This document shows positions 1-64,000 of a DNA stretch of 64,000 nucleotides, piece by piece; within the stretch, counting starts at the first letter, position 1; each line of letters begins with the position of its first letter. Source of the stretch: Fluctibacter corallii (lineage in GTDB: Bacteria; Pseudomonadota; Gammaproteobacteria; Enterobacterales; Alteromonadaceae). The stretch lies in NCBI RefSeq assembly GCF_025751585.1, contig NZ_JAOWKX010000007.1:62001-126000 (forward strand), read 5' to 3'. The notes beneath the pieces are model-generated. The model saw only the letters and a list, made by a program, of their open reading frames with translations, was not told the DNA's origin and did not search any database. A program made the position numbers and the translations under genes.

Positions 1-200
1 CAAGGCCGGTACCCCGCCTGCATCGCTTGATGGGCGTAATCATAATAGGTCACATTATCTTCTTTTGGAGCCGGTGCGGGGCAAATAGGGCGACAAAAGA
101 TCCCCGTCGTTTTTACTGCTACAAAGAAGGTCCCATCAAACCGATAATCCCGAGCTTGTCGCGCGCTCTGATAGGCTTGTTGACTCAGCACCATATTCAT
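1..200 (-). CDS. Ada-type metal-binding DNA repair protein, N-terminus only (cut by window edge)
   Basis: The minus-strand frame from the ATG at 200 runs open to the window edge (66 codons). It reads as the Ada N-terminal zinc/methyl-acceptor domain: RFDGTFFVAVKTTGIFC, then RPIC four residues on, and AGYRP just before the edge, where the third cysteine is due. In the Ada family these cysteines bind Zn and one takes methyl groups from phosphotriesters. The domain is found in Ada and also fused to AlkA-type 3-methyladenine glycosylases; the missing C-terminus prevents a choice. The Ada motif fixes the strand; the overlapping plus-strand frame at 27-218 is a shadow. Confidence 0.8.
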   Translation of the reverse strand, partial: MNMVLSQQAYQSARQARDYRFDGTFFVAVKTTGIFCRPICPAPAPKEDNVTYYDYAHQAMQAGYRP

Positions 201-371
201 TCCACTACTCGCAAATAATGATATAAAAGTGTACCGTGAATCGGATAAACACACCCGCGTAAAACGGAACTGAATCAACAGTTGATTAATGTATCGTGAA
301 AAAAGGATAATAGCATCGTAATATATAAGGGCTAAACGCCCTAGAACGATAAAAACAAATATTAAGATTCC

Positions 372-1532
372 ATGTTGTTGAAGCGATTTTTATTTACAGG
401 TCTATTTATCATAAACCTGCTCATTGTTGACCTTGCTATTGCCCGACAGGCGCCATGGTTATATGACTATGCCGATAGCACCCAAGCTAAAGCTGCGAAA
501 CATAATATTCCTGGCTACGCATTGGTGTTTGTAGAAAAAGGCAAACCCGAGCACATTTTCACGTTTGGTAAAACGAGCCGAAAGGGCGCGCCTATTTCCG
601 AAGACACAGTATTCAGGCTTGCTTCTGTCTCAAAAACCTTTACAGGGATGGCAATTGCCAAACTGGCAGAACAAAAAGCCATTAATTGGGATACGCCTGT
701 ATCAAAGCTCGCGCCTGAATTTGGGTTTGCTACCAATGGCCGCAATGATCTGACCGTGCGCCATATTGTTGGGCAAGCCAGTGGCTACATGCCCAACGCC
801 TACGACAACTTAATTGAAGCCAATTACCCGCTCCCTCGGGTACTAAATATGCTGGCAGATTTAGAGCCACTGTGTACACCAGGCAAGTGTTATACCTATC
901 AAAATGCGTTGTTCGGTGTGTTTGAGCATTACTTTGATGCCCAAAATACCAGTTATCGCGCCGTGCTTAATCGAGAAATTTTAAAGCCTTTAGGTATGCC
1001 CACTGCCAGTGCCGGATTAGCCGCGCTGTTATCTTCCGATGAGTGGGCAAAACCCCATATTGCCATTCGAAAAGACAAATGGCGTGAAGGCAAAGTCAAA
1101 AAGAGTTACTACCGCTATTCGCCCGCAGCAGGGGTCAACGCGAGTATAAAAGATATGACTATTTGGCTACGAGCCATGCTAGGTGAATATCCTCATGTTA
1201 TTTCTGACTCACTCATAGAGCAAGTCACAACGCCCGTGGTAAAAACATCACGTGAATTGCGCAGACGCGACTGGAAAGGGTATTTGAACGATGCCCACTA
1301 TGGTTTAGGTTGGCGTATCTATGACTTCAAAGGCCAGCCCCTTATCTATCACGGTGGCTGGGTTCAAGGTTATCGTGCAGCCATTGCATTTGCACCAGAG
1401 CAACAGGTTGGCTTTGCAATCCTGATGAATGCAGAATCAAATACAATAAACGGATTAACCGCTGCATTTTGGGCTGACTTTTTCACCCAATATGCAACTC
1501 TTGCGGCTAAGCAAGAGAAAACCCAAAACTAA
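372..1532 (+). CDS. Serine hydrolase of the beta-lactamase/penicillin-binding fold (class C-like), exported
   Basis: A 386-aa protein with an N-terminal hydrophobic signal segment (residues about 5-24, cleavage near AIARQ). The serine beta-lactamase/DD-peptidase triad is visible: SxxK in LASVSKTFTGM (about residue 87), YxN in YTYQNALFG (about 176), and HGG in IYHGGWVQGY near the C-terminus, replacing KTG. This set is typical of the broad Pfam beta-lactamase family (esterases, D-amino peptidases, AmpC relatives), so the substrate cannot be assigned. The gene is monocistronic, with a hairpin terminator behind it. A second member of the family lies at 48486-49685. Confidence 0.85.
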   Translation: MLLKRFLFTGLFIINLLIVDLAIARQAPWLYDYADSTQAKAAKHNIPGYALVFVEKGKPEHIFTFGKTSRKGAPISEDTVFRLASVSKTFTGMAIAKLAEQKAINWDTPVSKLAPEFGFATNGRNDLTVRHIVGQASGYMPNAYDNLIEANYPLPRVLNMLADLEPLCTPGKCYTYQNALFGVFEHYFDAQNTSYRAVLNREILKPLGMPTASAGLAALLSSDEWAKPHIAIRKDKWREGKVKKSYYRYSPAAGVNASIKDMTIWLRAMLGEYPHVISDSLIEQVTTPVVKTSRELRRRDWKGYLNDAHYGLGWRIYDFKGQPLIYHGGWVQGYRAAIAFAPEQQVGFAILMNAESNTINGLTAAFWADFFTQYATLAAKQEKTQN

Positions 1533-1624
1533 TATCTACCACCGTCCCTCGGGGCAGCGCATACTTTATTGCCAAAAGGCTTGAACACTGCCGAGTGTCA
1601 AGCCTTGCCTTTCTCCACCCCCTT

Positions 1625-1654
1625 TTGAGCTAGGAAGCTCAACGCTCTTTTTTA
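1625..1654 (+). terminator. Rho-independent terminator after the serine hydrolase
   Basis: Inverted repeat TTGAGCT/AGCTCAA with a short loop, followed within a few bases by a run of T. A second stronger hairpin without a T-run (AAGGCTTG...CAAGCCTT, 1576-1606) precedes it. It separates the hydrolase from the redox cluster. Confidence 0.55.
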
Positions 1655-1752
1655 ACCGTAAACAAATGTTTTTACACAGCTTGTGAAAATATTGTCTACC
1701 CTTAATAACACAATAACCTTTGACACTTCTTCACGCTTCGACGGAGCAAATT

Positions 1753-2799
1753 ATGATTAAACTTAGCCGCAGTTTGATATTTTTTTGCAGTATGCTTTCG
1801 TTGTACGGTCTTACGTTTAGCAGTTTCGCATCGCAATATGTGTTTGAAGCTGGACACCCGTCTCTTCAACGTTGGCTTCTGCCTGAAGAGGTACCTGCAC
1901 CAGACAACAATAAAACAACACCAGAGCGCGTTGAGCTAGGCAAAAAGCTCTTCTTCGATACGCGATTAAGTGGCGACGGCAACATGTCTTGTGCAACCTG
2001 CCACAATCCTATGTTTGGATGGTCTGACGGGCTTGCCACAGCCAAAGGATTTAAAAGTATGGTGTTAGGCCGCGCTACACCGACTATCGTCAACACAGGT
2101 TACAACTCCATTCAAATGTGGGACGGCAGAAAAGCCACATTGGAAGACCAAGCCATGGGCCCGATGGAATCACATGTAGAAATGAACATGAGTATTCCCC
2201 GTTTAGTCGAATTTTTAAAAACATCTGACTATGCGAAATCCTTTAAAAAGGCATATCCCGATGAACCTATTGGTACAGAAACCTTAGCGAAAGCCCTCGC
2301 CGCATTCGAACGCACTGTGGTGAGCCGCAACTCCCCTTTTGATCGCTGGGTTAAAGGGGAAAAAGACGCGCTTACTCCTGCTCAGATTAACGGGTTTAAA
2401 GTATTTGTTGATCCTGACAAAGGAAACTGTGAAGTGTGCCACAGCGCGCCTAACTTTACAGACAACGGCTTTCACAATATCGGCTTGCCGTCTTATGGGG
2501 CGGAAACACCAGATATGGGCCGCTTTGAATTTGTGCCTATTCGCCTAATGAAAGGCGCATTTAAAACACCAACGGTAAGAGACATCACAACCACGGCCCC
2601 GTATTTTCATGATGGCAGTGCACGTACGTTAGAGGACGTCGTCGACCATTATATTACTGGCGGTGTTGTCAAAACCAATGTCTCTCCGAATATGAAGGCG
2701 CTGACGTTAACCGATAAAGAAAAAGCCGATTTAGTCGCTTTCTTAGAAGCCCTAACGTCACCGCAAAAACCTTTTACTTTGCCAGCGATTCCACTTTAA
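1753..2799 (+). CDS. Di-haem cytochrome c peroxidase (CCP/MauG family)
   Basis: A 348-aa exported protein. The start at 1753 is chosen over 1720 because GGAG lies 6 nt upstream and the signal peptide (SLIFFCSMLSLYGL) begins there. Two CxxCH haem motifs are visible, CATCH at about residue 80 and CEVCH at about 226, with the spacing of bacterial di-haem peroxidases. Such enzymes reduce H2O2 to water in the periplasm with electrons from small cytochromes or cupredoxins. The next genes encode exactly such carriers. It is first in a tight run 1753-5533, all on the plus strand, that ends with msrPQ. Confidence 0.9.
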   Translation: MIKLSRSLIFFCSMLSLYGLTFSSFASQYVFEAGHPSLQRWLLPEEVPAPDNNKTTPERVELGKKLFFDTRLSGDGNMSCATCHNPMFGWSDGLATAKGFKSMVLGRATPTIVNTGYNSIQMWDGRKATLEDQAMGPMESHVEMNMSIPRLVEFLKTSDYAKSFKKAYPDEPIGTETLAKALAAFERTVVSRNSPFDRWVKGEKDALTPAQINGFKVFVDPDKGNCEVCHSAPNFTDNGFHNIGLPSYGAETPDMGRFEFVPIRLMKGAFKTPTVRDITTTAPYFHDGSARTLEDVVDHYITGGVVKTNVSPNMKALTLTDKEKADLVAFLEALTSPQKPFTLPAIPL

Positions 2800-2823
2800 C
2801 GCGAAAAATCACAAGGAGAATGT

Positions 2824-3138
2824 ATGAAAGCCCTTTTCATCACCCTACTGTTACTTATCGTCAGCGCGACGGCTATAGCCAAAACCGTTGAAGTAGCACA
2901 AAAAGACAAAGAGTTTACGGTTGCTGAAGTTGAAATTAACAAAGGAGATGTAGTGCGCTTTGTGAATGAAGATCCATTCTTTCACAACGTTTACAGCCTG
3001 TCAGACACCAAGTTATTTGATTTAGGATCTTTCCCTAAAGGGGAATACCGAGATGTCACCTTCGATCAAGCAGGCACGGTTGAAGTGGAGTGTGCTATTC
3101 ACCCAGCCATGAAAATGAAAGTCATCGTTAAAGAATAG
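2824..3138 (+). CDS. Periplasmic cupredoxin (plastocyanin/pseudoazurin-like type 1 copper protein)
   Basis: A 104-aa protein with an 18-19-residue signal peptide ending ATAIAK. The type 1 copper ligands are all visible: His in DPFFHN and the C-terminal Cys-His-Met set in VECAIHPAMKM. A good ribosome binding site (AAGGAG) precedes the ATG. It begins 24 nt after the peroxidase stop and ends 10 nt before the cytochrome start, so it is surely co-transcribed. It probably shuttles electrons between membrane or cytochrome donors and the peroxidase; the partner is inferred from context only. Confidence 0.9.
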   Translation: MKALFITLLLLIVSATAIAKTVEVAQKDKEFTVAEVEINKGDVVRFVNEDPFFHNVYSLSDTKLFDLGSFPKGEYRDVTFDQAGTVEVECAIHPAMKMKVIVKE

Positions 3139-3148
3139 GATAAGCACC

Positions 3149-3883
3149 ATGCGCAGGTTAAGCATGATAAATAGTGTATGGGTGCTGATGATCATCAGCA
3201 GTTTTGCAACGGCAAAGCCAGACAGCGCAGCAACAGGAAAACCCAACTTGGATGTCTATGAGAAGGTCAGTCATCCATCGATGGAATTGGGCGCTCACGT
3301 ATTTAAACATCGATGTGCCTTGTGTCATGGTCCACAAGGCATGGGTGAAGGACGGCTGGCAATGCAAATCAAAGATTACCCCGACACTAACCTGCGTACT
3401 AATATCAAATACCCAAATCGAGCGGGGCTTGAAAAAGTCATTGCCCATGGCGCGTCATTAGCGGGCGTATCGCCTTATATGCCGCCGATGGGTGCAGATA
3501 TCAGTTGGACAGAATTACAAAGCGTTGTCGATTTTGTTTTACTGTTACGCGAAGACGCGCCCAAGGCGCTCACCTTTTTAAATGACGTTCACATTAAAAA
3601 TGAAACCAACCTTCTTGATTTAGGTAGACAGGTCTTCAATACGCGTTGCACTTTGTGTCATGGTGATTATGGCAAAGGCGACGGCCGCATGAGTAAAATC
3701 ATCAAAACGCCACCACCAGCCAATTTAACGGTGAGCGTATTACCTAAACAATATTTACAAGACATCATTGAAAAAGGCGGAGAAAAAGTCGGGCGTTCTA
3801 TGCAAATGCCGCCTTGGAAAGACCAGCTTAGTGAAGAAGAATTAGAAAGCGTAGTTGAATATGTGTATACCTTGCGCAATTAG
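3149..3883 (+). CDS. Di-haem c-type cytochrome
   Basis: A 244-aa exported protein with two tandem cytochrome c domains: CALCHG (about residue 56) and CTLCHG (about 167), each followed by a Met-containing loop (YMPPMGA; MQMPPW) that probably supplies the sixth ligand. A hydrophobic N-terminus (MINSVWVLMIISSFATAK) is the signal; ATG 3149 or 3164 could start it. It lies between the cupredoxin and msrP and is a candidate electron carrier for the peroxidase branch of the cluster. No catalytic domain is seen. Confidence 0.88.
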   Translation: MRRLSMINSVWVLMIISSFATAKPDSAATGKPNLDVYEKVSHPSMELGAHVFKHRCALCHGPQGMGEGRLAMQIKDYPDTNLRTNIKYPNRAGLEKVIAHGASLAGVSPYMPPMGADISWTELQSVVDFVLLLREDAPKALTFLNDVHIKNETNLLDLGRQVFNTRCTLCHGDYGKGDGRMSKIIKTPPPANLTVSVLPKQYLQDIIEKGGEKVGRSMQMPPWKDQLSEEELESVVEYVYTLRN

Positions 3884-3901
3884 TTAACGGTTGTGCGCTA
3901 C

Positions 3902-4807
3902 ATGAATAATAAAAAGCGAGCGCACAAAACTAAGGCAACCACTCCCGGTAAAATCACGCCTAAGCATCTCTTTTTAACGCGACGAGAGGTCATTAAAGGC
4001 GCGATTGCGCTTGGCTTATTACCTGCTTGTTCAAAGCCTAATATTGCGCCTTCTCCTGACGTTACCCCGCAATCATTAGTGTCTTCTTATTGCAATTACT
4101 ATGAATTCAGCCGCTCAAAAGAAGCCGTGAAAATTCTAGCGCAAGCGTTAACCCTCAATCCATGGCAAGTAGACGTCACCGGATTAGTCGACACCCCTTA
4201 TTCAATTGATGTGAGTCACGTTTCCTCACTGTTTACTCTGCATTCGCGCACCTATTCACTTCGTTGTGTAGAAGGCTGGTCTGCAGTAATTCCTTGGCAA
4301 GGTATTCTGCTGAAAGATGTCATTTCTAGGGCAAATCCTAAGCCAGAAGCAAAATTCGTAAAATTTATTGGTCACTTTGATCCAAAAGAAATGATCGGTC
4401 AGCGCAGACAGATTTTACAGTGGCCATACACTGAAGGACTTAGGCTCGATGAAGCCCTTCACCCGTTAACCTTACTCGCGACAGGCATGTACAGCGGTGC
4501 TATAACGCCTGAAAACGGCGCACCATTGAGGTTAGTCGTGCCTTGGAAGTACGGCTATAAGAGTATTAAAGCCATTCGTCGAATTGAACTGGTTTCTTAT
4601 CAACCACTCAGCAGTTGGCAACAGATGGCGCCTAGCGAATACGGCTTTTTTGCCAACGTTAATCCAGACGTTCCACACCCAAGATGGAGTCAACGACGAG
4701 AACTACCACTCGGTGAAACCCAAAAGCGTGCTACCCAGTTGCTAAATGGTTATGCAGACGATGTACAGCACCTTTATACGCCAGACATTCTGAACAGCCT
4801 TAGCTGA
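3902..4807 (+). CDS. msrP: Protein-methionine-sulfoxide reductase catalytic subunit MsrP (molybdopterin enzyme)
   Basis: A 301-aa protein of the sulfite oxidase fold. A twin-arginine signal (LTRREVIKGAIALGLLPAC) marks Tat export of a cofactor-loaded enzyme. The molybdenum-ligating cysteine is in LRCVEGWSAVIPW, and the N-terminal YCNYYEFS and C-terminal WKYGYKSIK segments match the MsrP (YedY) pattern. MsrP repairs oxidised methionines in periplasmic proteins using electrons from the haem membrane protein MsrQ encoded next. A GTG at 3893 is an alternative start. It is shorter than E. coli MsrP (334 aa), mostly at the C-terminus. Its place behind a peroxidase and two electron carriers suggests a periplasmic oxidative-damage operon. 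Confidence 0.9.
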   Translation: MNNKKRAHKTKATTPGKITPKHLFLTRREVIKGAIALGLLPACSKPNIAPSPDVTPQSLVSSYCNYYEFSRSKEAVKILAQALTLNPWQVDVTGLVDTPYSIDVSHVSSLFTLHSRTYSLRCVEGWSAVIPWQGILLKDVISRANPKPEAKFVKFIGHFDPKEMIGQRRQILQWPYTEGLRLDEALHPLTLLATGMYSGAITPENGAPLRLVVPWKYGYKSIKAIRRIELVSYQPLSSWQQMAPSEYGFFANVNPDVPHPRWSQRRELPLGETQKRATQLLNGYADDVQHLYTPDILNSLS

Positions 4808-4846
4808 ATAACATGCCGCTATGATGATGGGTGTCTACTTACTATA

Positions 4847-5533
4847 ATGCGAGATTCGATTCAGTTCATTAAACGCCAACAACCTATTATCAAACGGCTG
4901 CTTTTGATAATAGCGATGCTCTTAGCCATCTATGCGGTCTTCCCCGCTCTGATACCCAGCGCCAATAGTTTTGAAACTATTATGTATCGCAGTGGCACGT
5001 ATGCGTTGATATTCTTACTCCTCAGCCTCGCGATTACGCCGTTGCGACGCTGGCTGTCGATATGCTTTACCTATTTACATGCTCCCTATGGAAAACGCTT
5101 AGCCGATTGGAACTTTTTGATTCAGTACCGCAGACGTATAGGGTTGATTTCAGCCCTTTTTGCGTTAATACACTGTATTGCCTATTTGCATATGGAAGTC
5201 GTTTGGATAGTAGATGAAGCAATCGAAGATGCGTTAAGGCGTTCATTTATTTGGATAGGCTGGCTATCAATCACGGTTTATGTCGTTCTTACGATCACTT
5301 CTATCACCGCAATTCAAAAAAAGCTGAAACGCACATGGCGGCAGATTCACCGCAGTGTGTATGGCTTGTTAGTTTTGGTGTTATTGCACTTTTTTCTAGC
5401 TGAAAAAGCGGGCGACACTGCCTACCTGCCTTACGTTATAATAGGAGGATTATTGCTAATTCATCGAATCGTATTTGCCATCGTCGATAGGCACAACCAA
5501 CGGTACGATGACGGTTTAGAAGCAACACGCTAA
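4847..5533 (+). CDS. msrQ: Haem-binding membrane subunit MsrQ
   Basis: A 228-aa integral membrane protein of the ferric-reductase-like family with about six hydrophobic segments, including LLLIIAMLLAIYAVFPALI and GLLVLVLLHFFLA. Conserved histidines lie in ALIHCIAYLHME and in HRSVYGLLVLVLLHFF, as expected for the MsrQ (YedZ) haem sites. It passes electrons from the respiratory chain to MsrP. It begins 39 nt after msrP and closes the redox cluster. Confidence 0.9.
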   Translation: MRDSIQFIKRQQPIIKRLLLIIAMLLAIYAVFPALIPSANSFETIMYRSGTYALIFLLLSLAITPLRRWLSICFTYLHAPYGKRLADWNFLIQYRRRIGLISALFALIHCIAYLHMEVVWIVDEAIEDALRRSFIWIGWLSITVYVVLTITSITAIQKKLKRTWRQIHRSVYGLLVLVLLHFFLAEKAGDTAYLPYVIIGGLLLIHRIVFAIVDRHNQRYDDGLEATR

Positions 5534-5539
5534 AGCAGC

Positions 5540-5574
5540 CTCAGGTTATCTCTGAAGAACAGACATAACCTGAG
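5540..5574. terminator. Hairpin between convergent msrQ and speA
   Basis: Perfect 10-bp inverted repeat CTCAGGTTAT/ATAACCTGAG with a 15-nt loop, in the short gap between the two convergent genes. It has no strong T-run on either side, so bidirectional termination is probable but not certain. Confidence 0.5.
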
Positions 5575-5586
5575 TAACTACCTGCG

Positions 5587-7509
5587 TTATTTTTGTTTCA
5601 GGTAGGTATATCCAGCCAGACATTGCTCATAAAAGTCTGTCCATTTAACCCCTTCACGTGGGTTCATTATGCCTTCAGACACCTTTCGGTCAATCATACG
5701 CTTCACCGTTTGTGCCATTGAACTAGGGTGATATTGCATAATTGACAGCACGTTTTCTACCGACGAGCCGGGCACGACTTCTTCAATGTAGAAGTCTTGA
5801 GGATCATCGTCATAACTAAAAATATGCACTTCATTGAGTCGGCCAAACAGGTTATGCATATCGCCCATTACATCCTGATATGCGCCAGTTAGGAATAAGC
5901 CTAAGTAATACTCTTCCCCAGAACGTAAAGGGTGCATGGGTAACACATCAGACACACCATTTTCGATAACAAACTGGTCAATTTTACCGTCACTGTCACA
6001 CGTAATATCCACCAGCGAACAGTTCACCGTTGGGCGCTCATTCATGCGGGTAATTGGCACAACGGGCAAGACTTGGTCAATCGCCCACGTATCAGCAGCG
6101 CTTTGGAAAACCGAAAAGTTACACAAATACTGGGAAGAAAGCGTGTATTCGAGCTCTTGCATTTCTTCTGGCACGAACTCAGCATCACGCGTGCGATGAC
6201 GAAGCTTCACCATAATCTGCCAATACAAAGTTTCAATTTTTGCTAACTCTTCAAGCGTTACCACACGAAGTTTAAACGCGTCTATTGCTTGCTCTTTCCA
6301 CTGAGATGCGTCATTGAATATTTCTTGCAAGTTGTCTTGTTGATCAACACCCAACGCCAAATCGCGCATATTCGACACTAAAATGTGCTCGTCGTCTTCC
6401 TCTTTGGTGTCAATTTCGGCGCTATTCGCACGAATTTCACCAACAATCTGTGTGACTACGCAACTATGGTGTGCCGTTATTGCTCGGCCACTTTCACTGA
6501 CTAAGTTCGGTACAGGCACGTCTTCCAAGTCGCACACTTCTTTCATACCGAATACAACATCAGCGACGTACTCTTCCATACTGTAGTTACGCGACGAGTC
6601 ATTCGTTGATTTACTGCCGTCATAGTCGATGCCTAGTCCGCCACCCACATCAACATAATCCAGTTTAAAGCCCATGCGATAAAGCTCGGCATAAATGCGT
6701 GCGCCTTCGTTAATGGCTTCTTTTACCGCTCTAATGTCGGTTAGCTGACTACCAATGTGAAAGTGAAGCAATTTGAAGGTGTCTCCCATTCCTTCAGACT
6801 CAAGGTAGCGTGCAGCCTTAATGATCTCGCTGATGGTGAGGCCAAACTTGGCACGATCGCCGCCAGAACCTTCCCACTTTCCTCGGCCTTTAACTGTCAT
6901 TTTCGAACGCAAGCCCACAATAGGCTGTATGTCGAGTTCTTTCGCAATTTTGACCAGAAGCAACAACTCAGAAAACTTCTCAATGACCACAATCACTTTA
7001 CGACCAAGCTTTCTAGCTAGAAGCGCCAAACGCATAAACTCTTCGTCTTTATAGCCATTTAACACTGTCAGTGAATCTTCATTGGTATTGTACGCCAGTG
7101 CGGTAATCAACTCTGCTTTTGAACCTGCTTCCAAGCCATAGTTGAACGGTTTGCCGGCATCAACAATTTCCTCTACGACTTCTCGCATCTGATTCACTTT
7201 TACAGGATAAACACCCATGTACTGAGCGCCATACTCGGCGTCATTCATGGTGCGTCGAAACGTCTCGTTCAGTTTCTCTACCTGTGAACGCAAGATGTCA
7301 TGAAAACGCACAACGACAGGTAATTGAATACCCTCTTCTTTGATTTCTTCAAGCACTGCTTTGAAATCAATACGAATGTCTTTGTTATCCAAATCTGGTG
7401 TAACGTGTAAATTACCGTTTTCGCCAATTTCAAAATAACCGCCGCCCCAGCGACCTACACTGTATAAGCGCTCTGCGTCTTCGATTGTCCAATCTTCGTT
7501 ATTGCTCAC
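5587..7509 (-). CDS. speA: Biosynthetic arginine decarboxylase SpeA
   Basis: A 640-aa PLP enzyme of the SpeA (alanine-racemase fold) family that converts arginine to agmatine for putrescine and spermidine synthesis. Visible hallmarks are YPVKVNQ with the PLP lysine, FHIGSQ, the glycine-rich YVDVGGGLGIDYDG and the SESGRA segment. The start is taken as GTG at 7509 (VSNNEDWTIEDA), which has GGGGA upstream and gives the usual N-terminus. The frame stays open for another 41 codons upstream to 7632; that extension is described as a leader. No speB gene is adjacent. Confidence 0.92.
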   Translation of the reverse strand: MSNNEDWTIEDAERLYSVGRWGGGYFEIGENGNLHVTPDLDNKDIRIDFKAVLEEIKEEGIQLPVVVRFHDILRSQVEKLNETFRRTMNDAEYGAQYMGVYPVKVNQMREVVEEIVDAGKPFNYGLEAGSKAELITALAYNTNEDSLTVLNGYKDEEFMRLALLARKLGRKVIVVIEKFSELLLLVKIAKELDIQPIVGLRSKMTVKGRGKWEGSGGDRAKFGLTISEIIKAARYLESEGMGDTFKLLHFHIGSQLTDIRAVKEAINEGARIYAELYRMGFKLDYVDVGGGLGIDYDGSKSTNDSSRNYSMEEYVADVVFGMKEVCDLEDVPVPNLVSESGRAITAHHSCVVTQIVGEIRANSAEIDTKEEDDEHILVSNMRDLALGVDQQDNLQEIFNDASQWKEQAIDAFKLRVVTLEELAKIETLYWQIMVKLRHRTRDAEFVPEEMQELEYTLSSQYLCNFSVFQSAADTWAIDQVLPVVPITRMNERPTVNCSLVDITCDSDGKIDQFVIENGVSDVLPMHPLRSGEEYYLGLFLTGAYQDVMGDMHNLFGRLNEVHIFSYDDDPQDFYIEEVVPGSSVENVLSIMQYHPSSMAQTVKRMIDRKVSEGIMNPREGVKWTDFYEQCLAGYTYLKQK

Positions 7510-7632
7510 TTCTATCCCCAAAATGTGCCTGATATTTTCGTTTGATTCACCATCAGGCCTTCCGAAAAAGAAAAAGGAACGCCTATCTAGAATCCTCTCT
7601 AGATAATAGACGCCCCTTACGCGACTTTGCAC
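7510..7632 (-). promoter_or_regulatory. Arginine-rich in-frame leader and hairpin upstream of speA
   Basis: Between a GTG at 7632 and the probable speA start, the speA frame is open for 41 codons and encodes seven arginines, including RVRG and DRRSFFFFGRP. A perfect 8-bp stem TATCTAGA/TCTAGATA with a 6-nt loop lies at 7584-7605, followed on the minus strand by a pyrimidine- and T-rich tract (7563-7577). This layout resembles arginine- or ornithine-sensing leader peptides of polyamine genes such as speFL, but here the peptide would run into SpeA. A regulatory role is an inference. The alternative is that it is simply an N-terminal extension of SpeA. Confidence 0.35.
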
Positions 7633-7722
7633 TGGATGTGCTAAATTTTATATGGGTATTATGTCGGCATTAATTGTTAGGCGCATCCATTTTTTTGCAA
7701 TTTCTATCCGTTTTTTAATCGC

Positions 7723-8166
7723 CTATTCACCAATATCTTCGTTCCATAATTCAGGGTGTTGCTCAATAAAGGTTTTCATCAAGGTTTTACAGGTTTCATC
7801 ATCCATTACGGTCACCTTAACCCCTTTTGATTTAAGTAGTTCTTCCTCTCCAAGAAAGGTCTGGTTTTCACCGATCACAACGTGGGGGATCCCATACAGC
7901 AAAATCGCTCCAGTACACATTGAGCATGGCGACAATGTCGTAAATATAACTGACTCACGGTATACGCTGGCAGGTAAACGGCCAGCATTCTCCAACGCGT
8001 CCATTTCACCATGTAACACGCAACTGCCATTTTGCACACGACGGTTGTGACCCGCACCAATCACGTTACCGTTATGCACCAACACCGAGCCAATCGGAAT
8101 CCCTCCTTCATCTCGGCCTTTTTGTGCTTCATTAATTGCAGCTTGCATAAACGTTGCTAATTCCAT
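7723..8166 (-). CDS. Zinc-dependent cytosine/nucleoside deaminase, closely resembling yeast cytosine deaminase (Fcy1)
   Basis: A 147-aa CDA-superfamily deaminase. The zinc and catalytic residues are HGE (proton-shuttle Glu) and PCSMC. Beyond the motifs, the whole sequence follows the fungal cytosine deaminase pattern: GGIPIGSVL, LENAGRLP, TTLSPCSMCTGAILLYGIP, VIGEN and a C-terminus ending NEDIGE. That points to cytosine-to-uracil salvage rather than tRNA A34 editing (TadA). ATG 8166 is preferred over GTG 8178 because GAGG lies 6 nt upstream. It is divergent from the PHP gene and has no codB-like permease beside it. Confidence 0.82.
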   Translation of the reverse strand: MELATFMQAAINEAQKGRDEGGIPIGSVLVHNGNVIGAGHNRRVQNGSCVLHGEMDALENAGRLPASVYRESVIFTTLSPCSMCTGAILLYGIPHVVIGENQTFLGEEELLKSKGVKVTVMDDETCKTLMKTFIEQHPELWNEDIGE

Positions 8167-8351
8167 TCTTTTCCTCACTCGGTTGTACGCTGATTCGCTA
8201 CTGGTTCTAATTGGTAATATTCATTACTCAAACAGCGAAATTGTCAGCGATATGTCATGTGAACATGATAGTATCTTAGTCGGCAGGTTGAAGATAGCGA
8301 GCGGGACAAACAACAAAACGAGCACCAACCCCATGTGGCGCAGGAGGTAAT

Positions 8352-9107
8352 ATGTTAATCGAAGTTGATACACATTCTCACACGGTAGCCAGTACCCATG
8401 CTTACAGTACGGTGGGCGAATATGTGCAGCAAGCCAAAGCAAAAGGGCTGAAGATGATTTCGCTCACTGAGCATGGCCCGCAGATGCCAGATTCTCCGCA
8501 TCCTTGGCATTTTGGCAATCGTTCGGTCATTCCACGCGTGATAGACGGAATCGGCGTCTTGCGAGGTATCGAAGCGAATATTTTGCCTGACAACGGAAAA
8601 TTAGATATTCCTAAAAACCTTCATCCCTACTTAGATTTTGCCATCGCCAGCTTTCATGAGCCTGTTTTTCCACCTAAAGATAAGGCAACCCATACACGTG
8701 CCGTAATCAACGCCATTCAATCGGGACAATGCCAAATCATTGGGCATCCAGGAAATCCCAATTACCCGTTAGATTACGAGGAAGTGATCCGCGCCGCAAA
8801 AGATGCCAACGTATTGATTGAAATTAACAACAGCTCATTTACTCACTCTCGAGTCGGTAGTGAAGAAAACTGCACACGCATTATGGAGCTAGTTGATACA
8901 CTCGACTGGCAAGTGGTGTTTTCAAGCGATGCCCACATTGCATATCATGTAGGCGACACGCATCAATGCGAAGAAAAAGCAGCTGCGGTGGATTTCCCAT
9001 TGGAGCGCGTGGTAAATACTTCTGCTAAACGCTTTTTACAATTTCTTGAATCTCACGATAAAAATGTCGGTATCGCCTTTGAACAATGGTTAAAAGCCAT
9101 GACATAA
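8352..9107 (+). CDS. PHP-domain metal-dependent phosphoesterase (YcdX family)
   Basis: A 251-aa protein with the PHP metal-binding signature: DTHSHT near the N-terminus, TEHGPQM, GIEANI, ASFHEP, GHPGNP and SSDAHIAYHVGD, in the order found in YcdX-type trinuclear-zinc phosphatases. AGGAGG lies 5-6 nt before the ATG. YcdX proteins hydrolyse phosphoester bonds with poorly known physiological substrates and have been linked to swarming in E. coli (established for the family). It is transcribed alone, divergent from the deaminase. Confidence 0.88.
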   Translation: MLIEVDTHSHTVASTHAYSTVGEYVQQAKAKGLKMISLTEHGPQMPDSPHPWHFGNRSVIPRVIDGIGVLRGIEANILPDNGKLDIPKNLHPYLDFAIASFHEPVFPPKDKATHTRAVINAIQSGQCQIIGHPGNPNYPLDYEEVIRAAKDANVLIEINNSSFTHSRVGSEENCTRIMELVDTLDWQVVFSSDAHIAYHVGDTHQCEEKAAAVDFPLERVVNTSAKRFLQFLESHDKNVGIAFEQWLKAMT

Positions 9108-9155
9108 GTTACCGTGTTCGTAAGACTTAATGGTGCGCTTTAGGTGTAAACCTAT

Positions 9156-9368
9156 CTAAGTAGCGTCTTCACCATAAGCCAAAATGTCTCCTGGCTGACA
9201 ATCTAGCTCACGACATAACGCTGCAAGGGTTTCAAACCTGACACCCTTCACCTTGCCCCGTTTTAGCAATGACAAATTGGCTTCCGTAATACCAATTCGT
9301 TGAGCGATATCTTTCGAACTCATTTTTCTTTGCGCCATGACCACGTCTAAATTCACAATAATTTTCAT
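9156..9368 (-). CDS. Small XRE-type helix-turn-helix regulator paired with DUF2975
   Basis: A 70-aa protein that is almost entirely one HTH_3 domain: MAQRKMSSKDIAQRIGITEA, then SLLKRGK, and LCRELDCQPGDIL. The start at 9368 is chosen because its ATG lies 1 nt after the TGA of the upstream DUF2975 gene, implying translational coupling. Small XRE repressors with DUF2975 membrane proteins are a recurring pair in bacteria (YozG/YoaS type); the signal sensed is unknown. Confidence 0.85.
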   Translation of the reverse strand: MKIIVNLDVVMAQRKMSSKDIAQRIGITEANLSLLKRGKVKGVRFETLAALCRELDCQPGDILAYGEDAT

Positions 9369-9369
9369 C

Positions 9370-9924
9370 TCAGATAAACGCCTTGTTTTCTTCATCAATA
9401 GACGCGGCGAGCGCATAGAGTTTTGCAATGATCAAAAAGGTGATTGCCACAACCAATTGTCCTGGTGCGATATTCAATTCGATGTTTGCTGACTGACCAG
9501 TGACCACTAATAGCATCAACAGTGGCCATAATAGCGAGTAAGCAACCATTCCGGTATACCCTTGTGCAGCCCGATAAAGGCAGTAGGCCGCATCATGAGA
9601 GAAAAACTCGCTTCGGGAAGTATGGCGAAAAAAGCGATCCAATTGCATATAAGCAAACACGCACAACCCAATCAAAGGCAGTAAAGACACCCATAGCCAT
9701 GTTTGCGAAACCGTCTGTTGCTCCCACAGCGCATTGAACTGACCACTAAATAAACTGACCCACCAACGCCCTTCAATAAACCATCCCATTGCGCTGGTTA
9801 TCATGACCAATATTGCAAAAGAGGCGATAAGCAAACGCGCCCCTTTGCTTAACGTGCGTATATGTCGATTTAGAGAGTTTTGCTCTACTGATGTTTCTAA
9901 CGCCTTCATATCTAACAGTCTCAT
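9370..9924 (-). CDS. DUF2975 family integral membrane protein
   Basis: A 184-aa protein with four predicted membrane segments (LLIASFAILVMITSAMGWF; WLWVSLLPLIGLCVFAYM; a segment at MVAYSLLWPLLMLLVV; LVVAITFLIIAKLYALA). The pattern of TM pairs with RFF...YCLYRAAQG between them and a closing A-x-x-D/E-E-N-K tail fits DUF2975. The stop is 1 nt from the XRE start. An internal ATG at residue 6 is an alternative start. The usual inference is that the membrane partner modulates the HTH protein. Confidence 0.75.
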   Translation of the reverse strand: MRLLDMKALETSVEQNSLNRHIRTLSKGARLLIASFAILVMITSAMGWFIEGRWWVSLFSGQFNALWEQQTVSQTWLWVSLLPLIGLCVFAYMQLDRFFRHTSRSEFFSHDAAYCLYRAAQGYTGMVAYSLLWPLLMLLVVTGQSANIELNIAPGQLVVAITFLIIAKLYALAASIDEENKAFI

Positions 9925-10034
9925 AGTGACAATAATCTCGCTATTTTACATCTTGAAACAATTATTACAAAACAACCTATAATTATTGTATTACGATAAT
10001 TTGTTATCACAGAACATTAACTACGGAGTATTCT

Positions 10035-11321
10035 ATGAATATAACAGCGCCCATCAAACTTTGCGTGTTTATTGTCTCTTTACTCTATTTGAGCGGCTGC
10101 CAGCTTGCGAATTCACTCTCATTTTTTCTAAAGCAGCAGCAGGCGAACGTCAAATGGACCACCCCCGACAAGACAACAAGCGTGCCATTTACAACATACA
10201 ACCATCACATTATTGTGCCTGTAAGCATCAATGGCGGCGAGCCACTGAGGTTCGTGTTAGATACGGGTGCAGCCGCAACCGTTATAACCCAAAGCCCAAG
10301 AACGAAGCATTTATCCTTTAAAAAAGATTCACCTATCGCTATCAGCGGTTCGGGGAATGATGGCGACCCCACTGCGTACGTTTTGGATAATATTACCCTC
10401 AGTACGGGTGACTTCTCGATTGCAAACCTATCGGTTATTTATGCCACAACCGACGCACTCCCCTTTGATTCCCAAGACGAAACTTACTTCGACGGCGTGA
10501 TTGGAGCTGACTTTTTTAACCGCACGACAATTGAAATTGATTACGGCAATATGCAAGTCACATTTGCTGAACCACCAGAAAGTCACGAACATTTCCACGA
10601 TCAACGCTTAGCACAAGGTTGGCAATTCCACGCCATGCCAGTTCATAGCGATACGCCATTTATAGACACCCATGTAACAATAAACGATAAAAAACACACC
10701 GTGAAAGTCATGATAGATACAGGCTCAACAGGATATTTATCTCTATTTATGGGTGTCTTACCAGAAGGGGTCACCGTACCAGCCAAACATTATGAAGCAC
10801 GTTCACGGGGCATCAGTGGCTACTCACGCAATAAAGTAGGTTTGGTAGACAACATGACACTTGCAGGATTCAATGTTAATCATTTTCCTGCCTATTTTAG
10901 AAGCGAGGGAGAAAACCCCCAAAGTGGCAGCCATGGGGTATTAGGCAATCAAATACTGCGTCAATTCAACGCCATCGTTGATTTTGAACATGAAGCCTTG
11001 TATTTAAAGCCTATCCGCGATGGCGTGTCTTCCCAAACATTGCCTCATTTGGGCTTGCGTATTCTTCCTCATGAAAACGGGGGGATCATCAAAGCAATTT
11101 ATGAATTCTCCGCATTACCCCAAAATACATTCAACGTGGGTGACATCATCACGTCAATCAACCAAACCCCCGTGAACTCAACGAGCTTTGATCATATTAT
11201 GCAAACAATAAGTAAAAACTCGTCAAATCACTCACACATTGAAGTCTGTATCGCTGGGCATCAAGACTGCTACGACATTCCTATCTCGCCCATGCCGTGG
11301 GAAAATACCGTGGGGAAATAG
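10035..11321 (+). CDS. Lipoprotein with two retropepsin-like aspartic protease domains and a C-terminal PDZ-like region
   Basis: A 428-aa protein. The N-terminus has a lipoprotein signal with lipobox LSGC. Two aspartyl-protease half-sites are present in one chain, VLDTGAAATVIT (about residue 75) and MIDTGSTGYLSLF (about 225), each followed by the hydrophobic-hydrophobic-G turn (VIGADFF; VLGNQIL). A single chain could thus form the two-Asp site that retropepsins make by dimerising. The last about 80 residues (LGLRILPHENGG, FNVGDIITSINQTPV) look like PDZ. GGAG precedes the ATG. It is monocistronic; substrates are unknown. Confidence 0.8.
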   Translation: MNITAPIKLCVFIVSLLYLSGCQLANSLSFFLKQQQANVKWTTPDKTTSVPFTTYNHHIIVPVSINGGEPLRFVLDTGAAATVITQSPRTKHLSFKKDSPIAISGSGNDGDPTAYVLDNITLSTGDFSIANLSVIYATTDALPFDSQDETYFDGVIGADFFNRTTIEIDYGNMQVTFAEPPESHEHFHDQRLAQGWQFHAMPVHSDTPFIDTHVTINDKKHTVKVMIDTGSTGYLSLFMGVLPEGVTVPAKHYEARSRGISGYSRNKVGLVDNMTLAGFNVNHFPAYFRSEGENPQSGSHGVLGNQILRQFNAIVDFEHEALYLKPIRDGVSSQTLPHLGLRILPHENGGIIKAIYEFSALPQNTFNVGDIITSINQTPVNSTSFDHIMQTISKNSSNHSHIEVCIAGHQDCYDIPISPMPWENTVGK

Positions 11322-11455
11322 TGCTAACATCTGGCACACTCGGCTGTCAGCATGAATTCATGTAAGCAGCATATTTAGTCAGATTCTAAACAAACGGCAG
11401 GGCGCGCAATAAGCGCACTCTGCTATCGCAACCGTTTTGTCATCCTTACACTATA

Positions 11456-11887
11456 TTAATTGGACGACTCTTGCATAAATGCCGCCATGGTCTCTGCCGC
11501 AGTCATGGTGTGCGTTTGATTACTAAAAGAATAGAAGTGTGGCTTTTCATCAATAAAAATTTGGTGTTCCATGTCCATATTGTCAGGAATAGTAAATAAA
11601 CCCACCGAAAGAAAATATTGCCCAGTTTGCTGCACACGATAAAACAAATGTGAACCACAACGAGAGCAAAAAGCACGCTCGCCCCACTCAGAAGACGGGT
11701 AAGTCGTGAGACTATCTTTTCCCTCGATGGTAACATCCGTTTGCCCATCCGCTGTCATTAACGGGCCACCGCCCCATTTTCTGCACATTCCACAATGGCA
11801 GACACCCACAGCAGGCACAACGGTATTTGCCGTAACCGTTACATCACCACACAAACAACGTCCAGACAGCTTTATCGTTTCGCTCAT
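11456..11887 (-). CDS. GFA-family zinc protein (glutathione-dependent formaldehyde-activating enzyme-like)
   Basis: A 143-aa protein with the GFA (CENP-V) zinc motifs: GRCLCGDV, GVCHCGMCRKWGG and AFCSRCGSHLFYR. Most members have no proven activity, and the Gfa reaction should not be assumed. ATG 11887 is preferred to 11893 because the AAGGA site is then 6 nt away. It is convergent with the retropepsin gene. Confidence 0.85.
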   Translation of the reverse strand: MSETIKLSGRCLCGDVTVTANTVVPAVGVCHCGMCRKWGGGPLMTADGQTDVTIEGKDSLTTYPSSEWGERAFCSRCGSHLFYRVQQTGQYFLSVGLFTIPDNMDMEHQIFIDEKPHFYSFSNQTHTMTAAETMAAFMQESSN

Positions 11888-12132
11888 GATCATTCCTTAG
11901 TTCACAGTTAGGTTATCGCTTAAGTACATCTCAACTTACCAAATTTAACTCCGGTAACCAGACACTAGTTCAACACTGGTTATTTGTACAGATAAATACT
12001 CGCTTTTGAGAAAAAACACATGTTATTCAAACCCATACCTAAGTATTAACATGCCGCTTTCGCATGCACGCTTTCTCAGGTCTAATGGCCGCCGTCAATA
12101 AGACCTATAATCCTTTTATTGGAGTGTTAACC

Positions 12133-12525
12133 ATGTTGAAAGTAGTTAAGATTTCTCTTGCAGTAGCGGCTTTATCATTCGGTGCAAACGCATTCGCGAA
12201 CGATGTTAATGCGGCTCTGTCTAACATCTGCACAATTGTACAGGCAGATGACAAAGGCGAACTTCGTAAAAAAATGAAGAAAGTTCAGTCTGATTACAAA
12301 CTTAAACTTCAAGATTATTATTCAGGTGTGTCTTGCAGCGGCGAAAGCTTAATTCGTTTTGCCTTTCTTAACGGTGCCGTTGAGTCTGGATCATTGTTAA
12401 TTAAAAAGATGCCAAAAAGCCAACTTAATGCACCTGAAGCAGACGGTAAAACGCTACGTGCTTGGGTCAGTGATAAAGGCCTAATGGACTCACCTATCGC
12501 AAAAGTATTGAACGACCGTATTTAG
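12133..12525 (+). CDS. DUF3718 family small secreted protein
   Basis: A 130-aa protein with a signal peptide (MLKVVKISLAVAALSFGANAFA) and a mature domain with two conserved cysteines (LSNICTIVQADDKGELRKK; GVSCSGESLIRFA). The cysteine pattern and length fit DUF3718, found mainly in Alteromonadales and Vibrionales; its function is unknown. Start 12133 follows GGAG; the upstream in-frame ATG at 12064 would bury the signal. Two hairpins follow the stop, the second being a clear terminator. Confidence 0.75.
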   Translation: MLKVVKISLAVAALSFGANAFANDVNAALSNICTIVQADDKGELRKKMKKVQSDYKLKLQDYYSGVSCSGESLIRFAFLNGAVESGSLLIKKMPKSQLNAPEADGKTLRAWVSDKGLMDSPIAKVLNDRI

Positions 12526-12566
12526 TTTCAACATGGTCGGTAAGCGACGGCTTACCACTTAAGAAT

Positions 12567-12594
12567 CGGCTCCTCTACGGAGCCGTTTTTTTTT
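12567..12594 (+). terminator. Rho-independent terminator after DUF3718 gene
   Basis: CGGCTCC/GGAGCCG stem with a 4-nt loop followed by nine T. A second hairpin (GGTAAG...CTTACC, about 12539-12557) lies just before it. Confidence 0.85.
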
Positions 12595-12720
12595 GTATTT
12601 CTGATAATTAACACACTTTCCTCTTTTCAATTTCCCCCCCAAAAACTGGCAAAGCTGGTATTTCAGCCTAAATTTAAACTAGCGTGGAAATCACAAGTTG
12701 AAATACAAACAGGGTGAAGA

Positions 12721-14742
12721 ATGAGCAAGTTTCTCTCAAAGCACATTTCGGCAATTATTCTCTTACCTTCCATTATTCTGATTTTAATCAGCCTATTCGT
12801 AATGTGGAAAAACATTGTTGCATTACAGAATGAGTCAAAAGCATACGAAATTGTCGAGTTTTCGGAGGTGGTAAAAGACCTCGTCGGAAGCTTGCAAGTG
12901 GAACGGGGTATGTCATCAGGCTATTTAGGGTCTGGCGGTATGAAATTTGGTCAAGAACTACGCGACCACTACAACAAAACAAATATTGCCGTTACGAATT
13001 ACAAAACCTTCGTTAAATCATTGGTGTTAGGTGAGGTAGGCCGAGATTCAAGCGCCAACATTCAAAAAGCATTGAATGACTTACAGCGTTTGGAAGAAGT
13101 GCGCGAAGGCGTGCAACAAGGGGCATTGCCCTTACAAGACACCCTCAAGTATTACACCCCACTGATTACTAATCTCATTCACGAGACCCTTGTCATCATG
13201 CGGGTGTTTGAGAATGCGCATGTCACCCGAGATCTCTCAACATTATTCGCACTTGAACAGGTAAAAGAGCAAGGTGGCATTCAGCGCGCCACCGTCAGTA
13301 ATATTTTAGCTTCAAAATTTTTATCGGCAGAAAACCGTGATTTAGTCTCTAAACTAGTCGCAAAAGAAAGGGCGTATTTAGACACCGCTACGAGCTTAGC
13401 CATATACGAATTAAAGGATGATATTGAGCGCTTTATCTCTTCACCACAAAACCAATCAGCGGTGTCTTTACGCGACAAAGTTCTTACCGAAGCAGCCAAC
13501 GGCCAATTTAATGAAACACCCGAATCTTGGTTTGCGGTTGCGACACAGCGGTTAAAAGCGTTAGGTGACTTGAATCAGCGTGTTATTGATGATTTAAAGA
13601 GCTATATGAATGACCTACACAGTGAGATGGTTTTATTCGTGATACTCGATGCCATTTTTATCGTGTTTGTGGTTGTATTAACTTATTTAGTGTACAAAAC
13701 CATCGATACCATGGGACAGCAGGCTAGAGAAATAGACAGCACGCTGCGAGCTGTGCGAGCTAACAGTGACCTTACTCTAAAAATCCCTGTCATTAGCGAA
13801 GACTACCTAGGTAAATCAGCCAATCAAATGAATGAGCTACTAGATAAAATTGGCACAGACTTCTCACGTATCGCTCATATTACTTACAGTGCAGTGTCGT
13901 CAACCCATGATACAGTAGTAGCTGTTGTGCAAAGCGACACCAATATACTCCGACAACGCGACGAAAGCTCACAATCCACGACCTCAGTGGAAGAGTTAGC
14001 CGCCAGCATTGTTGACGTAGCAAAGCAAATTCAAGGTACCGCAGACTCCACCAAAGCAGCCAGTGATCTCGCCAAATCGGGCCGAGATGCCGTCACCGAA
14101 GTCGTAGAAAACATTGACGAAGTCGCGACAGAAGTGAATAACATTCGTGACAATATTGCGACCTTAAATGACGGGGTAGTAAATATTTCAAATTTTGTTA
14201 CCGTGATCCAATCGGTTGCCGAACAAACCAATTTATTGGCCCTAAATGCAGCAATTGAGGCGGCCCGTGCGGGTGAACAAGGCCGCGGCTTCGCCGTGGT
14301 GGCAGATGAAGTACGCAGCTTAGCAAAGCGTGTTCAAGAAGCCACTGAAGAAATCAGCGAAATTATCAGCACGTTACAACGAGACTCTGAAACTGCAACA
14401 CGGATGATAGAACAGGGCAAAGAGAAAACCGATCAGGCTGTCGATAACGCTAGAAATATTGAAGCGTTATTAGAGCAAATTGTTGAAAGTGTTGTCGCAA
14501 TTCATGACATTTCATTCAGCATTAGCTCACAAGCTGAGGAGCAGGCCAGAATTACACAAAATGTTGCAACGAATGTCACCAAGATAGATGAAATGTCAGA
14601 TCAAAATGCCAAAGGGACGCACCAGATCAGCCGCGCTGCCACCGCGCTTGCAGATGTCACCTCAGAGCTCGTTGAATTAATTGACGAATACCACTTTGAC
14701 GACAAACAGAAACTATCGTTTCTAAATTTGCCCCATAAGTAG
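12721..14742 (+). CDS. Methyl-accepting chemotaxis protein with a NIT (nitrate/nitrite-sensing-like) periplasmic domain
   Basis: A 673-aa chemoreceptor. TM1 is at about 9-28. The periplasmic region begins with the NIT-domain signature ([16 protein letters not shown]) and continues as long helices to about 300; TM2 ([18 protein letters not shown]) is at about 302-324, then a HAMP-like linker. The cytoplasmic hairpin tip is near-canonical ([20 protein letters not shown], then [12 protein letters not shown]). In NarX-like and NasR proteins the NIT fold binds nitrate or nitrite, but the ligand here is unknown. The C-terminus lacks a CheR-tethering pentapeptide. No che genes are nearby. Confidence 0.9.
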
Positions 14743-14836
14743 AGAAAAATACGCTGTTGCAGTATAAATAGCTCGCTAAGGGATGACCACATCCCTTACG
14801 CTATTCTGGGTTTAATATTTTCAAGGATACAAGGCA

Positions 14837-15274
14837 ATGTCAGGATTTGAGGCAAGCGCACTGCACACAGAATGGAGCACACTTCAAGGGCAGTTTCACA
14901 GCTTCGAGAAAACCGCGGTACATTTAAAACTGGCCGGATTGATCGCTTTAGGTGTGTTGGTCTTTCACCGCCACTTTGATTACTTAATTGTGTTTATTAC
15001 GGCGGCGCTATGGGTAACAGAAGGGATGATAAAAACCTATCAGGCTCGCATCTCGGATCGACTATTGGTAGTAGAAAAAGCCATCGCGGAACAACAGCAT
15101 TACAAAGCCATGCAACTCAACACGATGTGGAGCGAACAACGCGCAGGGGGAGTAACTTTGATCATCTCATACATGCGCCAATGCCTGAAACCCACCGTCG
15201 CTTTCCCGCATATTTTTGTTGTGTTGCTCGCTTTAGTAGCAACATCAATACCGCTTCCCACTTTATCTCTTTGA
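14837..15274 (+). CDS. Small hypothetical membrane protein
   Basis: A 145-aa protein of unrecognised family. Two hydrophobic segments close together (LKLAGLIALGVLVF and YLIVFITAALWVTEGM) are followed by a basic/helical stretch (YQARISDRLLVVEKAIAEQQ) and a C-terminal third membrane segment (IFVVLLALVATSIPL). AAGGAT lies upstream of the ATG. It follows the chemoreceptor by about 95 nt and may be co-transcribed with it. Function unknown. Confidence 0.65.
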   Translation: MSGFEASALHTEWSTLQGQFHSFEKTAVHLKLAGLIALGVLVFHRHFDYLIVFITAALWVTEGMIKTYQARISDRLLVVEKAIAEQQHYKAMQLNTMWSEQRAGGVTLIISYMRQCLKPTVAFPHIFVVLLALVATSIPLPTLSL

Positions 15275-15330
15275 AACCAGAACTGACTGGCATGAATGCG
15301 TAACGCATTCATTTAGCGACATATACAAAA

Positions 15331-15353
15331 AAACCGGCTCAAGAGCCGGTTTT
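15331..15353. terminator. Bidirectional terminator between the membrane protein and rplI
   Basis: AAACCGGCTC/GAGCCGGTTT stem, preceded by an A-run and followed by T on the plus strand, so it can serve both convergent units. Confidence 0.8.
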
Positions 15354-15380
15354 CAAAACTGATTGATTCAAAAATGCGAA

Positions 15381-15833
15381 TTACGCTTCTTGAATGATAA
15401 CCAATTTAATCGTAGTCATTACATCAGAGTGCAACTGGATATCGATTTCGAACTCACCAGTTTCACGAAGCGTACCTTGTGGTAGCTTAACTTCTGACTT
15501 AGCCACTTCAACGCCTGCAGCAGTAATTGCTTCAGCGATGTCACGTGTACCTACAGAACCGAATAGTTTACCTTCGTCGCCCGCAGGAGCAGCGATAGTC
15601 ACATTTTCAAGTTCACCTAGTTTAGCAGCACGCGCTTCAGCAGCAGAAAGCTGGTCAGCGATTTTTGCTTCTAGTTCAGCACGACGTGCTTCAAATTTTT
15701 CAACGTTTGCTTTTGTTGCTGGAACCGCTTTTCCTTGTGGGAAAAGGAAGTTACGAGCATAACCAGACTTAACGTTAACCTGATCACCCAATCCGCCAAG
15801 GTTGGCGATTTTGTCTAGTAGAATGATTTCCAT
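15381..15833 (-). CDS. rplI: 50S ribosomal protein L9
   Basis: A 150-aa protein with the canonical L9 start ([19 protein letters not shown], then [10 protein letters not shown]), the central connecting helix rich in Ala/Glu/Lys, and the [13 protein letters not shown]-terminal domain. It is last in the rpsF-rpsR-rplI operon; the gap to rpsR is 28 nt. Confidence 0.98.
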
Positions 15834-15861
15834 CTTTGCTACCTCTTATTTACGCCAACAA

Positions 15862-16089
15862 TTACTTATGAGAATCAGTGTAAGGAAGCAATGCTAGGAA
15901 GCGCGCACGCTTGATAGCAGTTGACAACTGACGCTGATATTTCGCACTTGTACCAGTAATACGGCTAGGTACAATTTTACCACTTTCAGTGATGTAGTTT
16001 TTAAGCGTAGCAATATCTTTATAGTCGATTTGCGCTACACCTTCTGCAGAGAATCGGCAGAACTTACGACGTCTGAAAAAACGAGCCAT
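15862..16089 (-). CDS. rpsR: 30S ribosomal protein S18
   Basis: A 75-aa protein, [18 protein letters not shown] at the start and [32 protein letters not shown] as in all bacterial S18. It sits only 18 nt after rpsF, leaving no room for priB, which lies at this point in E. coli. S18 pairs with S6 on the 30S platform, and the S6:S18 complex is the known autoregulator of this operon. Confidence 0.98.
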
Positions 16090-16107
16090 TATCCGTCTCC
16101 TTAATGA

Positions 16108-16497
16108 TTATTCTTCAGAAGAAGCTGCTTCAGTAGCAGGCGCTTCTTCACGTTTCTCTTCACGCTTGTTCTCACGACGCTCTTCTTTCGCCATTGGAGA
16201 TGGCTCAGTCACAGCGTTCTTAGTGCGCATAACAAGGTTACGAAGAACGATATCATTGAAACGGAAAGCAGTTTCTAGCTCTTCGATCGCTTCAGCAGAT
16301 GCTTCTGCGTTGATAAGAACATAGTGTGCTTTATGAAGCTTTTCGATTGGGTAAGCCAATTGGCGACGACCCCAATCTTCTAGACGGTGGATAGTACCGC
16401 CAGCATTTTTGATGATCCCAGTATAACGCTCGATCATACCTGGAACCTGTTCACTCTGATCAGGGTGAACCATGAAAACGATTTCGTAATGACGCAT
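16108..16497 (-). CDS. rpsF: 30S ribosomal protein S6
   Basis: A 129-aa protein: [18 protein letters not shown] start, [17 protein letters not shown] and [12 protein letters not shown] as in S6. The acidic/basic C-terminal tail ([16 protein letters not shown], ending SSEE) is longer than the structured core; in enterobacteria the tail receives extra glutamates from RimK, and this Glu-rich end is compatible. It is the first gene of the operon and carries a structured leader. Confidence 0.97.
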
Positions 16498-16503
16498 CGT
16501 TGA

Positions 16504-16557
16504 TTCCTTACGGTTGTAGTCTCGTGCAGCTCAGCCAGACTGTGTTGAGACAAGGAA
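16504..16557 (-). promoter_or_regulatory. Probable S6:S18-binding leader RNA of rpsF
   Basis: In the rpsF 5'UTR the minus strand can form an outer stem UUCCUU/AAGGAA and an inner stem GUCUC/GAGAC, with a one-sided bulge UACAACCGU between them on the 3' side. Stems bracketing a CCG-containing bulge, with the Shine-Dalgarno AAGGA in the outer stem, are the hallmarks of the S6:S18 ribosomal leader described across bacteria. Excess S6:S18 would bind and block rpsF translation. Recognised by eye; no covariance model was run. Confidence 0.6.
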
Positions 16558-16587
16558 CAAAATAAAGTAGCTGATTTAAGGGCGCGC

Positions 16588-16616
16588 ATTGTATATAAAT
16601 CCCGCATCCAACACAA
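16588..16616 (-). promoter_or_regulatory. Sigma-70 promoter of rpsF-rpsR-rplI
   Basis: On the minus strand: TTGTGT, a 17-nt spacer, TACAAT (with TATA just before), about 90 nt upstream of the rpsF ATG. Good fit for a strong ribosomal-protein promoter whose transcript would carry the leader. Confidence 0.6.
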
Positions 16617-16695
16617 GATATATTTGCTGTATTGTCGCTATAGGATGGCGCTTCAACCTTAGTAACGACAAATGCTCAACACGCTCGCCACTCGG

Positions 16696-17586
16696 TTAAT
16701 GAGGAATATGTTCCGCTCCAACCAACACGCCGACACCAATTAACGCTATCACTGACCAGATCAAGGTTTTCCGTTCAACCCGCTCACCTAACACTTTAGC
16801 TACGATAAGAGATAAAATGACACTGGTAGCAAACAAGGTTTGTACCACCGCTGCTTTGGTATTCGCAAACGCGACCATCTGCAAATACAGGGCTGCAAAC
16901 GTACCGATAACGGTTGCGCCAGTAAACAGCACCCAAGTTTGTTTTGCGTTGTTAGTTTTAGGTAGCCACGTTTGACGCATCAACACCATTAATAGGACAA
17001 TCATCACCATACCGCCCACTAGGCGAATCTGACTTGCATTGAAGGCATCAACGCCCGTTGATGTGAGAATATCTCGACTGATTACCGCGCCTACAGCCTG
17101 ACACAATGCAGCTAAAGCGGCATAGACATATCCAGTCGCTTCAAAAAGCTTGGTAGTATCTTTCTTTTGAATTTTCACTACCATATCTACCGACAATATC
17201 ACCAGTGCAATACCTGTCCATTGTTGCCAAGTGAGCCATTCTGAGATCCAAGCCATAGCCAATAATGCAGTAAAAATAGGAGCGAGAGTTTCGGCCACCA
17301 AAATGGACTGGCTATCGCCTATCTTGTTTAGCGCTTGGAAAAAGAACGTATCGCCTAATCCAATCCCAATCACACCGCTTAGCAACAACCAAAACATCGC
17401 TTCATTAGACAATGTATAGGCAGGTACAAAATAGGTTGTAATAATGAACAATATGCCAATTGCAGCTAGCCCTTTCCAGAAATTCAGGGCCAAAGGAGAA
17501 AAGCTCCTTCCTAATATCGCAAACATTCTGGCAGCTACAGCCCAACACAGTGCGGTACTTAATGCGGCAATTTCACCCGTAAACAT
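16696..17586 (-). CDS. EamA/DMT-superfamily transporter
   Basis: A 296-aa membrane protein with ten hydrophobic segments arranged as two EamA repeats (first half to ILSVDMVVKI; second from ATGYVYAALAALCQAVGAV). Substrate unknown; DMT members export amino acids, metabolites or drugs. It is monocistronic, between the ribosomal operon and the outer-membrane protein genes. Confidence 0.85.
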   Translation of the reverse strand: MFTGEIAALSTALCWAVAARMFAILGRSFSPLALNFWKGLAAIGILFIITTYFVPAYTLSNEAMFWLLLSGVIGIGLGDTFFFQALNKIGDSQSILVAETLAPIFTALLAMAWISEWLTWQQWTGIALVILSVDMVVKIQKKDTTKLFEATGYVYAALAALCQAVGAVISRDILTSTGVDAFNASQIRLVGGMVMIVLLMVLMRQTWLPKTNNAKQTWVLFTGATVIGTFAALYLQMVAFANTKAAVVQTLFATSVILSLIVAKVLGERVERKTLIWSVIALIGVGVLVGAEHIPH

Positions 17587-17663
17587 AGGCTCTCTCTACT
17601 ACTTGATTAGGTTAGACAATAATACTCAACTGAGAATGGCGGCTAGGGTAAAGATTTAAGCGC

Positions 17664-17691
17664 TAAAAGGCCAGCGAATGCCGACCTTTTA
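17664..17691 (-). terminator. Hairpin downstream of the first DUF5916 gene
   Basis: TAAAAGG...CCTTTTA inverted repeat with extended GC pairing around TCGGC/GCTGG, lying between the stop of the 17741 gene and the EamA start. Moderate T content; likely terminator. Confidence 0.45.
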
Positions 17692-17740
17692 TTTTGTTGA
17701 GCGGGTAATTTTGCGTCTATTTAGTCGCACTAAACATAGG

Positions 17741-20050
17741 TTAGTTGTACCACGCATAACTCACTTTCATGAATAGAGACTGTTCAGCTACTCTTCGATG
17801 TGGAACCTGATCATTTTGAACACCGAAATCAGAATATCCCAAAAAGAACTTAGTAAAAGGATTGACTTTGTAGGAGTACAGCAATTGAGTACCAAAATCT
17901 CTGTTGGTTTCATAAAAATTAGAGCCGACATAGTTTTCAAGATGCCGATCAACATCATTATATGCGAATGTAAGACGAATAAACTGTTCTTTATCAAATT
18001 GATACGTAATACGTGCATCAGTCAAACTGGCTGTAAATAGGTCACCCGAGTCCACATCAAAGTCCTGATAGGTATGGTGAACGTCTATCGTAGTATGAAT
18101 ACCTAAATTTATAAAAAATCGAGTTTGAGACATAAAATCGTCGCCCAAACGATTGTTAACAAAATCGATTTGTCTTCCAGTTCGAAAATACTGAGAAATA
18201 TACATGGTCGAAATAGGGCGTGTTACTATCTGCATGTACCATTCGTGCTCATCAAACAATGCGCTGCTATCTTCTACTCGCAAAGATTCTGCAACACTTC
18301 GAAAGCCTACACGTTCACGATCAGAATAGCCCAATTCAAAGTACGTTTTGTAAATGCCCGTGACGATGACTTTGGCATCCCATTCCTGCTCAAGTAACTC
18401 CCCTGCTGAACTTTCTTTTTTCTCCCACGTTCCTCGGGCTTCTACTTCATTCCACCAACTGTTTTCCTCATACCACAGATAAGCGGCAGTCAATTTGTCT
18501 TTTACGGTATCAATGGCAGGTATATAGCCCAAGTCTGCACGAAAGTCTTCATCAAAGGATTCGCGCGAAGCGGTCAAATTCCAGTCTCTCTCAAAATGAG
18601 AATATTCCAATTTAAATGCTGCCCCACTGATCTCCTGCTCTTCTGTTCTCAACGGTGCTTCGTTAAACAACTCAGTTTGGCCACAAATATACTTGCAAAA
18701 GCGGTCTGAAAAATTTAAAGGGTACTCTGTATCCGATTTCAATACTTGCATCGTGATCGTATCTTGCTGTGTCAGGTCGTACTGCGCATCAACACCAAAG
18801 ACATAATTGTGATAATTATCCGACTCACGCAATGTAGTGACTGCACCTATAGATAGTCCCGACGAATAATCATAACGATATCGTGCAGCTGCATTTGTTG
18901 ACTCTTCATCAATAAAACCAATGGAAGACGAAATATTCCCAGGAACAAAGAAAGTGGTGCTCTCGTCATCCGCTACAAACACACCCAAGGTGTGACTTCC
19001 CATTCGTCCAGTCGCTTTTACACCATAATCAGGTGCCGACAAGTTTCGCGTATACACGATGTCTGTATACGTAGAAAAGTAGTCATTATTTTCTAGAAAA
19101 AATGGACGTTTTTCCTCATAGAACAACGAAAAGGGTGTGTTCACACTTAATTGTGCGACATCTGCCTCCACTTGGGAAAAGTCGGGATTGATTGTGCCCG
19201 ACAGTGACACTTCTGGTGTAGGATTCCATTTTGCAGTAACACCGGCCTCGGCTCGCCCCTCATAATGCCAGTCATTGCCACTGGAAAGATCTCGAGAGCG
19301 TTGTCGGCCTGCGACAACAAACGGTGATACAACGGTATCACTTCCTTGAGATACATGTTTAAACCCCTGCACTCGCCCGTACTGACATAACAAGCAAGAC
19401 TGGTCTCTGGAGTAAGGAACGTTCGCGAGCCTCATGTTTTCTTCACGAGGATAAAATCGCACTAAACGGATTCCCCACGTTTTAATATCTTGAGATTGTT
19501 CAAAACTGAATACTTCCAACGGTAGCGCAATTTCAACTTCGTACCCTTCGTTTGTAATACGCCCCGCTGATTGCCACGTTGCATCCCAACTGTAAGATTC
19601 TGTTCCCGTTAATTCGTTATAGATAGAGTCTGTCTGCACACCATAGGGGTTGACGTTAAATCGGTATGCGAGCCTATTGTCGTTAAATGTATCAATTTCT
19701 ACTCCGACATTGTCGTGACTGATAACCAAATCTCGATCTCGATAGAGCGCATAAATACTTGCTGGATCGGGATCATACGCCTTGAACGCAACGTAAAGGT
19801 ATTCACCATTTTCATATATCCATACATCGGTTTTAACGGGTGCCGGCTCGTTTTCATTTGGCCATGTCTGGTAGTCAAGCGTTTGCTTTAACGCATTGTC
19901 CCATGCAGCTTCATTGACATAGCCGTCGATGGCTATTCTGTCTGGCAAAGAGGGTAAAGTATGGGGGGGGACAGCATTACTATAGGCGAAAGACGGACCA
20001 AAAAAACAAGTCAATAACAGCGCCCACTTAAACAATTCCCGAATCAACAT
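17741..20050 (-). CDS. DUF5916/CBM9-like outer-membrane protein, copy 1
   Basis: A 769-aa exported protein. After a signal peptide, the N-terminal about 200 residues form a CBM9/DOMON-like domain (IAIDGYVNEAAWDNA, YLYVAFKAYDPDP, NDNRLAYRFNVNPYGVQ, TNEGYEVEIALPL). The rest (GFVADDEST, FFLENNDYFST, alternating aromatic strands to the final SLFMKVSYAWYN) looks like a DUF5916 beta-barrel ending in an aromatic residue, typical of outer-membrane insertion. Ligand unknown. It is a paralogue of the next gene upstream. ATG 20050 is preferred over 20056 for ribosome spacing. A CxxC (CLLC) sits in the linker. Confidence 0.8.
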   Translation of the reverse strand: MLIRELFKWALLLTCFFGPSFAYSNAVPPHTLPSLPDRIAIDGYVNEAAWDNALKQTLDYQTWPNENEPAPVKTDVWIYENGEYLYVAFKAYDPDPASIYALYRDRDLVISHDNVGVEIDTFNDNRLAYRFNVNPYGVQTDSIYNELTGTESYSWDATWQSAGRITNEGYEVEIALPLEVFSFEQSQDIKTWGIRLVRFYPREENMRLANVPYSRDQSCLLCQYGRVQGFKHVSQGSDTVVSPFVVAGRQRSRDLSSGNDWHYEGRAEAGVTAKWNPTPEVSLSGTINPDFSQVEADVAQLSVNTPFSLFYEEKRPFFLENNDYFSTYTDIVYTRNLSAPDYGVKATGRMGSHTLGVFVADDESTTFFVPGNISSSIGFIDEESTNAAARYRYDYSSGLSIGAVTTLRESDNYHNYVFGVDAQYDLTQQDTITMQVLKSDTEYPLNFSDRFCKYICGQTELFNEAPLRTEEQEISGAAFKLEYSHFERDWNLTASRESFDEDFRADLGYIPAIDTVKDKLTAAYLWYEENSWWNEVEARGTWEKKESSAGELLEQEWDAKVIVTGIYKTYFELGYSDRERVGFRSVAESLRVEDSSALFDEHEWYMQIVTRPISTMYISQYFRTGRQIDFVNNRLGDDFMSQTRFFINLGIHTTIDVHHTYQDFDVDSGDLFTASLTDARITYQFDKEQFIRLTFAYNDVDRHLENYVGSNFYETNRDFGTQLLYSYKVNPFTKFFLGYSDFGVQNDQVPHRRVAEQSLFMKVSYAWYN

Positions 20051-20473
20051 CAGCATATCCTTTGAAAAATAAACGGACTCAGCAAATCCTTAACTGAGCT
20101 ATCCTCGTTTTTTACAATTCTCTACAAAGTACCTTCGCCCAAGCTGTGAAGGTAAAAATCCCACATTTATGAAATAGCAAATCAATAATGAAAAAATATC
20201 GAGTGAAATTTACAGCCTGAGAATACGATATCTCCAGTAGAGGTCACATCAACTTCAGGTAACGACTTAACAGCGAAATTTAATTACCCTAAGGTTAAAA
20301 TGTTAACCCATATCTGTAGAGAATTGTACTAGTTTTTTAAAAAAAATGAAAAACTAGACTCACATTTTACTTGAGGTAAATATATTAACCATTGGCAGCA
20401 AAAGTCATCTTGCTGATACAACCACATACTCACTGCCAAAATGCTAAATAAAAGAGGACGACAAGACACTTTG
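20051..20473. other. Intergenic region between the two DUF5916 genes
   Basis: About 420 nt, AT-rich, with stop codons in all frames. I see no repeat, riboswitch or small gene; it should hold the promoter of copy 1 and the end of the copy 2 transcript, but no convincing terminator or promoter could be picked out by eye. Confidence 0.4.
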
Positions 20474-22801
20474 TTAATTCAACCAAGCGTAGCTCAATTT
20501 CATAAAAATGGATTGCTCTGTAATTGTTAGATTGGGCACGTTGTCATCTTCAAACCCTGAACTTGAATAACCAACAAAGAACTTTGTCAGTGGGTTTAGT
20601 TTGTAGGAATACAGCAATTGAGCGCCAAAATCAGTACTTCGCGCATCGATGTCATTAGGATCCAAGTAATTTGCTTTGTTCCGCTCAATATCAGAATACA
20701 CCAATATAAGGCGAATCAGTTGACGTTGGTCAATTTGATATGACAAACGGGCATCCGTCAGATTTGCAGTGTAAAGTCGCTCTCCCTCGACATCCATTGA
20801 ACTGTATACATGCTCAATATCGATTTCAAAATGTTCACCTAAACTTAGCGTGATATTCGGTTCAACTGTCCACTCCTTGCCAAGTCGGTTATTCACAAAA
20901 TCGATACGATCCCCATATCTGGCAAAGGTTTCAAAATAAACGCTAGAAGAAGGGCGGAAGTCAAAATATGTCCAAATAGTATCTTCGTGGAATAGCGTCG
21001 TATTGTTGTCTATCGCTAGTATGCTCCTATCGTGGCGCAGCCCTACGCGATCTCGTGTCTCAAAGCCAAGCTCAAACGATGATTGCATTCCCGCTTGCAG
21101 CAAAAATTGAATCTGTGACTCTTTTTCAAGCAACTCTCCATTATCAGTGTGATGGATGTCCCAATCACCGCTGATTTCAAATTCATTCCACCAGCTGTCT
21201 TCTGCATACCAAATATATCCACCGCCTATTACATCCGTGGTTTTATCAATACTTGAAACAAAGCCAAGGTCAGCGCGAAAACCGTCTCGCTTGGCATAGT
21301 GGTCATAACGGAAAAACCAATCTCGCTCTTCGTGACGATAATTAAGTTGATAGGCGATTCCCTGAAAACTATCCTCTTCTTTGGTACGCATAGCAGCTTC
21401 AGAAAAATCATCTTTTACCTGACAGTTGTCGTCACAAAAGTCCTTAAATAACGTATCCGGATATTCTGTGTCTGATCCTACCCATTGAATACGCAGCGTA
21501 TCTTGGTGAGTTATTGCATATTTAGTGTCAAACCCCAACACGTAATTGTGGTAATGGTCGGCAGAGCGGAACGTATTAATTAAACCGAAAGACAAATCAT
21601 CAGACACATCGTACCGATATCGCAACGCCACATTAATGGATTCTTCCTCTATGGTTGCAATAGAAGAGCCCAAGTTACCTGGTACAAGGAAGGTCGCATT
21701 CTCATCATTCGCAATAAAAACGCCAAATGTGTGATCATCTACTCTGCCCGTTACTTTGGCACCATAATCGGGTGCACCAATATTGCGGGTATACACCAGA
21801 TTATAATTAGTTGAAAAGTAATCGGCATTTTCTAAGAAAAAAGGCCTTTTCTCGTCAAAAAACAATGCGAAGGTATTGTTAATACTCAACTGTGCCGCGT
21901 CAGACTCCACTTGCGAAAAGTCAGGATTGATGGTGGCTTGAAGCGAGATTTCTGGGGTAACCCCCCAATTAACATCAATGCCGACTTCGTTAGTATTTGA
22001 ATCATCCCAAATTCGTGACTCATCCAAATCACGACTTCGTCCTTTTCCAACAACCAAAGTAGGAATAAGCGCCAGATTCTTGCCTTGCTTTGCGTCCTCA
22101 AACCCCTCAATTTCACCTAACTGACAGAGTGTGCAGGCATTGTTTCTATCGTAAGGAATATTAGAAATACGAAGCCGTGTCTCACGCGGATAAAAACGCA
22201 CAAACTCCGCCCCCCAGGTTTTAGCGCCTTTACCCTCAGAGAAATTGAAAATACGTAATGGCAACGCAATTTCAACCTCAAATCCTTGTTGAGTAATACG
22301 CCCTTTTGATTCCCAAATGGCATCCCAGCTATCACTTTCTTCTTTGGTCATCTCATTTTCTATAGAATCCATTTGTATACCGTATGGATTTACAAAGAAT
22401 TGATACGCAAGGCGACTATCATTAAAAGGATCGAGCTTTACACCAATCAGATCGTTACTCCAGACCTTATCTCGGTCACGATAAAAGGCACGTATATCAT
22501 TAGGTTTAGGGTCAAAGGCGGTAAAAGCGAGATATAACGTATCACCACTTTCCATGATTTTTACTTCGGTTTTAACGGGTGGGGTCGTGTTTTCGTATGG
22601 CCGAGTAACGTAGTCGAGGGTAATGGTTTCGGCTTGCGCCCACTCTTCTTGATGAATAATGCCATCAATATTCACGTCCGTCTTGATGACCGGAACCTGA
22701 TAAGTTTTATCTAAATTTTGCGCAAATAACGAGTACGAAAATGCCAATCCGCACACAATAACAGCCATGTGTAGGATCCCATTCCATGTTGTTTTATTCA
22801 T
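20474..22801 (-). CDS. DUF5916/CBM9-like outer-membrane protein, copy 2
   Basis: A 775-aa protein that parallels copy 1 domain by domain: N-terminal CBM9-like region (VNIDGIIHQEEWAQA, LYLAFTAFDPKPND, NPYGIQMDSIENEM), RDRDKVWSNDLIGV, FFLENADYFST, and the C-terminal SIFMKLSYAWLN. The start at 22801 is chosen because AGGAACG precedes it and a signal peptide follows (MAVIVCGLAFSYSLFAQ); longer in-frame starts exist at 22951. Two cysteine pairs (CTLC; CDDNC) are conserved with copy 1. It is divergent from the tonB-like gene across about 200 nt, suggesting a shared control region. Confidence 0.8.
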   Translation of the reverse strand: MNKTTWNGILHMAVIVCGLAFSYSLFAQNLDKTYQVPVIKTDVNIDGIIHQEEWAQAETITLDYVTRPYENTTPPVKTEVKIMESGDTLYLAFTAFDPKPNDIRAFYRDRDKVWSNDLIGVKLDPFNDSRLAYQFFVNPYGIQMDSIENEMTKEESDSWDAIWESKGRITQQGFEVEIALPLRIFNFSEGKGAKTWGAEFVRFYPRETRLRISNIPYDRNNACTLCQLGEIEGFEDAKQGKNLALIPTLVVGKGRSRDLDESRIWDDSNTNEVGIDVNWGVTPEISLQATINPDFSQVESDAAQLSINNTFALFFDEKRPFFLENADYFSTNYNLVYTRNIGAPDYGAKVTGRVDDHTFGVFIANDENATFLVPGNLGSSIATIEEESINVALRYRYDVSDDLSFGLINTFRSADHYHNYVLGFDTKYAITHQDTLRIQWVGSDTEYPDTLFKDFCDDNCQVKDDFSEAAMRTKEEDSFQGIAYQLNYRHEERDWFFRYDHYAKRDGFRADLGFVSSIDKTTDVIGGGYIWYAEDSWWNEFEISGDWDIHHTDNGELLEKESQIQFLLQAGMQSSFELGFETRDRVGLRHDRSILAIDNNTTLFHEDTIWTYFDFRPSSSVYFETFARYGDRIDFVNNRLGKEWTVEPNITLSLGEHFEIDIEHVYSSMDVEGERLYTANLTDARLSYQIDQRQLIRLILVYSDIERNKANYLDPNDIDARSTDFGAQLLYSYKLNPLTKFFVGYSSSGFEDDNVPNLTITEQSIFMKLSYAWLN

Positions 22802-23006
22802 TTTATCGTTCCTGACATTCCGCAACCGCGCAATAGTAAGGGCAAATAACCCTTTGGTTTTACAAAAATTTATACGTATTTTCTCGTATACAAGAGAAGA
22901 AAACACGAAAAAATCGATAAAGTACCGATACCAACCGACAAACGTTTTCACCCCATTTTGATTCGCGGTGCGTGGTAGTTATAAAAGCATAACAAGGAGC
23001 CAGTAT

Positions 23007-23681
23007 ATGATTGCTACAAACAGCAACGTCAGTCACGAATTAACATTTATCACTCAAAAAAGTGCATCCAACTCATCAATGATTCGAACATTATCTTCGA
23101 TAGCATTGGCAGCCGCGGTCTCATTTGGCCTATTTGCAATGATGAACACACTCATCAAAAACGACCAAGCCTACATCGCGCCCACTGAAGGGCCAGTCGT
23201 TATTGATTTTTTGCCCGACATACAAGATGAAAATACTAACGAAAAGTCGCCTATGCCAAAGCAACCAGAGCCAATCGAAAGGCCTATTGAACGCAGAGAA
23301 ATTGAACCGCTAGAGCCTAACGAAATGGGTTTTAACGGAGGACATGAGATTGTAAAACCCACTCATCCAAACAATTTAGTAGACAAAAATACGCTTCAAT
23401 CAGGCGATAACGAAGCTAGACCGATTGTTCGAGTTGGCCCCAAATATCCCCCTGATGCGGCACGCAATGGCCTTGAAGGATGGGTGAAACTGTCATTCTC
23501 AATTAATACAGATGGTACAGTAATTAATGTTAATATCATCGATGCTGAACCTGCGAGAATATTCAATCGTGAAGCCAAGCGCGCACTGTCTAAGTGGAAA
23601 TACAAGCCACAATTAATTGACGGAAAGCCAGTGATGAGAAATGGATTAGAAGTGATACTGCAATTTACACTAGAGAAATAG
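23007..23681 (+). CDS. TonB-family energy-transducing protein
   Basis: A 224-aa protein with one N-terminal membrane anchor (SSIALAAAVSFGLFAMM), a Pro/Glu-rich periplasmic stretch (PMPKQPEPIERPIERR) and a C-terminal TonB domain (PDAARNGLEGWVKLSFSINT, KRALSKWKYKPQLI). ATG 23007 follows AAGGAG; the upstream in-frame start at 22968 has none. No ExbB/ExbD are adjacent. It is probably dedicated to the outer-membrane proteins or the TonB-dependent receptor nearby; that link is by neighbourhood only. Confidence 0.88.
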   Translation: MIATNSNVSHELTFITQKSASNSSMIRTLSSIALAAAVSFGLFAMMNTLIKNDQAYIAPTEGPVVIDFLPDIQDENTNEKSPMPKQPEPIERPIERREIEPLEPNEMGFNGGHEIVKPTHPNNLVDKNTLQSGDNEARPIVRVGPKYPPDAARNGLEGWVKLSFSINTDGTVINVNIIDAEPARIFNREAKRALSKWKYKPQLIDGKPVMRNGLEVILQFTLEK

Positions 23682-23723
23682 CAAAGCTAGTTATCCAGAA
23701 TCAAGCAAAAAAAGGAGTATTGA

Positions 23724-24281
23724 ATGAGTATCAGCCTTACAATAAAAACGCTCATCGGTATTGAAGTCACTCCTGAAATACTAATGGAACGCTACGCTGA
23801 GACAGGCGACGCAAAAGTATTATCACAGCTTTATGATGCATGCGCAGACGATTTGTTTCACTTTCTGGTTACGCACTCAGATTATACGCTTGCCAAAGAT
23901 GTCGCACAAAAAACTTGGTTGAAAATAATCGAGAAGCGGCATCTATATAGGCCATCTGGTCGTTTCAAACCTTGGTTATTTACCATTGCCAGACGAACCT
24001 TGTTAGACGAATTTCGTGCCCAGTCGAAGTGTGTCGAATTAGACCAACTGTCGCTACACACAACGACGCCAAACATGACGGCAGAGAAAATAGAAGAACG
24101 CTTCGATCAAGTGTTAATGCAACTACCGTTTGTGCAACGGGAAGCATTTTGTCTTCAACAAGAGGGATTTAGCCTAAAAGAAATTAGTGAGATCACTAGC
24201 ACTTCGGCGGAAACCATTAAAACGCGTATTCGCTACGCAAGAAAAACATTGCGTGACGCACTGGAGAATATTCATGAGTAA
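23724..24281 (+). CDS. ECF-type RNA polymerase sigma factor
   Basis: A 185-aa protein with region 2 (DDLFHFLVTHSDYTLAKDVA, then RFKPWLFTIARRTLLDEFR) and region 4 (LPFVQREAFCLQQEGFSLKE, then TSAETIKTRIRYARKTL). AAAGGAG lies 8 nt before the ATG. The next gene overlaps its 3' end, as sigma/anti-sigma pairs often do. Likely targets are the flanking outer-membrane protein and tonB genes (inference). Confidence 0.9.
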   Translation: MSISLTIKTLIGIEVTPEILMERYAETGDAKVLSQLYDACADDLFHFLVTHSDYTLAKDVAQKTWLKIIEKRHLYRPSGRFKPWLFTIARRTLLDEFRAQSKCVELDQLSLHTTTPNMTAEKIEERFDQVLMQLPFVQREAFCLQQEGFSLKEISEITSTSAETIKTRIRYARKTLRDALENIHE

Positions 24282-24873
24282 ACAGACAAACTTGACGAAG
24301 ACAGACGATAAACTAGATCTTGATAAGCTTTATCTGAATCGTAAACATCAACTCCGTATGCCACGTTCATCCAAACACGTTTTACTCCAACACGCTCGCG
24401 AAACGCGCATTTCTAACGGTTGGTTTAATCGATTATCTTTTTACGCGCTCGCAGCGAGCACCATGTTATTGGTCATGTTTGTATCATTTACACCTAATCA
24501 GTCGCCTTTAAACAATGCGCACCTTGTGACGAATGTAGAGCTTCATAGTATGCCCGTAGATAACATCAAACCCTCTATATCAGCAGAACTGACTCAACGC
24601 CGAGCTCAACATTACGCCGATTATATTGCGAAAGAGCAGACACTTAAGGCATATCGTCAGTCTTTCGCAAAAATTATGTCAACAAACAACGGGTTAGAAC
24701 TGAAAACGTGTGACAATACTCGCTTATACCTAAGCCAAACGCTGGTAAATGCGTTGGCAAATATGAACAAGCTAGATAGTAACGTCAAGAAAGGCCAACA
24801 AGTTGCGATTGTATTCGACAAACAAGGAATAATTTTATCTATTTTGGAGCCCAAACAAGGGCCAATGTGTTAA
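24274..24873 (+). CDS. Membrane protein, possible anti-sigma factor for the preceding ECF sigma
   Basis: A 199-aa protein whose ATG overlaps the last 8 nt of the sigma gene. It has an N-terminal cytoplasmic stretch of about 55 residues, one membrane segment (LSFYALAASTMLLVMFVSF) and a periplasmic domain, which is the topology of ECF anti-sigma factors. No zinc-binding HxxxCxxC motif is present, so it is not of the ZAS class. Function is inferred from position and topology only. Confidence 0.6.
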   Translation: MSKQTNLTKTDDKLDLDKLYLNRKHQLRMPRSSKHVLLQHARETRISNGWFNRLSFYALAASTMLLVMFVSFTPNQSPLNNAHLVTNVELHSMPVDNIKPSISAELTQRRAQHYADYIAKEQTLKAYRQSFAKIMSTNNGLELKTCDNTRLYLSQTLVNALANMNKLDSNVKKGQQVAIVFDKQGIILSILEPKQGPMC

Positions 24874-24894
24874 TCAAAATATGAGTCACAGAAT

Positions 24895-25359
24895 ATGAAA
24901 GAGTTAATTCCAGCCACGGTGATTCAAGGCCATCGAATTGCCTCAGGGCAATCAGAGAGTTCGCCCTATCCTGACGGCAGCATTGCCTTGCAAGCCCCCT
25001 TTTTTGCAAGGGAGGGCGTATGTATGGATACACTTTACAAGGGCACGCTCAACTTAACGATCTCCCCGTTCGAATTTTCCATCATTGCACCCGATGTTAC
25101 GTTGGAGAACCTTGTGTGGTGTGAAGGATTTCCGGCAGAAACCTTTTCATTAGTGAAGTGCCAATTAATGTTTAAACAAAAATCCTATCAGGGCTGGATT
25201 TACTATCCTCATCCCGACACCAAACCTAGAGACTTTCATCCACCTTCTCTAATTGAGGTGCTTATGCCCTTTATTGAGGGTGTGTGTTACGGTTCTGAAG
25301 TAACCTTAGAAGTTAACGCTGAGCAGGTGAACATCACCGCACCTCCCACTGAACGCTAA
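24895..25359 (+). CDS. Conserved-looking hypothetical protein
   Basis: A 154-aa soluble protein, unrecognised by name. It starts 22 nt after the putative anti-sigma gene, so it may be the fourth gene of that unit. The motifs HRIASGQSES, SPYPDGSIALQAPFF and KGTLNLTISPFEF look conserved rather than random, and there is a regular hydrophobic pattern with four cysteines. No signal peptide is present. It is convergent with the SRAP gene. Confidence 0.6.
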   Translation: MKELIPATVIQGHRIASGQSESSPYPDGSIALQAPFFAREGVCMDTLYKGTLNLTISPFEFSIIAPDVTLENLVWCEGFPAETFSLVKCQLMFKQKSYQGWIYYPHPDTKPRDFHPPSLIEVLMPFIEGVCYGSEVTLEVNAEQVNITAPPTER

Positions 25360-25360
25360 G

Positions 25361-26032
25361 TCAAAAATCGAATCCGGTTTGCGTAGGCACTTCACGTGTA
25401 ATTTCTTCAATTAGCTCTGCACCTCGCTCTGATGCCCGATTCACCCGCTGAGACACAGGATAAAAATAACAAGACTCATCATAATCTTGCCATGCAATAC
25501 TCTCTGCTTGGGTCACATCTGCCTCTAACCACGACTCAGCAGACGCTCGATTTATAAAAACGGGCATTGCATGGTGAAGGGTGGCTAACCCGCCTTGAGC
25601 GGGTCGAGTTAGAATCGCACATGAGGCATATTTACCCGTTGATCCCGTTTCGAAGATACCACCAAATACAAGGGGCGCATTATCCTTTGGCCTAACAAAA
25701 TAAGGCTGTTTTACATTGCCTACAGGTTTCCACTCAAAGTAGCCAATAGCAGGAATCAAGCAGCGCTGACCTTGTCTCCAAGCGCGTCGAAAGGTCGGCT
25801 TTTCGGCCACACTCGACAACCTCGCATTAAACGTCGCGTACTGACTGCTTGGGCGATCTAACCAAGGCGGAATCACGCCCCACCGCATTGCCTGCCCCCC
25901 TGAGGGCGTAAACACCGGAATCATCATGCTAGGAGACACGTTGAAACCCAGCTCTAGCTGTTGCGGCCAGCTATCAAGAATATCTGACCACCCATGCATT
26001 GCGCCTACATGGTTGGCATATCGACCACACAT
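25361..26032 (-). CDS. SOS response-associated peptidase (SRAP/YedK/HMCES family)
   Basis: A 223-aa protein starting MCGRYANH, so Cys2 becomes N-terminal after Met removal; in the family this cysteine forms a thiazolidine crosslink with abasic sites in single-stranded DNA and shields them. Other family residues are visible: WGVIPPWL, FNARLSSVAEKPTF, CLIPAIGYFEWK (with the catalytic Glu) and LHHAMPVF. The start is fixed at 26032 by the mechanism; the frame extends further upstream. No lexA-box was identified. Confidence 0.92.
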   Translation of the reverse strand: MCGRYANHVGAMHGWSDILDSWPQQLELGFNVSPSMMIPVFTPSGGQAMRWGVIPPWLDRPSSQYATFNARLSSVAEKPTFRRAWRQGQRCLIPAIGYFEWKPVGNVKQPYFVRPKDNAPLVFGGIFETGSTGKYASCAILTRPAQGGLATLHHAMPVFINRASAESWLEADVTQAESIAWQDYDESCYFYPVSQRVNRASERGAELIEEITREVPTQTGFDF

Positions 26033-26114
26033 AACAAAATCGCATTTACTTGCTGTTTCATTTGAGTAAGTGTATGCCAATTACATCTAGCCGTGAATAG
26101 CTTAACGTTACGCA

Positions 26115-26143
26115 CAAAAAAGCCAGCGACATAACGCTGGCTT
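26115..26143 (-). terminator. Rho-independent terminator after the lipoprotein gene
   Basis: On the minus strand AAGCCAGCG, loop TTATGT, CGCTGGCTT followed by six T. Clear terminator for the riboswitch-controlled transcript. Confidence 0.85.
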
Positions 26144-26186
26144 AGATCAAAATTGAGATAAAATATTGGTATATACCAATCTTTTA

Positions 26187-28046
26187 TTACAACTGAATAT
26201 AATCTCCTGATACGGTATCAACTACCACTACGATATTGTTGAAGGTTGTTCGACTCTTACCTACAACAAACAGTAAGCCAGTGTCAGTATCCATTGCGAG
26301 ACCTGCACCCGTTGATGGTGAGAAAAAATCGTTACTGTTAATTAGATTTTCAATTAATACGCTTTCTTTCTCAGTGGTAAGATCAAACGCAACTAAGCTA
26401 GAGTCTGCATTGATATAATACAACGTATTCGTCTTTTCGTTGACTTCCAAATCTGAAATTGAGATGTTGCTCGCACCATTAACGATTGAGACACTATTCA
26501 CAGAACCTGTATCAACGCGTAAAAACGGATAGTCAATAGCCGAATTAGCCGCCAATATAATACTGTTATCATTTGGATTAAATGCAGCAGCAATCGGTGC
26601 ATCAACAGCTAGCGGCGTAGAATCAGGGCCTGCAACCAGAGTGCGATTTCCAGTGTTCAAATCTACTGATGAAACGCTTTCATTGTTGTTATCAACCAAA
26701 TATACCGTGCCATTGTTGCCTACAACAATATCTACTGGATGACCCACGTCGCTAGAGGTAATCAGCTTAAGCTGCAAATTAGACGGTTCAACCGACATTA
26801 ATGCGCCACCCGTGCCGTTCGAAAACCCTAGGAGCATTTGGTTTGAGTTTTCGTCAAACGTAAAGCTATACACTTTAGATGTATCAAAATCACTTCCGGC
26901 GGGTTGAATATTCAGAACGCTCGCTGTTCCTTTTTGTAAATCTAAAGCATGAGTTTGATTATCACGAACCAAAAGGCCCGTTGTCTGCACATACAATGTA
27001 TCGTTCTTTGAATCTAAACCGATATCCACAATATCATTAGGTATTACAGTAACTGCATCTTGATCTGAGGATAACGTTAACTCAACGCTTGAACTCAATC
27101 CTTTGGAGTCCGTTGCTTTTACAGTCATTGTATCAACGTTTAGTGTATCAACATCTGTCGCTCGCCACGTACCATTGGCTGCATCAACGGTGGCTTCGAA
27201 AACAGTACCATTTGCATCAAGCACAACCTTAGATAGCGAAGCACCATTTTTTACGTCAACAGCCCCAAATACATCGAGCTTGTCAGCGTTTGTATAGCTT
27301 GACTGAAGGGGAAAATGAACATTCACGTCTGGAACAAAACGTGAAACGACTTTCACATCAACAGTATCGGTCGCTTCAGCGCCAGACTTATCTTTTACGG
27401 TGACAGAAAAAGTAAAGGTTTCTTCAATTTCAACATCTGGAGCTATAAAAGAGGCGCTAGATGAATTGCCATCAATAATGTCGATAGCATCCATATTTTC
27501 ACCCACTTGTACCCACTCATAAGATACGACTTCATCCTGCGTATTGATATCGGCGGCCAATGCACTCAGAGTAATTTTCTCGCCAGCTTTCACAGACTGG
27601 TCGGAGCCTGCATCTACGGTGGGGGCTACGTTATCTTCCGTTATGACAATTTTAAATTCATCTTTCACCGATGATGATGCTGTTCTGCACGTTACAGTCA
27701 CCAATACAGTATTTGGCTTAGTCGGTTTTCCTACTAGCGCTTCAAAATTAACAAGAGTGAGCCCAGAAGCATTCGTCAAACGCGTGATACCGTAGCTCAC
27801 GGCTTGTCCACTTGTACTTTCACAGGTATTAGTTGGAATTTCGAAATTGAAATCCACCCCTACCTTTGCAGTCAAATCTGGAATCGGGTTCACAACCTTT
27901 AACGATCCTGCGGGAGTAGGTTGCTGAGATGACGTAGGTGACGTTGAAGGCGATGAAGCATCAGAGTCGGAAGAGCCGCCTCCACAAGCCGTCAACCCAA
28001 AAACAGAGAGAGAAAGCAAGAGTGCTTTGCCAGAAGATATTTTCAT
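26187..28046 (-). CDS. Surface lipoprotein with Ig/REJ-like domains and a beta-propeller-like C-terminus, under c-di-GMP riboswitch
   Basis: A 619-aa protein. The lipoprotein signal ends in LTAC followed by a Gly/Ser/Thr/Pro linker. Residues about 50-150 form an Ig-like/putative-Ig domain, about 150-235 a PKD/REJ-like repeat (VDAGSDQSVKAGEKITLSAL), then another beta domain, and from about 330 repeated NTLYV/GTVYLVD/NTLYYI strands of an SMP30/NHL-like propeller. ATG 28046 follows AAGGAT; the earlier frame start 28073 lies before the RBS. It is likely displayed on the cell surface; adhesive or matrix function is inferred from architecture and the upstream c-di-GMP riboswitch. Confidence 0.78.
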   Translation of the reverse strand: MKISSGKALLLSLSVFGLTACGGGSSDSDASSPSTSPTSSQQPTPAGSLKVVNPIPDLTAKVGVDFNFEIPTNTCESTSGQAVSYGITRLTNASGLTLVNFEALVGKPTKPNTVLVTVTCRTASSSVKDEFKIVITEDNVAPTVDAGSDQSVKAGEKITLSALAADINTQDEVVSYEWVQVGENMDAIDIIDGNSSSASFIAPDVEIEETFTFSVTVKDKSGAEATDTVDVKVVSRFVPDVNVHFPLQSSYTNADKLDVFGAVDVKNGASLSKVVLDANGTVFEATVDAANGTWRATDVDTLNVDTMTVKATDSKGLSSSVELTLSSDQDAVTVIPNDIVDIGLDSKNDTLYVQTTGLLVRDNQTHALDLQKGTASVLNIQPAGSDFDTSKVYSFTFDENSNQMLLGFSNGTGGALMSVEPSNLQLKLITSSDVGHPVDIVVGNNGTVYLVDNNNESVSSVDLNTGNRTLVAGPDSTPLAVDAPIAAAFNPNDNSIILAANSAIDYPFLRVDTGSVNSVSIVNGASNISISDLEVNEKTNTLYYINADSSLVAFDLTTEKESVLIENLINSNDFFSPSTGAGLAMDTDTGLLFVVGKSRTTFNNIVVVVDTVSGDYIQL

Positions 28047-28166
28047 TTTTTTATCCTTTTTCTTGAATATCAATCCATTAGTCCATGTAGATATTCAAAT
28101 ACCGCTTTACAGGATAAAGACACCGAGCAGACGCGATCAGCCCTCAGGAAAATCTGAGTAAAGATT

Positions 28167-28247
28167 GGAACTAGGTAACCCCACTATCTGCCAATTTCAG
28201 CAGACTGGTGGCTTTGCGTCCAAGTCTCGCGACTTGTTTGCCTTTAT
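28167..28247 (-). ncRNA. Cyclic-di-GMP class I riboswitch (GEMM)
   Basis: On the minus strand: AAAGGCAAACAAG, a P1b hairpin GUC-GCGA-GAC with a GNRA tetraloop, the conserved GGACGCAAAGCCACC core, a second helix (CUGC...GCAG) and the UAGUGGGGUUACC tail with the tetraloop receptor side. These are the diagnostic elements of the GEMM-I aptamer. It begins in the leader about 200 nt upstream of the lipoprotein ATG. Downstream there is a short CTCAG/CTGAG hairpin but no T-run, so whether control is transcriptional or translational is unclear. Confidence 0.9.
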
Positions 28248-28449
28248 CTATTAATTTCGCAACACAATAAATTGCGCGCGAATGTTAGCCACAACAAAGA
28301 TTTGAGTCAACACCATCCCACCAAGTACCGACTAAGGTACTGAAAAATTGCAAAATAATAATGCTTTGTGCATTTGATTATTGATTCCATTACACACTCC
28401 CACATAGGCTTGAAACGTGTGGGGCTAAATAGAATCAGTCATTGAAAAC
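28248..28449. other. Intergenic region upstream of the riboswitch
   Basis: About 200 nt containing the presumed riboswitch promoter. A hairpin CCCACA...TGTGGG lies at about 28398-28424. With the leader (28047-28166) and the riboswitch, the gene-free stretch totals about 450 nt. Nothing else recognisable. Confidence 0.35.
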
Positions 28450-28480
28450 AAAAAGAGGCACCTAAACGTGCCTCTTTTTA
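28450..28480. terminator. Terminator after the TonB-dependent receptor
   Basis: AAAAAGAGGCAC/GTGCCTCTTTTT stem with a short AAAC-type loop, flanked by A- and T-runs. It works on the minus strand for the receptor and could work on the plus strand too. Confidence 0.85.
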
Positions 28481-28493
28481 GAGCTAAATAGAC

Positions 28494-30737
28494 TTAGAAG
28501 TCTCTTCTATAACGCAATCCAAACTCGCTCGCATCATTGCTTAGAATTTGTAGGATATAGTCACCTGTATTCAAACGTGCGTTGTCATAACGCTCGTCAA
28601 ACACGTTGCGACCATATAGTGAAACCGTCCAGTCTTCACTAGCTGCAACGTAAGAGATATCAAAGTTAACTAATTCACGGCTGTCTAGCAATGTTTGACG
28701 ACCTGCGTCAGACGTTGGCTCACCATACATTTCATCTCGGAACGAATAGTCAACACGCGCTTTAATGGTTGCGCCACTGGCTAGCGGATATTCAAACATC
28801 GGACTAATCGATGCTGTTAAATCAGGTGTCAGTGGTGCGACAGGCTTCACGCCATCTTTCTCGTCAACATCAACATCCATATAACCTAAGCTAGTATGTA
28901 CTTTGAAGTTATCTGTTAGTGTTAATGTACCTTCGAATTCAACACCGCGAGACGTTTGCTCAACAACCAAGTTTACTGTGTTAAAGCCACCTACTGCGGT
29001 TGTACTTACCTGATAAGGCAAATCTTCAAACTCGGTGTTAAATACTGCAACACTCATGCTGAAGTTGTCTGTTACTTCACCTTTTACACCTAGCTCATAG
29101 TTCACTGCGGTAATGTTCTCAGTCGCAACAAAACAGCTACGCGAAGTAAACATACAGTATGGACGAGCAGGGAACTGGCCAGATTGATAACCATTTTGGA
29201 TGCTACCGTACACGTTGATGCCGCTATCGAAGGTATAGTTTGCAGACAAATCAAACGATACTTCGTCCCATTTATCACTGGCAAATTGTGGTTTCGTCGC
29301 ATCTGTAGGGCCATCTTCGCCATCGATCCAAATATCTGCTGATGCTTCTTTCTCATCTTTGGTATAACGCAAACCACCAGACACACGAAGAGCATCCGAT
29401 ACATCGTAACCCACGTTGATGAATACCGCTTTACTTGTTGTCTCTTGGTCTAGCGCTAGCAGTGTCGGCCCTTCATTAAAAAACGCACCATCGGTTGAAC
29501 CCGCAGTACCTGGCATTTGATAGTTGCTGCCTTCTTCTTCAAACCAGTAAAGGCCAGAAACAAAGTCTGCATCACCCAAAAAGCCGTTTATTTGGAATTC
29601 TACCGAAGTTTGATCAGCTTCACCTAGCTCAGGGAACTGGTCGATGGTATACACTGTGCCATCGTCATCCAAACCTGCTTTGTACTCAGAAGAACGAGAG
29701 CTTACAACCACCTTTGAAGCAAAATCATCATTCCAGTTCCAATCAGCTGTCAGTGAAATACCCGACGCTTCATTGGTGACCGTGGTCACATCACGTGAAC
29801 CCGTTGCGTTGTCATATGGGTCTGCTGTTGTGTCAGCATTACGCAGTGGGCCATTCTCGAATGTGCCACCAAAACGACCACCCGTGTAGTAAGCGCCTGT
29901 AGGCACTTCATCGATCAATACTTGATAAGGACGTAAACCACCTTCACCATCGTTTTTATCCGCCGTTAATACTAAGCTGAAATCATCGCTAGGTGCATAT
30001 CGAACAGACAAACGGCCGTATAACTCTTTTGTTTCGCCTACATCATATTCAGCATCTGGCACGTTAATGAATTCACCGATGCCATCACGCGCGTTGTAAC
30101 CTGCATTTAGGTTGAAAGCCAATTCAGGTGTAATTTCACGGTTAAGGAAGATATCTGCTTTTTTGCGTCCACGCGTACCCGCTTCTACATTTAACTTCGT
30201 GACCGCCACTTCATCTGGCTGCTTGGTGATAATGTTTATCGCACCACCAATAGAATTACGGCCGTACAATGTTCCCTGAGGTCCACGTAGTACCTCAATA
30301 CGCTCGATGTTATTCAAATTCCAGTTTTGACCTACTTGGCGTCCAAGATACACACCATCAACATAAACACTCACGCCTGGGTCGGTTGTGATCAAGTGAT
30401 CTTGCAAACCAATACCACGAATAAAAGGGTTAGCCGAAGATGTATGCCCCGCAGAGAAGCCTGTTACGTTTAAGTTAGGAACAAACTTACCCACATCCGT
30501 TAGGTCGGTTACGCCCTGAGCGGCAAGCGCTTCACCATTAAATGCACTAATTGCAATCGGCACCTCATAAATAACTTGAGAACGTTTTGTCGCCGTAACT
30601 GTGATAGCTTCAATGTTGCTGTTGTTGTCTTCTTCTGCCGCATCTTGAGCAAAAGCATGACCAGACAAAGCAAGAGAAATAGACGCCCCTAAAAGAGACA
30701 TTTTTGAAATCTGAGAAATTGTGTGTGTGTTTTTCAT
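28494..30737 (-). CDS. TonB-dependent outer-membrane receptor
   Basis: A 747-aa receptor. Signal peptide (MSLLGASISLALSGHAFA), TonB box-like ITVTATKR, plug domain (EVPIAISAFNGEALAAQGV, VYVDGVYLG, IERIEVLRGPQGTLYGRNSI, then GGAINIITKQP), and a 22-strand barrel ending ASEFGLRYRRDF with terminal Phe. ATG 30737 is preferred to the longer frame start 30842. The subfamily resembles the iron/uncharacterised-substrate receptors with GPQGTLYG plugs; the ligand cannot be read from sequence. No Fur box was identified. Confidence 0.92.
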   Translation of the reverse strand: MKNTHTISQISKMSLLGASISLALSGHAFAQDAAEEDNNSNIEAITVTATKRSQVIYEVPIAISAFNGEALAAQGVTDLTDVGKFVPNLNVTGFSAGHTSSANPFIRGIGLQDHLITTDPGVSVYVDGVYLGRQVGQNWNLNNIERIEVLRGPQGTLYGRNSIGGAINIITKQPDEVAVTKLNVEAGTRGRKKADIFLNREITPELAFNLNAGYNARDGIGEFINVPDAEYDVGETKELYGRLSVRYAPSDDFSLVLTADKNDGEGGLRPYQVLIDEVPTGAYYTGGRFGGTFENGPLRNADTTADPYDNATGSRDVTTVTNEASGISLTADWNWNDDFASKVVVSSRSSEYKAGLDDDGTVYTIDQFPELGEADQTSVEFQINGFLGDADFVSGLYWFEEEGSNYQMPGTAGSTDGAFFNEGPTLLALDQETTSKAVFINVGYDVSDALRVSGGLRYTKDEKEASADIWIDGEDGPTDATKPQFASDKWDEVSFDLSANYTFDSGINVYGSIQNGYQSGQFPARPYCMFTSRSCFVATENITAVNYELGVKGEVTDNFSMSVAVFNTEFEDLPYQVSTTAVGGFNTVNLVVEQTSRGVEFEGTLTLTDNFKVHTSLGYMDVDVDEKDGVKPVAPLTPDLTASISPMFEYPLASGATIKARVDYSFRDEMYGEPTSDAGRQTLLDSRELVNFDISYVAASEDWTVSLYGRNVFDERYDNARLNTGDYILQILSNDASEFGLRYRRDF

Positions 30738-30873
30738 GTGTGATTTTCCAAGGCTGCTCTTGACGGCCTGATCGCTATCAAGAATCATATTTTTTAAAAT
30801 ATGGTAGCTATTTTTATTCCCTTGAAAACTTTCATGGTGCATTACGAAAACACACTGAAAGTTTCGCTGGGCA

Positions 30874-30899
30874 TAAAAAAAGGTGCTGTCGGTGCACCC
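30874..30899 (-). terminator. Terminator between rhodanese and receptor genes
   Basis: On the minus strand GGGTGC-ACCGACA-GCACC followed by seven T. It separates the rhodanese transcript from the downstream receptor; it would also stop read-through into the receptor leader. Confidence 0.75.
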
Positions 30900-31035
30900 T
30901 TGGAAGGTAATTATATATCGGATCAGACCAAGAATACTACTATTGTAAAGCGGTTTTTGTGATTTTTTTGACTAAACAGTCTAATGACAGCATATTTCTC
31001 ACAGTCAAAAGCACTAGCGCACAGTAATCTTTGAA

Positions 31036-31428
31036 TTACTTATTACAAGGTTCAGTTTCAAAGCCTTTGTCTTCCCACGCTTTCATCCCTCCTGATAGGG
31101 AGTAGACGTGAACAAGCCCCATATCTTTTAGCGAATTTACAGTTAAAGCCGACCTTGCACCAGATTGGCAATAAAGTAATATTTTATTTTTCGTTAACCA
31201 CTGGCCTGGGTTCGATTTTCCTGCTTCTGGCACACAACTGAATAATTGCGCTTCGACCATTCCCCTTGGGATACACTTTGCATTAGGAATACGTCGATTA
31301 TGATGCTCTCCATGCTCCCTAACATCAATAATTAAAGGAAATTCCGTCAAAAGGTCTTGCGCCGTTGTCGTATCAATCTCTTTTATTTCTTTTTTGATTT
31401 TTGCTACATACTCTGGGAAATTCAGCAT
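31036..31428 (-). CDS. Single-domain rhodanese sulfurtransferase
   Basis: A 130-aa protein with the rhodanese fold: LIIDVREHGEHHNRRIPNA, the active-site loop with catalytic Cys in LLYCQSGARSA, and SLSGGMKAWEDKGF. It is cytoplasmic. It is divergent from an ArsR-type regulator of the persulfide-sensing class, like E. coli ygaP/ygaV, so a role in sulfane-sulfur handling is likely. The membrane tail of YgaP is absent. Confidence 0.88.
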   Translation of the reverse strand: MLNFPEYVAKIKKEIKEIDTTTAQDLLTEFPLIIDVREHGEHHNRRIPNAKCIPRGMVEAQLFSCVPEAGKSNPGQWLTKNKILLYCQSGARSALTVNSLKDMGLVHVYSLSGGMKAWEDKGFETEPCNK

Positions 31429-31735
31429 GCTTCCTCCTCAGAAATGAATTTACCCCCACCCTTAATGGCAGCAAACCCTTCACAATTTCAGCAGTCGTTC
31501 AGAAAATTAACTCTACTTTTACTTCTAAAGAATAGATAACACTTTAGATATTGCGTTAATTTCTTTTTTTAACGGTAAAACATAGTTGTACCTAATTTAC
31601 CAAAAATCATACATTCACAATTTACAATATACAAATATTTAATGCTGTGGTCTTTCCAGTTTAAGAGAGATTGTAGTTCTCAATGAACAGAGTATGATGA
31701 TGGGTTAATGAAGTAACCATGCGTGCTGTACGACG
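31429..31735. promoter_or_regulatory. Divergent control region between rhodanese and ArsR-family genes
   Basis: About 300 nt, strongly AT-rich from 31540 to 31650 (AATTTACAATATACAAATAT and similar). It must hold both promoters. AT-rich imperfect palindromes there would suit a BigR/SqrR-type repressor, but no single operator stands out. Confidence 0.35.
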
Positions 31736-32029
31736 ATGACTTTTGAAGAAATGCAATCCAACGCTGAGCAAGCTTCTTCCTTGCTAAAAGCAATGGCGAA
31801 TAAACATCGATTACTCATTCTTTGCATCCTGAATGACGAAGAATTATCAGTGAGCGAATTGAACAATCAAATTTTAATTCCTCAATCTACATTGTCTCAA
31901 CATCTGAGCGTTTTAAGAAAAGACAATTTAGTTTGCACCAGACGTGATGCGCAAACTATTTACTATTCATTAGCAAGCAAAGAAGTTAAAGCAATCATCT
32001 CAACTTTGCATGATTTGTACTGTGATTAA
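31736..32029 (+). CDS. ArsR-family repressor, YgaV/BigR/SqrR-like persulfide sensor
   Basis: A 97-aa winged helix protein: LLKAMANKHRLLILCILND, the recognition helix IPQSTLSQHLSVLRKDNLV, the wing RRDAQTIYYSLAS. Cys30 (in LILC) and Cys96 (in LYCD) occupy the places of the two reactive cysteines of SqrR, BigR and YgaV, which form a tetrasulfide bridge with persulfides and release DNA (family knowledge). An additional Cys is in LVCTRRD. Divergence from the rhodanese gene supports the assignment. Confidence 0.85.
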   Translation: MTFEEMQSNAEQASSLLKAMANKHRLLILCILNDEELSVSELNNQILIPQSTLSQHLSVLRKDNLVCTRRDAQTIYYSLASKEVKAIISTLHDLYCD

Positions 32030-32237
32030 ACTAATCACCTTTTCCTCATACTCTTGAAAGTCAATGCCTCACCTCAACGTATTGCGCGCTTAGGCTGCTT
32101 TCAATAAAAGCGGCCTAAATGACCCCCTTCTAATAGATTAGAAGAATGCGACCTTGCCTCTCACCTAAATGGTAAACTAGTCTAAACTTGTGTCGCTAAA
32201 CCAAATTTAACAGTCTTCAATTAAGGAGCGAGTAACG

Positions 32238-32801
32238 ATGGAGCCTGAGGATACCGTTGCTAGAAAGGAAGAGGATTTTCAAGAAGACGTAAACTACTTT
32301 GCTTATGGCGCCAATATGGCTTCACGGGTGATGACCAAACGTCGAGGGATCGCACCGATATGGAGCTCACAGGCACATATTATGGACTGGGAGCTATCTT
32401 TTACACATCCTGGCATAAATTTTTTAGAGCCTCGCTTCGCCAACATCACACCACAGCATGGTTCAGTTGTGTTTGGTGTGATTTATCGAATTTCAGTCGA
32501 CGAGTTATATACCCTCGCCAAATCTGAAAGCAGTAAATACACGTTTGCCAATGCTATGGCACAACTTAGGGATGGAACGACACTACCGGTTATCATGCTA
32601 ACAAGTGAAGCTGCAAAATCTCCGGGGTTACCATCAAAACGCTATCTGGATTTAATGCTAGAAGGCGCAAAAGAATTTCACTTACCATCTACTTTTATTA
32701 AGCATCTGGAGCTTCACCCTTCTAAGCATGTTCCCATGTTATCACCTATATTTGGGTGGAGTATGGAGCGAGTTCACTCCTTGCTCAATTCTTGGGTTTA
32801 A
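32238..32801 (+). CDS. Gamma-glutamylcyclotransferase-fold protein
   Basis: A 187-aa protein with the GGCT/AIG2 signature YFAYGANMASRVM near the N-terminus, then FTHPGINFLEPRFANI and GVIYRISVDEL, with a candidate catalytic Glu in the KSESSKY segment. Family members cleave gamma-glutamyl amines or dipeptides with 5-oxoproline release; the substrate here is unknown. AAGGAGCGAG precedes the ATG. Confidence 0.75.
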   Translation: MEPEDTVARKEEDFQEDVNYFAYGANMASRVMTKRRGIAPIWSSQAHIMDWELSFTHPGINFLEPRFANITPQHGSVVFGVIYRISVDELYTLAKSESSKYTFANAMAQLRDGTTLPVIMLTSEAAKSPGLPSKRYLDLMLEGAKEFHLPSTFIKHLELHPSKHVPMLSPIFGWSMERVHSLLNSWV

Positions 32802-32993
32802 CACGCAAATTGCCTTTTAGCATTTGATATCACCGCATAAAATAAAAGCCGTTATATAGCGGAGGGTGAACTCTAATCCTAAGACACTTGTCAGACCTAA
32901 TTCAATCGATATATTCGTGTAAACTATAACGAGCTGGCGACCATGTACCACCAGCCACTTGACCGTAATTCGTTGTATTCTGGAGTATCAGAA

Positions 32994-35321
32994 ATGGGTG
33001 TGGGACTTTTCAATATTACAGCTGCTGTATTGATAAGCATGCTGACTTTCGCATGTGTGGGCAATGCCGCTCCCACCCAAGAGCTCGCTGAGCTTGAGCA
33101 AGCGCTTAGCCAGCGTCAGGGCAACAATGTACTGCCGATTCTTGAAGAAATCGTAGAAATCAGTTCGCACCCGCATCCCGTATATGCCAAGCAGTATGCA
33201 TTACGGTGGGTCGCTGCCGCCAGCCAATACGCCTCTGACACGCCGCAATATGCCAAGGCGCTGATAAAGCTAGCCACTTTACAAGTAGGTCAGGCCAACA
33301 TTTCTGATGCATCTGCCAATGCAACAAGAGCTAATAATTTAAGTAAAAAGTATGGCTGGCAAATGGCTGAGGTCGAAAGCCTTCGCCTTTTAGGGGTAAT
33401 TGCGCGTTACGAATCTCATCTTGACGAAGCCCTTACCTTATTTGAACAAGCCAAGCTACACGCAGAAAAATACAATTTACCTATTGAGCGCGCATCTTCT
33501 GAATATGAAATCAGTATCATCTATTTTTACCAAGGCAAGTTTAATGAGGCCATACGTATTCTCAAACGCATTCTGCCAACCTTTGCCTCGTTTTATGACA
33601 CCATAAAAGTAGGTAAAACACTAAATATATTAGGCATTCTGTATGGAAGCCAGTCACGCTATGAGGAATCTTTAGAAGCACATTTACAGGCACTTGAGAT
33701 CGCCCGAGAAACCGAAGATGCTTCGACAGAGCAGGCATTACTTAACAACATAGGGGTAACCTACAACCGTTTAGATAAATACGACGAAGCCTTAAAGATT
33801 TATCAAGATGCGCTCGCGCTGGCAAAGCGAATTAATGATACACATAGCGAAGGTCTGGCCTTGTTAAATATCGCGCCTTTATACCGTGACGCAGAAAATT
33901 ACGAAACAGCTATTAGTTATTATCAACAAGGTATATCAATAGCAGAAAAACTAGGGGACAAAAATCTTCAATCGCAGGGACTGAATGGGCTGGCGGGCCT
34001 GTATTATGCTAAAGATGATATACCTACGGCAAAAGCGTTGGCACAAGCAGCACTCAATTTAGCAGATGAAATCGGTGATAACACCGTCGCTCTCAACCCT
34101 CGCTCTCACTTAGCCAGAATCGCACTACAAGAAAAAGACTTTGCCGCCGCTTTAAACTACGCGCAAGACGCGTTGAAAATTGCAACGCAACAAGAATTCA
34201 GCTCAGAAGTCAGTGACATGCATTTTTTATTGGCAACGATTTATGAGGCACAAGGAAATTTTCAGCAAGCGCTTGAAGCTTACAAAACCTACTCTTCAAT
34301 TAAAGATGACATTTTTAATGATAAGAGTGACAAAAAAATTGCGGCATTACGCGCTAAGAATGAAGCCATTCAAACAGAACATAAACTCGAACAACTCGCA
34401 CTTGCACAGGAGCTCCAAAACGTAGAACACAAAAAAGAAATGGAGCATCAAGAGCGCATCGCCGACGCGCAGATAGTACAGCGCAACGTAATTATTGTAT
34501 TGGTTATTTCATTGGGTTGGGTAGCGTTCCTGTTACACAGACGCTGGCTACAAAGGCGCCTGAATAAAAATCTAAGTAAACAAGTAAAACATCGAACAAA
34601 ACAGCTGGCTCAGAAGAATGAAGAATTGCAGGAAGCCTACGAAGTTATGGAGCTGCGTAGCCAAACAGATGAATTGACCAAGTTATTTAATCGCCGCTTT
34701 TTAATGCAGCGACTCACCAACGAATTGCAGAATTTGCAGCAACAATCGCACACAAAGCGTAAAACAGACATGCATCAAGATTACGTTTTTTTGATGTTGG
34801 ATTTAGATAACTTTAAGCAAGTAAATGACACTCACGGACATACCGCAGGCGACATTGTCTTGATGGAACTCAGTAAAATCATGAGCCAGGTGTTCCGAGG
34901 ATCTGATTATTTGGTTCGTTGGGGCGGTGAAGAGTTTCTCGTGGTGATGCGCCACGTCAATCGACACGATGCATCAACCTACGCAGAACGCTTCAGACAG
35001 GCAGTCGCCACCCATCCGTTTCATGTTAGCGATGACACCACGTTGCATCTCACCTGCTCAATTGGTTTCACCTGTTATCCACTCATACCAAACAACTATT
35101 CAATTGCTAACTGGTCTCAGGTGGTAGATATCGCCGATACCTGTTTGTACGCCGCCAAGCGCAATAAGAAAGATGCGTGGGTAGGATTAGAGTTTTCAAA
35201 CACACCTGACGATCCAGATTTATTCAAACATATCATGTCAGATACCCCAAAAGTATTGAGCTACAAAGAAACTCACTTGCTGACATCTATCGTGACAACA
35301 CAACCTCTTTCATGGCAATAG
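32994..35321 (+). CDS. TPR-repeat diguanylate cyclase (GGDEF)
   Basis: A 775-aa protein. Signal peptide, then about nine tetratricopeptide repeats in the periplasm (YEESLEAHLQALEIARETED, YDEALKIYQDALALAKRIND and similar), a membrane segment (VIIVLVISLGWVAFLL), a coiled coil and a C-terminal GGDEF domain with the variant RWGGEEF active site (GGEEF is active), DLDNFKQVNDTHGH upstream. No EAL domain and no evident RxxD I-site before GGEEF. It makes cyclic di-GMP; the c-di-GMP riboswitch 5 kb away makes a functional connection plausible but unproven. ATG 32994 has GGAG upstream; 32943 is the longer option. Confidence 0.88.
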   Translation: MGVGLFNITAAVLISMLTFACVGNAAPTQELAELEQALSQRQGNNVLPILEEIVEISSHPHPVYAKQYALRWVAAASQYASDTPQYAKALIKLATLQVGQANISDASANATRANNLSKKYGWQMAEVESLRLLGVIARYESHLDEALTLFEQAKLHAEKYNLPIERASSEYEISIIYFYQGKFNEAIRILKRILPTFASFYDTIKVGKTLNILGILYGSQSRYEESLEAHLQALEIARETEDASTEQALLNNIGVTYNRLDKYDEALKIYQDALALAKRINDTHSEGLALLNIAPLYRDAENYETAISYYQQGISIAEKLGDKNLQSQGLNGLAGLYYAKDDIPTAKALAQAALNLADEIGDNTVALNPRSHLARIALQEKDFAAALNYAQDALKIATQQEFSSEVSDMHFLLATIYEAQGNFQQALEAYKTYSSIKDDIFNDKSDKKIAALRAKNEAIQTEHKLEQLALAQELQNVEHKKEMEHQERIADAQIVQRNVIIVLVISLGWVAFLLHRRWLQRRLNKNLSKQVKHRTKQLAQKNEELQEAYEVMELRSQTDELTKLFNRRFLMQRLTNELQNLQQQSHTKRKTDMHQDYVFLMLDLDNFKQVNDTHGHTAGDIVLMELSKIMSQVFRGSDYLVRWGGEEFLVVMRHVNRHDASTYAERFRQAVATHPFHVSDDTTLHLTCSIGFTCYPLIPNNYSIANWSQVVDIADTCLYAAKRNKKDAWVGLEFSNTPDDPDLFKHIMSDTPKVLSYKETHLLTSIVTTQPLSWQ

Positions 35322-35513
35322 AGTTACGTAACGCAAGTTAAATTCTCAATGAAATTTGATACTTATGGTTCAGGGTGAAAAAACACCTTGTAAATTGTCT
35401 ATAAAGCACTACTTTTGTAATACAAATAATATCTTTTTGATGTCAAAAATAAGCTTTATAAATTGGTTGCCGATAAAGTCCATACATGAATACATGAGAT
35501 ACTGGAGAAAATC

Positions 35514-35729
35514 ATGTCTGCCCCAAGTAAAAAACCGCTTACGTTGCGGTTAACCACGCACCTCGTTGACGAGATTCAGGAAGCCGCTTCAACGCAAGGT
35601 ATTACTACACAAGAATTTATCCGCCGCGCAATAGGTACAGAGCTGTACTTAATGAAAGAACATGCCAATGGCTCGCGTGTGCTGATTCAGACAAAAGACA
35701 ATGAAGTAAAGGAAATTGTGCTAAGATAA
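35514..35729 (+). CDS. Small ribbon-helix-helix-like protein, copy 1
   Basis: A 71-aa protein with beta strand KPLTLRLTTHLVDEIQEAA and a following helix TTQEFIRRAIGTELYL, as in MetJ/Arc-type RHH DNA-binding proteins. GGAG lies 8 nt upstream. The C-terminal tail is similar to the second copy at 36179 (AIG-ELF/Y). It begins the run of small genes to the left of the tRNA-Phe island; function unknown, possibly an autoregulator or antitoxin-like protein without a visible toxin. Confidence 0.65.
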   Translation: MSAPSKKPLTLRLTTHLVDEIQEAASTQGITTQEFIRRAIGTELYLMKEHANGSRVLIQTKDNEVKEIVLR

Positions 35730-35771
35730 ATTATGCAGTGATGGTTACGGATGACGTTGAGGAATTGGGTT

Positions 35772-35945
35772 ATGGCCAAAGAGGATGAAAACGATCAAAG
35801 TGTCATTGTTATTGATGATTACGTTCTGCCGAATGTGATCCATATCGACACACCTGTGCCTAATCCTCCTCCTGAAGACGACGAGACAAGCCACACTGTA
35901 TCGATCAAAACCTATAGAAATCTAATTTGGCGAATATACCGCTAG
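35772..35945 (+). CDS. Small hypothetical protein following RHH copy 1
   Basis: A 57-aa acidic, proline-rich protein (VIVIDDYVLPNVIHIDTPVP) starting 42 nt after the RHH gene. ATG 35772 is preferred because GAGG lies upstream; an earlier in-frame ATG at 35751 exists. No family recognised; it could be non-coding. Confidence 0.35.
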   Translation: MAKEDENDQSVIVIDDYVLPNVIHIDTPVPNPPPEDDETSHTVSIKTYRNLIWRIYR

Positions 35946-36178
35946 TCTTTTCTTCTCATTTGCTTGTTATCTTTTCTTTTCGCTTCTCTCAATTCACACA
36001 TGTTGATATTACAGAAAATTTTAACCTTATACTTTTCAGTGCTTTAGTACTGAATTCGTAACATATCGACAAAACCTCACGTTAAAACACTTGCGCCTGA
36101 TTGTTTTTTGATCAATATTGAAACCAATAAGACATCAAAAAGATATCTTATTTAATCAAACCAATCGGAGTACTCATT

Positions 36179-36376
36179 ATGTGTAACAGAGAAACGTTAG
36201 TACTGAAAATTTCGAGAAAAGTCATTGATGAAATCCACCGCACGGGTATGGACACAAAATCATTCATGATGAAAGCCATTGGCGATGAGCTGTTCATCAG
36301 GAATGAGCTGGCTGAAGGCAATGTGCTGTGTTCAGTATCTAAGTACTCGACGGTTAAACAACTCGATATGAGATAG
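36179..36376 (+). CDS. Small ribbon-helix-helix-like protein, copy 2
   Basis: A 65-aa protein parallel to copy 1: LVLKISRKVIDEIHRTG then TKSFMMKAIGDELFIRNEL. CGGAG lies upstream. The 21 nt before it (36150-36170, ATTTAATCAAACCAATCGGA plus G) recur with 18/21 identity at 37694-37714 in front of another tiny reading frame, so the leaders are related. The presence of two diverged copies within 700 bp suggests a phage- or island-type small-gene cluster. Confidence 0.6.
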   Translation: MCNRETLVLKISRKVIDEIHRTGMDTKSFMMKAIGDELFIRNELAEGNVLCSVSKYSTVKQLDMR

Positions 36377-36499
36377 GTCTCTTAACGCTCTAGATTGAGC
36401 AGACAGGAAGAAGAACATAAGAAAGGAGCGCTTACACTCAAAAACAAGGATTTGCCAACGAGACACAATCTCATAGTCATCCTCATAGGAGGCATTGGT

Positions 36500-36880
36500 A
36501 TGAGAGGAAGTAAACTTCGTGATGAGCGTAAACGTAAACTAAATTTTCAACGCATTTTGACCGTATTTAACAAGAAAAATGCAGCGAATGAACCAACAGG
36601 GGAGGAACAAAGCGAATCGACTATTGATTCATCAATAGCGCCTCGCACGATTAATGTTGATGATCAGGTTAAGATTTCATCCAATAAGCGACGTATGGAT
36701 CTTGCCATTATCTGGTCACTCATCTTTGTAGGGTTGATTTTTGTTCCAATGCTGTTTGTAGGTTTCGGCGCGATTGAGTTTGAAATCTGCAAGCAAATTT
36801 GGGAACAACTACTCACACCTACCGTCGCCATTAATACCGCAATTATTGGATACTTGTTCGGTCGAAATGGTAAAAACTAA
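36500..36880 (+). CDS. Small membrane protein with a basic N-terminal half
   Basis: A 126-aa protein. The start at 36500 is chosen for the strong AGGAGG site 7 nt upstream; a longer frame opens at 36395. The N-terminal half is basic and polar (GSKLRDERKRKLNFQRI); the C-terminal half has two membrane segments (LAIIWSLIFVGLIFVPMLFV; PTVAINTAIIGYLFGRN), recalling phage holin-like or small inner-membrane proteins. It follows RHH copy 2. No family recognised. Confidence 0.55.
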   Translation: MRGSKLRDERKRKLNFQRILTVFNKKNAANEPTGEEQSESTIDSSIAPRTINVDDQVKISSNKRRMDLAIIWSLIFVGLIFVPMLFVGFGAIEFEICKQIWEQLLTPTVAINTAIIGYLFGRNGKN

Positions 36881-37001
36881 CCTACCAATAGACGTAAAAT
36901 AATAGGGTAGCCAAGGAACGCTACTCTGTGTTTTTATCTTTGCTTGTGTCTTAACTTCCGACAATTCATTCGCAGTAAACTAAACTCACTATTTCTATAG
37001 A
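36881..37001. other. Gene-free stretch between the small genes and the left island end
   Basis: The whole gap 36881-37830 is about 950 nt. It holds nothing recognisable until 37002, then the left tRNA-like repeats (37002-37225), then about 470 nt without recognisable content (one terminator-like CCGAGG...CCTCGG-type stretch near 37405), and a tiny candidate gene at 37722. Confidence 0.4.
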
Positions 37002-37171
37002 GTGCCCAGAGGCGGAATCGATACGCGCTACGCAGTAGCACCGACACGAGGTGCGAATTTAAACATAACACACACCGTTAGAATGTGTTCTTGAATTCAC
37101 TTAACCCCAGAACGAAAAAAGCCTCGACCATTTCTGATCAAGGCTTTCGGAATAATGGTGCCCAGAGGCGG
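37002..37171. repeat. Left 170-bp direct repeat (tRNA-Phe 3'-end-like copy A plus spacer)
   Basis: 170 nt that match 41957-42126 at 166 positions. It starts with a copy of the tRNA-Phe 3' end (minus strand: acceptor 3' strand and T-arm), in which a short palindrome-bearing insert (GCTAC-GCA-GTAGC) interrupts the T-arm. It continues with the tRNA-Phe terminator-like hairpin and ends at the start of the next tRNA-like copy. The pair defines the ends of the 4.8-kb island. Confidence 0.85.
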
Positions 37172-37218
37172 TGTCGATACGTGCTACGCAGTAGCATCGA
37201 CACGAGGATTTTCAATCC
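37156..37218 (-). repeat. tRNA-Phe 3'-half copy B, candidate attL
   Basis: From the anticodon loop to CCA the minus strand matches tRNA-Phe (shared 21-nt block CGACACGAGGATTTTCAATC plus C, read on the plus strand). The T-arm is replaced by a nested palindrome, GTGTCGAT...GCTAC-GCA-GTAGC...ATCGACAC. Tyrosine-recombinase elements that insert in tRNA genes leave such a 3'-half copy at their far end, so this is the best candidate left attachment site. Confidence 0.6.
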
Positions 37219-37721
37219 GCTAAGCAGACAATGCATTTCAATTTAAAATCAATCACTTAGATAGATTTCCATTCCAAGTGGAACTTCCGAAAACTGACTT
37301 GCAAACCGCATGTTTTGGTTCAATTAAAACTGCGTTTTTGGAAATCAATTTTTAAGGAGGTTTTATCGAAAATTCACGTTCACGAAGCGCATAAAACAAA
37401 AAACCGAGGTGTGAACTCGGTTTGATATTGGATGTGAAGTCAAGATTAGACGAATCTTAACGCCCCACCAGTTGTAGTTGCCAGACTATAACTGCGATTT
37501 TGAAATCAGTTAAATATTACCGTTGGTACTTACTCTTGCGTAGCAGATCTTCATAAACAAAGGTACCTTTTCTTTACATTGAAAACTTTACGGATTTATT
37601 TACACTCAAGCAAGCTGTTTCCTAAGGTCTTGTCAGTAAATGAACACTAGCAAACAAGTGGTCGTTTATTTTACGAACTATTTGTCTGCTATAATTTGAT
37701 TAAACCAATTGGAGGATTTGT

Positions 37722-37841
37722 ATAAAGTCTTGGGAAGAGCATAAAATTGAAATGCAAAAAGAAGAACAAAAAGGATGGCTATCTGCATTGGTCTATTCAA
37801 CTGTAATTATAGTGCTGGTATTCGCCTTCCTTAAATTCTAA
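37722..37841 (+). CDS. Tiny candidate membrane peptide with a strong RBS but ATA in the start position
   Basis: A perfect GGAGG (37711) is followed 7 nt later by ATA and a 39-codon frame: a charged start (KSWEEHKIEMQKEEQKGW) and one membrane helix (LSALVYSTVIIVLVFAFLKF). The first ATG is at 37752, giving a 29-aa peptide. The upstream 21 nt match the leader of the 36179 gene. Either the start codon mutated from ATG, or a rare AUA start or the internal ATG is used. Its stop overlaps the helicase stop on the other strand. Confidence 0.35.
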   Translation: MKSWEEHKIEMQKEEQKGWLSALVYSTVIIVLVFAFLKF

Positions 37842-39861
37842 GTTTCTTGAACTCCTTTATGTACCATTTATGAAGCTTGTTTAACTTAGGACTCAATGCG
37901 TCAATGCTATTTGCATAAATTGCATCGCCAGTTCTAATGGCGGCAGTTAGTCCTGTCTCATAAACAAATCTTGTTGCAACTGACGTAAGTTTCGGTGTCG
38001 AATCCCACGCATTGGCTAACCATTTTTTCAGTCCTTCATCCTCGGGGACGATGAACGTTACGCTGCGCATAGCACGTGTCATCCCGACGTAGAATAGCCT
38101 TCTGTTTTCTTCAAGTTCTGAATCCGTGGTTAATTCTTTTGGTAAAACAATGTCAGCATCATTTTTAGCTATACCTGGATAGTCCTTTTCATTTAGTCCA
38201 ACCATTACCACATGGTCCCACTCAAGCCCTTTGGAAGTATGAAGCGTAGATAAAACAAACTCAGCAGTGCTTACAGGTTCAGGTGGTTCCAAAATCAAAT
38301 TCAAGAATTCTAAACCAGATAGATGAGATGTAAGCAGTAACTGTTCAATTCTAAAGGTACCGCGCTTTTGGTCGTTAGAGCCAATTCGTGAAACGCCTCC
38401 AAACCCAATGCTATCGAATAGCCCTAGGTTTTTTAGGTCTGAAAACATAGTAGAAGCGTTTGTATTTTCATCATATTTGTTTTTTAAGGCACTTAGTTCA
38501 TCTACTCTTTGTCGCCGAAATTCGCTTTGCCCCAATAAACTGTAGAGAGTATTCCATAAATCTGAATCTGGATGCATTAATACTTGTCTTGCTTCCTGCA
38601 GTTGCCCCTTTTCCCATTTGAAACCAGCATTTTTTAAGAAACCGAAAACTAATGTCTGCCTTTGTGGATTGCCATTTAAGATTTGTAAATCCCCAAACAT
38701 CCCTATGGAAAAATAGATCGCTAACATGCCAATTTCTGCCCGAGTGTATAGAGGTGAATCACCATTCAAATACGAATAGGCAATTCTATTCATTCGCAAT
38801 GCTAGTTCTGTTTCAGCGAGGCTAGCTTTCGTCCTTGATAGTATTGCGCAAGAGCCATCTTGATTGGCGAGCTCTCTAAGTGCACTTTGCATGTCGTCTT
38901 CATGATAGATTTGAATCTCTGTATTCGTCGCACTCGGATGACTTATACAAAGACTCGATTGCTTGACAGAATTGCGACGGATCACGGAATTAGACATAAG
39001 GGCTAACTTATGTCCGAATCTAAATGTACAGGAGAGGTTAAAAACTTTTGTATTTATATAATGCTTCTCGAATATACCAGCAATGAAATCTGGGCGCGCA
39101 CCACGCCATTCATAAATGCACTGGTTGACGTCTCCCACAGCCATAACAGACACCCCAGACGTCGCTACCCTTTTTACAAGTTCATTTTGTATGAAATTTA
39201 CGTCTTGATATTCATCAACAATGATCTGCCTGAATGTCCCTAGAATCTGTGGACATTCGTTGAGTATTTTTACTGCTTCAATCAAACAATCGTCAAAAGT
39301 ACGTAATTTGTTTTCATCTAAGGTATCGCAATACCAACTGTAAGCTCTTAAAAATTCGGGTTTTGTTTCGTTCAATGATGGATCTGAAGAAATATCGCTC
39401 GGTACTATTCCTTCGGCACGATTACGGGTGATAAAAAGCTCCAGTTCCTCAATATCATCCTGCGGGATATACGTGTCGCTATGCGAAAAACCATTGCGAT
39501 ACGCTTGTTTAACCATGTTTACATGTTTTGGGTCGGCAGGCGTTAGTAGCGTTCTTTTCTCAATAAGCTTTCTATTTTCTGCAACCTTAATGACTTGTAG
39601 TGCGAAGCTATGAAATGTTCGTACTTCAGGAATAACATCACTATCTAGAGCAATTTTTAGCTTTTCAGCAAAACTCACTTGTGCTGATTTATTGTACATG
39701 AGTACCAAAATAGCCCTCTTCGAAACTCCGGACTTAACTAGTCTTTCTACTCTTTTAACCAACGTTGTCGTTTTGCCGCTACCAGGTACCGCTTTAACTA
39801 GTGCATGTCCATCAAGGTGGTGGACGACAGCTTTTTGCTCTCTTGTAAGTCTTTTGGCCAT
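37831..39861 (-). CDS. UvrD/Rep-type superfamily 1A DNA helicase, second gene of the island operon
   Basis: A 676-aa helicase with all SF1A motifs: Walker A AVPGSGKTTT (24-33), motif Ic TFHSFAL, Walker B IIVDEYQD (213-220), motif III GDVNQCIYEWRGA (243-255), motif V TLHTSKGLEWD (539-549) and motif VI RRLFYVGMTRA (587-597). It is shorter than UvrD (720 aa) with a divergent 2B region and no fused nuclease domain. Its ATG overlaps the TAA of the CoiA-like nuclease gene by one base (TAATG), implying translational coupling. It is not an orthologue of chromosomal uvrD or rep judging by length and context. Nuclease-helicase pairing in an island suggests DNA-targeting defence. Confidence 0.9.
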   Translation of the reverse strand: MAKRLTREQKAVVHHLDGHALVKAVPGSGKTTTLVKRVERLVKSGVSKRAILVLMYNKSAQVSFAEKLKIALDSDVIPEVRTFHSFALQVIKVAENRKLIEKRTLLTPADPKHVNMVKQAYRNGFSHSDTYIPQDDIEELELFITRNRAEGIVPSDISSDPSLNETKPEFLRAYSWYCDTLDENKLRTFDDCLIEAVKILNECPQILGTFRQIIVDEYQDVNFIQNELVKRVATSGVSVMAVGDVNQCIYEWRGARPDFIAGIFEKHYINTKVFNLSCTFRFGHKLALMSNSVIRRNSVKQSSLCISHPSATNTEIQIYHEDDMQSALRELANQDGSCAILSRTKASLAETELALRMNRIAYSYLNGDSPLYTRAEIGMLAIYFSIGMFGDLQILNGNPQRQTLVFGFLKNAGFKWEKGQLQEARQVLMHPDSDLWNTLYSLLGQSEFRRQRVDELSALKNKYDENTNASTMFSDLKNLGLFDSIGFGGVSRIGSNDQKRGTFRIEQLLLTSHLSGLEFLNLILEPPEPVSTAEFVLSTLHTSKGLEWDHVVMVGLNEKDYPGIAKNDADIVLPKELTTDSELEENRRLFYVGMTRAMRSVTFIVPEDEGLKKWLANAWDSTPKLTSVATRFVYETGLTAAIRTGDAIYANSIDALSPKLNKLHKWYIKEFKKLRI

Positions 39862-40844
39862 TAAATCAACTCATAATCGGCACATCTTCTCGCCTCTGTA
39901 TAAGCCACTTTCTTGGCTCTTTTTTGGCATTCCATGTAGCCGTCAATCCAATTTTTTCCATGCTTGCACAGAAGGCACATTGGGTATCTTCTCTCTGGAT
40001 CAGCATGTTGAAGAAATAATTGAAGATTCGCCTCTAAAGCATCAGATGGGAGTTTCTTTAGCCACATATTCACACTTGAGAAGTCGTCAACTTCGATATT
40101 TCCAAGTGCGACTCGCTTCTCGTAGAGCCTTCCAGATTCGCTTAAAGTCCAACAGGAAATCTCAGTATTGTCGGCTATGCAAGTACCGCTGCATTTATCT
40201 CTAGTTTGTATTTTTGGAGAAAAGTTATACAAAGAAATTCGTTCATCGATTCGGCGATAGACGCCGTCCAATAGCATTTGAATATCTCTCTCTGATTCAA
40301 TTTTGAATTCAATAATTGGAATACCGCTAGCTATTTTCTCTTGTGAACATGGGTGTGTTACACATATCTCGATGAAACAGCGTCGCTCGCTTTTCGAATC
40401 TTGCAGCAATACATCAGGTGTAAAACCAGTCACGTTATCGAATTTTTCTAACTCAGCCTTATCGAATATGCGTACTAGGTCGTATCTCGCTAATGTCACT
40501 TTCTCGCATTTAAAACCAAAGTCATCCAAGAGTTTGGCTTTGTGACCGTCACAAACAACCAGTCGATTTAGCTCCAACGTAATGGGCTCATTTTCAGTTA
40601 AAGCGCGTCTATAGGTATTCAGAAATGCATTTTTAGCGCATTTATGAATATATGTTTCATAGGAACAAGAATCGTAATGATGGCGAAAATGCTTGGCCTT
40701 GATTTGACCTAAAATGGGAATGAGGTCGCCTTCACACCCGGGGCAACTATATCGTTCTAGTCTCTTTGCATCATTTACGTGTGTAAGATTACCCCGTGAA
40801 TTATAGGCATATCGATACTGTACAGAGTCTTCTTTTTCATCCAT
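39861..40844 (-). CDS. CoiA-like protein: zinc ribbon plus PD-(D/E)XK nuclease-like domain
   Basis: A 327-aa protein. The N-terminus has YSCPGCEGDLIPILG (CxxC at 34-37) and KAKHFRHH (51-56), the zinc-ribbon/His pattern of competence protein CoiA relatives. A nuclease core follows: FTPDVLL (Asp144), then CFIEICVTHPC (Glu159, with Cys161 where CoiA has Gln and classical PD-ExK has Lys). A C-terminal CLLC pair (290/293) may bind a second zinc. ATG 40844 gives the CoiA-like N-terminus; the frame continues open to 41090, but that extension is basic/hydrophobic and probably untranslated. First gene of the two-gene operon with the helicase. Confidence 0.72.
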   Translation of the reverse strand: MDEKEDSVQYRYAYNSRGNLTHVNDAKRLERYSCPGCEGDLIPILGQIKAKHFRHHYDSCSYETYIHKCAKNAFLNTYRRALTENEPITLELNRLVVCDGHKAKLLDDFGFKCEKVTLARYDLVRIFDKAELEKFDNVTGFTPDVLLQDSKSERRCFIEICVTHPCSQEKIASGIPIIEFKIESERDIQMLLDGVYRRIDERISLYNFSPKIQTRDKCSGTCIADNTEISCWTLSESGRLYEKRVALGNIEVDDFSSVNMWLKKLPSDALEANLQLFLQHADPERRYPMCLLCKHGKNWIDGYMECQKRAKKVAYTEARRCADYELI

Positions 40845-41340
40845 AAAATTTGTTAACTCAGTGAAAACAATACTTAAAACAGCTAGTAACCAGTAAATCT
40901 TAGCTTTTAAAAGTTTAACATGTACAAAATGATAACTGCATTGTGAGGTGCATAGCGAGCAAAATGGTGCTAAATGTGAGTTATTTTTTGATGACGCCCT
41001 AGGTGCTTTTTCAGAATCTGAAAAAGCGATAACGAAAAAATTTTTCGATTTTTTTACACGCTTTTTAAGCTGTTGTTCTGTTCCAAACAATTACCACACC
41101 TGATGGATATTCATCTATTTATGGCCAGCCCACGGATCACGTGGGCTAAGGGTGGGACAAATCGTCACAAATTCTAATCTCTACATCTCCTACTTTTCAG
41201 TTTGCTCTCTCTATGTTACCAACTTGCGTTTTTTACACTTTCCACTAGTGTTTTACTTAGTTTAAGGGTTTTCCCCAACCTTTTAGCAGTTAACGTCGGG
41301 AGTTAGATGACTTTTTTGGAAACGTTAACTGAGGAAAACC
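40845..41340. other. Intergenic region between the nuclease-helicase operon and the integrase remnants
   Basis: About 500 nt, AT-rich. It must contain the operon promoter. The notable structure is the perfect palindrome at 41005-41027, next to an A/T palindrome (CGAAAAAATTTTTCG, about 41033-41047). A minus-strand open frame covers 40845-41090 but resembles no protein. Confidence 0.4.
41005..41027. promoter_or_regulatory. Perfect inverted repeat upstream of the nuclease-helicase operon
   Basis: GCTTTTTCAG-AAT-CTGAAAAAGC: 10-bp arms, 3-nt centre, about 160 nt upstream of the nuclease start. It may be an operator or a leader hairpin. No regulator gene is present in the island, so a host or RHH protein would have to act there (inference). 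Confidence 0.35.
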
Positions 41341-41466
41341 ATGAACAGTTCGATATTTTTAGACAAAGGGGATGTGGTAAGACTTACAGGTACAAAAGTA
41401 CGTAAACTACAAGTCGAACACCTTTCAAAATCAAATATTTCTTTTCAGCTAGACCGCAATGCTTAA
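41341..41466 (+). CDS. DUF4224-like protein, truncated
   Basis: A 41-aa frame with AGGA upstream: IFLDKGDVVRLTGTK, HLSKSNISFQLDRN. This matches the start of DUF4224, a short protein found directly before tyrosine integrases of phages and islands. The family usually continues after a Gly-Arg-Pro-x-V turn; here it stops early, and the following integrase has lost its N-terminal half. This fits one deletion that removed the end of this gene and the start of the integrase. Confidence 0.6.
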   Translation: MNSSIFLDKGDVVRLTGTKVRKLQVEHLSKSNISFQLDRNA

Positions 41467-41866
41467 ACTCAATATATCAATGATTTTGGAAAGCTGTTTC
41501 TTTGTGCACGATATTTCTAAAAGGGGCGGAGCTTTAATGTTTGATTGGACTGATGATTTGAGGGCATTAATAGACCGAATAACTAATTCAATGCCTTCCG
41601 CTTCAAAATATTTTTTTACTAGTAAAACGGGTGAACCACATAACGCGGAATCATTCAGTAGTGCTTGGCAGAGATCGATGGCTAGGGCGTTAGAAAACGA
41701 CCTAGAGAAACCGTTTGCTGAGAGATATTTGAGGAATAAAGCTATAACTGACTACAATGACCTGGCGAAGGCTAGCAAAACAGTAGGTCACACAAGTACT
41801 TCCGTTACAAAGCAACATTATAGTATGCTTGGAGCGCGGGTAGAACCGTTCGAGAAACGAGTATAG
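41459..41866 (+). pseudogene. Tyrosine recombinase (integrase), C-terminal fragment
   Basis: 135 codons. From about residue 20 it follows phage integrases: RGGALMFDWTDDLRALID (beta strands with the Lys region), FSSAWQRSM, the box II helix ERYLRNKAITD, and KTVGHTSTSVTKQHYSML with the GH...Y box. The N-terminal arm- and core-binding domains and the first catalytic Arg are missing, and the box II His is Tyr. It is therefore a dead remnant. It lies directly inside the tRNA-Phe junction, the usual place of an island integrase. Confidence 0.75.
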
Positions 41867-41954
41867 TTTTTGGAAAATACGGTTTTATTTGGAAAGTTGA
41901 AATGGGGCTAGAATTGAAAAAGCCCCGCAATTGCTTGCAGGGCTTCAAGAATAA

Positions 41955-42126
41955 TGGTGCCCAGAGGCGGAATCGATACGCGCTACGCAGTAGCACCGAC
42001 ACGAGGTGCGAATTTAAACATAACACACACCGTTAGCATGTGTTCTTGAATTCACTTAACCCCAGAACAAAAAAAGCCTCGACCATTTCTAGTCAAGGCT
42101 TTCGGAATAATGGTGCCCAGAGGCGG
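41955..42126. repeat. Right 170-bp direct repeat (tRNA-like copy C plus spacer, running into tRNA-Phe)
   Basis: 41957-42126 matches 37002-37171 with four differences. It starts with the palindrome-interrupted tRNA-Phe 3' copy C, preceded on the left by its own terminator-like hairpin (GCCCCGCAA...TTGCAGGGC, 41923-41946). It ends inside the intact tRNA gene. With the left copy it brackets the helicase/nuclease cargo. Confidence 0.85.
42074..42102 (-). terminator. Terminator of tRNA-Phe
   Basis: On the minus strand AAAGCCTTGA, loop, TCGAGGCTTT followed by T-run, immediately after the CCA end. The same hairpin is duplicated within the left repeat. Confidence 0.75.
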
Positions 42127-42186
42127 AATCGAACCACCGACACGAGGATTTTCAATCCTCTGCTCTACCGACTGAGCTATCTGGGC
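42111..42186 (-). tRNA. tRNA-Phe (anticodon GAA), CCA encoded
   Basis: 76 nt on the minus strand. Acceptor stem GCCCAGA/TCTGGGC, D-arm with AGCTCAGTCGGTAGAGCA, anticodon stem-loop GGATTGAAAATCC (anticodon GAA), T-arm GGTTCGATTCC, discriminator A and encoded CCA. It is the only intact tRNA in the window and the integration target of the island. Confidence 0.97.
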
Positions 42187-42236
42187 AATCTCGGTTAGCT
42201 TAGCGGTTTCAGTAACTCGCCTCGCTGTGGGTGCGT

Positions 42237-42265
42237 ATTAAACGGATATTGACGCACTAAGTCAA
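42237..42265 (-). promoter_or_regulatory. Promoter of tRNA-Phe
   Basis: Minus strand: TTGACT, 17-nt spacer, TTTAAT, then a GC-rich discriminator region (ACGCACC), about 50 nt upstream of the tRNA 5' end. A strong stable-RNA promoter layout. Confidence 0.65.
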
Positions 42266-42343
42266 CACCTTTTTGTAGAAATTTATCACTTTTGTGACCG
42301 TTTGAACAAAAAGCACCCATATTGCTATAAAAGCCACCGCATT

Positions 42344-42616
42344 TTACTTGCTTGGAGGTGTGTAACCTTCAATTTCAGGCTCTTTTCCTTCAAACAAATA
42401 CGCTTGCATTTGTTCTTCAAGGAACTGGCGAGCGGTAGGCTCCATCATGTTAAGTTTATTTTCGTTAATTAGCATAGTTTGCTTTTTCTGCCAGTCCATC
42501 CATGCTTCTTTTGAGATATTGTCGAAAATCTTTTTGCCAAGTTCGCCTGGGTATAATTGAAAATCTAGCCCTTCGGCGTCTTTCTTTAATCGCTGACAAA
42601 ATACGGTTCTGCTCAT
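42344..42616 (-). CDS. yggX: Probable Fe(2+)-trafficking protein YggX
   Basis: A 90-aa protein: [55 protein letters not shown], all typical of YggX, which protects Fe-S proteins from oxidative damage. Its place after mutY, another Fe-S protein gene, 18 nt apart, is the usual gammaproteobacterial pair. Confidence 0.96.
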
Positions 42617-42634
42617 AACTGTTCCATCGCTTGG

Positions 42635-43675
42635 TTATAAATGCTTGCCAATAGTAGCAAACAATTTTTTAGTTGGTGCTGCTAATCCCACGTTCGCGGG
42701 CTGGGTCAAATCGTACCACATTTGCACTTGCTCACCTGCCATTGATTGGGGCGGCTGCGACAAATGCAATATCACGGGCTGAATATCCAAATGATAATGG
42801 CTAAACGTATGTCGAAAAACAGGTAGGGGCTGTTGGCTTACGGTACCTAATTTCAACCGCTCTATTTTGTCTGGGATCTGTTCTGGTGTATCAACCTCAT
42901 AAAACCCCCATAATCCACCCCACAACCCGCTAGGAGGGCGCTTATACAATAACGCTTGCTGCTGCCACATGGGAATCATCATTATCGTCGATTTCTCGGG
43001 CAATATTTTCTTGGGCTTTTTACCCGGCAGTTCAGCTTGACGCCCAGAAGCATAGGCAATGCAATCTACTTGAACTGGACACCTGTCGCATGCGGGTTTA
43101 CTGCGGGTGCATACCGTTGCGCCCATGTCCATCATGGCTTGCGTGTAATGGTGAGTGCGAGATGTAGGCGTTAACGCATCGGCATGCTCCCACAGCACGT
43201 TTTCAACAGCTTTAACACCCGGCCAACCTTCGATACCTAAATAGCGCGCCAATACGCGCTTTACATTCCCGTCAAGAATACTATGAGACTGATTGCAAGC
43301 GATTGACAACACGGCTCCGGCAGTAGAACGCCCAATGCCCGGTAGCGTCATTACTTCGCTAAGCGTGCGGGGAAACGCACCGTTATATTCAGCCACAATC
43401 ATTTTTGCTGCTTTATGTAAATTTCTAGCGCGGGCGTAGTAGCCCAGCCCCGTCCAGTGATGTAGCACCTCATCTTCTGGGGCATCAGCCAACGCGTGAA
43501 CATCGGGAAAACTTGCCATAAAACGCGCGTAATACGGAATGACTGTTTTTACCTGAGTTTGCTGAAGCATAATTTCTGACACCCAAACCCGGTAAGGCGT
43601 GATATCCTGTTGCCAAGGAAGATTCTTTCGGCCATGTTGGTCAAACCATGCCAAAATGCGATCGGAAAAGCTCAT
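42635..43675 (-). CDS. mutY: Adenine DNA glycosylase MutY
   Basis: A 346-aa protein. HhH-GPD domain with [16 protein letters not shown] (catalytic Glu), [12 protein letters not shown] and the catalytic Asp in ILDGNVKRV; the [4Fe-4S] motif [17 protein letters not shown]; and a C-terminal NUDIX-like domain that reads 8-oxoG. It removes A mispaired with 8-oxoG. Start at 43675 ([11 protein letters not shown]) gives the normal N-terminus; the open frame to 43837 overlaps the divergent hydrolase start. Confidence 0.96.
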
Positions 43676-43737
43676 ATACAACGTATCGCTACCTGTTTCT
43701 AAATAACTGTTAGCGATTTTACTCGATTTGACCCGAT

Positions 43738-44469
43738 TTGGAGCAATTTGATTTGGAATTATCCCATCCCGTTCTATTTTTACCTGGCACATTATGCGAC
43801 GAACGCATTTGGTTTCCATGCTGGAAGGCGATGTCAATTCATCAACGTGCGTATGTGCCGTTACAGTGGGCTGAATCGCTAGATCAAATGCTTGCCCTAA
43901 CCGATGACAGAGTGAAAGAGTATGGCGCGCCAGCGCATCTAGTCGGATTCTCTATGGGCGGTTACGTTGCACTTGAGTATACATTAGCGAATCCAGACAA
44001 GGTCGCATCGCTAACCTTAATTGGCTACAACGCCGATGGCTTATCAAAAAATGAGATTGCTAGCCGAAATAATATTGTCTCACTCATTGAAAAAGGCATG
44101 TATAAAGGCAGTTCAGAAAGTTATTTACAGCCTTATCTGCATCCTAGCAATCAAGACAACACTAAATTAGTTAGCTATCTAGCTAGCATGAATGACGACT
44201 TAGGCAACGGTGTGCTTAAGGCGCATATCAAAGCGGCGACACCTCGGCCATCGAGGCTGAAAGAACTCACCAATCTTGATGTGCCCGTGCATATCGTAGC
44301 GGCAAGTCATGATCTCATCGCACCACTCAATACGCTTGAGCATATGCACACAATCGCAAAAGACTCTACACTGTCTGTGATTGAGCACTGCGGCCACATG
44401 ATGTTAGTCGAAGCGCCAGATAAAAGCGCTAAGGCAATAGAAGATTTTCTGGCCCAGCGAAATCAATAA
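43738..44469 (+). CDS. Alpha/beta-fold hydrolase
   Basis: A 243-aa hydrolase. Nucleophile elbow [10 protein letters not shown] (Ser about residue 92), acid in ASHDLIAPL and His in [27 protein letters not shown] has the oxyanion loop. The start is a TTG at 43738 with no ideal RBS, so the true start could be a few codons on. Divergent from mutY. Substrate unknown. Confidence 0.82.
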
Positions 44470-44585
44470 CTTAGCCAGATATTAAGTCAGGCAAAGAACC
44501 ACGCTGCGAAACCTGACTTGCAATGCATATTTGTGGCGGCATAATGCGCAGCAATTTTACAGATTATTCGCGAAGGAACTCTTAA

Positions 44586-45305
44586 ATGGGTCAATATAAA
44601 ACGCAAGAAGAAGCCGAAGCGGCGGGCGTTTATGTAAGAAAAGTCCAAAGCTTTGTGAAGCGAGAAGGTCGCCTAACAAAAGGGCAAGCCAATGCGATTG
44701 AAAACAACTGGTCAGAAATGGGCTTAGAGCACCAAAACGGCTTACTTGATTTCAATCAGGTTTTTGGTCGCACAGCGCCTGTTGTACTCGAAATTGGCTT
44801 TGGTATGGGCAAATCGCTTGTTGAAATGGCTAAAAATGCACCAGATCATGACTATATAGGCATCGAAGTACATCGTCCGGGTGTTGGTGCTTGCTTGATG
44901 GAAGCAGAAGAACAAGGCGTAACAAACTTGCGTGTATTTGAGCACGACGCAGTGGAAGTATTAGCCGATTGCGTGCCTGATTCCAGCTTAGCCAGAGTAC
45001 AGCTGTTCTTTCCTGATCCGTGGCACAAAAAACGTCACCATAAACGCAGAATTGTGCAGCCAGAATTTGTGCAAAAACTTCGTGGTAAGTTGGCAATTGG
45101 CGGCGTATTCCATATGGCCACAGACTGGGAAAACTATGCCGAACATATGTTAGAAGTGATGTCTGACGCAGAGGGTTATCAGAATCAATCAGTCAGCAAT
45201 GACTATGTGCCACGCCCCGATCATCGTCCTCTCACAAAGTTTGAACAACGTGGCCACCGCTTAGGTCATGGTGTTTGGGACTTAATGTTCGAGAGAGTGA
45301 AATAA
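44586..45305 (+). CDS. trmB: tRNA (guanine-N7-)-methyltransferase TrmB
   Basis: A 239-aa protein: [15 protein letters not shown] (SAM site), [31 protein letters not shown] (the TrmB family signature) and [14 protein letters not shown]. Makes m7G46 in tRNA. Its stop overlaps the rsmC start (TAATG). Confidence 0.97.
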
Positions 45306-46324
45306 TGATGTTATCTGCGCCAAGCCAGGTGCTCGTGAGAAATGCATCACTGTTCAGTGATGGCAAATGGGCTTTAGTCAACGCGGCCGATGCAGCCATC
45401 TTCAATGGGCTGCCTGAGGCATCGCTATGTGGGTTTCATCAGTTCTACGATATTTATGAGCAAGCACAGCAAACAAGTCGATGCGCGCATACGTTCAGCG
45501 CAGACTTTGCCCCAGAGGAACGTCTCGACGGTGCTGTTATATACATGCCAAAGGCGAAAAAGCATGCGGCCATGCTAATTGCGAATATCGCGGCATGTAT
45601 CAAGCCAAACGGCACACTGATGTTGGTAGGCGAGAATAAAAGCGGTATAAAAAGCGCAGCCAAACTGCTTGAATCTGTTGGCTCACAAGTGAATAAGATT
45701 GATTCGGCACGGCATTGCGCGTTGTTCGCCACACAAATTGATAACACCGTAAAGCCTTTTGTTCTGGCCGACTGGGTAAGCGAACAAGGTATCACCTTCA
45801 ATGGCAACTCAATTCAGCTTACCTCGCTTCCCGGTGTATTTAGCCACGGTGAACTAGATGCGGGCACTGCATTATTACTGGAAGAGTTTAGCGCTCAGCC
45901 AGACAAGAACGTGTTAGATTTTGCCTGTGGAAATGGCGTTATTGGTATTTGTATGGCTACGCTAAATCCCTCTATCAATCTAACTATGACCGATGTAAGT
46001 GCTTTAGCTTTGTATTGTGCTGAGCGTTCAGTGGCAGCAAATAACGTAAAAGCGACCATTATTCCTTCTAACGGGCTATCTAATATTGAAGGAAAATTTA
46101 ATCGGGTGTACACCAATCCACCGTTTCATACAGGAATCAAAACCGACTACTCCATCACGGAGAAGTTGATTAAAGGATTGTCTACTCATATGCATAATGA
46201 CGCAAAATTAACGCTTGTTGCCAATCGATTCTTGAAATATCCAGATTTATTAGAGGCAACATTCAAGCATTTTGCTACCATTGCACAGACATCCAAATTC
46301 AGCCTATATCACGCGGTAAAATAA
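45305..46324 (+). CDS. rsmC: 16S rRNA (guanine1207-N2)-methyltransferase RsmC
   Basis: A 339-aa protein with the RsmC two-domain layout: an N-terminal degenerate methyltransferase domain (LVGENKSGIKSAAKLLE, KIDSARHCALF) and a catalytic C-terminal domain (VLDFACGNGVIGICMA; NPPF in VYTNPPFHTG). The ATG at 45305 overlaps the trmB stop by one base, so the pair is coupled. Confidence 0.92.
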   Translation: MMLSAPSQVLVRNASLFSDGKWALVNAADAAIFNGLPEASLCGFHQFYDIYEQAQQTSRCAHTFSADFAPEERLDGAVIYMPKAKKHAAMLIANIAACIKPNGTLMLVGENKSGIKSAAKLLESVGSQVNKIDSARHCALFATQIDNTVKPFVLADWVSEQGITFNGNSIQLTSLPGVFSHGELDAGTALLLEEFSAQPDKNVLDFACGNGVIGICMATLNPSINLTMTDVSALALYCAERSVAANNVKATIIPSNGLSNIEGKFNRVYTNPPFHTGIKTDYSITEKLIKGLSTHMHNDAKLTLVANRFLKYPDLLEATFKHFATIAQTSKFSLYHAVK

Positions 46325-46386
46325 AAATCCAATAAGGAAATACGAGCCAACCGCCTCGTATTAGTAGTAACAAAGGAAACAACCTA

Positions 46387-48336
46387 ATGAGGAAACTCAC
46401 CACTTCACTTGCCTTTTTAGGCATGAGTCTCTTGTCGTCAAACGCTATGGCGGCCGATTTACCAACAAAGGCATTCAGTAGTCTTCCACAATACGGTTCC
46501 GTTAGTTTAAGTGACAGCGGAAGCAAGCTCGCATTCTTAACAAACATCCAAGATGATACGGGCGATGCGGCCACGCTAATGGTCTCTTATGACATGACCA
46601 AGGGCGAAAAAAAGTATCTACTTCATACAGATAACGAAGATGTAAAAATCAATTGGTATGAGTGGGCTAACGAAAATACCATTATCGTTAGTGTGAGATA
46701 CGCGGGGTCACGCTATGGCACAGATACGACGGAAACAAGGCTATTTGCCATTGATATTAACGGCAAAGACGATAAAGTTGAGCCACGACTACTCATTAAG
46801 CCTCGTAGGTCAACGGGTCGTGCAGCAAGTAATCACTTCTCTCAATTCCAAGACAATATCATCAACTTTTTGCGTGACGATCCAGAGCACGTGCTGATTT
46901 CTATTGATCTTGATGAACCACATCTTCCATCAGTTTACAAACTCAACATCTACACCAAGAAGATGCAGCGTGTAGAAAAAGGAAAGCGTAAAATTCGCGA
47001 TTGGACGACTGATCGTCAAGGTAATCTCCGTGCAGGTGAGTCGTTAGATTACAAAAGCGGTGAGGCAAACATTTATGTTCGTAAAAAGCCTGATTCAAAG
47101 TGGCATAAACTGTTTGGCTACAATGCACTCACCGACCCATCGATTGCAGTATCAGGATTTTCGTATGACGGAAATACGATGTACTACACTGCGGTCAAAG
47201 ACGACATGCGCTCATTATTTAAAGTGGATTTAACCACAGAAAAACATGAACTGGTTTTCCATGATCCTGAGATGGATGTGAGCGGTCGACTCATCTATTC
47301 CAAAAAATCAGGTGAAGTCATCGGCTTCTCTCACGCCAATACTGACACTGGACGCATTTATTGGGATGAAGATCGTAATGTTCTGCAACGTTCAATTGAT
47401 GATGCATTGCCTGACACAGACAACTATATCTTTGACTTCAGTAAAGATGAAAACACCTACTTGTTGTATACCGAAAACGACTATACACCAGGAATGTACC
47501 TAATTGGTAAGCGTAAAGAAAAAGCCATCAACGTACTGTTCTCTCAGTATCCTGAGTTGGAGTCACTGCCAGATTATTCTCATGATTTGATCTCCTATAC
47601 AGCACGCGATGGTGTTGAAATTGAAGGTTACTTGAGTAAGCCTCCTGGTACAGAAGGCCCACGTCCGCTTATCTTGTTTCCTCACGGTGGACCTGGAGCA
47701 CGAGAATTTGCGGGCTTTGACTACTGGACATCTTTTTTCCTTAACAAAGGTTATGCTGTATTCCGCCCTAACTTCCGAGGCTCAACGGGATATGGTTACG
47801 AGTTCGCACAACAACAAATGAAAAGTTGGGGCCTGCAAATGCAAGACGACCTCACTGATGCTGTGAACTTTTTGGTTAAAGAAAACGTCGCTAACAAAGA
47901 CAAAGTATGCATTGTAGGCGGCAGTTACGGCGGATATGCTGCTGCAATGGGCATTGCGAAAGAACCTGACCTATTCAAGTGTGCAGTCAGTTTTGCTGGT
48001 GTAGCTGATTTGAAGCGATTAGTGTTTGATGCGCGTGCGTATACGAGCTCAAAGTTTGTTAAAAACCAAATTGGTGATGATTACGATGATTTGGAAGCAC
48101 GTTCTCCTATCAATCATATGGATAAAATTAAAACACCCATATTACTAGTTCATGGAGAAGATGATCGCGTTGTTGATGCAAAACAAAGCCGCTATTTGGC
48201 TGAAGAGCTAGAAAGTAACGATAAGAAGTTCAAGTATGTAGAGCTTGAAAATGGTGATCATTACCTGTCTATTCAACGAAACAGACACCGCTTTTTTGCT
48301 GAAATGGATGCTTTTTTAACAGAACATTTAGACTAG
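46387..48336 (+). CDS. S9-family (prolyl oligopeptidase-like) serine peptidase, exported
   Basis: A 649-aa protein with a signal peptide (ending SSNAMAADL), an N-terminal beta-propeller, and a C-terminal alpha/beta-hydrolase: HGGPGARE oxyanion loop, Ser in GGSYGGYAA, Asp in HGEDDRVVDA, His in ENGDHYLS. This is the acylaminoacyl-peptidase/DPP IV-like group, acting on short peptides in the periplasm. AAAGGAAAC precedes the ATG. Confidence 0.9.
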   Translation: MRKLTTSLAFLGMSLLSSNAMAADLPTKAFSSLPQYGSVSLSDSGSKLAFLTNIQDDTGDAATLMVSYDMTKGEKKYLLHTDNEDVKINWYEWANENTIIVSVRYAGSRYGTDTTETRLFAIDINGKDDKVEPRLLIKPRRSTGRAASNHFSQFQDNIINFLRDDPEHVLISIDLDEPHLPSVYKLNIYTKKMQRVEKGKRKIRDWTTDRQGNLRAGESLDYKSGEANIYVRKKPDSKWHKLFGYNALTDPSIAVSGFSYDGNTMYYTAVKDDMRSLFKVDLTTEKHELVFHDPEMDVSGRLIYSKKSGEVIGFSHANTDTGRIYWDEDRNVLQRSIDDALPDTDNYIFDFSKDENTYLLYTENDYTPGMYLIGKRKEKAINVLFSQYPELESLPDYSHDLISYTARDGVEIEGYLSKPPGTEGPRPLILFPHGGPGAREFAGFDYWTSFFLNKGYAVFRPNFRGSTGYGYEFAQQQMKSWGLQMQDDLTDAVNFLVKENVANKDKVCIVGGSYGGYAAAMGIAKEPDLFKCAVSFAGVADLKRLVFDARAYTSSKFVKNQIGDDYDDLEARSPINHMDKIKTPILLVHGEDDRVVDAKQSRYLAEELESNDKKFKYVELENGDHYLSIQRNRHRFFAEMDAFLTEHLD

Positions 48337-48360
48337 CACCGTCTAGAAAATCATAAGTTA

Positions 48361-48392
48361 GTATCGCACTTTGCGAGTACAAGGTGCGATAC
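48361..48392. terminator. Stem-loop after the S9 peptidase gene
   Basis: Perfect 9-bp stem GTATCGCAC/GTGCGATAC with a 14-nt loop and no immediate T-run (T-rich only about 25 nt later). Possibly a terminator or mRNA 3' stabiliser. Confidence 0.4.
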
Positions 48393-48485
48393 AACTAATT
48401 AATTTATTGATTTTTTTGAAACTTTTTTCTGACATAGATCGACTCTATTTGTTTAAATAGAATAATCAATGTCAGGAGAACGTTT

Positions 48486-49685
48486 GTGCTTAACAAAAAC
48501 CTCATTACCTACATCCCCCTGTTACTTTTAGCCGCTATATCTGACTCTGTGTATGCTGCGCCCCACCAGCACAACCTCTGTGCCACTGAGGATATCTCCA
48601 CAGCGATAAAGTCCACTATAGCGTCCATTCAGAAAGACTATGATTTACCCTCGTTTTCTTTAGCACTTGGTCTGAATAACGATTTGCTCTTCGCTGATGC
48701 TATTGGCTATGCCAACATCCAGAAAAAGATTCCCGCAACGCCGACAACTCGCTACTCTGTTGGCAGTGTCGCTAAACCGATGACCGGCATTGCCCTTGCG
48801 ACATTGCTAGACGATGACGTCATGCAGCTTGATGCGCCGATTGCAAGCTATTTACCTAATTATCCTGAGCATGCACATGCTGTCACCTTTAAACAGCTAG
48901 CCTCCCATACGTCGGGCATTGGCAGGCCTTGGGATATTCGCCAAACGCTAGAATTTGATAAACCACGCGACTTCAGTACGCCAATGGATGTGCTGCCGTT
49001 TTTTAAAGATGAGCCATTATGGTTTTCACCTGGTAGTGATTTTCAATATACATCAATGGGTTATGTGTTGCTGTCCGCTGCGATGGAAGCAGCCGCTAAA
49101 CAGCCTTATATGGAGATTATGCAAGCAAGTTGGACGCAATTAGGCATGCATAATACCGCCCTCGATGACAGTATTCACAGTAATGAAAAAGAAGCGACCT
49201 ATTACACGAAAAAAGACGATAAAGGCCACTTTGTTCCAGCCATAACCCCTCGCGACCGCAGTTTTTTATTTGGTGGTGGCGGGTTTATTTCTACCCCTTC
49301 CGACCTGATTAAACTGACTCGAGCGCTTTCTACCGATACACTACTCTCAAAAAATGCAGTTAAGCAAGTCACGACCCCAGTAACGCTAAACAATGGTGAG
49401 GTCAACAAGCAGTTTTACGGCCTCGGATGGCGCATTCAAACGTCTAAAACCTTTTCAATTAATGGTAAGCCTGTCAACATTGTTCATCATGGAGGCGTCA
49501 TGGGCGGAGCTTCTACTGCGTTTGTTCTGCTTATGCCTGATTACGATGCTTCTGTTGCTTATGCCACCAATCACGTACCTGAAAACCACGGAAAAATGCG
49601 CAGTGAAGTCGGCAAACTGTTAGCAAGAATTGTCGAAAAGCAACACAAAAGTTGCACTGACATCACCGCCAACGCTAAGCTATAA
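48486..49685 (+). CDS. Serine hydrolase of the beta-lactamase fold, second copy
   Basis: A 399-aa exported protein. SxxK in VGSVAKPMTG, YxS in FQYTSMGYVL and HHGGVMGGAS in the KTG position. GTG start with GGAG 8 nt upstream, followed by a signal peptide (PLLLLAAISDSVYAAP). Same family as the gene at 372-1532 but only loosely alike. Likely a D-aminopeptidase- or esterase-like enzyme; beta-lactamase activity should not be assumed. Confidence 0.85.
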   Translation: MLNKNLITYIPLLLLAAISDSVYAAPHQHNLCATEDISTAIKSTIASIQKDYDLPSFSLALGLNNDLLFADAIGYANIQKKIPATPTTRYSVGSVAKPMTGIALATLLDDDVMQLDAPIASYLPNYPEHAHAVTFKQLASHTSGIGRPWDIRQTLEFDKPRDFSTPMDVLPFFKDEPLWFSPGSDFQYTSMGYVLLSAAMEAAAKQPYMEIMQASWTQLGMHNTALDDSIHSNEKEATYYTKKDDKGHFVPAITPRDRSFLFGGGGFISTPSDLIKLTRALSTDTLLSKNAVKQVTTPVTLNNGEVNKQFYGLGWRIQTSKTFSINGKPVNIVHHGGVMGGASTAFVLLMPDYDASVAYATNHVPENHGKMRSEVGKLLARIVEKQHKSCTDITANAKL

Positions 49686-49718
49686 CGCAGGCCGCGCCAC
49701 AGTGAAAAAGGAAAGGCA

Positions 49719-51158
49719 GTGAAGATACTATTTGTAGTTTCTGAGGTGGAAGATCTTGCAAAAACAGGCGGATTAGCTGATGTAGCCAAAGCCTTGCCCA
49801 TCGCATTAAAGAAAATGGGCCACGACGTACGTATCGTAAAGCCACTGTATAAATCCGTTGCAGAAAAACACACCTTAAATACGATTGTCGATAACGCCCA
49901 TATTGATGCCCATGACAAGCGCTATACCTTCGCGATAAAGACGTTATCTTTGCAAGATGTTCCGGTTTACTGCGTTGATTATCCTGACTACTTCTATCGA
50001 GACGGATTATATTCCGATGGCTACCACGCCTATGGCGATAATGCTGAGCGCTTCGCCTTTTTCTCTGCCGCTGCCATGCATGTAGCAAGACACATCGATT
50101 TTGCACCAGACATTGTTCACTGTAACGACTGGCACACGGCACTTACACCATATTTTATGCAGCAAGATACGTCTGGTTTTTTTCAGCACACGAGAAGTGT
50201 ATTAACGATCCACAATGGCGCATTTCAAGGTAACTATCCTCTTAGAGATATTCCTTTTTTACAGCCCCATTTGCATTTACACAGCCACAGCGAAAGTGGT
50301 TATCTGAACTTTCTTAAAATAGGCATTCGTTACGCCACTAAAATCAATGCCGTAAGCCCTAACTATGCCCATGAATTGCTAACACCTTTAGGTTCACATA
50401 ACTTATACAATGACTTTCAGGCCAGAAAACAAGATATTTCAGGCATTCTAAATGGATGTGACTACAGGCAATGGGACCCAACCAATGACACCTATCTGCC
50501 CGCCCACTACACGCCTGAGAACCTTGATGGCAAACGCATGTGCAAGCAAACCCTTCAAGCACAGGTAGGTTTACCGCAAAAATCTGATGTGCCGCTGCTG
50601 GGTATGGTTTGTCGATTAACCGAGCAAAAAGGGTTTGGCTATTTACTTCCAATTTTAAATAATCTACTTCAGCATAATGTTCAGTTGTTAATTGTCGGTA
50701 CAGGTGATCCTTCTATCAGCGACGCACTTGCCGCGCATGCAGAACAACACCCTGATAAATTTAAGTTTAAGGAAGACTTTAGCCCAGCGATTGCCCATTT
50801 GTTGGAAGCGGGGTGCGACTTCTTTTTGATGCCATCATTATTTGAGCCGTGTGGCTTAAACCAGATGTACAGCCTTGCATATGGCACATTGCCCATTGTT
50901 AGAGCAGTCGGGGGCCTGAAAGATACAGTGATTGATTTGCAGGAGCGTCCCGATGAGGCGACCGGTTTTGTATTTGAACACCCAGACAGTTCCGCCTTTT
51001 TAAATTGTTTACGCCGCGCACTCTTGTTTTATTATGAAGCGCCAGAGCAACTGCAAGCCATGCGCATTCGCGCCATGAAAACACGCTTTACATGGGAAAG
51101 CTCCGCGCTGGACTACCAGACCCTGTATGAAAACTGTCTGACCCATGTACCTATTTGA
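49719..51158 (+). CDS. glgA: Glycogen synthase GlgA (ADP-glucose type)
   Basis: A 479-aa GT5 glycosyltransferase. N-terminal KTGGLADV (ADP-glucose site), HCNDWHTAL, and the C-terminal PSLFEPCGLNQMYSLAYGTL (E-x7-E motif) and VRAVGGLKDTV. GTG start with GAAAGG upstream. It stands alone: no glgC, glgB or glgP within the window, unlike typical glg operons. Confidence 0.94.
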   Translation: MKILFVVSEVEDLAKTGGLADVAKALPIALKKMGHDVRIVKPLYKSVAEKHTLNTIVDNAHIDAHDKRYTFAIKTLSLQDVPVYCVDYPDYFYRDGLYSDGYHAYGDNAERFAFFSAAAMHVARHIDFAPDIVHCNDWHTALTPYFMQQDTSGFFQHTRSVLTIHNGAFQGNYPLRDIPFLQPHLHLHSHSESGYLNFLKIGIRYATKINAVSPNYAHELLTPLGSHNLYNDFQARKQDISGILNGCDYRQWDPTNDTYLPAHYTPENLDGKRMCKQTLQAQVGLPQKSDVPLLGMVCRLTEQKGFGYLLPILNNLLQHNVQLLIVGTGDPSISDALAAHAEQHPDKFKFKEDFSPAIAHLLEAGCDFFLMPSLFEPCGLNQMYSLAYGTLPIVRAVGGLKDTVIDLQERPDEATGFVFEHPDSSAFLNCLRRALLFYYEAPEQLQAMRIRAMKTRFTWESSALDYQTLYENCLTHVPI

Positions 51159-51191
51159 TATTAGTGTTTGCAGAAAATAACGGAGATCCCT

Positions 51192-51500
51192 TTGAGAGTT
51201 TTGATTTCACTACTGTTGTTACCCAGTATTACATTTGCGCAAATGCCAGAGAATTGCCTTGAGCTGCCAGAACGAAGTGACGTTTGTCCTCATCTTGTTT
51301 ATAAAAAATCGCCTGTAGATGTTAACGTCGTTAATGTAAAAGCGGGCGACATGGTGTGCATTTGTATGGCCGATTTTACTGAGATTCGTTTACCCGCAGA
51401 TTCTCGCCAGAAGCAAATAGAACAGCAAGTTGCGCTCAGTCGCTCGGCCTCTAAGCTGGGTATGAAACCCGAAGACTTGATTAAGCTGATTCGAGAATAA
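51192..51500 (+). CDS. Small secreted hypothetical protein
   Basis: About 102 aa with a signal peptide (VLISLLLLPSITFAQ) and a mature domain with four cysteines (ENCLELPERSDVC, MVCICMADF). The TTG at 51192 is chosen because CGGAG lies 7-8 nt upstream; a longer TTG frame opens at 51168. It follows glgA by about 30 nt. Family unrecognised. Confidence 0.6.
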   Translation: MRVLISLLLLPSITFAQMPENCLELPERSDVCPHLVYKKSPVDVNVVNVKAGDMVCICMADFTEIRLPADSRQKQIEQQVALSRSASKLGMKPEDLIKLIRE

Positions 51501-51508
51501 GCCATAAT

Positions 51509-51928
51509 TTAAGTATATTGGCAACGAGGTGAGAAGCGCCCTAGGTATTCTGCATAGTGCCTTGGCATTAAAACGGGCAGTAACCACAAGCCATCGTTTT
51601 CAATCCAGTAAATGGCATTTTGCTCAACATCTTTTGCGAGATTGATGGCTTCAGATTGCGTCAGCAGTATCGCCAAACTGGGTTCGTAATACGTAAAATC
51701 GCGGTTACCAGCTAGCAATGACACCGCCTTCCACTCCCGCAACTGAACCCTTTCTTGCAACTGAATTTGATGACGCAGATTGCTTGTTTGCGGCAAGGGA
51801 ATCGAACGGGGATTGTACGCTGTGACAATCGAGAACGCAGACCACTTAACAGGTGTATTCAACCTAAAATAAATGTCTCGGTATGCTGATAGAAGTGAGG
51901 CATGTTCAGACAGAGATTTCTTAGTCAC
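51509..51928 (-). CDS. DUF3293 family protein
   Basis: A 139-aa soluble protein with FSIVTAYNPRSIPLP, NLRHQIQLQERV and YYEPSLAILL, which fit DUF3293 (function unknown, common in gammaproteobacteria and cyanobacteria). Convergent with the previous gene and divergent from the kinase. Confidence 0.7.
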   Translation of the reverse strand: MTKKSLSEHASLLSAYRDIYFRLNTPVKWSAFSIVTAYNPRSIPLPQTSNLRHQIQLQERVQLREWKAVSLLAGNRDFTYYEPSLAILLTQSEAINLAKDVEQNAIYWIENDGLWLLPVLMPRHYAEYLGRFSPRCQYT

Positions 51929-52015
51929 CGTTGAGAATCTTGTTTCCTTTTCGTCCAGTTTATACCACTATTGTTAAATACAGTGTAATAATAAGAATAT
52001 GACAATACGCACTTA

Positions 52016-53659
52016 ATGTCAGGAAACACTAATATTTACTCGATTAAGAATCTCTTCATTACGGTAGTGATGGCGATTACCGCCTTTGCGTTGGCAGTAG
52101 CATCTGCTATTTCTCTGTATTTGCAGATCAACAACTATAAAAAGGAGTTGGTGCAAGATGTACGCACATACTCCGAACTTATTAGCATTAACGCCACCAA
52201 CTCCATTATCGCTGAAGACAGTTTTAAAGAAGAAGAGAACCTCAAAGCGCTCGCAGTAAACGACGAGATCTTCAATGTGCACATTTATAATTTGGATACA
52301 GATGGTTCTCCCATGTTTTTCTCCAGCTTTAACAAACCGGGCATCGCACCGGTTGTGCCACAACTGAGTCGAATTGAGGAGCTTTCGGAGCCCAAATTGG
52401 AAGATGACTTCATGGAGATCATTTGGCCTATACGCCAAAGCGGGGCACTAATAGGCTACACCTATATTCGCTACTCGGCACAAGGCTTGGTTGACTTAAT
52501 TACTCAGGCCATTGCGATTACCCTTACCGTGACCATTATTGCGCTGGCAGTGTGTTTCTTTTTAATACTCAAATTGCAAAAAACACTGACAAAGCCGATC
52601 GATTCATTGATTAACATTGTTCAGCGTGTATCTCGTCAGCGGGATTACTCTCTTCGTGCAGACGCGTCTAATCTTCGAGAGTTTTCTTTGCTTGCAGAAT
52701 CTTTCAACGAGCTTCTCAGCCGCACACATGAGTACATGCTAGGGCAAAACGCAGCCGAGGAAGAGCAACGCAAATTACAGGCCAGCCTCGAAGAAAAAGT
52801 TAACCAACGCACCGTCGCCCTGAAAGAGGCAAATCAGGAATTAATACAAACGCTAGAAAAGCTTCATCAATTTCAGCGCCAACTGGTGCAAAATGAAAAA
52901 ATGGCTTCTCTTGGCGACATGGTTGCGGGCGTTGCGCATGAAGTCAACACGCCAATTGGCTTGGGTGTAACAGCCTCTACAATGATGCTCGATCGCCTTG
53001 AGCAGCTCACGAAAGAGTTTGAATCAAAAACCCTCAAAGCCAGCTCGTTGGAAAAATTCATCGGAGAAGGCAAAGAGAATCTCAATATTATTTATCGCAA
53101 CTTGAATCGCGCTGCTGAGCTTATTTCATCCTTTAAACAAGTTGCCGTTGATCAATCATCAGAGACCAGTCGCGTGTTCTCTTTCGGCCAGCTAATGGAT
53201 GAAATTTTACTGTCACTTCGTCCTAAGCTGAAAAAGGAAAAACACCATATCAATGTAAAATGCGATAGCGATTTATATATCGAGAGTAAAGCAGGCCCGA
53301 TTAACCAAATCATGATTAACCTGATCATGAACTCAGTCATCCACGGTTTTGAATTTATGGACTCTGGCGAGATTGATATCGATGTATCGTTAATAGACGA
53401 TAACAAACTCAAACTCATATACAAAGACAACGGCAAAGGCATTCCGGAACATTTGCGCAAACGCATTTTCGATCCCTTCGTCACAACCAAGCGCGGGCAA
53501 GGTGGCAGTGGCTTGGGGATGCATTTGGTTTATAACTTGGTAACACAAGCCCTCAATGGTTCAATTTCAATCAATAGCCAGGAAGGAAGCGGCGTTGAGT
53601 TTCAGATTATTTTCCCAGTAAAACGACTTGACGCAGAAAGCGCAGTGAAACGTGGGTAG
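52016..53659 (+). CDS. Membrane sensor histidine kinase
   Basis: A 547-aa kinase. TM1 at about 12-32, a periplasmic CHASE8-like sensor domain (YSELISINATNSIIAEDSF), TM2 at about 162-185, HAMP, a coiled coil, the H-box VAGVAHEVNTPIGLG (His about 306), N-box QIMINLIMNSVIHG, and G-boxes DNGKGIPEH and GGSGLGMHLVYNL. No receiver or Hpt domain, so it is not ArcB-like. It stands about 300 nt upstream of arcA on the same strand; whether they are partners is unknown. Confidence 0.88.
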   Translation: MSGNTNIYSIKNLFITVVMAITAFALAVASAISLYLQINNYKKELVQDVRTYSELISINATNSIIAEDSFKEEENLKALAVNDEIFNVHIYNLDTDGSPMFFSSFNKPGIAPVVPQLSRIEELSEPKLEDDFMEIIWPIRQSGALIGYTYIRYSAQGLVDLITQAIAITLTVTIIALAVCFFLILKLQKTLTKPIDSLINIVQRVSRQRDYSLRADASNLREFSLLAESFNELLSRTHEYMLGQNAAEEEQRKLQASLEEKVNQRTVALKEANQELIQTLEKLHQFQRQLVQNEKMASLGDMVAGVAHEVNTPIGLGVTASTMMLDRLEQLTKEFESKTLKASSLEKFIGEGKENLNIIYRNLNRAAELISSFKQVAVDQSSETSRVFSFGQLMDEILLSLRPKLKKEKHHINVKCDSDLYIESKAGPINQIMINLIMNSVIHGFEFMDSGEIDIDVSLIDDNKLKLIYKDNGKGIPEHLRKRIFDPFVTTKRGQGGSGLGMHLVYNLVTQALNGSISINSQEGSGVEFQIIFPVKRLDAESAVKRG

Positions 53660-53964
53660 TGGTTGTGTGTTGTTGGTAATAAAGTTACGTGATGCAATTG
53701 AACTTATCACAATCAGTTAACCTCCAAATAATTGATAATTCCCTGTTATCACGTGAAAAATAATATAAAATAGCAATTGTAATTCGCAGATACATCCCAA
53801 CCTTGTATTACAATTACCATTCGCTATGTTTAAATTTACTTAACACGTTGTGTAATTTTTCTACTTAGCTAAAGTACAAGTACACAGTAGCGAATAGAGA
53901 CAGGCTTGCCCCGATGCAGGTCGGTTAAATTGTTGATTTTACGTTTAAAGATAGTGTGAACACC
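53660..53964. promoter_or_regulatory. Intergenic region upstream of arcA
   Basis: About 300 nt, AT-rich, without a gene. It must hold the arcA promoter(s), but no unambiguous -35/-10 pair or terminator for the kinase gene could be picked out by eye. Confidence 0.35.
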
Positions 53965-54672
53965 ATGCAGACGCCGAATATTTTAATAGTTGAAGACGAA
54001 GTCGTAACCCGCACCACGTTAAGAAGTTTATTCGAGGCCGAAGGGTACAACGTATTTGAAGCCGAAAATGGCGAACAAATGCACGACTTTTTTGAAAACA
54101 ACGCCATTAATTTGGTGATCATGGATATCAACCTACCCGGCAAAAATGGACTTATTCTTGCGCGCGAAGTAAGAGACAGAAAAAATGTTGGTCTTATCTT
54201 TCTGACTGGCCGTGATAACGATGTAGATCGTATTCTAGGGCTAGAGATTGGCGCAGATGACTATCTTACCAAGCCATTTAACCCAAGAGAGCTAACCATC
54301 AGAGCCCGCAACCTTCTAGCGCGCACCACCAGCAGTGCTGAAGACGACGACTTACCAAGCCGCGTAAGCTTCAACGGCTGGACGCTAGATGGCGATAGCA
54401 GAAGCCTTATTTCACCAAGTGGTAACGAGTTCAGACTGCCACGCAGTGAGTTTCGTGCGTTACACCTATTTTTGAGCAATCCGGGCAAAATACTCACTCG
54501 TGAGCAGCTAATCATGGAAATGACTGGCCGCGAACTTCGCCCGAATGACCGTACCGTAGATGTGACCATCCGACGCATCCGTAAACACTTTGAATCTGAG
54601 CAAAACAGCGAAGATTTGATTGTCACGATTCACGGCGAAGGTTACCGCTTCTGTGGACAGGTTGACGTCTAA
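53965..54672 (+). CDS. arcA: Aerobic respiration control response regulator ArcA
   Basis: A 235-aa OmpR-family regulator very close to E. coli ArcA: start [12 protein letters not shown], phosphoacceptor Asp54 in [48 protein letters not shown], and the winged helix ending [16 protein letters not shown] 53965 matches the ArcA N-terminus; a GTG three codons upstream is also open. No arcB is in the window. Confidence 0.96.
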
Positions 54673-54735
54673 CATACGTTAAGAAGAGATGAAAAGCGCA
54701 GCGTAAAGCTTCCAATCCACTCTTCCATCCTTTCA

Positions 54736-54770
54736 AAAGCCGATACCCTCAAGGGTCTCGGCTTTTTCTT
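54736..54770 (+). terminator. Rho-independent terminator after arcA
   Basis: AAAGCCGA-GACCC-type stem (AAAGCCGATACCCT...AGGGTCTCGGCTTT) followed by a T-run. Marks the boundary between core genes and the Rhs array. Confidence 0.85.
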
Positions 54771-54877
54771 TTTGGGCGCTAGGGATATCTTCATTCTCAT
54801 TAATTTAAGAGAAAAAGCTCTGCGAGGGTGAGGCTATGGATTTAAAAAGTAGTTTATACTTGGCCTAAATATATTGC

Positions 54878-55456
54878 CTACAGATTTTCTAATTCGATAT
54901 TTACACCAATAAGTTGGTTATGATGGTTATCAAAAATCACCCATTCAAAAGGTGGGATCGTAAGAAAATACTCAAAAAAACGTAGTTCACTAATTAATCC
55001 CAAAATATCATTTTTATTACCTTTCAGTACAGGCCAAGGAGGAAACTCGTCGTCAGTTAACGCTATATAAAGGGTTGGATTTCCCAGTATAGCTTTACTA
55101 ATCAGCGCTAAACCATCTTCGCCATCATAAGTAATTCTACTTGCTTGCCCTTTCAAAGACTCCCAAAACCATAGTTTATTGTGGTCTTGGACATACCTTC
55201 CTGCTATCTGCTCCTTAACTATCTGAGCCTCTTCGCAGGTAAGTTGCACAATTGATTCAAATGCAGCTACCTCTTCTAGAACTTCAGTTAAAATTGTCAT
55301 TCGTTCCCCAAGTGTATTAATCTTTTCTGTTTGACCTTGAAGGCCGACGAGACTCCTCGTTTGGGAAATTTCCTCAACCTCATCCACCAGCCTTCCGAAT
55401 AATATGTTGCTTATCATGATGAGATCCCAAACTACTGTGAGATCTATCAACGCCAA
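54878..55456 (-). CDS. Rhs-array orphan gene, probable immunity protein
   Basis: A 192-aa soluble protein (YVQDHNKLWFWESLKG, FEYFLTIPPFEWVIFDNHH, NQLIGVNIEL). The C-terminal 'EWVIFDNHHNQLIG' end recalls a family of small Rhs-associated immunity-like proteins; I cannot name it with confidence. It directly follows a decayed Rhs core fragment without any toxin tip, so it is an orphan. Internal ATG at 55418 (MISNILFG) is a likely start. A decayed partial duplicate lies at 57150-57497. Confidence 0.6.
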   Translation of the reverse strand: MALIDLTVVWDLIMISNILFGRLVDEVEEISQTRSLVGLQGQTEKINTLGERMTILTEVLEEVAAFESIVQLTCEEAQIVKEQIAGRYVQDHNKLWFWESLKGQASRITYDGEDGLALISKAILGNPTLYIALTDDEFPPWPVLKGNKNDILGLISELRFFEYFLTIPPFEWVIFDNHHNQLIGVNIELENL

Positions 55457-55521
55457 CTTTAGCTCTTTTAGGCTTTTTTAACTCAATTGTTGTTACAGTC
55501 CCTCACTCCAAAGGCTCAGAA

Positions 55522-55770
55522 ATGCAGACCGCTGCCTGTTTTTGGAATAAAGCCGTCTTTGGCGATCATTTTGCTACCCAAGTAAATGTTGTTTACGCCA
55601 CCTGCTGGGGTGTCTTGATACAGCAATACGCCGCCTTGGCTGTATGCCGCTGCATCGATTACCTTTGCTATCTTGTACTTTTACACGACAGTTATGGCTC
55701 GTTAGTGAAATTCATCAGAGCAGTCAATGAGATGGTAGTAGCCCCGCTAGTGCGGAGCGTTAGATTCAAA
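55522..55770 (-). repeat. Rhs core fragment R1 (inter-cassette repeat)
   Basis: On the minus strand the fragment encodes pieces of Rhs core (RVKVQDSKGN, QGGVLLYQDTPAGGVNNIYL, IAKDGFIPKTGS) preceded by about 100 nt of conserved inter-cassette DNA with a GCGGGGC/GTGCGG-type hairpin. It is interrupted by frameshifts and ends in a decayed RAFG region before the orphan immunity gene. Confidence 0.75.
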
Positions 55771-55778
55771 TTAAACAG

Positions 55779-56072
55779 TTAGTTAATTATTCCTACAATT
55801 CCAAAAATTAGTAAAAATAACCAAACCAAGAGAAGTGTAAAATTTAAGCCAAAAATTATATTCTTTGAATTTAATTTAAGAAAGTAACTTACTAACGAAG
55901 TAGCCACGAGCAAAGAAATAACGCTTGCAACAGTGCTAGTTTGTAAAAACAAAAACTGTTCGTGCCTCCAATTCTTCGATACCATTACAGACATATCAAA
56001 AGCTATTAACGAAAAATACCCGATAGAGCAGAGCGTTGCTAAAGAAGTGATAGTTAGAACAAATTTATGCAT
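55779..56072 (-). CDS. Three-helix membrane protein, putative immunity to the DUF2778-like tip
   Basis: A 97-aa protein with three membrane segments (LTITSLATLCSIGYFSLIAF; TSTVASVISLLVATSLVSYF; FGLNFTLLLVWLFLLIFGIV). It starts 5 nt after the stop of the DUF2778-like tip, the usual position of a cognate immunity protein. A membrane location facing the periplasm would suit protection against a cell-wall-acting toxin (inference). Confidence 0.55.
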   Translation of the reverse strand: MHKFVLTITSLATLCSIGYFSLIAFDMSVMVSKNWRHEQFLFLQTSTVASVISLLVATSLVSYFLKLNSKNIIFGLNFTLLLVWLFLLIFGIVGIIN

Positions 56073-56076
56073 AGCG

Positions 56077-56532
56077 CTACCGTTCCTGTTCTTTAAGCTT
56101 TTGAGATTCTATTCGTCCACTCACTTTTACGACTTTCAATTGGCCAAATCTTGTAGACGATTCCGTCGAACTAGCAAACGGATTCCTAGATTTACTATCT
56201 ACCGTTACTTCGCCAGTTGATGTCTTACTCTGCATACCATTAACTTGAGACCAATCTTCATCACCTTTAGCAGCGATAGATCCAATGGTTACGCCCGGTT
56301 CATAGAGTCTAAATAAGTCTCTGCCAGTTGCATAATGAGTATCATTAATAGCATCTAGAGGCTCTAACTGGAAAAATTTCTCTCTTGGAGTGTACAAAAT
56401 GTCGTATACGCCCACTTCGATAGGCGCTCCAAAAGGCTTGCCACCAGATTCAGCATTTACTCTTATTCTTTGTCCTGTATCTCTATCTCTCATAGTAAGA
56501 ACACCAGTATCAATATTGTATATGGCCCTCAC
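56077..56532 (-). CDS. Displaced Rhs tip with DUF2778 (Tlde1-like L,D-transpeptidase-fold) domain
   Basis: A 151-codon tip; the frame continues upstream to about 56625 through VKVQDSNG and [15 protein letters not shown], the Rhs core end. The tip resembles DUF2778/Tlde1 peptidoglycan-targeting toxins: YNIDTGVLTMRDRDTGQRI, GAPIEVGVYDILYTP, FQLEPLDAIND, GRDLFRLYEPGVTIGSIAA. In the family the last motif normally carries a catalytic His and Cys (RLH...GC); here they read Tyr77 and Ser85, each one base from the consensus, so the enzyme may be inactive. It has no start codon of its own, so it is a silent donor tip. Confidence 0.6.
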   Translation of the reverse strand: MRAIYNIDTGVLTMRDRDTGQRIRVNAESGGKPFGAPIEVGVYDILYTPREKFFQLEPLDAINDTHYATGRDLFRLYEPGVTIGSIAAKGDEDWSQVNGMQSKTSTGEVTVDSKSRNPFASSTESSTRFGQLKVVKVSGRIESQKLKEQER

Positions 56533-56580
56533 TTCTTCTCCATCAGGATCAACATATTTGTATGGGTTGTTGTTTGCGCC

Positions 56581-56690
56581 GTTGCTATCTTGTACTTTTA
56601 CGCGACGATTATGGCTTGTTGGTGGGAATTGTCAGTGATAATAATCAAACAGTAGCAGCCCGCGAGCGTGAGGCAACGGATTCAAAATTT
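56581..56690 (-). repeat. Rhs core fragment R2, with an in-frame internal deletion
   Basis: Minus strand: conserved inter-cassette DNA, then HNRRVKVQDSNG joined directly to [14 protein letters not shown]. About 110 residues of core that lie between these motifs elsewhere (for example in the 60-61 kb cassette) are missing, yet the frame is kept. Confidence 0.7.
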
Positions 56691-56691
56691 T

Positions 56692-57081
56692 CTATTCAGG
56701 ATGTTTTTGACACGGCCTACGTAAAGTAGAAGCTCCATGCAGCACAATTAGGGATAAAAATACAATACCAACGTCTGTAAACCACAATAAAAAATTAAAT
56801 TTAATTGACATGGTAAAGTCCACAATGAAAGAAAAAGCAGACACGAAAAAGATAACGAACACGCCGTGAGTAGCAGGCATACTTTTCGAAGATTTTTCTA
56901 GAAAATAAAAACACAAAATACTTATAGAAAATATAACAGCGTACTTATAGAAAACAACCCAGCTTGGGAACTTTTCGCCTGATTGGTCTATATCTTCAAA
57001 AAAGTATCCTATCGGTATACCCGACAGCATTAAAGATAAATAAAGAAGCAAACTGTATTTTGCAATCACTTTAAAATCCAT
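56692..57081 (-). CDS. Four-helix membrane protein, orphan immunity candidate
   Basis: A 129-aa protein with about four membrane segments (YSLLLYLSLMLSGIPIGYFF; WVVFYKYAVIFSISILCFYF; GVFVIFFVSAFSFIVDF; VGIVFLSLIVLHGA). No family recognised. No toxin tip stands upstream of it; the preceding DNA is a decayed copy of another immunity gene. Its place in the array is the only evidence for immunity. Confidence 0.5.
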   Translation of the reverse strand: MDFKVIAKYSLLLYLSLMLSGIPIGYFFEDIDQSGEKFPSWVVFYKYAVIFSISILCFYFLEKSSKSMPATHGVFVIFFVSAFSFIVDFTMSIKFNFLLWFTDVGIVFLSLIVLHGASTLRRPCQKHPE

Positions 57082-57149
57082 AATCTAGCTCTTCAACTTA
57101 CTAGGTTAAAAGTTCACTTCCAACAATTCTACCACGCCATAAATAACAA

Positions 57150-57497
57150 TTGTCGCACTAAATACCGTTGCTATCTGCTCCTTTACTATTTGAGCCTCTT
57201 CGCAGGTAAGTTGCACACTTGATTTAAAAGCAGCTATCTCTTTTAGAAAAAAGTTAAAATTGTCACTTTTTTCCCAAAATTTATTTTACTTTTCTGTCTA
57301 ACTGTGAAGGATGACGAGGCCCCTTGCTTGGGAAATTTCCACGACCTCATCCACTAGCCTGATGAATGATATGTTGCTTATCATGATGCGCTACCAAACT
57401 ATTGTGAGGCCTATAAAAGCCAACTATAGCTCCGTTAGGTTTTTTTAACCCTATTGCTGTTACAGTCCCTCGCTCTAAAGACTCAGTAGTGCAGACC
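57150..57497 (-). pseudogene. Decayed duplicate of the 54878-55456 gene (5' half)
   Basis: The plus-strand text from CTATCTGCTCCTTTACTATT to AGTCCCTCGCTCTAAAGACT parallels 55195-55515 base for base with many substitutions and frameshifts. The duplication also covers the adjoining core fragment, so [core fragment + immunity 5' half] was copied as one block. No intact frame survives. Confidence 0.7.
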
Positions 57498-57499
57498 GC

Positions 57500-57731
57500 T
57501 GTCTGTCTCTGGAATATAACCATACTTGGCAATCAGTTTTCTACCCAGTTACATATTGTTTACGCCACCGGCGGAGGTTGCTTAATACAGCGTCACATCG
57601 TTATTCCTGTATACCCCTGCATGGACTATCGTTGCTATCTTGTACTTTGACACGACGGTTGTGGTTTGTTAGCGGGAAGCGTTAATTTGACTTTGGCAGC
57701 CTGGCGAGTGCGAGGCTTTGGATTCAAAAGT
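57500..57731 (-). repeat. Rhs core fragment R3 (decayed)
   Basis: Same layout as R1: inter-cassette DNA (minus strand GAATCCAAAGCCTCGCACTC), TNHNRRVKVQDSN, then strongly mutated remnants of the YLG/IAK/PKAG region. Confidence 0.65.
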
Positions 57732-57737
57732 AGCAGC

Positions 57738-57983
57738 CTAAACTTTCGATGTTCGTCTTCTCAATTTAATCCAAAGTTTAGCTGATGAAAACAGCATCAT
57801 GACAACTCCAACTACTAAAGCGCATGTAAAAATAAGGAAGCTAGAATCGTAGGATAATAAATTCAAGTAATTTCCTAAAAACAGTAGCAACTCAAAAAAT
57901 CCCCCCAAAACTATTACGCCAATTCCCTGCATACAGACAATTAAGTAAGCAATCGAAATTTTCTTTTTGTTTGCATCTAACAT
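57738..57983 (-). CDS. Two-helix membrane protein, putative immunity to the adjacent Gly/Ala-rich tip
   Basis: An 81-aa protein from ATG 57983 (longer start at 58001) that overlaps the tip stop by 7 nt. Two membrane segments (YLIVCMQGIGVIVLGGFFELLL; FLIFTCALVVGVVMMLFS) and a basic C-terminus. Overlap with the toxin tip is typical of cognate immunity genes. Confidence 0.5.
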   Translation of the reverse strand: MLDANKKKISIAYLIVCMQGIGVIVLGGFFELLLFLGNYLNLLSYDSSFLIFTCALVVGVVMMLFSSAKLWIKLRRRTSKV

Positions 57984-58771
57984 TGATCTTTCACTCCACA
58001 AGAGTCCGCAACGCCAGCAGCATTCGAGGCAACATTTCCTAGTACGTCACCAACACCAACTGATGTTGAGCTAGCACCACCACCCGTAGCTCCTTTAATA
58101 TGCTGTGTTAGATTTTGATCTGCAACCGAAGTTGCGTTAAATGCCTTTTGTTTAAGTGCGGCAGTGCCAGCATCAATTGCATCACCGACAATCGTTCCTG
58201 CAGCTCCTCCAGCGGCTCCAAGTACAGTTCCAACTCCAACATTGTCAGTTAAGTTGTTTCCATCAATAGCATTGTTGGCGACTGTTGATGTTGCACCTAT
58301 CGCCCCACCTGCCGCCGTATTTGCTGTCACCCTAAGTACGTTACCTAGCTGCGCAGTTTTCGTTGCGAGGCCAGCCCCAGTAGCACCTGCAAATCCAGAA
58401 ACTAACGCCTTACCTGCGTTTTTAGCTATTCCAGATAGACTTGTGTCTTTAAGCTCCCCCGTTAAAGCTTGTCGAGTAATCTCTAACCCAACCCCAGCAA
58501 TAAATCCTAAGACACCAGCTTCACCATCAGGATCAACATATTTGTACGGATTGTTGTTGGCGTAAGTGTATCTGCCGAATCCTTGTATAGGATTGCTACG
58601 CAACATATGCCCCAACGAATCAACCGGATCATTCGAATAAAACCGCCCGATAACTGGATCATAGTATCGTACCTGCATATAACTCAACCCTATATCTGTG
58701 TCGAACTTATGCCCGGTATAGCCGATATCATCCACTTCACCTGGTAATCCTCCCGAACGACAGACTTTCAA
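57977..58771 (-). CDS. Displaced Rhs C-terminal tip, Gly/Ala-rich hydrophobic toxin-like domain
   Basis: 264 codons. Residues about 9-80 are the Rhs core end ([49 protein letters not shown]). The tip is Gly/Ala/Val-rich with weakly hydrophobic helices ([34 protein letters not shown]), a composition seen in translocation- or pore-type regions; it ends in SCGVKDQC. The first 8 residues come from an unrelated ATPase relic, so this is a recombination junction, not a native start. Confidence 0.65.
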
Positions 58772-59033
58772 GTAATTATGAAGAACTGAGTGAGAATCAT
58801 TAGTAGAAAATTAAAATTTCTGGTTTCACCTTCGGCATTAAAGCCTAGCGCTAGAGCAATAACTTCTACAATAGTAGACTTGCCACTACCATTTTCTCCG
58901 ACAATAAACGTCACACTTTTTGAAAATTGCAATTTTTCAAAATTCTTTATCAGTGGGATGCAAAATGGATATTCTTCCCATGAGAGAATCTTTTCCTTCT
59001 TTCAAGATATTTCCTCTATGTACAAAGTTCAAC
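58740..59033 (-). pseudogene. AAA/ABC-type ATPase relic (COG3910-like) fused to an Rhs core end
   Basis: On the minus strand: [35 protein letters not shown] (Walker A), [13 protein letters not shown], then after a frameshift [20 protein letters not shown], which runs straight into the Rhs core [10 protein letters not shown]. This is the N-terminal part of a predicted ATPase of the GFNPEGG-type with at least one frameshift and no Walker B. The plus-strand open frame 58790-59119 is its shadow. Confidence 0.65.
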
Positions 59034-59312
59034 TCAGCTTTCTTTACTGGATTTTAAGTTTTCTGGTTCTTTGTCTAAGTGTGGAAACTTTAAGTAAATG
59101 GGCAACACTAAACTCGTAATAAAACCTCCATAGGAATTAGCTATATCTCTTACTAGCTTTACACTTTGTTCTCTCGGTAATTCTTTTGATATGAGAGCAC
59201 TCAGAGAATCTACTGCGGCTGTCACGCCCTTCATTTCTTCTAGAACCGAAACAGCTAGTTGTTCATCTCCCGGAAAAAGGCTCTCTAGTGTCTTTGTCTT
59301 AATAGTTTTCAT
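59034..59312 (-). CDS. Small orphan gene in the Rhs array
   Basis: A 92-aa, mostly helical protein (KTLESLFPGDEQLAVSVLEE, LPREQSVKLVRDIAN) with one moderately hydrophobic stretch (GGFITSLVLPIYL). ATG 59312 is preferred over 59348. No family recognised; position between decayed cassettes suggests an orphan immunity gene. Confidence 0.45.
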   Translation of the reverse strand: MKTIKTKTLESLFPGDEQLAVSVLEEMKGVTAAVDSLSALISKELPREQSVKLVRDIANSYGGFITSLVLPIYLKFPHLDKEPENLKSSKES

Positions 59313-59509
59313 CCTCACCCCATAATCCAATAACAATATCCCCGTCATTAGAAGTTTGATTCTTTTTAATGGCTTACTCGAAAATAAACCGTGGCAAACA
59401 ATTAGAAAGCTAGTGCTTTTGAATTTCTCTCAAAATCTGATACAGCCTATCTCTTGCTTCTTTCACTAATCTATCATGTTCGATTTTGTCTATACCACCA
59501 GTTTCATAA

Positions 59510-59572
59510 TCATCGTTAATTTGACTTTGGCAGCCCGGAGAGTGCGAGGCTTTGGTTTCAACATTCAAAAAA
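59510..59572 (-). repeat. Rhs inter-cassette repeat R4 (short)
   Basis: Only the outer part of the repeat remains (plus strand GTTAATTTGACTTTGGCAGC then GGAGAGTGCGAGGCTTTGG), matching 57685-57725 closely. Confidence 0.65.
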
Positions 59573-59574
59573 CT

Positions 59575-59886
59575 TTATCCCAAAATAGACGTAACAATGT
59601 TTTTATCGTAGAAATTGTCACGTTTAAAAGCTTCATCAATTTGACCAAGCCAATAGTCTGAATCAAAAGAATCACTGTTATTACAACCTAAGCCACGAAC
59701 CAAGCCAGTTTTGGCTAACTCACTGAAGACTTTTGCAATATTTGACTTATTTAGTTCTGAACTATTAACAGATGGTAAATAGGAGGCAGAACAATACAGA
59801 GCAATACACACATGCCTAGCTTCAGTAAGACTAACGCCTTTCTTAAAACACCTGCATAATGCTTTTTCCAAAGACTCCTTCATCAT
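59575..59886 (-). CDS. Orphan immunity candidate following a core fragment
   Basis: A 103-aa soluble protein (KALCRCFKKGVSLTEARHVC, FDSDYWLGQIDEAFKR) with AGGAGG upstream. A truncated Rhs core fragment (R5) abuts it directly, so the toxin tip that once separated them has been lost. No family recognised. Confidence 0.5.
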   Translation of the reverse strand: MMKESLEKALCRCFKKGVSLTEARHVCIALYCSASYLPSVNSSELNKSNIAKVFSELAKTGLVRGLGCNNSDSFDSDYWLGQIDEAFKRDNFYDKNIVTSILG

Positions 59887-59924
59887 GGCTTTTTACCTCC
59901 TAACTCTGAAATCATTTTTTGGAC

Positions 59925-60122
59925 TACCCAAAGACATGTTGTTTATTCAATCTGTGGGGTTTCTTGATACAGCAATACGCCGCCTTGGCTGTATGCGCTG
60001 TAAATTGCACCTTTACTATCTTGTACTTTTACGCGACGAGTTATGGCTCGTTAGTGAAATTCATCAAAGCAGTCAATGAGATGGTGGTAGCTCCGCGAGT
60101 GCGAGGCGATGTGGTTGGATTC
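59925..60122 (-). repeat. Rhs core fragment R5
   Basis: Minus strand: inter-cassette DNA with hairpin (CTCGCACTCGCGGAG), RRVKVQDSKGAIYSAYSQGG, VLLYQE, then the homology stops at an AT-rich junction just before the 59886 gene. Confidence 0.75.
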
Positions 60123-60127
60123 AAAAA

Positions 60128-60385
60128 TCAAGTCGAATTATCGCCTTTATCTCTCTTTCTTGACTTAATAAATTCAGAGATTCCGTATGCAAATATTAAT
60201 AAACAAAGTGTGAAAAGTACCGCTAAAGTAGCGTAGAAAGCCGTTGGTTCTGTTTCCACATTGCTCTCGATACCTTTTATCGAAATATTGCCACTATTGT
60301 AAATGAAAAATAAGATTAACGTTAATCCAAATGATAGTGCAATATACCCTAAGCCATTGGATGGTTTGTCTTCATCTTTGTTCAT
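60128..60385 (-). CDS. Two-helix membrane protein, putative immunity to the 60372 tip
   Basis: An 85-aa protein from ATG 60385 (longer frame to 60427), overlapping the tip stop by 14 nt. Two membrane segments (GLGYIALSFGLTLILFFIY; AFYATLAVLFTLCLLIFAYG) and a charged C-terminus (EFIKSRKRDKGD). Overlap indicates a cognate pair. Confidence 0.55.
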   Translation of the reverse strand: MNKDEDKPSNGLGYIALSFGLTLILFFIYNSGNISIKGIESNVETEPTAFYATLAVLFTLCLLIFAYGISEFIKSRKRDKGDNST

Positions 60386-60992
60386 CGTCTTTGAACTCCT
60401 GTGATTGATCAATTTCCTTATTGGCAAGTTTATCTATATCTTCTACGCCCGTGTCCACTAGGTCACCTGCAACAGCACCAACCACTGTTTTTACAACCGC
60501 CTTGATAAGGTCTTTCTTAGGATTTTCACTTGGACTAAAGTCTTCCATGGCATTATCAGTCAGCGCTTCGGCACCTTTAGAAGCACCTGCACTCGCAGCA
60601 TTGTCAATCGGGACATCACCATTCGCCACTTCTGCGATTGCTTCCCCAACGGCAATCATATCACCTAAACCGGGAGCAAGACCTGAAACCTGTTGCACAG
60701 CTTTGCTTACCCCTTTACCAATTGGGTCATTTCGCAACCACTTTTGCTGTTGGATATTAGCAGGATTGATACCATATTTCCCATCAGGATCAACATATAT
60801 GTATGGGTTGTTGTTTGCATAGGTATAACGATTAAATCCATGTACAGGGTTGCCACGCTGCATATGTTCCAAAACATCCACCGGATCATTCGAATAAAAA
60901 CGACCTATGACTGGATCATAGTATCGTGCCTGCATATAGCTCAACCCTATATCTGTGTCGAACTTATGCCCTGTATAGCCGATATCATCCAC
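60372..60992 (-). CDS. Displaced Rhs C-terminal tip
   Basis: 206 codons. Core end ([52 protein letters not shown]), then a tip of unknown family: QQKWLRNDPIGKGVSKAVQQ, SGLAPGLGDMIAVGEAIAEV, KDLIKAVVKTVVGAVAGDLV. Helical and Ala/Val-rich, so possibly membrane-active; no nuclease or protease motif seen. The upstream core is out of frame because of a one-base deletion near 61072, so it is not expressed as part of a full Rhs. Confidence 0.65.
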   Translation of the reverse strand: MDDIGYTGHKFDTDIGLSYMQARYYDPVIGRFYSNDPVDVLEHMQRGNPVHGFNRYTYANNNPYIYVDPDGKYGINPANIQQQKWLRNDPIGKGVSKAVQQVSGLAPGLGDMIAVGEAIAEVANGDVPIDNAASAGASKGAEALTDNAMEDFSPSENPKKDLIKAVVKTVVGAVAGDLVDTGVEDIDKLANKEIDQSQEFKDDEQR

Positions 60993-61272
60993 TTCACCTT
61001 CAATACTCGCTCCAAAGGCTCGGTAATGTTGATTACTGCCTGCCTTCGGAATATAGCCGTTTTTGGCAATCAGTTGCTACCCAGATAAATATTGTTTACG
61101 CCACCTGCTGGGGTGTCTTGATACAGCAATACGCCGCCTTGGCTGTATGCGCTGTAAATTGCACCTTTACTATCTTGTACTTTTACGCGACGATTGTGGC
61201 TTGTTAGTGAAATTCATCAAAGCAGTCAATGAGATGGTGGTAGCTCCGCGAGTGCGGAGGGCTAGATTCAAA
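60993..61272 (-). repeat. Rhs core fragment R6, longest copy, frameshifted
   Basis: Minus strand: inter-cassette DNA with perfect CTCCGC/GCGGAG hairpin, then HNRRVKVQDSKGAIYSAYSQ, GGVLLYQDTPAGGVNNIYLG. A missing A after GGTAGCAA (near 61072) shifts the frame to a stop; restoring it gives SKLIAKNGYIPKAGSNQHYR, AFGASIEGEV, continuous with the tip at 60992. Confidence 0.8.
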
Positions 61273-61286
61273 AGTCAAAATTTACC

Positions 61287-61799
61287 TTATTTGATTTTGT
61301 TTAACTTTACTCTAAATAAAGCCAATGCAAATGATCCGATAACTCCAACAACAATCAAAACCTTTGAAAATATATCTATGCGATCATTGTTTTCTTGAGC
61401 TTGTTTTACCGAAGTACCGTAATCAAACAAGCTTGATTCTTCAATTTGAAGGCTCCATACCGAGCAAGAGTAACCGAGTATTTGCCGACATTCTTCCTTC
61501 GTTTTATCAACCAACACCTCAAACAGTGTATTACTTTGAGAGCTTTCAAAAACTTCCAACAATTTAAGACGCTCCTTTTTTGTTTTAACAATAAGTGCAG
61601 GTTCAAATCCACTCAATTTAAATTTGATACCGTTGGTCTTAGTTTCAAAAGCAGTGAGTTGGCCACTAATTACAGTCAACTCTGCTTTATCTGGAACCCC
61701 ACCATCTTTTACAATAAAAACATAGTTTATATACAAGCCAACAAATATAGAGAGAGTGCTTATAACAAGCCAAGCGTGAACATATTTTTTTGCAATCAT
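61287..61799 (-). CDS. Two-TM membrane protein with periplasmic domain, putative immunity to the 61834 tip
   Basis: A 170-aa protein with TM1 (AWLVISTLSIFVGLYINYVF), an about 110-residue extracytoplasmic domain with two cysteines (EECRQILGYSC) and TM2 (FSKVLIVVGVIGSFALALF). It starts 34 nt after the stop of the glycine-rich tip. No family recognised; immunity is inferred from position. Confidence 0.55.
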   Translation of the reverse strand: MIAKKYVHAWLVISTLSIFVGLYINYVFIVKDGGVPDKAELTVISGQLTAFETKTNGIKFKLSGFEPALIVKTKKERLKLLEVFESSQSNTLFEVLVDKTKEECRQILGYSCSVWSLQIEESSLFDYGTSVKQAQENNDRIDIFSKVLIVVGVIGSFALALFRVKLNKIK

Positions 61800-61833
61800 C
61801 GTTGCCCTTTATAATTTTTAGTTATTTGAACGA

Positions 61834-62520
61834 TTAGTCCTTTTGAAGTTCATCGACGTCCATTTGTACTAGACCCGCAGTTGCAGTTTCCACAATGGCA
61901 GTAGCCTGCTCTTTAACCTCTTGGGCTACTTGAGACTTTGCATTGCCTTGAACTGTAACGCCAGCAACAACGTTACCGCTAACCGCCGCTACAGCTCCCT
62001 CTAATGCTGCTCCAGCTATGTCGGCGCCATCTATTTCTTGACCATTGATCAGTTGAGTAGTGGCTTCGCTTCCTCCGCCTGCTAACGCACCAGTTGTTAA
62101 TGATGCTACCGCGCCAGCTCCTTTTGCCATATTGATTAATGTTCCGATACCACCCGAGGCACCTCCGACTAAAGTTCCAACTGCCATCGCTCCAGCTTTT
62201 TGACCAAAACTCATATCTGAGTCTTTAATTGAATTATATGTCGTTGCAGTACCAATAACTGCCCCGACTATAAATTGAACGGCCTCTCCATCAGGGTCTG
62301 TATATTTATAAGGGTTGTTATTAGCGTAAACGTAACGGTTGAAGCCATGTATTCCCCCAGTTCCGCCTAAATGTTCCAGAGTGCCAACCGGATCATTCGA
62401 ATAAAAACGGCCTATGACTGGATCACAGTATTGTGCCCGCATATAACTCAACCCTATATCTGTGTCGAACTTATGCCCGGTATAGCCGATATCATCCACT
62501 TCATCTTCTCTTTTCAACAA
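61834..62520 (-). CDS. Displaced Rhs C-terminal tip, Gly/Ala-rich
   Basis: 228 codons. Core end with changes (SYMRAQYCDPVIGRF for [24 protein letters not shown]), then a Gly/Ala-rich hydrophobic tip (FIVGAVIGTATTYNSI, GTLVGGASGGIGTLINMAKG, ALEGAVAAVSGNVVAG). Composition resembles the 57977 tip; no catalytic motif seen. The upstream junction at 62521-62557 carries DNA not shared with other cassettes. Confidence 0.6.
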   Translation of the reverse strand: MLKREDEVDDIGYTGHKFDTDIGLSYMRAQYCDPVIGRFYSNDPVGTLEHLGGTGGIHGFNRYVYANNNPYKYTDPDGEAVQFIVGAVIGTATTYNSIKDSDMSFGQKAGAMAVGTLVGGASGGIGTLINMAKGAGAVASLTTGALAGGGSEATTQLINGQEIDGADIAGAALEGAVAAVSGNVVAGVTVQGNAKSQVAQEVKEQATAIVETATAGLVQMDVDELQKD

Positions 62521-62557
62521 GATGTGTCTGATTATGTCTGAGACTAATTCAAATTAT

Positions 62558-62725
62558 TTACTCTGCAAACAAGCACTGCTTAGCGGCGTAGTCCCATTTC
62601 CCGCCTTGGTCTAAGCATGAGTCTATTTCAAATTGTTCTTTCAGGTAAAAATACAAAGATAAAACTATGAAAATTAATAAAGTCCAGAAAATGATTTTCT
62701 TAACCTTAAACCTAGTATTTTTCAT
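62558..62725 (-). CDS. 55-aa membrane protein, putative immunity to the HCKANCEA-type tip
   Basis: Minus-strand ATG at 62725, overlapping the tip's last codons by 14 nt; stop TAA at 62558. Basic N-terminus (MKNTRFKVKK), one membrane helix (IIFWTLLIFIVLSLYFYL), and a short extracytoplasmic tail with two cysteines (DSCLDQGGKWDYAAKQC). Position, overlap and the Cys-GGKWDY-Cys tail point to a cognate small immunity protein. Confidence 0.6.
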   Translation of the reverse strand: MKNTRFKVKKIIFWTLLIFIVLSLYFYLKEQFEIDSCLDQGGKWDYAAKQCLFAE

Positions 62726-63263
62726 CCAAGGCCTCCAGTTTCAGATCTCCACAAGCGACTGGGCATGCCTGAGGCTGTTGTTGTTTCCTCATTTCACTTC
62801 CTGCATCCCTTCCTTGTTTATTGGCTTCTTGATCGGCTGCACTCGATTCCTCAGAATCGCCCTTAATATTCTGGTCAGTCCATTCTCTCGTATCACTTAT
62901 AACTTCAGATAATTCTTCACCCAAATCTGAGCTAATCGCTGCCTCACAATTTGCTTTACAATGACAATACTTGTCAGCACCTATGGTATTTGCATCACGC
63001 ATATCTGAATAATTTTTCCCAAATTTATCCAAAACTTTCCCTGTTTCAATTATGCTGTCATGGTTCCCCGTTGGGGTTAGGGCTAGTATGTTTGATTCTC
63101 CGTTGGGATCAATGAATTTAAACGGATTGTTGTTTGCGTATGCGTAACGACTAAAGCCATGCATTGCTCTAGTCCCGCATAAATGCTCCAAAGTACCTAC
63201 CAGATCATTCGAGTAGAAACGACCTATGACTGGATCATAGTATCGTGCCTGCATATAACTCAA
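62712..63263 (-). CDS. Displaced Rhs C-terminal tip with HCKANCEA / AADQEANxxGR motifs
   Basis: 183 codons; the frame continues upstream into degenerate core (GHTGHSFDTGKGLSYMQARY). After NNNPFKFIDPNGE the tip has GADKYCHCKANCEAA, REWTDQNIKGD, SAADQEANKQGRDAG and CPVACG. This motif set recurs in Rhs/YD-repeat C-termini of many gammaproteobacteria (from memory; activity not known to me). The C-terminal cysteines suggest disulfides or metal binding. It pairs with the overlapping 55-aa membrane protein. Confidence 0.65.
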   Translation of the reverse strand: MSYMQARYYDPVIGRFYSNDLVGTLEHLCGTRAMHGFSRYAYANNNPFKFIDPNGESNILALTPTGNHDSIIETGKVLDKFGKNYSDMRDANTIGADKYCHCKANCEAAISSDLGEELSEVISDTREWTDQNIKGDSEESSAADQEANKQGRDAGSEMRKQQQPQACPVACGDLKLEALDEKY

Positions 63264-63440
63264 CCCTTTACCTGTATCGAATGAATGCCCGGTATGGCCG
63301 CCTTTGGCTTTACACGCTGTAATGTGTGCCTTTGCTAATTCGTACTTTTAAGTGACGATTATGGCTTGTTAGTGGGAGCCTTAAAAGTATTGGTAAGAGG
63401 CTAAAAATCCCGCTCCCTTAGGACGAGGCTTTGGATTTAA
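63264..63440 (-). repeat. Rhs core fragment R7 (decayed)
   Basis: Minus strand: inter-cassette DNA (AATCCAAAGCCTCGTCCTAA), NKP-type linker, a mutated KVR-SKG-HYS segment, then joins to GHTGHSFDTGKG of the next tip. Confidence 0.6.
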
Positions 63441-63447
63441 ACGAGAA

Positions 63448-63795
63448 TTAAATTAAATAACCAGAGTTCATTGAATCTTTTATTTTACGTAAAGTTAAAC
63501 CTTGAAACTCAACACGACTTTCTTTTTGGGATCTTAAAAAAGGAAAAAACCAAAAAAGGACTCTTTGATAGGCATTGTCCCCCACATACTCATGGGGGAA
63601 ATAGTTATCAAATTTAAATTTTGAGATATCAACACCGTACTGGTCTTGCAATAATTCAATATAGCTTTCAGCAACGTCTCCAAATACATTCAGATCGTGA
63701 TAAAGGCGTAAGTCGAGTGACGATTCATTTTTATAGTATTTATCTAAACCACTGTCACTCAAAAAGTCATTGAAGGAGAGTTTTGAACAACTCAT
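63448..63795 (-). CDS. DUF1493-like protein, putative Rhs immunity
   Basis: A 115-aa acidic soluble protein: VFGDVAESYIELLQDQYGVD, KFKFDNYFPHEY and a hydrophobic FWFFPFL. The 'GD-A...Y-VD-S-F-F-YFP-E' pattern fits DUF1493, small proteins often next to polymorphic toxins. AGGAAC precedes the ATG. Its toxin is expected to the right but only an inter-cassette repeat is visible there. Confidence 0.6.
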   Translation of the reverse strand: MSCSKLSFNDFLSDSGLDKYYKNESSLDLRLYHDLNVFGDVAESYIELLQDQYGVDISKFKFDNYFPHEYVGDNAYQRVLFWFFPFLRSQKESRVEFQGLTLRKIKDSMNSGYLI

Positions 63796-63804
63796 TATAG
63801 TTCC

Positions 63805-63895
63805 TTAATACACGATGGCGGTTGTGGTTTGTTGGCAGAAGGCGTTAATTTGACGTAGGCGGCCCCGCGAAGGCGAGGCATTGGATTCACAAAAC
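63805..63895 (-). repeat. Rhs inter-cassette repeat R8
   Basis: Plus strand GGTTGTGGTTTGTTGGCAGA then CGTTAATTTGACG, CCCCGCGAAGGCGAGGC and TTGGATTCAC, matching R3/R4. The last 105 nt to the window edge hold no recognisable gene. Confidence 0.65.
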
Positions 63896-64000
63896 AAGGC
63901 GAATTGTCTGACAAGTGTAACTTTCGTTGCTCTATCAACCGCCCTTGTCATCTCTTCTGCGTAAACCAAACAAGAGCCTCACGCAGAGTGATAAATCTTT

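What the first reader, a model, noticed from the sequence alone, without database searches (positions are those of the whole stretch)
37831..40844. Candidate defence system: coupled CoiA-like nuclease and UvrD-type helicase in a tRNA-Phe island
Seen: a two-gene minus-strand operon (stop/start overlap TAATG) of a protein with CoiA-like zinc ribbon and PD-(D/E)XK-like core (Asp144, Glu159-x-Cys161) plus a complete SF1A helicase, as the only intact cargo of a 4.8-kb island flanked by direct repeats. Known: nuclease-plus-UvrD pairing occurs in anti-phage systems such as Gabija (GajA/GajB), but GajA is an OLD/TOPRIM nuclease, not CoiA-like. Inference: this is a distinct two-gene DNA-targeting defence module.
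Basis: partly seen in the sequence, partly recalled or inferred. Interest (0 to 1): 0.75.

Follow-up and report, generated by a model that had tools for sequence, protein, structure and literature searches.

The report
Mobile nuclease-helicase pair, likely genome defence
A marine bacterium carries two tightly linked genes, a likely DNA-cutting protein and a DNA-unwinding motor, that also travel as a unit on large plasmids of gut bacteria, in one case inside a jumping element together with a known restriction system, so they are probably an undescribed defence against invading DNA, though this has not been tested here.

Summary
Two genes overlap as TAATG on the minus strand (37831-39861 helicase, 39861-40844 nuclease-like) in a 4.9-kb island with a decayed integrase between tRNA-Phe-derived repeats. 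P0001 has a CoiA_N zinc ribbon and a conserved E133/D144/E159 core; its modelled core is most like restriction-endonuclease folds, but only at Z<=7.3. P0002 has all SF1A motifs. The pair behaves as one module: both genes are adjacent in 17 of 17 distinct loci, and among 295 order genomes both occur in the same 4. Relatives are on 802 of 72,556 plasmid records, IncHI1 and IncHI2 among them. In pHCM1 the pair sits in a 4.1-kb unit with inverted repeats and an 8-bp duplication, absent from R27 at base precision. An IncC plasmid holds an 11.4-kb ISL3 (ISKpn25-type) transposon: pair, transposase and type I restriction-modification. Both genes show purifying selection. R27 transfers without the pair, so a conjugation role is unlikely. 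Best reading: a mobile nuclease-helicase defence module, Gabija-like in architecture with a different nuclease. Defence is inferred, not shown; helicase-truncated copies exist.

The parts
39861..40844 (-). Gene A: 327-aa CoiA-like protein: N-terminal zinc ribbon (C34, C37, HFRH 52-55, C60), PD-(D/E)XK-like core (E133, P143-D144, E159), Cys-rich C-terminus (C290, C293, C306, C321 invariant among close relatives)
37831..39861 (-). Gene B: 676-aa UvrD/PcrA-type SF1A helicase with all motifs; its start overlaps the stop of gene A (TAATG)
37002..37221 (.). Left repeats: two tRNA-Phe 3'-end-like copies (37002-37051, 37158-37221)
41957..42132 (.). Right repeat, 97% identical over 176 nt to 37002-37177, running into tRNA-Phe
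42111..42186 (-). tRNA-Phe (GAA), presumed insertion target; its 3' part is repeated at the left end
41341..41866 (+). Decayed tyrosine integrase: N-terminal DUF4224-like piece (41341-41466, E=0.027) and C-terminal Phage_integrase piece (41459-41866, E=6.8e-4), both under Pfam's cut-off

Best explanation
The two genes form one module of a CoiA-like zinc-ribbon PD-(D/E)XK nuclease and a UvrD-type helicase that protects its carrier replicon or host against invading DNA (phage or competing element). Likely action (inferred): the two proteins form a complex; zinc ribbon and helicase load on ends, flaps or replication intermediates of foreign DNA, the helicase translocates and unwinds, and the E133/D144/E159 site cuts. 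The module spreads as cargo: in this genome in a tRNA-Phe integrase island, in enterobacterial plasmids in ISKpn25-type ISL3 elements, one of which also holds a complete type I R-M system. Shown by computation: gene pairing, selection, mobility, conserved motifs, probable fold class. Inferred: complex formation, nuclease activity, target, defence phenotype.
For: Pairing: 17 of 17 distinct full-length loci have the helicase directly downstream; in plasmids both proteins give the same counts for Enterobacter 258, Salmonella 225, Escherichia 177 and Klebsiella 67 (Citrobacter 38 against 39), and in the 60 rows seen helicase identity jumps from 52.9% or more to 31% or less; in 295 order genomes both occur in the same 4. 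Selection: dN/dS 0.09-0.31 in 16 of 16 comparisons. Nuclease core: D144 and E159 in 31 of 31; model residues 71-90 and 121-180 at pLDDT 92-97; best VIA rows are restriction-endonuclease-like (3ijm Z 7.3; 9y1l 6.8; DUF820 3ot2 5.8; Bax1 6p4w 5.4). Mobility and defence association: precise insertion in pHCM1 against R27; four different 8-bp duplications; 11.4-kb ISL3 transposon with annotated hsdR/S/M; short forms keep the pair and a 5' remnant of hsdM without transposase and R-M. A distant CoiA_N relative in the window's own family (L040) lies divergently beside a true Gabija locus (GajA E=3.5e-250, GajB E=7.3e-198). Patchy, horizontal spread: 802 of 72,556 plasmids, 117 of 5,426 E. coli genomes.
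Against: No activity or phage data. The only known defence system directly linked to the pair is one R-M system in one complete transposon (L060); neighbours scanned in Pseudomonas, Aeromonas and Marinobacter show no clear defence island. The usual Lys of (D/E)XK is absent. Z-scores are below 8, which the tool says may be only a common arrangement; Foldseek gave no PDB match at E<=0.001. 13 of 60 spread rows have the helicase match ending at residue 556; the one opened (L107) has a 586-aa helicase ORF followed by transposition and recombination genes, so the helicase is dispensable in that lineage. One nuclease copy is frameshifted (L018). Distant CoiA_N proteins occur without this helicase (L039, L041).
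Confidence: 0.6

Rival explanations
1. A DNA repair or recombination module: like CoiA in competence, the nuclease and helicase process incoming or broken DNA to help establishment of an element or recombination in the host, with no immune role.
For: The N-terminal domain is named for competence protein CoiA; UvrD/PcrA helicases are repair enzymes (recalled); the next-best helicase relative in the order (G421, 35%, residues 5-641) is a stand-alone gene between two ORFs that do not look like nucleases by eye.
Against: Patchy, horizontally spread distribution (4 of 295 order genomes, 802 of 72,556 plasmids), carriage with type I R-M in one transposon; the CoiA nuclease profile PF06054 has no match in this genome at E<=1e-3 and is not listed for P0001 at E<=1.
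Confidence: 0.2
2. A plasmid-transfer accessory of IncHI plasmids that processes DNA during conjugation.
For: In pHCM1 the pair lies between trhN and trhI; 672 of 802 plasmid records are typed conjugative; the Pseudomonas duriflava copy is near T4SS genes.
Against: R27, the plasmid used as IncHI1 transfer model (PMC7366339, passages), lacks it; of 191 records matching the R27 junction, 129 cover at least 80% of it, that is the empty site, while 62 carry the occupied junction; R478 has it elsewhere, near ter; 9 neighbour proteins scanned at Aeromonas and Marinobacter copies include no conjugation gene.
Confidence: 0.07
3. A helper of the transposon itself: the pair assists ISL3-type transposition or repair of the target.
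For: In L060 it lies between the left inverted repeat and the transposase.
Against: An ISKpn25 copy without the pair has both ends and its own duplication (L067), and ISKpn25 is reported inserted in mgrB (PMC8796155, passages); the pair occurs without such ends in the window, pKD02, Azotobacter, Pseudomonas, Aeromonas, Marinobacter and G454 loci (some contigs are short).
Confidence: 0.06
4. Degenerate cargo without function.
For: One frameshifted nuclease copy (L018), helicase truncations in Enterobacter plasmids, a copy on an E. coli chromosome split by IS100.
Against: dN/dS 0.09-0.31 in all 16 comparisons; all motifs intact in the window.
Confidence: 0.05

Closest known systems
Gabija (GajA-GajB)
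   Same: Two-gene nuclease plus UvrD-type helicase module; P0002 scores GajB PDLC00117 at E=1.1e-53
   Different: No GajA: P0001 matches no GajA, OLD or TOPRIM model; its core is PD-(D/E)XK-like with a CoiA zinc ribbon. A true GajB from the same family scores 7.3e-198 over its full length, while the best GajB stretch in P0002 is residues 7-374; P0002 (676 aa) is longer than the solved GajB chains of 493-499 aa
Druantia DruB (CoiA_N-like N-terminus)
   Same: Weak match of P0001 residues 12-82 to DruB1, E=1.8e-5; 7 of 10 distant CoiA_N proteins also touch DruB weakly (two of them at E above 0.001)
   Different: No match beyond the zinc ribbon; the partner helicase is UvrD-type
Competence protein CoiA
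   Same: CoiA_N zinc ribbon above Pfam's cut-off
   Different: CoiA_nuc profile PF06054 has no match in this genome at E<=1e-3; constant helicase partner
CoiA-domain defence protein of Vassallo et al. 2022 (PMC9519451)
   Same: A CoiA domain in a protein of a system validated as anti-phage in E. coli (passages, outline and section 7 seen)
   Different: Sequence, name and gene neighbours not available here; identity with P0001 neither shown nor excluded
ISKpn25 (ISL3 family, 8154 bp; PMC8796155 passages; annotated transposase plus type I R-M in L067)
   Same: The L060 element shares both inverted ends, transposase and hsdRSM (94.7% over 4691 bp, 87.8% over 2908 bp)
   Different: In L060 the pair is added between the left inverted repeat and the transposase; 4.1-kb forms keep the pair without transposase and R-M

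Membership tests
Gabija | GajA OLD-type ATPase/TOPRIM nuclease partner | tested here: not met
   P0001 matches no GajA/OLD/TOPRIM model in PADLOC (E<=0.1), Pfam or NCBIfam (E<=1); a true GajA in L040 scores 3.5e-250
Gabija | GajB UvrD-type helicase | tested here: inconclusive
   GajB profiles match, best E=1.1e-53, but PcrA/UvrD models match as well and a true GajB scores 7.3e-198
Druantia | DruE-type large helicase with Dru partners | tested here: not met
   P0002 is UvrD-type by Pfam; only DruB's N-terminal region matches P0001 weakly. PADLOC showed 25 of 54 families for P0002, none of them DruE; DruE's make-up is recalled
CoiA competence protein | CoiA_N domain | tested here: met
   PF25164 28.0 bits against cut-off 26.3
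CoiA competence protein | CoiA nuclease domain PF06054 | tested here: not met
   No match in the whole genome at E<=1e-3; control rings in 3 of 14 named genomes (B. subtilis, S. elongatus, L. lactis)
PD-(D/E)XK nucleases | Conserved acidic core residues | tested here: met
   D144 and E159 in 31 of 31, E133 in 30 of 31, P143 in 29 of 31
PD-(D/E)XK nucleases | Lysine at the (D/E)XK position | tested here: not met
   Position 161 is Cys in P0001; K in 2 of 31, A in 10, C in 6. K170 is K in 18 of 31, K181 in 7 of 31
PD-(D/E)XK nucleases | Restriction-endonuclease-like fold | tested here: inconclusive
   Model core pLDDT 92-97; best VIA rows are of this fold but Z<=7.3, with unrelated titles among lower rows; Foldseek PDB none at E<=0.001
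SF1A UvrD/PcrA helicases | Walker A and motifs II-VI | tested here: met
   All found; PF00580 E=6e-43, UvrD_C E=6.7e-19
ISKpn25-type ISL3 transposon (L060 copy) | Inverted repeats, 8-bp duplication, DDE_Tnp_ISL3 transposase | tested here: met
   Ends and CATTAAAC duplication; PF01610 E=2.2e-58
ISKpn25-type ISL3 transposon (window copy) | Same inverted repeats flanking the pair | tested here: not met
   No matching end within 4 kb of the pair (best site 8 mismatches); the window copy is in a tRNA-Phe integrase island
Vassallo 2022 CoiA-domain defence system | Homology to its CoiA protein | not testable with these tools
   No sequence held; the main text only names a CoiA domain

The most novel reading that the evidence does not exclude
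An undescribed two-component immune system (CoiA-like nuclease plus UvrD helicase) that travels as cargo of ISL3 transposons, alone or with a complete type I R-M system, and has sat unrecognised on IncHI1 and IncHI2 resistance plasmids such as pHCM1 and R478, where it guards the plasmid or its host against phages or rival plasmids.
Probability: 0.5. Interest if true: 0.8.

Novelty: new variant of a known kind. Interest (0 to 1): 0.62.

Why it matters
If true, large and clinically important plasmid families carry a transposable immune module for which PADLOC-DB 2.0.0 has no model that matches beyond GajB-type helicases and a weak DruB hit. That bears on phage therapy, plasmid competition and how defence genes spread. 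R27 and pHCM1 offer a natural comparison, since they differ at this site by exactly this insertion. In R478 the pair lies 2.7 kb from the VWA gene and 4.3 kb from the last TerD-family gene of the ter region, to which phage inhibition was mapped in 1995 (title and citing passages only), so old phenotypes could be re-read.

Tried and rejected
Structure with a shallow alignment (A3, 11 rows) failed (pLDDT 37.8); one with 25 distant CoiA_N proteins gave 74.3. PDB sequence search found nothing for P0001 at E<=1 or for profile A5 at E<=10. P0001 had no match in phages, and its alignment A1 none in viral contigs; four distant CoiA_N queries also gave none there. The motif scans of viral contigs returned 20 and 15 loci; all 35 score with the A5 profile, but the motif came from the family, so that is no independent test. 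Of the 35, nine were left out as near-identical or short and L097 was dropped for lacking a clear core; 25 went into A6. Absences in Foldseek and VIA lists are not read as a new fold. A guess in my notes that the pair equals two R27 genes next to trhN was wrong: R27 lacks it; a note counting 19 loci held two duplicates, so the number is 17. Empty chromosomal site: mutY-yggX-tRNA-Phe synteny holds in 7 of 7 family genomes taken from the top hits, but the other side is variable and no clean empty site was obtained. A search for an integrase arm domain (PF12167) in this genome found none. A phylum-wide search of 398 genomes with P0002 found only the window's own at E<=1e-60. dN/dS used 8 chosen pairs of 9 sequences; comparisons with the window copy were not made (saturated). 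Plasmid typing was seen only for the records opened, so the share of IncHI among the 802 is not measured; for scale, 1,396 records match a 1-kb R27 trhN region. Papers: nine listings, top rows only, showed no paper on this pair in the held open-access library; subscription papers are mostly missing, so absence in print is not claimed. Two records with 60-80% helicase identity were not listed and not seen.
Full report
WHAT IS THERE. The two ORFs are as reported: helicase 37831-39861 and CoiA-like protein 39861-40844, both minus, sharing one base in TAATG. P0001 (327 aa) matches Pfam CoiA_N at 25-62 (E=1.6e-6), a marginal NCBIfam YD-repeat model (E=0.014), nothing in PHROGs, and in PADLOC only DruB (E=1.8e-5) and Specificity_I (E=0.023). 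P0002 is a UvrD-type SF1A helicase. The island runs from tRNA-Phe-derived repeats at 37002-37221 to the tRNA gene at 42111-42186 and holds a decayed tyrosine integrase. In 7 of 7 family genomes that I took from the best hits, mutY, yggX and tRNA-Phe stay together while the island's side is variable.

THE PAIR IS ONE MODULE. tblastn with P0001 found relatives in 802 of 72,556 plasmid records, 784 of them over at least 80% of its length, all under 60% identity (47-52% in the full-length rows seen). A five-row profile found 11 loci in genome contigs and full-length members in 4 of 295 genomes of the order, the window's included; 11 more genomes had weak matches of the CoiA_N type. After removing duplicates (L001 and L019 are the window; L024 and L025 are the contigs of L014 and L015), 17 distinct loci remain: window, L004-L018 and L026. 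All 17 have a P0002 relative (52-58% identity) starting at the end of the nuclease gene. In L018 the nuclease gene is frameshifted; in L010 and L012 the helicase aligns only to residue 556. The reverse test agrees: P0002 in plasmids (E<=1e-30, 858 records) gives the same counts for the four main genera, and among 60 spread rows identities fall from 52.9% or more (55 rows) to 31% or less (5 rows) with nothing between; two records with 60-80% identity were not listed. In the order, P0002 at E<1e-200 occurs in exactly the four genomes that have P0001; one further genome, G421, has a 35% relative that stands alone between a PdxH-like ORF and another small ORF (named by eye). Distant CoiA_N proteins need not have this partner: G408 has a relative (30% and 37% identity in two ORFs) with no P0002 match in 20 kb, and L041 has none either.

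BOTH GENES ARE KEPT BY SELECTION. NG86 dN/dS for 8 chosen pairs of sequences and both genes lies between 0.09 and 0.31 in 16 of 16 comparisons.

NUCLEASE CORE. In A5 (16 rows, 19-51% identity, not chosen by motif) E133 and D144 are in 16 of 16 and E159 in 15 of 15 that cover it. In A6 (31 rows, 25 of them distant proteins at 16-32% identity) D144 and E159 are in 31 of 31, E133 in 30, P143 in 29. The distant A6 rows were found with a zinc-ribbon motif, so invariance of H52, F53, H55, C60, E63, H67 and K71 there is by construction; D144 and E159 were not in the motif. The pattern is a zinc ribbon followed by an E...PD...E core as in PD-(D/E)XK enzymes, without the usual Lys; position 161 is Cys in 6 of 31. 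AlphaFold with A6 gave mean pLDDT 74.3, pTM 0.56, with residues 71-90 and 121-180 at 92-97. VIA-align 2 ranks restriction-endonuclease-like folds first (3ijm Z 7.3, rmsd 3.3, 95 residues; 9y1l 6.8; 6okh 6.4, uncharacterised; DUF820 3ot2 5.8; Bax1 6p4w 5.4; further down BpuSI, DrdV, Hjc and others, with unrelated titles among them). Foldseek found no PDB match at E<=0.001 and nine viral predicted structures at that level, one named competence protein. All Z are below 8, so the fold is likely but not proven.

HOW IT MOVES. pHCM1 has the pair between trhN and a lipoprotein gene; R27 has the same backbone without it. BLAST of the two gives a clean break (pHCM1 locus 11674/15774 against R27 9028/9019). 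The insert has 24-bp imperfect inverted repeats and an 8-bp duplication. Among the loci opened there are four different duplications: pHCM1 AAAAAAAG; TATGTTTA in L011, L013 and pK29 (L065, IncHI2A), and at the same site in R478 (L066); GAAAAATT in L062 and L063; CATTAAAC in L060. L061 has both ends but no matching duplication. L064 (E. coli chromosome) lacks the left end and its helicase is split by IS100. Of 191 records that match the 65-bp R27 junction, 129 cover at least 80% of it (empty), and 62 records carry the occupied left junction; such records are partly clonal. L060 (IncC plasmid) holds the complete 11.4-kb form: pair, ISL3 transposase (PF01610 E=2.2e-58) and annotated type I R, S and M genes (R also matches PADLOC REase_I, E=7.2e-36). 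It shares both ends, transposase and R-M with an ISKpn25 copy, L067, which has no pair and its own duplication GTTTATAT. Five short forms compared align with L060 over its positions 1-3415 (88-89%) and its last 294 bp, which include the 5' end of hsdM; transposase and the rest of the R-M are missing. The direction, loss of R-M with the pair kept, is inferred from that remnant. No such ends flank the pair in the window, pKD02, Azotobacter, Pseudomonas, Aeromonas, Marinobacter or G454 loci, so other carriers exist.

DEFENCE CONTEXT. Besides L060, a distant CoiA_N protein in a genome of the window's family (L040, 33% identity over 87 residues to P0001) lies divergently beside a true Gabija locus: GajA E=3.5e-250, GajB E=7.3e-198. 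In L041 a similar protein has, about 4 kb away, a large SNF2-type helicase that matches several PADLOC helicase models (DpdE, DrmD; best E=5.1e-53, partial). These are two of three weak loci for which I took 20 kb; L039, the third, was not scanned. In other loci: an HNH protein near L062 matches PADLOC HNH (E=2.2e-8) and an Aeromonas Sir2 protein PDC-S65 weakly (E=3.7e-4). Twenty neighbour proteins in Pseudomonas, Aeromonas, Marinobacter and G454 loci scanned by Pfam show T4SS, Fic, GTPase, Sir2, dynamin-like, secretin and sensor genes and others, but no clear defence island; only two of these twenty were scanned by PADLOC and one more (no match).

WHAT IT DOES. Patchy distribution, carriage by several kinds of mobile element, co-carriage with type I R-M, a nuclease-like core with a helicase, and purifying selection point to defence against foreign DNA. 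That is inference. A conjugation role is made unlikely by R27; a transposition role by pair-less ISKpn25 and by copies outside such elements. A repair role is the main rival. Against universal need: 13 of 60 spread rows have the helicase match ending at residue 556 and one at 622; the one opened, L107, has a 586-aa helicase ORF followed by transposition and recombination genes.

COMPARED WITH KNOWN SYSTEMS. It resembles Gabija in architecture but lacks GajA, and P0002 scores far below a true GajB. It shares only a zinc ribbon with DruB. It is not a CoiA by the nuclease profile. Vassallo et al. (PMC9519451; outline, passages and section 7 seen) validated E. coli defence systems, one with a CoiA domain; I could not compare sequences. 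R478 carries the pair near the ter genes, to which phage inhibition was mapped in 1995 (title and citing passages; the paper itself is not held).

Noticed in passing
37002-37051, 37158-37207, 41957-42006: Three tRNA-Phe 3'-end-like copies share an extra stretch containing the hairpin GCTAC-GCA-GTAGC; the functional tRNA lacks it.
   Followed up: partly
L060:3008-14424 (NZ_CP133339.1): Complete ISKpn25-type ISL3 transposon with added cargo on an IncC plasmid, a defence-loaded transposon.
   Followed up: yes
L040:8914-13215 (G382, window's family): A CoiA_N protein lies divergently beside a true Gabija GajA-GajB locus.
   Followed up: partly
L107 and rows H183-H195: In many IncHI2-type records, mostly Enterobacter in the rows seen, the helicase match stops at residue 556; in L107 foreign DNA follows.
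   Followed up: partly
L066 (R478 83841-86863): The pair sits 2.7-4.3 kb from ter-region genes linked in the literature with phage inhibition and colicin resistance.
   Followed up: partly
L069-L103 (IMG/VR contigs): CoiA_N proteins with the same E...PD...E core occur on viral contigs, several with long C-terminal extensions; function unknown.
   Followed up: no
L039 (G408), 9447-10467: A P0001 relative split over two ORFs, with no P0002-like helicase in the 20 kb taken.
   Followed up: partly
L005 (pKD02, Alteromonas macleodii): Closest plasmid relative (52% and 58%) lies near a tyrosine recombinase and upstream of a 362-aa ORF without a PADLOC match that might be a further component.
   Followed up: no
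35514-36880: Small ORFs left of the repeats: 65 and 161 aa without a Pfam match, and a 71-aa ORF with weak CopG/RHH-type matches under cut-off.
   Followed up: no
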